From positions 1 through 10,217 of the forward strand of contig PXTR01000021.1 of assembly GCA_003023245.1 (NCBI GenBank): a stretch of DNA of 10,217 bases, given 5' to 3'. Source of the DNA: Bacteroidetes bacterium QS_8_68_15. GTDB taxonomy: Bacteria; Bacteroidota; Rhodothermia; Rhodothermales; Salinibacteraceae. Below are positions 1 to 10,217 of this stretch, piece after piece. Position numbers and translations under genes: made by a program. Each line of letters opens with the position of its first letter. The first letter of the stretch is position 1. The notes under the pieces were generated by a model. That model did not search any database, was not told the origin of the DNA, and saw only the letters and a list, made by a program, of their open reading frames with translations.

Positions 1-1
1 C

Positions 2-811
2 GACGCAGTGCTTCCCGTTCTGGCAGTGTCCAGTGCCACGCTGTTGCTGGCCGCGGCGACCACCGCCGGCTGCGGCGCGCCGTCCGGTGACGCCGGACGT
101 GCCGACCCAACCGGCGCGGCGGCCTCCGGGGCCGACCCAACCGACGCGAGTCCGCCTGCCTACGGGTACGGCGAGGCGAACGGACCGGCGCAGTGGGCGT
201 CGCTTTCCGAGGAGTACGCCCTTTGCGATAGCGGCGAGGCGCAGTCGCCCATCGACGTTCCGGCCGACGCGGAGCCGTCCGACCGCCTCGGCCCCCTCCA
301 GACGGACTATTCCGCCTCGCCGGCGCAGGCCGACCCCAGCCAGCTCGTCACGCACGTCGATCTGGAGGCGGGGGGGACGCTCACGTTTCAGGGCACGTCG
401 TACGAGCTGGTGCAGTTTCACTTTCACACGCCTTCGGAGCACACCATCGGAGGCCGGTCTTTCGCGGCCGAGGCGCACCTGGTGCACGAGAGTGAAGGGG
501 GCGAGCTCGCCGTCATCGGGGTGATGGTCGAGGAGGACACGGAAAATGCGGCGCTGGAGGAGGTGCTCTCCGGGGCCGTGCAGCGGGGAGACGGTGCCCC
601 ATTCGACCCGGCGCGGCTTCTGCCCGAGGAACAAGCCTACTACACCTACACGGGCTCGCTCACGACGCCGCCGTGCAGCGAGGGCGTGCGCTGGGTACTC
701 ATGCAGGAGCCTATCGCGGCGTCGCCCGCGCAACTCGACCGGCTCAAGGGCGAGCAGACGAACCGCCCCGTGCAGCCGCTCAACGGGCGCGCCGTCGCGG
801 CCAGCGAGTAG
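2..811 (+). CDS. alpha-carbonic anhydrase, probable lipoprotein (5' end possibly outside window)
   Basis: Zinc enzyme that interconverts CO2 and bicarbonate, expected outside the cytoplasm. Numbering from the GTG at 8: a hydrophobic segment (residues 3-20) ends in a lipobox-like TAGC with Cys22, followed by a Pro/Ala/Asp linker (about 23-50) in which ADPT occurs twice (13-nt direct repeat at 101-113 and 131-143). The alpha-CA domain spans about 52-262. The three zinc ligands are visible as His138 and His140 (QFHFH) and His157 (EAHLVH). Glu144 in PSEH and Thr219 in GSLTTPP match the proton-relay Glu/Thr pair. Cys73 and Cys223 are placed for the disulfide usual in bacterial secreted members. 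QSPID near 80 is the usual substrate-side motif. The frame is open to the left edge and the GTG start lacks basic residues before the hydrophobic stretch, so the true start may lie upstream of the window. The domain is complete and should be active. Confidence 0.93.
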   Translation, partial: DAVLPVLAVSSATLLLAAATTAGCGAPSGDAGRADPTGAAASGADPTDASPPAYGYGEANGPAQWASLSEEYALCDSGEAQSPIDVPADAEPSDRLGPLQTDYSASPAQADPSQLVTHVDLEAGGTLTFQGTSYELVQFHFHTPSEHTIGGRSFAAEAHLVHESEGGELAVIGVMVEEDTENAALEEVLSGAVQRGDGAPFDPARLLPEEQAYYTYTGSLTTPPCSEGVRWVLMQEPIAASPAQLDRLKGEQTNRPVQPLNGRAVAASE

Positions 812-826
812 TTTGGTAGATGAGGG

Positions 827-900
827 GATTGTGGATGGTGAATGGTTTTTCGCTTACTGCCGTCGCCTGCCCTCCGAAAACCATCTATCATCCACCAATC
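827..900. repeat. imperfect inverted repeat between carbonic anhydrase and aldolase genes
   Basis: Left arm 827-850 and right arm 876-900 are complementary over about 20 of 24 positions with one bulge, separated by about 25 nt. The arms are markedly AT-richer than the genes. They are made of recurring short words (ATGGT, GTGGATG, and on the right CCATC/CCACC/CCATT). The right arm runs to within 12 nt of the aldolase ATG at 912. It could act as a transcript hairpin after the stop at 811 or be a member of a dispersed intergenic repeat family. No clean T tract follows the right arm on the plus strand, so it is not called a terminator. Confidence 0.7.
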
Positions 901-911
901 ACCATTCACAA

Positions 912-2018
912 ATGATCATCGACGACCTCGGCACGCCGTCCCTGCTCGTCGAAAAGGAGCGTCTGGAGCACAACCTGCGGCGGATGCAGTCCACCGCCGA
1001 GGCCGGCGGCGCACAGTTGCGCCCGCACGTCAAGACGCACAAGTCGCCGTGGATTGCGCGACGGCAGCGCGAAGCGGGCGCCGAAGGCCTCACCGTCGCC
1101 ACGCCCGCCGAGGCGGAGGCGTTCTTCGAGGACGGCTTCGAGGATTTGCGCGTGGCCTACGCCGTCGTGGGAGAGCCCGGCGTCGCGCAAGCCGCGCAGT
1201 GTTATGAAGGCAAACGCCGCCCCGCGCCGGTGCTCATCGAGGTCGACGTGGGGCACGGGCGCTGCGGCGTGCCGTGGAACCACCCGGAGCGCGCCGAGAC
1301 GCTGGCGCGCCGCGTTACCGAGGCGCCGGCGCTGGAGCTGGTGGGCCTCCTCACGCACGCTGGGCACAGCTACCACGGCCCCACCGAGGGCGGAACGCCC
1401 GACGACGCGCTCCGGCGCGTGGCCCGCGAGGAGCGCGAGCGCATCCTGGCCGTTGCCGAGGACCTGCGCGACGCGGGGTGGGCCGACCCGGCCGACTTCG
1501 AAATCAGCATCGGCTCGACGCCGTCGATGACGCACTTCGCAAACGACACGCGCGCGGGCTTTTCAATTACCGAGGTGCGGCCCGGCAACTACGTCTTCTA
1601 CGATGGGATGCAGGTGGCCCTCGGCGCGGCCCCGCTCGACGACTGCGCCCTCACCGTGCTGGCGACCGTTACCAGCAAGCGCCGCTCCGAGGAGGGCACC
1701 GAACGGCTCTACCTCGACGCCGGAAAGAAAGTCCTCACCACCGACCGCGGCAGCTACGGGCTCGACGGCTACGGCACGCTTCTCTACAACGCCGCCGCGA
1801 TGCGCCCGTGGCCGCACGCTCGCGTCGAGCGCCTCAGCGAGGAGCACGCCTGGGTCAACGTGCCCGGCGGCGCGCCCTTCACGACGGGCGACCGCCTGCG
1901 CCTGGTGCCGAACCACGCCTGCGTCACCGTCGCCACGCAGCCGGCGCTCACGCTCGTCGACGGGGAAGACGTGATCGAAACGCTGCCGGTCGTGGCGCGT
2001 GGGCACCGCGCGCCGTGA
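912..2018 (+). CDS. D-threonine aldolase / D-serine dehydratase family PLP enzyme
   Basis: 368-residue member of the alanine-racemase-fold PLP enzymes that act on D-hydroxy amino acids: D-threonine aldolase gives glycine plus acetaldehyde, and the Dsd1-type dehydratase gives pyruvate plus ammonia. Start ATG 912 gives the typical N terminus (IDDLGTPSLLVE). Lys41 in RPHVKTHK is the PLP lysine. The barrel domain (about 5-235) includes GLLTHAGHSY (145-154), SIGSTPS (199-205) and EVRPGNYVFYD (221-231), all hallmarks of the family. The C-terminal domain (about 245-360) ends in VPNHACVT, where His335 and Cys337 match the divalent-metal ligands of this family. Length and motifs are complete. Substrate choice among D-Thr, D-Ser and 3-hydroxy-D-Asp cannot be told from motifs. 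It lies about 100 nt after the carbonic anhydrase and 28 nt before the next gene, so co-transcription with the latter is plausible. Longer upstream starts in this frame would run through the spacer repeat and are unlikely. Confidence 0.9.
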   Translation: MIIDDLGTPSLLVEKERLEHNLRRMQSTAEAGGAQLRPHVKTHKSPWIARRQREAGAEGLTVATPAEAEAFFEDGFEDLRVAYAVVGEPGVAQAAQCYEGKRRPAPVLIEVDVGHGRCGVPWNHPERAETLARRVTEAPALELVGLLTHAGHSYHGPTEGGTPDDALRRVAREERERILAVAEDLRDAGWADPADFEISIGSTPSMTHFANDTRAGFSITEVRPGNYVFYDGMQVALGAAPLDDCALTVLATVTSKRRSEEGTERLYLDAGKKVLTTDRGSYGLDGYGTLLYNAAAMRPWPHARVERLSEEHAWVNVPGGAPFTTGDRLRLVPNHACVTVATQPALTLVDGEDVIETLPVVARGHRAP

Positions 2019-2046
2019 CTTTGCGCACCGCCGCCGCCCCCCGCCC

Positions 2047-2913
2047 ATGAGCGCTTCCTCGCAGACTGCGCCCGGCCCCACCGCCGCGTCGACCAATGCC
2101 GCGCTGCGTCGCGTCACCCGGCGACTGGCCGAGCGGTACGCGCCGGAGGCCGTCGTGCTCTACGGGTCGCAGGCGTGGGGGCGACCGCACCCGCGTCACA
2201 GCGACGCGGATCTCTTCGTCCTCAAGGGCAATCCCGCCGAGGATGACGCTTCGCGCGCCGAGCGGGCCCGGACGGTGCGCGAGTTGCTCCGCGAAGCCCC
2301 CCGCCCGGCTGAGACGCTGCCGCTCGACGTGCTGGTGCTCAAGCCGCAGGAAGCGGAGTATCGACTCGCGCGCGGCGATCAGTTCGTCGCCCGCATCCTC
2401 ACGGAAGGACGCGTGCTCTACGAACGCGCCGGGGCCGCAACGTCCCCGATCCAAAAACTCCGCAAAAAGATAGACGCCATGCCCCCACCTGACGAATCCG
2501 ACTATCCGCACGAGTGGATCGAGCGCGCCGACAAGGACTGGAGGCGCGTGCAGGTGCTCCTCGGCGCAGACGATTCGGAAATGGCCGCTTTTCGTCTCCA
2601 GCAAGCGGTCGAGAAGTTCCTGAAGGCCTTCCTGCTCTCGAAGGGGTGGACGCTCCGCAAGACGCACCAGCTCACCGATCTGCTCGCCGCCGCCGCCGCC
2701 GAGCACGACGTGCCGCTGGACGGCGACGCCGCGCCGGCGGATTTCGACGCGGTCTGCAGCACGATCACGGACTTTTACTTCGCGGACCGCTACCCGGCGC
2801 TGCCCGGCGAAGAGCGCCCGCAGACCGATTCCTCCGCGGCCGGCGTGCGGAGCGCGCGAACGCAGGTCGAGCCGCTGGTCGACGCCTTACGGAAGGGCGT
2901 CGGCGGGACGTGA
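2047..2913 (+). CDS. fused MNT nucleotidyltransferase-HEPN domain protein
   Basis: 288-residue two-domain protein. Residues about 17-130 form a minimal nucleotidyltransferase: VVLYGSQAWG (G40, S41), then D53 and D55 (DAD), fit the GS-x(9-13)-DxD signature, and D94 in LPLDVLVL supplies the third carboxylate. Residues about 153-285 form a HEPN domain of the PF05168 type, with AFRLQQAVEKFLKAFLL (181-197), KTHQLTDLL (205-213) and ADRYP (246-250). MNT and HEPN are usually separate partners in toxin-antitoxin pairs (HepT/MntA type); here they are on one chain with no partner gene beside it. I see no Rx4-6H ribonuclease motif in the HEPN part, so it may bind rather than cut RNA. ATG 2047 was chosen; GTG 1999 would overlap the preceding gene and add 16 arginine/proline-rich residues. 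Nucleotide substrate and target are unknown. Confidence 0.88.
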   Translation: MSASSQTAPGPTAASTNAALRRVTRRLAERYAPEAVVLYGSQAWGRPHPRHSDADLFVLKGNPAEDDASRAERARTVRELLREAPRPAETLPLDVLVLKPQEAEYRLARGDQFVARILTEGRVLYERAGAATSPIQKLRKKIDAMPPPDESDYPHEWIERADKDWRRVQVLLGADDSEMAAFRLQQAVEKFLKAFLLSKGWTLRKTHQLTDLLAAAAAEHDVPLDGDAAPADFDAVCSTITDFYFADRYPALPGEERPQTDSSAAGVRSARTQVEPLVDALRKGVGGT

Positions 2914-2950
2914 CGTGCTCGCCGCACGCTCTTCTCGTCGAACTGCCAGT

Positions 2951-3016
2951 AGTCAGCGTTCAGTCGTCAGCTTTTCGGCCGGAAAGACCGACGGCTCATG
3001 GCTGACGGCTGAAAGC
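2951..3016. repeat. GTCAGC-word inverted repeat with central palindrome
   Basis: Spacer between the MNT-HEPN gene and yebC. The stretch 2956-2971 pairs with 3001-3016 at 14 of 16 positions; both are built from the words GTCAGC / TTCAG and their complements. Inside the loop, 2971-2986 (CTTTTCGGCCGGAAAG) is itself a palindrome with one G-T mismatch. A further GTCAGC lies at 2952-2957, and GACGGCT occurs at 2989-2995 and again at 3004-3010. No T tract follows directly, so function as an intrinsic terminator is uncertain; a dispersed intergenic repeat is an equal possibility. The rest of the spacer (3017-3105) shows no clear element. Confidence 0.65.
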
Positions 3017-3105
3017 CCTCACCCCCAAACGGAACTCCCCGGCCGGCGTCCACCGTACGTCCCTCCTGATTGCTCGGCGCCGTTTTCACCAGTCCCCCTC
3101 CCGTT

Positions 3106-3837
3106 ATGGCCGGTCACAACAAATGGTCGAAGATCAAGCGCCAGAAGGCCCGTGAGGACAAAGAGAAGTCGCAGAAATGGGCCAAGCTCGCCCGCGAGAT
3201 CACCGTCGCCGCGCGCGAAGGGCACGACGATCCCGAGATGAACGCCGACCTCGCCGCCGCCATCGAGCGTGCCGAGGCGGAAAACATGCCCGGTGACACC
3301 ATCGAGCGCGCCGTCAAGCGCGGCAACGGCGAGTTGGAGGGGCAAAACTTCGAGCGCGCCACCTACGAAGGCTATGCCCCGCACGGGGTCGCCGTCTTCG
3401 TGCAGGCCACCACCGACAACAACAACCGCACCGTCGCCGACCTGCGCCACCTTTTCGACATCTACGGCGGCAATCTCGGCAAAGACGGTTCGGTGAGCTA
3501 CCTCTTCGAGCGCAAAGGCCGCTTTGCCGTGCCCACCCGCCGCATCGAGGAACTGATGCTCTTCGAAATCGTCGTCGACGCCGGCGCTGAAGACCTGCGC
3601 ACCGAAACGAATGAGGAGGGCGAGGAAGTCTACGTCATCACCACCCCCGTCGAGCGCTTCGACGACGTGGAAGACGCCCTCTCCGAAAACGGCATCGACC
3701 CCGACGAGGCCGGCCTCGCACGCATTCCCACCACCACCGTCTCGTTGGAGGAAAGCGACGCGCAAACCGTCACCAACCTCGTCGAAGCGCTCGAAGACAA
3801 CGACGACGTCGACGACGTGTACACCACGCTCTCATGA
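3106..3837 (+). CDS. yebC: YebC/PmpR family protein (TACO1 homologue)
   Basis: 243-residue cytoplasmic protein of the YebC/PmpR/TACO1 family. Members were first described as transcription regulators; more recent work assigns YebC-type proteins a role on the ribosome in relieving stalls such as those at polyproline. The start at 3106 gives the invariant N terminus MAGHNKWSKIK. Further hallmarks are NMPGDTIERAVKRG (60-73), YEGYAPHGVAVFVQ (87-100), TDNNNRT (103-109), and GGNLGKDGSVSYLF (121-134). The length is normal (E. coli about 246). The C-terminal half is strongly acidic (DDVDDVYTTLS end), in line with a salt-adapted proteome. It precedes ruvC by 56 nt; yebC-ruvC adjacency is common in bacteria, so the two may share a transcript. 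Confidence 0.96.
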   Translation: MAGHNKWSKIKRQKAREDKEKSQKWAKLAREITVAAREGHDDPEMNADLAAAIERAEAENMPGDTIERAVKRGNGELEGQNFERATYEGYAPHGVAVFVQATTDNNNRTVADLRHLFDIYGGNLGKDGSVSYLFERKGRFAVPTRRIEELMLFEIVVDAGAEDLRTETNEEGEEVYVITTPVERFDDVEDALSENGIDPDEAGLARIPTTTVSLEESDAQTVTNLVEALEDNDDVDDVYTTLS

Positions 3838-3893
3838 GGGGCGAGGGGCGAACCGGTTCGGTCTACTCGCCAATCGTCATTCGAAAATCGTCC
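3838..3893. repeat. yebC-ruvC spacer with nested dyads
   Basis: GGCGAG (3840-3845) pairs perfectly with CTCGCC (3866-3871) and encloses a perfect 12-nt palindrome, CGAACCGGTTCG, at 3849-3860. After it come the words ATCGTC, ATTCGAAA and ATCGTCC up to the ruvC ATG at 3894. Transcribed together, it would form a hairpin between the two coding regions. Function is unknown; it may tune ruvC expression or be part of an intergenic repeat family. Confidence 0.55.
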
Positions 3894-4463
3894 ATGGTTA
3901 TCCTCGGCGTCGATCCCGGTTCGCGCGCGGCGGGCTACGCGCTCGTCGAGGTCGGGGAGGAGCGCGACCGCGAACGGGTGCTCGACGCTGGCACGTTGCG
4001 CTTCGACGGTTCGACGCCGCACGCACTGCGTCTGCGCGAGATCTACTGCCGGCTCAGCGAGATCGTCGAGGACGCCCCGCCGGACGAAGGCGCCGTCGAG
4101 ATGCCCGTCTACGGAAAAAACCCGCAGTCCATGCTCAAGCTCGGGCGCGCGCAGGCCGCGGCGATGCTGGTGTTGTTGAACCGAGACCTCCCGGTGAGCG
4201 AGTACACTCCGAAAGAGGTCAAGAAATCCGTCACCGGCGGCGGCAATGCCGGGAAGCACCAGGTGCAGCAGATGGTCTGCTCGATGCTCGACCTCGACGC
4301 CGCAGATTTGAGCTACGACGCCTCCGACGCGCTGGCCGTGGCGCTCTGCCACCGGCACCGACACGGTTCCTCCTCGCCGGCGGCGGGCGGCGCCGACGCG
4401 TCGGAGGGACATCACGACGACTGGGCCGCCTTCGCCGAAGCCCATCCGGATCGGATCGGTTGA
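3894..4463 (+). CDS. ruvC: Holliday junction resolvase RuvC
   Basis: 189-residue RuvC, the endonuclease that resolves four-way recombination junctions together with RuvAB. All four catalytic carboxylates are visible: Asp7 in ILGVDPGS, Glu69 in AVEMPVYGKN, and Asp142 and Asp145 in SYDASDALAVALCH. PQSMLKLGRAQAA (77-89) and TPKEVKKSVTGGGNAGK (105-121) are the family's junction-binding segments. Start ATG 3894 gives the standard N terminus; an in-frame ATG at 3834 overlapping the yebC stop would add 20 residues not typical of RuvC. The core ends near 157, and a Gly/Ala/His/Asp-rich tail of about 30 residues follows, longer than in E. coli and probably disordered. It converges on the minus-strand gene at 4511-4777. 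Confidence 0.95.
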   Translation: MVILGVDPGSRAAGYALVEVGEERDRERVLDAGTLRFDGSTPHALRLREIYCRLSEIVEDAPPDEGAVEMPVYGKNPQSMLKLGRAQAAAMLVLLNRDLPVSEYTPKEVKKSVTGGGNAGKHQVQQMVCSMLDLDAADLSYDASDALAVALCHRHRHGSSSPAAGGADASEGHHDDWAAFAEAHPDRIG

Positions 4464-4498
4464 AAAGAGAAGGGTCCTCCGCAGCGAGAACCCCCTTC
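4463..4498 (-). terminator. terminator-like hairpin for the minus-strand gene
   Basis: GAAGGG (4469-4474) pairs with CCCTTC (4493-4498). An inner near-match stem TCCTC/GAGAA follows with a two-base bulge and a loop of about six. On the minus strand the hairpin is followed by TCTTTTCA (4468-4461), a U-rich tail. It lies 12 nt past the stop of the minus-strand gene. On the plus strand, after ruvC, no T tract follows, so it is better placed as the terminator of the minus-strand gene. Confidence 0.5.
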
Positions 4499-4510
4499 CC
4501 CCTGCAACGT

Positions 4511-4777
4511 TCAGCGTTCCCGGTCGCGCGCCTCGATGACGTCAGTGATTTCGTCGGGGCAGAGCGCACCGTCGGACAAGCGGCCTGCGAGCTGGGCCAC
4601 CTGACGGACTTTTTTCGGGGAGCGCTCCCACTCAGGATGCGCTTCCTCGATGAGACTGACGAGGATGCGCAGGTACGGGAAGCGGGCTCGCGGAGTGTCG
4701 AGCTGAGCGATGGCGCAGGCGAAGAGTTGCGCGTTGCGTCCGACCTTGCGGTCGAGAATTCGGCGGGGGTACGACAT
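4511..4777 (-). CDS. small conserved-looking protein, DUF4290-like at low confidence
   Basis: 88-residue soluble, probably all-helical protein with no signal or membrane segment. Visible features are KVGRNAQLFACAI (11-23), RARFPYLRILVSLIEEAHPEW (30-50), and a charged C terminus. The GRN near the N terminus followed by an arginine-containing helix and a long LxxLVSLIE helix recalls the DUF4290 family of Bacteroidota, but that is a by-eye resemblance to a longer family and could be wrong. Support for real coding comes from G/C-rich third positions in this frame, a terminator-like hairpin just past its stop, and no competing plus-strand gene. It is convergent with ruvC and divergent from the gene at 5061. 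The function is not known. Confidence 0.72.
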   Translation of the reverse strand: MSYPRRILDRKVGRNAQLFACAIAQLDTPRARFPYLRILVSLIEEAHPEWERSPKKVRQVAQLAGRLSDGALCPDEITDVIEARDRER

Positions 4778-5060
4778 GGCGAATGGCGTAGCGGTGCGTT
4801 ATGGCATTGGGAACGAAGAGAGGAAAGAAAACGCGCCTGTCAGAGCGGCGCACATTACGTCAGCATAGAAAACATGGATCTCGAATGAAAGAGGAACGCG
4901 AGAAAACGACGGCAGGGGCAGCGGGCGTTGGCGCGCGGAAGTAAAGACGACCGCCGGGAAACGCCCACTGGCAGAGCAGCAAGCGGCCACGCAGCGAACT
5001 ATCGGCCTGAGGCGCTCGTTGCAGTGGGCCGCTATCTCGACAGCAACCGCCGCTGTTTCT
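4778..5060. other. divergent intergenic region
   Basis: 283 nt separate the minus-strand gene and the plus-strand gene at 5061, so promoters for both should lie here. I could not find a convincing -33/-7 or -35/-10 pair on either strand. The only structure seen is GGGCGTT (4923-4929) pairing with AACGCCC (4960-4966), with a short inner stem (CGG / CCG near 4936-4953). A-rich patches occur around 4820-4880. Open frames crossing it have no recognisable content. Confidence 0.4.
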
Positions 5061-5345
5061 ATGAAACGCCGTCAGGGACGCAAAGAAAGCGCCTACCGGC
5101 TGGAGCTTCTCGAGCGCGTGCCGGCCTTCACCCGCCGTGCGCGTCGCGATTCTGCATTGGAGGAAGGCCAACTGGTTTACTACGGGCCCACGCCCATGTA
5201 CTACGGCGTCGGCGAAGTCAAGCGCGTAATGGGGCCGCACGTGGCCGTGGATTTTCGCGGCACCGGGACCTTTGGAGTGCACGAGGAGCTGTTCGAGCCG
5301 CAGTACCTGGCGCGCATTCCTCCGAACGTTGCGGAAGAGCTGTAG
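5061..5345 (+). CDS. small beta-rich hypothetical protein
   Basis: 94-residue protein. The first 30 residues are basic (MKRRQGRKES, then TRRARRD). Residues about 34-86 read as a small beta barrel: ALEEGQLVYYGP, then YYGVGEVKRVMGPHVAVDFRGTGTFGV, then ELFEPQYLARI. The alternation of short hydrophobic strands with Gly turns resembles SH3/KOW-like domains such as DUF3553 or the CarD N-terminal domain, which bind nucleic acid or polymerase; this is a fold-level guess only. The ATG at 5061 was chosen over an upstream ATG at 5019 because the 14 extra residues are Ala/Thr-rich and featureless. Third codon positions are strongly G/C, which supports coding. A strong palindrome about 80 nt downstream could terminate it. 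Confidence 0.72.
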   Translation: MKRRQGRKESAYRLELLERVPAFTRRARRDSALEEGQLVYYGPTPMYYGVGEVKRVMGPHVAVDFRGTGTFGVHEELFEPQYLARIPPNVAEEL

Positions 5346-5427
5346 GCCGGAGCGTATTCGTCCGGAGCGTTTTGCGGTAAGGCCTCCCGGGGGAGAGCGG
5401 CCGGGGGGCACCGCCGGCGTGGGCGTT

Positions 5428-5458
5428 CAGGGGAGCAAATCGACGATTGGCTCCCCTG
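5428..5458. terminator. 31-nt near-perfect palindrome, terminator or operator
   Basis: CAGGGGAGC (5428-5436) and GCTCCCCTG (5450-5458) are perfect inverted copies. The centre (5437-5449) continues the symmetry with AATCG/CGATT and a single A/G mismatch pair. This is the strongest short dyad in the window. It lies between the stop at 5345 and the -7 element at 5489, so it could end transcription of the 94-residue gene or act as a protein site upstream of the 603-residue gene. There is no T tract, which argues against a simple intrinsic terminator. Confidence 0.6.
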
Positions 5459-5488
5459 CTCTCCCCGGTCCGGTAGGCGATCTGCGAA

Positions 5489-5496
5489 TATCTTTG
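5489..5496 (+). promoter_or_regulatory. candidate -7 promoter element (TATCTTTG)
   Basis: TATCTTTG fits the TAnnTTTG -7 consensus of Bacteroidota primary sigma factor promoters. It lies about 135 nt upstream of the ATG at 5631. A matching TTG at the usual -33 distance is not present (the nearest is at 5447-5449), so the call rests on the -7 box and on the dyad just downstream. Confidence 0.35.
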
Positions 5497-5501
5497 CATG
5501 G

Positions 5502-5516
5502 GGAAACGCTGTTTCC
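5502..5516. promoter_or_regulatory. dyad over the predicted transcription start
   Basis: GGAAAC-GCT-GTTTCC is a perfect 6+3+6 inverted repeat starting five bases after the candidate -7 box, so it would cover the transcription start. That is a usual place for a repressor operator. No regulator gene is evident nearby; the neighbouring PH-like or transposase-derived proteins could be candidates, which is speculation. Confidence 0.4.
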
Positions 5517-5538
5517 TATTATCTATCCGACTTGTGGT

Positions 5539-5608
5539 CCCACTTTCTCTTTGCGGAGAAAAGCTCCCGCCCCTTCGGAGCGAGGCGGCCCACTTTTTCT
5601 TTCCGCAG
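5539..5608 (+). repeat. two 20-nt imperfect direct repeats in the leader of the 603-residue gene
   Basis: CCCACTTTCTCTTTGCGGAG at 5539-5558 recurs at 5589-5608 with 17 of 20 bases identical, spaced exactly 50 nt. Both copies lie in the untranslated leader if transcription starts near 5503. The first copy is followed by AAAAG and can fold back on itself (CTTTCTC with GAGAAAAG). Possible protein or RNA-binding sites; no known match. Confidence 0.6.
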
Positions 5609-5630
5609 TTCGTTGCACAATATATCTACG

Positions 5631-7442
5631 ATGTCTTCTTCATCTGATAGCGGGGACCTGTTCACGTCGTCCTTCCGCTACCCCGACCGCTCGTTCGCGT
5701 GGGCGAAAATGACGCTTTCGGATGAGCAGATCGAGCTGAGCGGGTGGGGCTGGCGCGGCCGCCATCACCGCGTAATGCGGCTCGACGAGATTGTGGAGGT
5801 GCAGTGGTGGACGGGCGAAGGCTCCGCCAATCTGGCCCTTCGCCTCCAAGACGGCGCCCACGTGGAGTTGCAAGTGGAGGCGGCCGGGCTCTGGAAGCAT
5901 CGGATTCAGGCGCAGGCTTCCCACCTCAAAGCCCCGCTGATGCGCGACAGGGCGGCCCAGAAGGAGAAAAAAACAGACGGTTCTGCCACGGCGGAAGAGA
6001 CCACGCCCGCCTCCCAGGGCGCCGAAGCAGAACGCGCCGAAGCAGAACGCGCCGAAGCAGAACGTGCTGAGGAGCCGCCGCCCGGGCGCCGCCCGTCCGA
6101 CTCGCCGCCGCCGCAGTTGCACGTTGCCCAGCCGCCGCATGCCACGACCGCCTCGTCGGACGTTGCCGACGGGGAGCCCGCGCCCGCCGGGGACGCCGGG
6201 GACGCCGCCCGCCGCCGAGAAGTGCTCACGCGGAGCTACGCCGAAGCCAACGACGCGCCGTTGCGCTCGAAATCGGCGTGGCGTGCCGAGGAGGTCACGC
6301 TGGTCGCTTTCTGCGGCGTTCTCTGCGGGGCCGAGGACCTCGACACCCTCGAAGTGTACGCGCGCACCCGGTCCGCGCGCCTGCGGCAGTTGCTGCGACT
6401 GCCGGCGGCCTCTTCCTCTTCCGGGCAGGCGCGCCGGCCGCCGCCCCCGCAACTCCTGACGCATTTTCTCGAAACCGTACGGCCGGACGCCTTTCGGCGG
6501 CATCTGGCGTGCTGGCAGCGACGCCTTGCGGCGCACGTGCGCGCGACTGGCGACGGGCGCGTTCCCGACAGCAACGCCAGCGTTGCGCTCGATGGGGTCG
6601 AGATGAAGGCCGGCAAAAACCATCTCGTAATTAGAGCTGAGGGCCAGACGCGCGCCGCCCGCAACGTGCTCGACGCGCTCGCCGCCTTCGACCTGAGCGC
6701 CCGAGACGTGGCCGCCGTGCTGGTCCCACCGAGGCAGGCCGCGCCGGGCCGTCTTCCCCGCTACGCTCGTCCGCACCGGCTCGCGCGTGCCCTTTCGGAA
6801 GGCGAGGCCCGGTTCCTCATGGCCCTCAACGGGGACGACCCGCTACAGCAAGAAATCCTCGACCGCACGCTCCCCGAATCCGCCCTGACAGACGAAGCGT
6901 CCGGCGCGCAGCGAAACCGCCGTTGCTGGGCCGCCGACGTGCCCGAAAACGCCTTTCAACACACCGATGGGTGGCCGGCCACGTCGGTAGGCGCGGTCGT
7001 TGAGGAAACAACCGGTGACGGCGACGTACTCCGCCAGAGCTACCTGGGCAATGGAGCGGCCGACGCGGCTTCGATTCTACAGCAGACGCGGTTCTTTCCG
7101 TCCTCGTCTCTTCCGTGCCAAGAACGAGACGAAAACGAAAAAAGAAAAACAGGGTGGAAAGTCAGCGTGGCTCCCCCCGCGCACGGACAAGAAAACAGAT
7201 GTGCCGAGAATCTGGCCCACCTCCACGACGCTGCCACGATGCTGATCGAGCACCAATCCGACGCCACCACCTCGGTTCGGCAACGGCGAAAGCAGGCCGG
7301 TTGGGACGAAAGCTACCTGCTTTCGATCTTGGAGTATGCGTTGGAAACGTCTTCGGCGGAATCCTCCGCACAGGTTGCTTCTGAAGTGTCGGAAGAGTCG
7401 GGCAGCAGCGGGTCCATCCGCAACCTCAAAAACGCGCTCTGA
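5631..7442 (+). CDS. PH-like domain fused to a degenerate ISAs1-type transposase domain
   Basis: 603 residues, uninterrupted. Residues about 14-95 form a PH/GRAM-like beta module (SSFRYPD, RLDEIVEVQWWTG, VEAAGLWKH) shared with the gene at 7680. A charged linker holds three AEAER repeats (131-145), then Pro/Ala/Asp-rich sequence to about 195. From about 197 the order matches ISAs1/H-repeat transposases: EVTLVAFCGVLCGAEDLDTLEVYA (221-244) is the transposase-associated N-terminal domain; VALDG (318-322) lies where IDGK with the first catalytic Asp is expected; ARFLMALNGDDPLQQEI (393-409) resembles the DYvlalKgNQ segment; ENLAHLHDAATMLI (526-539) and RRKQAGWDESYLLSIL (552-567) match the conserved C terminus. 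The second Asp (usually TIDAM) has no counterpart around 359-367, and the HWxIENxLHWxLDV region (about 487-515) is eroded. Cleavage activity is therefore unlikely. The absence of stops suggests a retained, co-opted function, perhaps DNA binding. The start at 5631 puts the PH module at the same offset as in the paralogue. Family assignment is by memory of motifs. Confidence 0.75.
   Translation: MSSSSDSGDLFTSSFRYPDRSFAWAKMTLSDEQIELSGWGWRGRHHRVMRLDEIVEVQWWTGEGSANLALRLQDGAHVELQVEAAGLWKHRIQAQASHLKAPLMRDRAAQKEKKTDGSATAEETTPASQGAEAERAEAERAEAERAEEPPPGRRPSDSPPPQLHVAQPPHATTASSDVADGEPAPAGDAGDAARRREVLTRSYAEANDAPLRSKSAWRAEEVTLVAFCGVLCGAEDLDTLEVYARTRSARLRQLLRLPAASSSSGQARRPPPPQLLTHFLETVRPDAFRRHLACWQRRLAAHVRATGDGRVPDSNASVALDGVEMKAGKNHLVIRAEGQTRAARNVLDALAAFDLSARDVAAVLVPPRQAAPGRLPRYARPHRLARALSEGEARFLMALNGDDPLQQEILDRTLPESALTDEASGAQRNRRCWAADVPENAFQHTDGWPATSVGAVVEETTGDGDVLRQSYLGNGAADAASILQQTRFFPSSSLPCQERDENEKRKTGWKVSVAPPAHGQENRCAENLAHLHDAATMLIEHQSDATTSVRQRRKQAGWDESYLLSILEYALETSSAESSAQVASEVSEESGSSGSIRNLKNAL
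6021..6065 (+). repeat. 15-nt tandem repeat, three copies, in frame
   Basis: GCCGAAGCAGAACGC is repeated three times (the last copy ends in T), coding AEAER-AEAER-AEAER in the linker between the PH-like and transposase-like parts. The copies are almost identical, so the tract is recent and likely varies in copy number among strains. Each unit is five codons, so changes keep the frame. Confidence 0.9.
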
Positions 7443-7478
7443 TCTGCGCGCCCGCGCTGCCCAACCATGGGTCGAGCC

Positions 7479-7535
7479 TTGTTATATAAAAAAGAAATAA
7501 TCCACCCCTCCCCCCTTTGTTTGGTGCGATATTTG
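7479..7535 (+). promoter_or_regulatory. AT-rich tract, candidate promoter region
   Basis: Just past the stop of the 603-residue gene, 7479-7500 (TTGTTATATAAAAAAGAAAT and onward) is nearly free of G/C in an otherwise GC-rich window. GATATTTG at 7528-7535 is one base off TAnnTTTG. Either could belong to a promoter for the 132-residue gene at 7680. No exact -33/-7 pair was found. Confidence 0.3.
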
Positions 7536-7567
7536 AGAGAGAGCAGGTCAGTGACTCCTTCGAACGG

Positions 7568-7604
7568 AGGGAGCGTCTGCCGTTTGAGCTCCCTGGGGCT
7601 TTTT
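7568..7604 (+). terminator. terminator-like hairpin in the leader of the 132-residue gene
   Basis: AGGGAGC (7568-7574) pairs perfectly with GCTCCCT (7588-7594), loop 13 nt, followed by GGGGC and TTTTT at 7600-7604. It is 75 nt before the ATG at 7680. It could stop read-through from the gene upstream, or, if the promoter is at about 7480-7535, act as an attenuator. The gap between stem and T tract (5 nt) is longer than ideal. Confidence 0.4.
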
Positions 7605-7679
7605 GAAATGCCCTCCCGAAAAGAACGCCTCCCGGGCCCGTTCCGATCGCTGACTCTCTTTCGCTGCCTGTTTCCCTTG

Positions 7680-8078
7680 ATGCTTTTCTCGTCCTCAGCC
7701 GACGCGATCTTGTCGTCGGCCTTCTGTTACTCAGATCAGCGCTTTCTATGGTCGCGCCTGCGGCTCTTCGAGGACCGCATCGAGTTTCTGGGACTGAGGT
7801 GGACGGGGCTGCACCGGCGCACCGTGCCGCTCGACTGCATCAAAAAGCTGCGCTGGTGGACCGGCAGCAGCGGCGTCAACTTCGCGATGCTCCTGCGAGG
7901 GGAAGGCGACGGCGAGGGGCAGGAAGAGGAGGAGCGCATCTACCTGAACGTGGAGGCGGCCGGCCTGTGGAAGCATGAAGTCGAGGCGCGCGTTCCCGAC
8001 CTCGATGCGTCCGGCTCGTCGCTTCCCCAAAGCGCCCCGGCAGCGACCTCTTCGGGAAGAGGTGCGCGAGCGGCGTGA
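7680..8078 (+). CDS. stand-alone PH-like domain protein, paralogue of the preceding gene's N terminus
   Basis: 132 residues. Residues 15-72 align without gaps to 15-72 of the 603-residue protein with 23 of 58 identical, including FxYxD, W24, LD at 51-52, and WWTG at 59-62. VEAAGLWKH recurs at 91-99 (82-90 in the larger protein) after a nine-residue acidic insertion (GEGDGEGQEEEE loop). The tail after about 105 is Ser/Ala/Gly-rich and probably disordered. The frame is open further upstream (ATG at 7467 and 7608), but ATG 7680 puts the shared domain at the same offset in both proteins, and the upstream extension has no match in the paralogue and covers a terminator-like hairpin. Function unknown; a PH/GRAM-like fold would suggest binding to protein or membrane, but this is an inference from the strand pattern. 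Confidence 0.75.
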   Translation: MLFSSSADAILSSAFCYSDQRFLWSRLRLFEDRIEFLGLRWTGLHRRTVPLDCIKKLRWWTGSSGVNFAMLLRGEGDGEGQEEEERIYLNVEAAGLWKHEVEARVPDLDASGSSLPQSAPAATSSGRGARAA

Positions 8079-8238
8079 CCAGCAGCAGCGCTGCGGGGCG
8101 TGAGAAACGGGGGCGTCACCCTGCCGACCGAGCGCCCGCCCCTTTCTTGCATCGACGCCCATTCGAATATTTGGGGGGGCGTACTGCGCTGTCAAGCGTG
8201 ATTCCTTGCCCTCCAAGGAGGTTCTGCCGCGAAGCTTC
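8079..8238. other. intergenic region before tig, no gene seen
   Basis: First part of the 409-nt gap between the 132-residue gene and tig. It holds a small hairpin CCTTG-CCCTC-CAAGG (about 8204-8218) overlapping a perfect AAGGAGGT at 8215-8222 that has no ATG at a useful distance. TTG (8147-8149) and AATATTTG (8166-8173) look like promoter parts but are 16 nt apart, shorter than expected. A run of seven G follows. The short frame starting at ATG 8243 (28 codons) lies in the next hairpin and is not called. Confidence 0.4.
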
Positions 8239-8303
8239 GACGATGGACGACGGGCGGCGCCATGCCGCACCGTCGTCGGTCGTCTACCGCCTATCGTCTT
8301 TTT
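8239..8303 (+). terminator. strong hairpin followed by T5, probable intrinsic terminator
   Basis: GACGACGGGCGGC (8246-8258) pairs with 8264-8277 over 13 bp with one bulged A, loop GCCAT. The outer GACGAT (8239-8244) can pair either with GTCGTC (8279-8284, one wobble) or exactly with ATCGTC (8293-8298), which abuts TTTTT at 8299-8303. This fits an intrinsic terminator separating the 132-residue gene from tig. The arms are again built from a repeated word (GACGA/TCGTC), as in other spacers here. Confidence 0.6.
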
Positions 8304-8356
8304 CAGATTGCTCAGGGCACCGCAGGTAAGCAGAGACCGCTACTCAAATATTGCCG

Positions 8357-8384
8357 ACTGACACAGCAGTACTGACATAGCAGT
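8357..8384 (+). repeat. 14-nt tandem repeat upstream of tig
   Basis: ACTGACACAGCAGT (8357-8370) is followed directly by ACTGACATAGCAGT (8371-8384), differing at one base. A period of 14 is not one helical turn. The copies sit just before the Shine-Dalgarno-like sequence at 8391. They may bind a regulator or be a simple slippage duplication. Confidence 0.7.
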
Positions 8385-8390
8385 ACGGAG

Positions 8391-8397
8391 AAAGGAG
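8391..8397 (+). promoter_or_regulatory. Shine-Dalgarno-like AAAGGAG placed for an upstream tig start
   Basis: AAAGGAG ends six nt before an ATG at 8404, ideal spacing. That ATG is in frame with tig, 28 codons before the conserved start at 8488. If used, trigger factor would carry a Pro-rich hydrophobic extension. Other starts in the window have no such site, so this one stands out. Confidence 0.4.
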
Positions 8398-8487
8398 CTG
8401 ACGATGCCCGTTCCGATCCTCCTCGCGGGCGTCCCCACCCCTATTACTTTCCCATTCCTCCACCCCCTTTCCCCACCTTCTCACCCG

Positions 8488-9903
8488 ATGCAAACCACCC
8501 TCCGCGACGCCGGCGCGACCGAGCGCGAACTCGAAGTCGAAGCGCCCGCCGAAGAACTCGAAGATGACCTCCAGCAGGCCCTCCAGGCGCAGCAAAAGCA
8601 GGCTGACATGAAGGGCTTCCGTAAAGGCAAGGTCCCGCTCTCGCTCATCAAGAAGATGTACGGGCAGCAGCTGGGCCTGCAGGTGGCGCAACGCGCCGTG
8701 CAGGAGGCTTTCGAGCAGGAGGTGGAGGAAAACGAGGACGCCCCGGACGTGCTGGGCCGTCCGGAAATCACCGAGCTCGACTACGAGCCGGAGTCGGATC
8801 TGCACGCGGTGGTACGCTTCGGGGTGCGCCCGGAGATCGAGTTGAAGGACCTCTCCGGGGAAGAGCTGCCGAAGCTCGTCCCCGAGGTGAGCGCGGAAGA
8901 CGTCGAGCGCGAGGAGTTGTCGCTGCGCAAGAGCGAAGCGACGCTCCTCCCCACCGACGAGGCCGCCGGCGAAACCGACTACATCGTGTTCGACCTTCAG
9001 GAGCTGGACACGGACAGCGGGACGCCCATCGTGGGCAACAAGGAAGAGGAGCAAGAGCTGTTTTTGGACAGCCCGCAGGTGGAGGGCAACCCGATGCTCG
9101 AAGCGCTCAAGGACGCCGTCGCCGGCGCGCACGCCGGCGAATCGGTGCAGTTCACCATCGGGCATGGGCAGGCGCACGGAGGCGGCGGCGAACATGCGCA
9201 CCGCTTCGAGGTCACGCTCAAGGACGTTAAAAAGCGCGAGCTGCCGGAGCTGACCGACGAGTTCGTTCGCGACGCGACCGACGGGGAGTTCGAGAGCGTG
9301 GAGGACTTTCGCGCGCAGATCCGCGAGCGGCTCGCCGAGGCGTGGCAGCAGCGCGCCGACGAGGCACTCCAACGCGAGATCGTGCAGCGCATGCGCGAGT
9401 TGCACCCGGCGTCCGTGCCGCCGGACGTGGTGGAGACGTTTCTCGACTCCTTCGTCGAAGACGTCAAGCGCCGCAACGACGACGAGCTGCCGGAGGACTT
9501 CGACGAAACCGTCTTTCGCGAGAAAAACCGCAGCGAGGCGCAGGAGCAGGCCCACTGGATGCTCCTACGCGACGAGGTGGTGGACGCCTACGACCTGGAG
9601 GCGACCGATGCGGATATCGACGCCTTTTTCGAAAAGCAGGCGGCTCAGACGCCCGAACTCGAAGCCGATCAGCTGAAGCGCTTCTACGAGTCGCAGGAGG
9701 AGGCGATGGACCAGGTGCGCCAGCAGGTCCTCTCCGAGAAGGTCTTCGACACGCTCGAAGAACAGTTCCAGATCAACGAAAAAGACCGCGAGACCTTCGA
9801 GCAGGAGATGAAGGCCCGCCAGCCCGCCGCCCCGACTGCCGAGGGCGCCGCTCCTCCGGAAGAAGCGGACTCGGGCGAGGATTCCCCGCTGATCGTTACC
9901 TGA
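8488..9903 (+). CDS. tig: trigger factor, ribosome-bound chaperone
   Basis: 471-residue trigger factor, which binds at the ribosome exit tunnel and shields nascent chains. The ribosome-docking signature is intact: MKGFRKGKVP at 41-50 (G43-F44-R45-K46-G47-K48). The N-terminal domain covers about 1-140; a PPIase/FKBP-like insertion follows (about 150-250) with a Gly/His-rich loop (GHGQAHGGGGEHAH); the helical SurA-like C-terminal arms run from about 255 to 440. It is longer than the E. coli protein (432), partly through an acidic Ala/Pro/Glu tail. The protein is strongly acidic throughout. Start ATG 8488 gives the usual N terminus; the in-frame ATG 8404 with a good Shine-Dalgarno sequence is an alternative that adds 28 residues. 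clpP follows on the same strand, the classic tig-clpP arrangement. Confidence 0.95.
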   Translation: MQTTLRDAGATERELEVEAPAEELEDDLQQALQAQQKQADMKGFRKGKVPLSLIKKMYGQQLGLQVAQRAVQEAFEQEVEENEDAPDVLGRPEITELDYEPESDLHAVVRFGVRPEIELKDLSGEELPKLVPEVSAEDVEREELSLRKSEATLLPTDEAAGETDYIVFDLQELDTDSGTPIVGNKEEEQELFLDSPQVEGNPMLEALKDAVAGAHAGESVQFTIGHGQAHGGGGEHAHRFEVTLKDVKKRELPELTDEFVRDATDGEFESVEDFRAQIRERLAEAWQQRADEALQREIVQRMRELHPASVPPDVVETFLDSFVEDVKRRNDDELPEDFDETVFREKNRSEAQEQAHWMLLRDEVVDAYDLEATDADIDAFFEKQAAQTPELEADQLKRFYESQEEAMDQVRQQVLSEKVFDTLEEQFQINEKDRETFEQEMKARQPAAPTAEGAAPPEEADSGEDSPLIVT

Positions 9904-9971
9904 GCGTGGGTGCACGGGAGAACGGGAGCGTGGGAGATTTCCCGCGCTCCCTCTCTCCCGCACGCCCACGC
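9904..9971. repeat. 68-nt long hairpin right after the tig stop codon
   Basis: Left arm 9904-9935 and right arm 9940-9971 are complementary at 26 of 32 positions (more if G-U pairs count) around a four-base loop GATT. The left arm repeats the words CGGGAG, GGGAGCG and GTGGGAG. It begins on the base after the tig stop and is followed by CAAAAAAGG, not by a T tract on the plus strand. On the minus strand the A-run is on the wrong side for termination of plus-strand transcripts. It lies in the presumed tig-clpP transcript and could stabilise or partly uncouple the two messages. Confidence 0.75.
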
Positions 9972-10052
9972 CAAAAAAGGAACAGCAGCCCCCCATTCAG
10001 GGTAACAGAAACGCCCGCCGACAAGCTCCACGCCGCCAAAAAAGCAGTCCTC

Positions 10053-10217
10053 ATGAGCGATCAGGTCGACGATTTCGTCAAGTTCAGCAAAGGACTCACA
10101 TCGATGCCGGAAGGCATTTACAGTGGAGGCGCCGGGGAGCAGTCGATGGCGGGCCTCGTGCCGATGGTTGTGGAGCAGACCACGCGCGGGGAGCGCTCCT
10201 ACGACATCTTCAGCCGC
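10053..10217 (+). CDS. clpP: ATP-dependent Clp protease proteolytic subunit, N-terminal part
   Basis: First 55 codons; the gene runs off the right edge. GLVPMVVEQTTRGERSYDIFSR (34-55) is the near-invariant N-terminal ClpP sequence. The catalytic Ser, His and Asp lie beyond the window. ClpP is the barrel-shaped serine peptidase that degrades proteins fed by ClpX or ClpA/C. The first 33 residues are a propeptide-like region that is often trimmed. Position 150 nt after tig fits the usual tig-clpP(-clpX) cluster. Confidence 0.95.
   Translation, partial: MSDQVDDFVKFSKGLTSMPEGIYSGGAGEQSMAGLVPMVVEQTTRGERSYDIFSR

Follow-up and report, generated by a model that had tools for sequence, protein, structure and literature searches.

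The window (the whole stretch of 10,217 nucleotides analyzed here) carries, by Pfam, genes for a carbonic anhydrase, an MNT-HEPN protein, YebC, RuvC, and trigger factor, and between ruvC and tig lies the gene examined in this work, here referred to as X (Table 1). From the sequence alone, X had been proposed to be a co-opted, non-cutting transposase of the ISAs1 type in which an open frame of 603 codons also carries a foreign N-terminal module and a linker. The frame is indeed intact and starts with ATG, and the linker is present between the N-terminal module and the transposase-like region. The linker is variable, with 6 of its 91 positions invariant when the window and two of the relatives described below (SW_4_67_19 and P0004) are compared.

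Table 1. Features of the locus (window positions; residue numbers refer to the X protein)
Feature	Positions	Strand	Remarks
ruvC	3888..4463	+	PF02075; start inferred; left synteny anchor
Small conserved ORF upstream of X	5019..5345	+	left flank of the X site; no Pfam match
Gene X	5631..7442	+	603 aa, one frame; fusion of PH-like module and ISAs1-derived region
PH-like module of X	5631..5939	+	residues 1-103; strands and C-terminal helix in models
Low-complexity linker of X	5940..6212	+	residues 104-194; EAERA repeats
DDE_Tnp_1_assoc-like domain of X	6213..6539	+	residues 195-303; Pfam E 2.2e-6 (below cut-off); segment E 3e-11
Expected site of both catalytic Asp	6540..6890	+	residues 304-420; unrecognizable as ISAs1, conserved in X family
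Asp321 in VALDGVE	6591..6593	+	sole catalytic-type residue remaining; Glu in P0004
GRLPRYARPHRLA motif	6747..6785	+	occupies place of ISAs1 TIDAMGCQ region
C-terminal part of ISAs1 homology	6891..7355	+	residues 421-575; segment E 5e-20
Small PH-like gene	7680..8078	+	upstream of tig; paralogue of X N-terminal module; start from relatives
tig (trigger factor)	8464..9903	+	PF05697, PF05698; start inferred
clpP (presumed)	10053..10217	+	start of gene; runs off window

The gene order yebC, ruvC, small ORF, X, small PH-like gene, tig, clpP is common to the window and to contig PXTX01000006.1 of the MAG SW_4_67_19, and these are the only two genomes in which X was met at a fixed orthologous position. 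A third contig, PXTT01000073.1 of the MAG QS_9_68_14, has the same order minus X. There, the homologue of the small ORF ends at 6999 and the PH-like gene begins near 7428 (5345 and 7680 in the window), and a permissive tblastn search of the intervening site found no convincing remnant of X (best E 0.41). X was either gained after the split from the QS_9_68_14 lineage or lost within that lineage. The small ORF on the left flank is 88% (SW_4_67_19) and 85% (QS_9_68_14) identical over 94 residues.

Several other features of these loci were observed in passing. The MNT-HEPN-type gene (window 1999-2913) encodes a nucleotidyltransferase domain together with a HEPN domain in a single frame and has no tblastn match in the SW_4_67_19 or QS_9_68_14 locus. 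The DNA at window 4493-4837 is 83% identical in SW_4_67_19 and, over 4628-4797, 80% identical in QS_9_68_14; it is overlapped by a minus-strand ORF (4511-4777, 88 codons) with no Pfam match. No Rfam family was found in the window at the gathering score. On the minus strand of the SW_4_67_19 contig, positions 10473-12890 hold a RuvB-like frame of 805 codons that, by eye, appears to be interrupted by an intein, with a Cys after GPPGLGK and an HN before TTLAH as the putative marks.

Relatives of X were sought in 5.8 billion proteins, of which the 7993 candidates sharing the most words were scored. This search gave three X clusters, and a profile search with the same limit gave the same three. One, P0002, is the cluster of the window protein itself and differs from it by one residue; P0003 (623 amino acids), whose cluster counts 28 member sequences, is 53-58% and P0004 (557 amino acids) 41-44% identical to X. 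The architecture of PH-like module, linker, and ISAs1 region is common to all three clusters, being kept in full in the JGI proteins P0003 and P0004. The X gene of SW_4_67_19, which is 97% identical to P0003, was found by way of a scan for trigger factor. A direct scan of genome contigs with X returned no relative even though SW_4_67_19 is in that collection; because this contig was reached only via tig, absences from direct contig scans carry little weight. An assembly chimera was considered and is unlikely, given that the fusion is found in the window, in PXTX01000006.1, and in both JGI proteins.

Homology to ISAs1 transposases and the rewritten catalytic segment

ISAs1 transposases are the H-repeat, YhhI/YdcC-type proteins (names that come in part from source labels). 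Residues 195-575 of the X family were compared with 123 ISAs1 proteins, comprising the best 120 of 7998 matches to one family member plus three from the loci, all fairly close kin of each other. The resulting hhalign match had an E value of 1e-27 over 346 columns (1.2e-27 with corrected rows), while the best of 30 column-shuffled controls reached 0.15 (0.11 for residues 305-575), which rules out a chance alignment. The two outer segments match individually (Table 1), and residues 1-103 gave an E value of 0.3, as expected of an unrelated module. Thus, the ISAs1 segment order originally read over residues 197-570 is borne out as collinear homology over 195-575, with the exception that residues 305-420, taken alone, do not match significantly (E 0.047). 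Library models recognized only parts of X: PF13808 (DDE_Tnp_1_assoc) scored 28.1 bits against a cut-off of 32.3, and the ISAs1 model NF033564 scored 20.5 bits over the first quarter of the model only (cut-off, 70 bits).

At the level of single residues, X is 19-24% identical to 47 aligned ISAs1 proteins. All four X proteins retain 18 of the 79 columns that are at least 95% conserved in those 47 rows (6 of 20 in residues 195-303, 8 of 50 in 304-520, and 4 of 9 in 521-575), the middle count being a lower bound because MAFFT misplaces the first-Asp motif. Shared with ISAs1 transposases are the associated domain, a LALKGN-like motif, and AGWDExYL, the last of which confirms the segment first noted as WDESYLL. 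X differs from them in the loss of the second Asp and the Glu, in the rewritten two-Asp segment, in the loss of the GIPSHDT and HWxIEN motifs, in the added PH-like module and linker, and in its single fixed place.

The residues that we take to be the catalytic triad of DDE enzymes, namely the IDGK Asp, the TIDAMG Asp, and the HWxIEN Glu, are each found in all 123 of the ISAs1 proteins compared. In X, the second Asp has no counterpart in any of the four proteins (window, SW_4_67_19, P0003, and P0004), in agreement with what had been predicted, and the Glu is likewise lost from all four. The surrounding Glu region varies in length; acidic residues lie close by, with none conserved in register. 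The first Asp, recognized beforehand in an IDGK-like VALDG, is kept in three of the four proteins and is a Glu in P0004. As judged from these alignments, X is very unlikely to be a cutting enzyme.

In place of the second-Asp site, X has PPxxxAxGRLPRYARPxRLA, which is two residues longer in P0004 and within which GRLPRYARPxRLA forms a new basic motif. Across the four X proteins, GRLPRYARPHRLA is identical save for one position (H or Q). Residues 304-420 as a whole have a dN/dS ratio (omega) of 0.093, and 46 of the 117 positions are invariant among the window, SW_4_67_19, and P0004. By this evidence, the lost catalytic segment has been rewritten and is conserved across the X family, which goes beyond mere erosion. 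The HWxIEN...LDV region, described earlier as eroded, has indeed lost its Glu.

Two structure models were available for this region, of which the one built with ISAs1 rows has block pLDDT values of 58-69 in residues 321-380 and the one built without them falls under a pLDDT of 50 over most of the C-terminal region. In a Foldseek search with the model built with ISAs1 rows, the first row outside the PH fold was Tn5 transposase (E 1.9e-3, probability 0.85), with a TM-score of about 0.2 and an rmsd of 18.7. This structural match to a transposase is weak and, because the alignment behind the model contained ISAs1 rows, not independent; moreover, the Tn5 active site is missing in X. No transposase is among the 50 VIA rows, which says nothing against the fold because the PH module fills them. 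Neither X nor the PH profile has a direct sequence match to a solved structure at an E value of ≤1.

Selection on X and its distribution

Selection was estimated from one species pair, the window and SW_4_67_19, for which DNA is at hand on both sides. For the whole of X, the codon model gave an omega of 0.160 (dN 0.31, dS 1.95; 2dlnL 202 against omega 1), a value that, like those below, is rough because synonymous sites are near saturation. By part, omega is 0.134 for the PH-like module, 0.130 for the associated domain, and 0.091 for the core-like region; residues 521-575 are less constrained (0.268, 2dlnL 9.2), residues 421-520 alone gave a degenerate estimate, and that for the linker was unusable. 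The neighboring genes yielded 0.022 (yebC), 0.074 (tig), 0.103 (small PH-like gene), and 0.109 (ruvC). X is thus less constrained than these genes, yet far from neutral.

These values bear on the possibility that X is a decaying insertion sequence remnant left open by its base composition. At 67% G+C, long chance frames are common, and a 378-codon antisense frame over X (window 5640-6776, minus strand) is open as well, as is its counterpart of 394 codons in SW_4_67_19. However, differences between the window and SW_4_67_19 in X amount to 0.49 at third and 0.22 at second codon positions, and in a neutral simulation of 500 runs X acquired a mean of 11.8 stops (minimum, 3), with none of the runs remaining open. 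Moreover, the whole frame is kept in the window, SW_4_67_19, P0003, and P0004, and the antisense frame, which is probably a G+C effect, is less conserved between the two genomes (41% identity) than X (57%). The pseudogene reading, named at the outset as an outcome that would overturn co-option, is refuted by the dN/dS estimate and the neutral simulation and retains next to no probability.

With respect to distribution, a sample of 195 genomes from the class was scanned with the X profile, scoring at most 6 candidates per genome. Part of the profile was matched in 41 genomes, and full-length X was found in one, that of SW_4_67_19. Within the family, 22 of 27 genomes have some match, full-length X again being confined to SW_4_67_19, which holds one copy. 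The remaining matches are for the most part small proteins bearing the N-terminal module, along with some ISAs1 transposases. With one occurrence in each genome set and three clusters among the proteins, X is rare.

Descent from a transposase and this patchy distribution could also point to a protein that still belongs to a mobile element, either as an unusual active transposase or as a passenger. Against this stand the loss of the DDE residues, the shared site in two genomes, and the single full-length copy in SW_4_67_19. In addition, tblastn of X against 72,556 plasmid and 50,697 phage records returned no match, and of 29 pattern matches in viral contigs (two patterns, both from the PH module) none was confirmed. 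We consider a mobile-element protein highly improbable.

The PH-like module and the tig locus

The N-terminal module of X has a PH fold in both structure models, including the one built without any ISAs1 row. The predicted module is a strand barrel closed by a C-terminal helix, as in the PH-like superfamily. Bacterial PH-like domains (PHb, PF08000) are described in the accessible part of one report (PMC2817789), and the X module would share their PH fold; that part of the report mentions no transposase fusion, unlike X. None of 24 PH-like family members matched PF08000 at an E value of ≤0.1, in a search for which HMM sensitivity is limited, and the Pfam scan of the window listed no match to it either.

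Relatives of the module include small PH-like proteins encoded near tig in this bacterial class; a module tree and a 36% identity (E 3e-22) with the adjacent small PH-like gene mark it as a paralogue. The aligned members measure roughly 100-200 amino acids and, unlike X, have no transposase part. The N-terminal module, originally called foreign, is therefore not foreign to the locus. If the tree is right, the PH duplication would be older than the split from the QS_9_68_14 lineage.

In the window and seven other genomes, among them SW_4_67_19 and QS_9_68_14, tig has a small PH-like gene as its neighbor, an arrangement seen even at tig identities as low as about 35-43%. Among family genomes with both a PH-module match and tig, the two are adjacent in 3 of 18 (SW_4_67_19 and two others); in the remaining 15, they are on different contigs or far apart. 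In the class sample, tig is within 1.5 kb in 4 of 27 other PH loci, with clpP behind tig. Given these counts, the link recurs in distant lineages and is not general, and the adjacency may mark an old functional link.

Co-option of X and its possible role

We are highly confident of the anatomy of X and of its co-option. The prediction of a co-opted, non-cutting transposase is supported by the homology, the lost catalytic residues, the fusion, the same site in two genomes, a related site lacking X, and purifying selection. On balance, we favor the fuller explanation that X is a co-opted host gene, made from a PH-like copy and an ISAs1 transposase, that now serves as a non-cutting adaptor; we infer that it would bind nucleic acid or protein. 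By this account, an ISAs1 transposase was joined to a copy of the PH-like gene of the tig locus; the DDE active site disappeared from the transposase portion, and purifying selection came to act on the fusion as a chromosomal gene. The retained associated domain and C-terminal part would then be DNA- and self-binding parts, and the PH-like module would hold a partner, either protein or membrane, which it may share with the small PH-like protein or trigger factor. In a few Bacteroidota, a former genomic parasite seems to have been turned into a new host protein, and its catalytic segment was rewritten under selection instead of simply lost.

The individual activities are less certain than the origin. 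Nucleic acid binding by X is suggested by the kept transposase flanks and the basic character of the new motif, and has, in our estimate, slightly less than an even chance; a protein or membrane partner is suggested by the PH-like half. Alternatively, the ISAs1-derived part may no longer bind nucleic acid and may act only in scaffolding or multimerization for the PH-like domain. This would fit the unrecognizable two-Asp segment and the few conserved ISAs1 columns that survive, but the flanking segments are clearly ISAs1 and the new motif is basic, and we regard it as rather unlikely. A link between X and trigger factor is less probable still. As a long shot, the rewritten segment with GRLPRYARP could form a new binding surface while the PH half ties X to the small PH-like protein and the trigger factor/ClpP locus; if true, a former ISAs1 transposase would work in protein folding or its regulation.

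To our knowledge, conversion of a bacterial transposase into a host gene has seldom been caught with both the domain gain and the catalytic loss observable among extant relatives. For X, comparison can take in full-length ISAs1 genes, the small PH-like partner gene, the fusion protein from several lineages, and an X-free site, which makes the steps of co-option testable. TldR proteins, derived from TnpB, are of an RNA-guided lineage, not DDE, and, unlike X, are not known to have a PH-like module. They are reported to be nuclease-dead repressors (PMC13418256) and resemble X in that a transposon-encoded nuclease lost catalysis and was retained in a different role. A search of the open-licence literature, through listings and the starts of abstracts, turned up no report of a domesticated ISAs1 transposase; one query relied on a Pfam name, which may not appear in print. 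Transposase domestication is a known kind of event; neither the ISAs1 donor family nor the PH-like fusion partner was found in the literature searched.

X might instead act against live ISAs1 elements as a dominant-negative repressor, binding their ends or poisoning their dimers. In favor of this, full-length ISAs1 genes occur in three other family genomes (5 of 27 have a match over the cut-off), and the X-bearing SW_4_67_19 genome has a truncated canonical ISAs1 remnant on its contig C105. Nevertheless, the low identity of X to ISAs1 proteins and the few conserved columns it retains speak against such interference, and SW_4_67_19, whose genome (1.9 Mb) is probably incomplete, shows only the remnant. 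A repressor is therefore possible, poorly supported, and in our judgment improbable. The remnant itself keeps the motif in a broken frame and offers a useful contrast to X.
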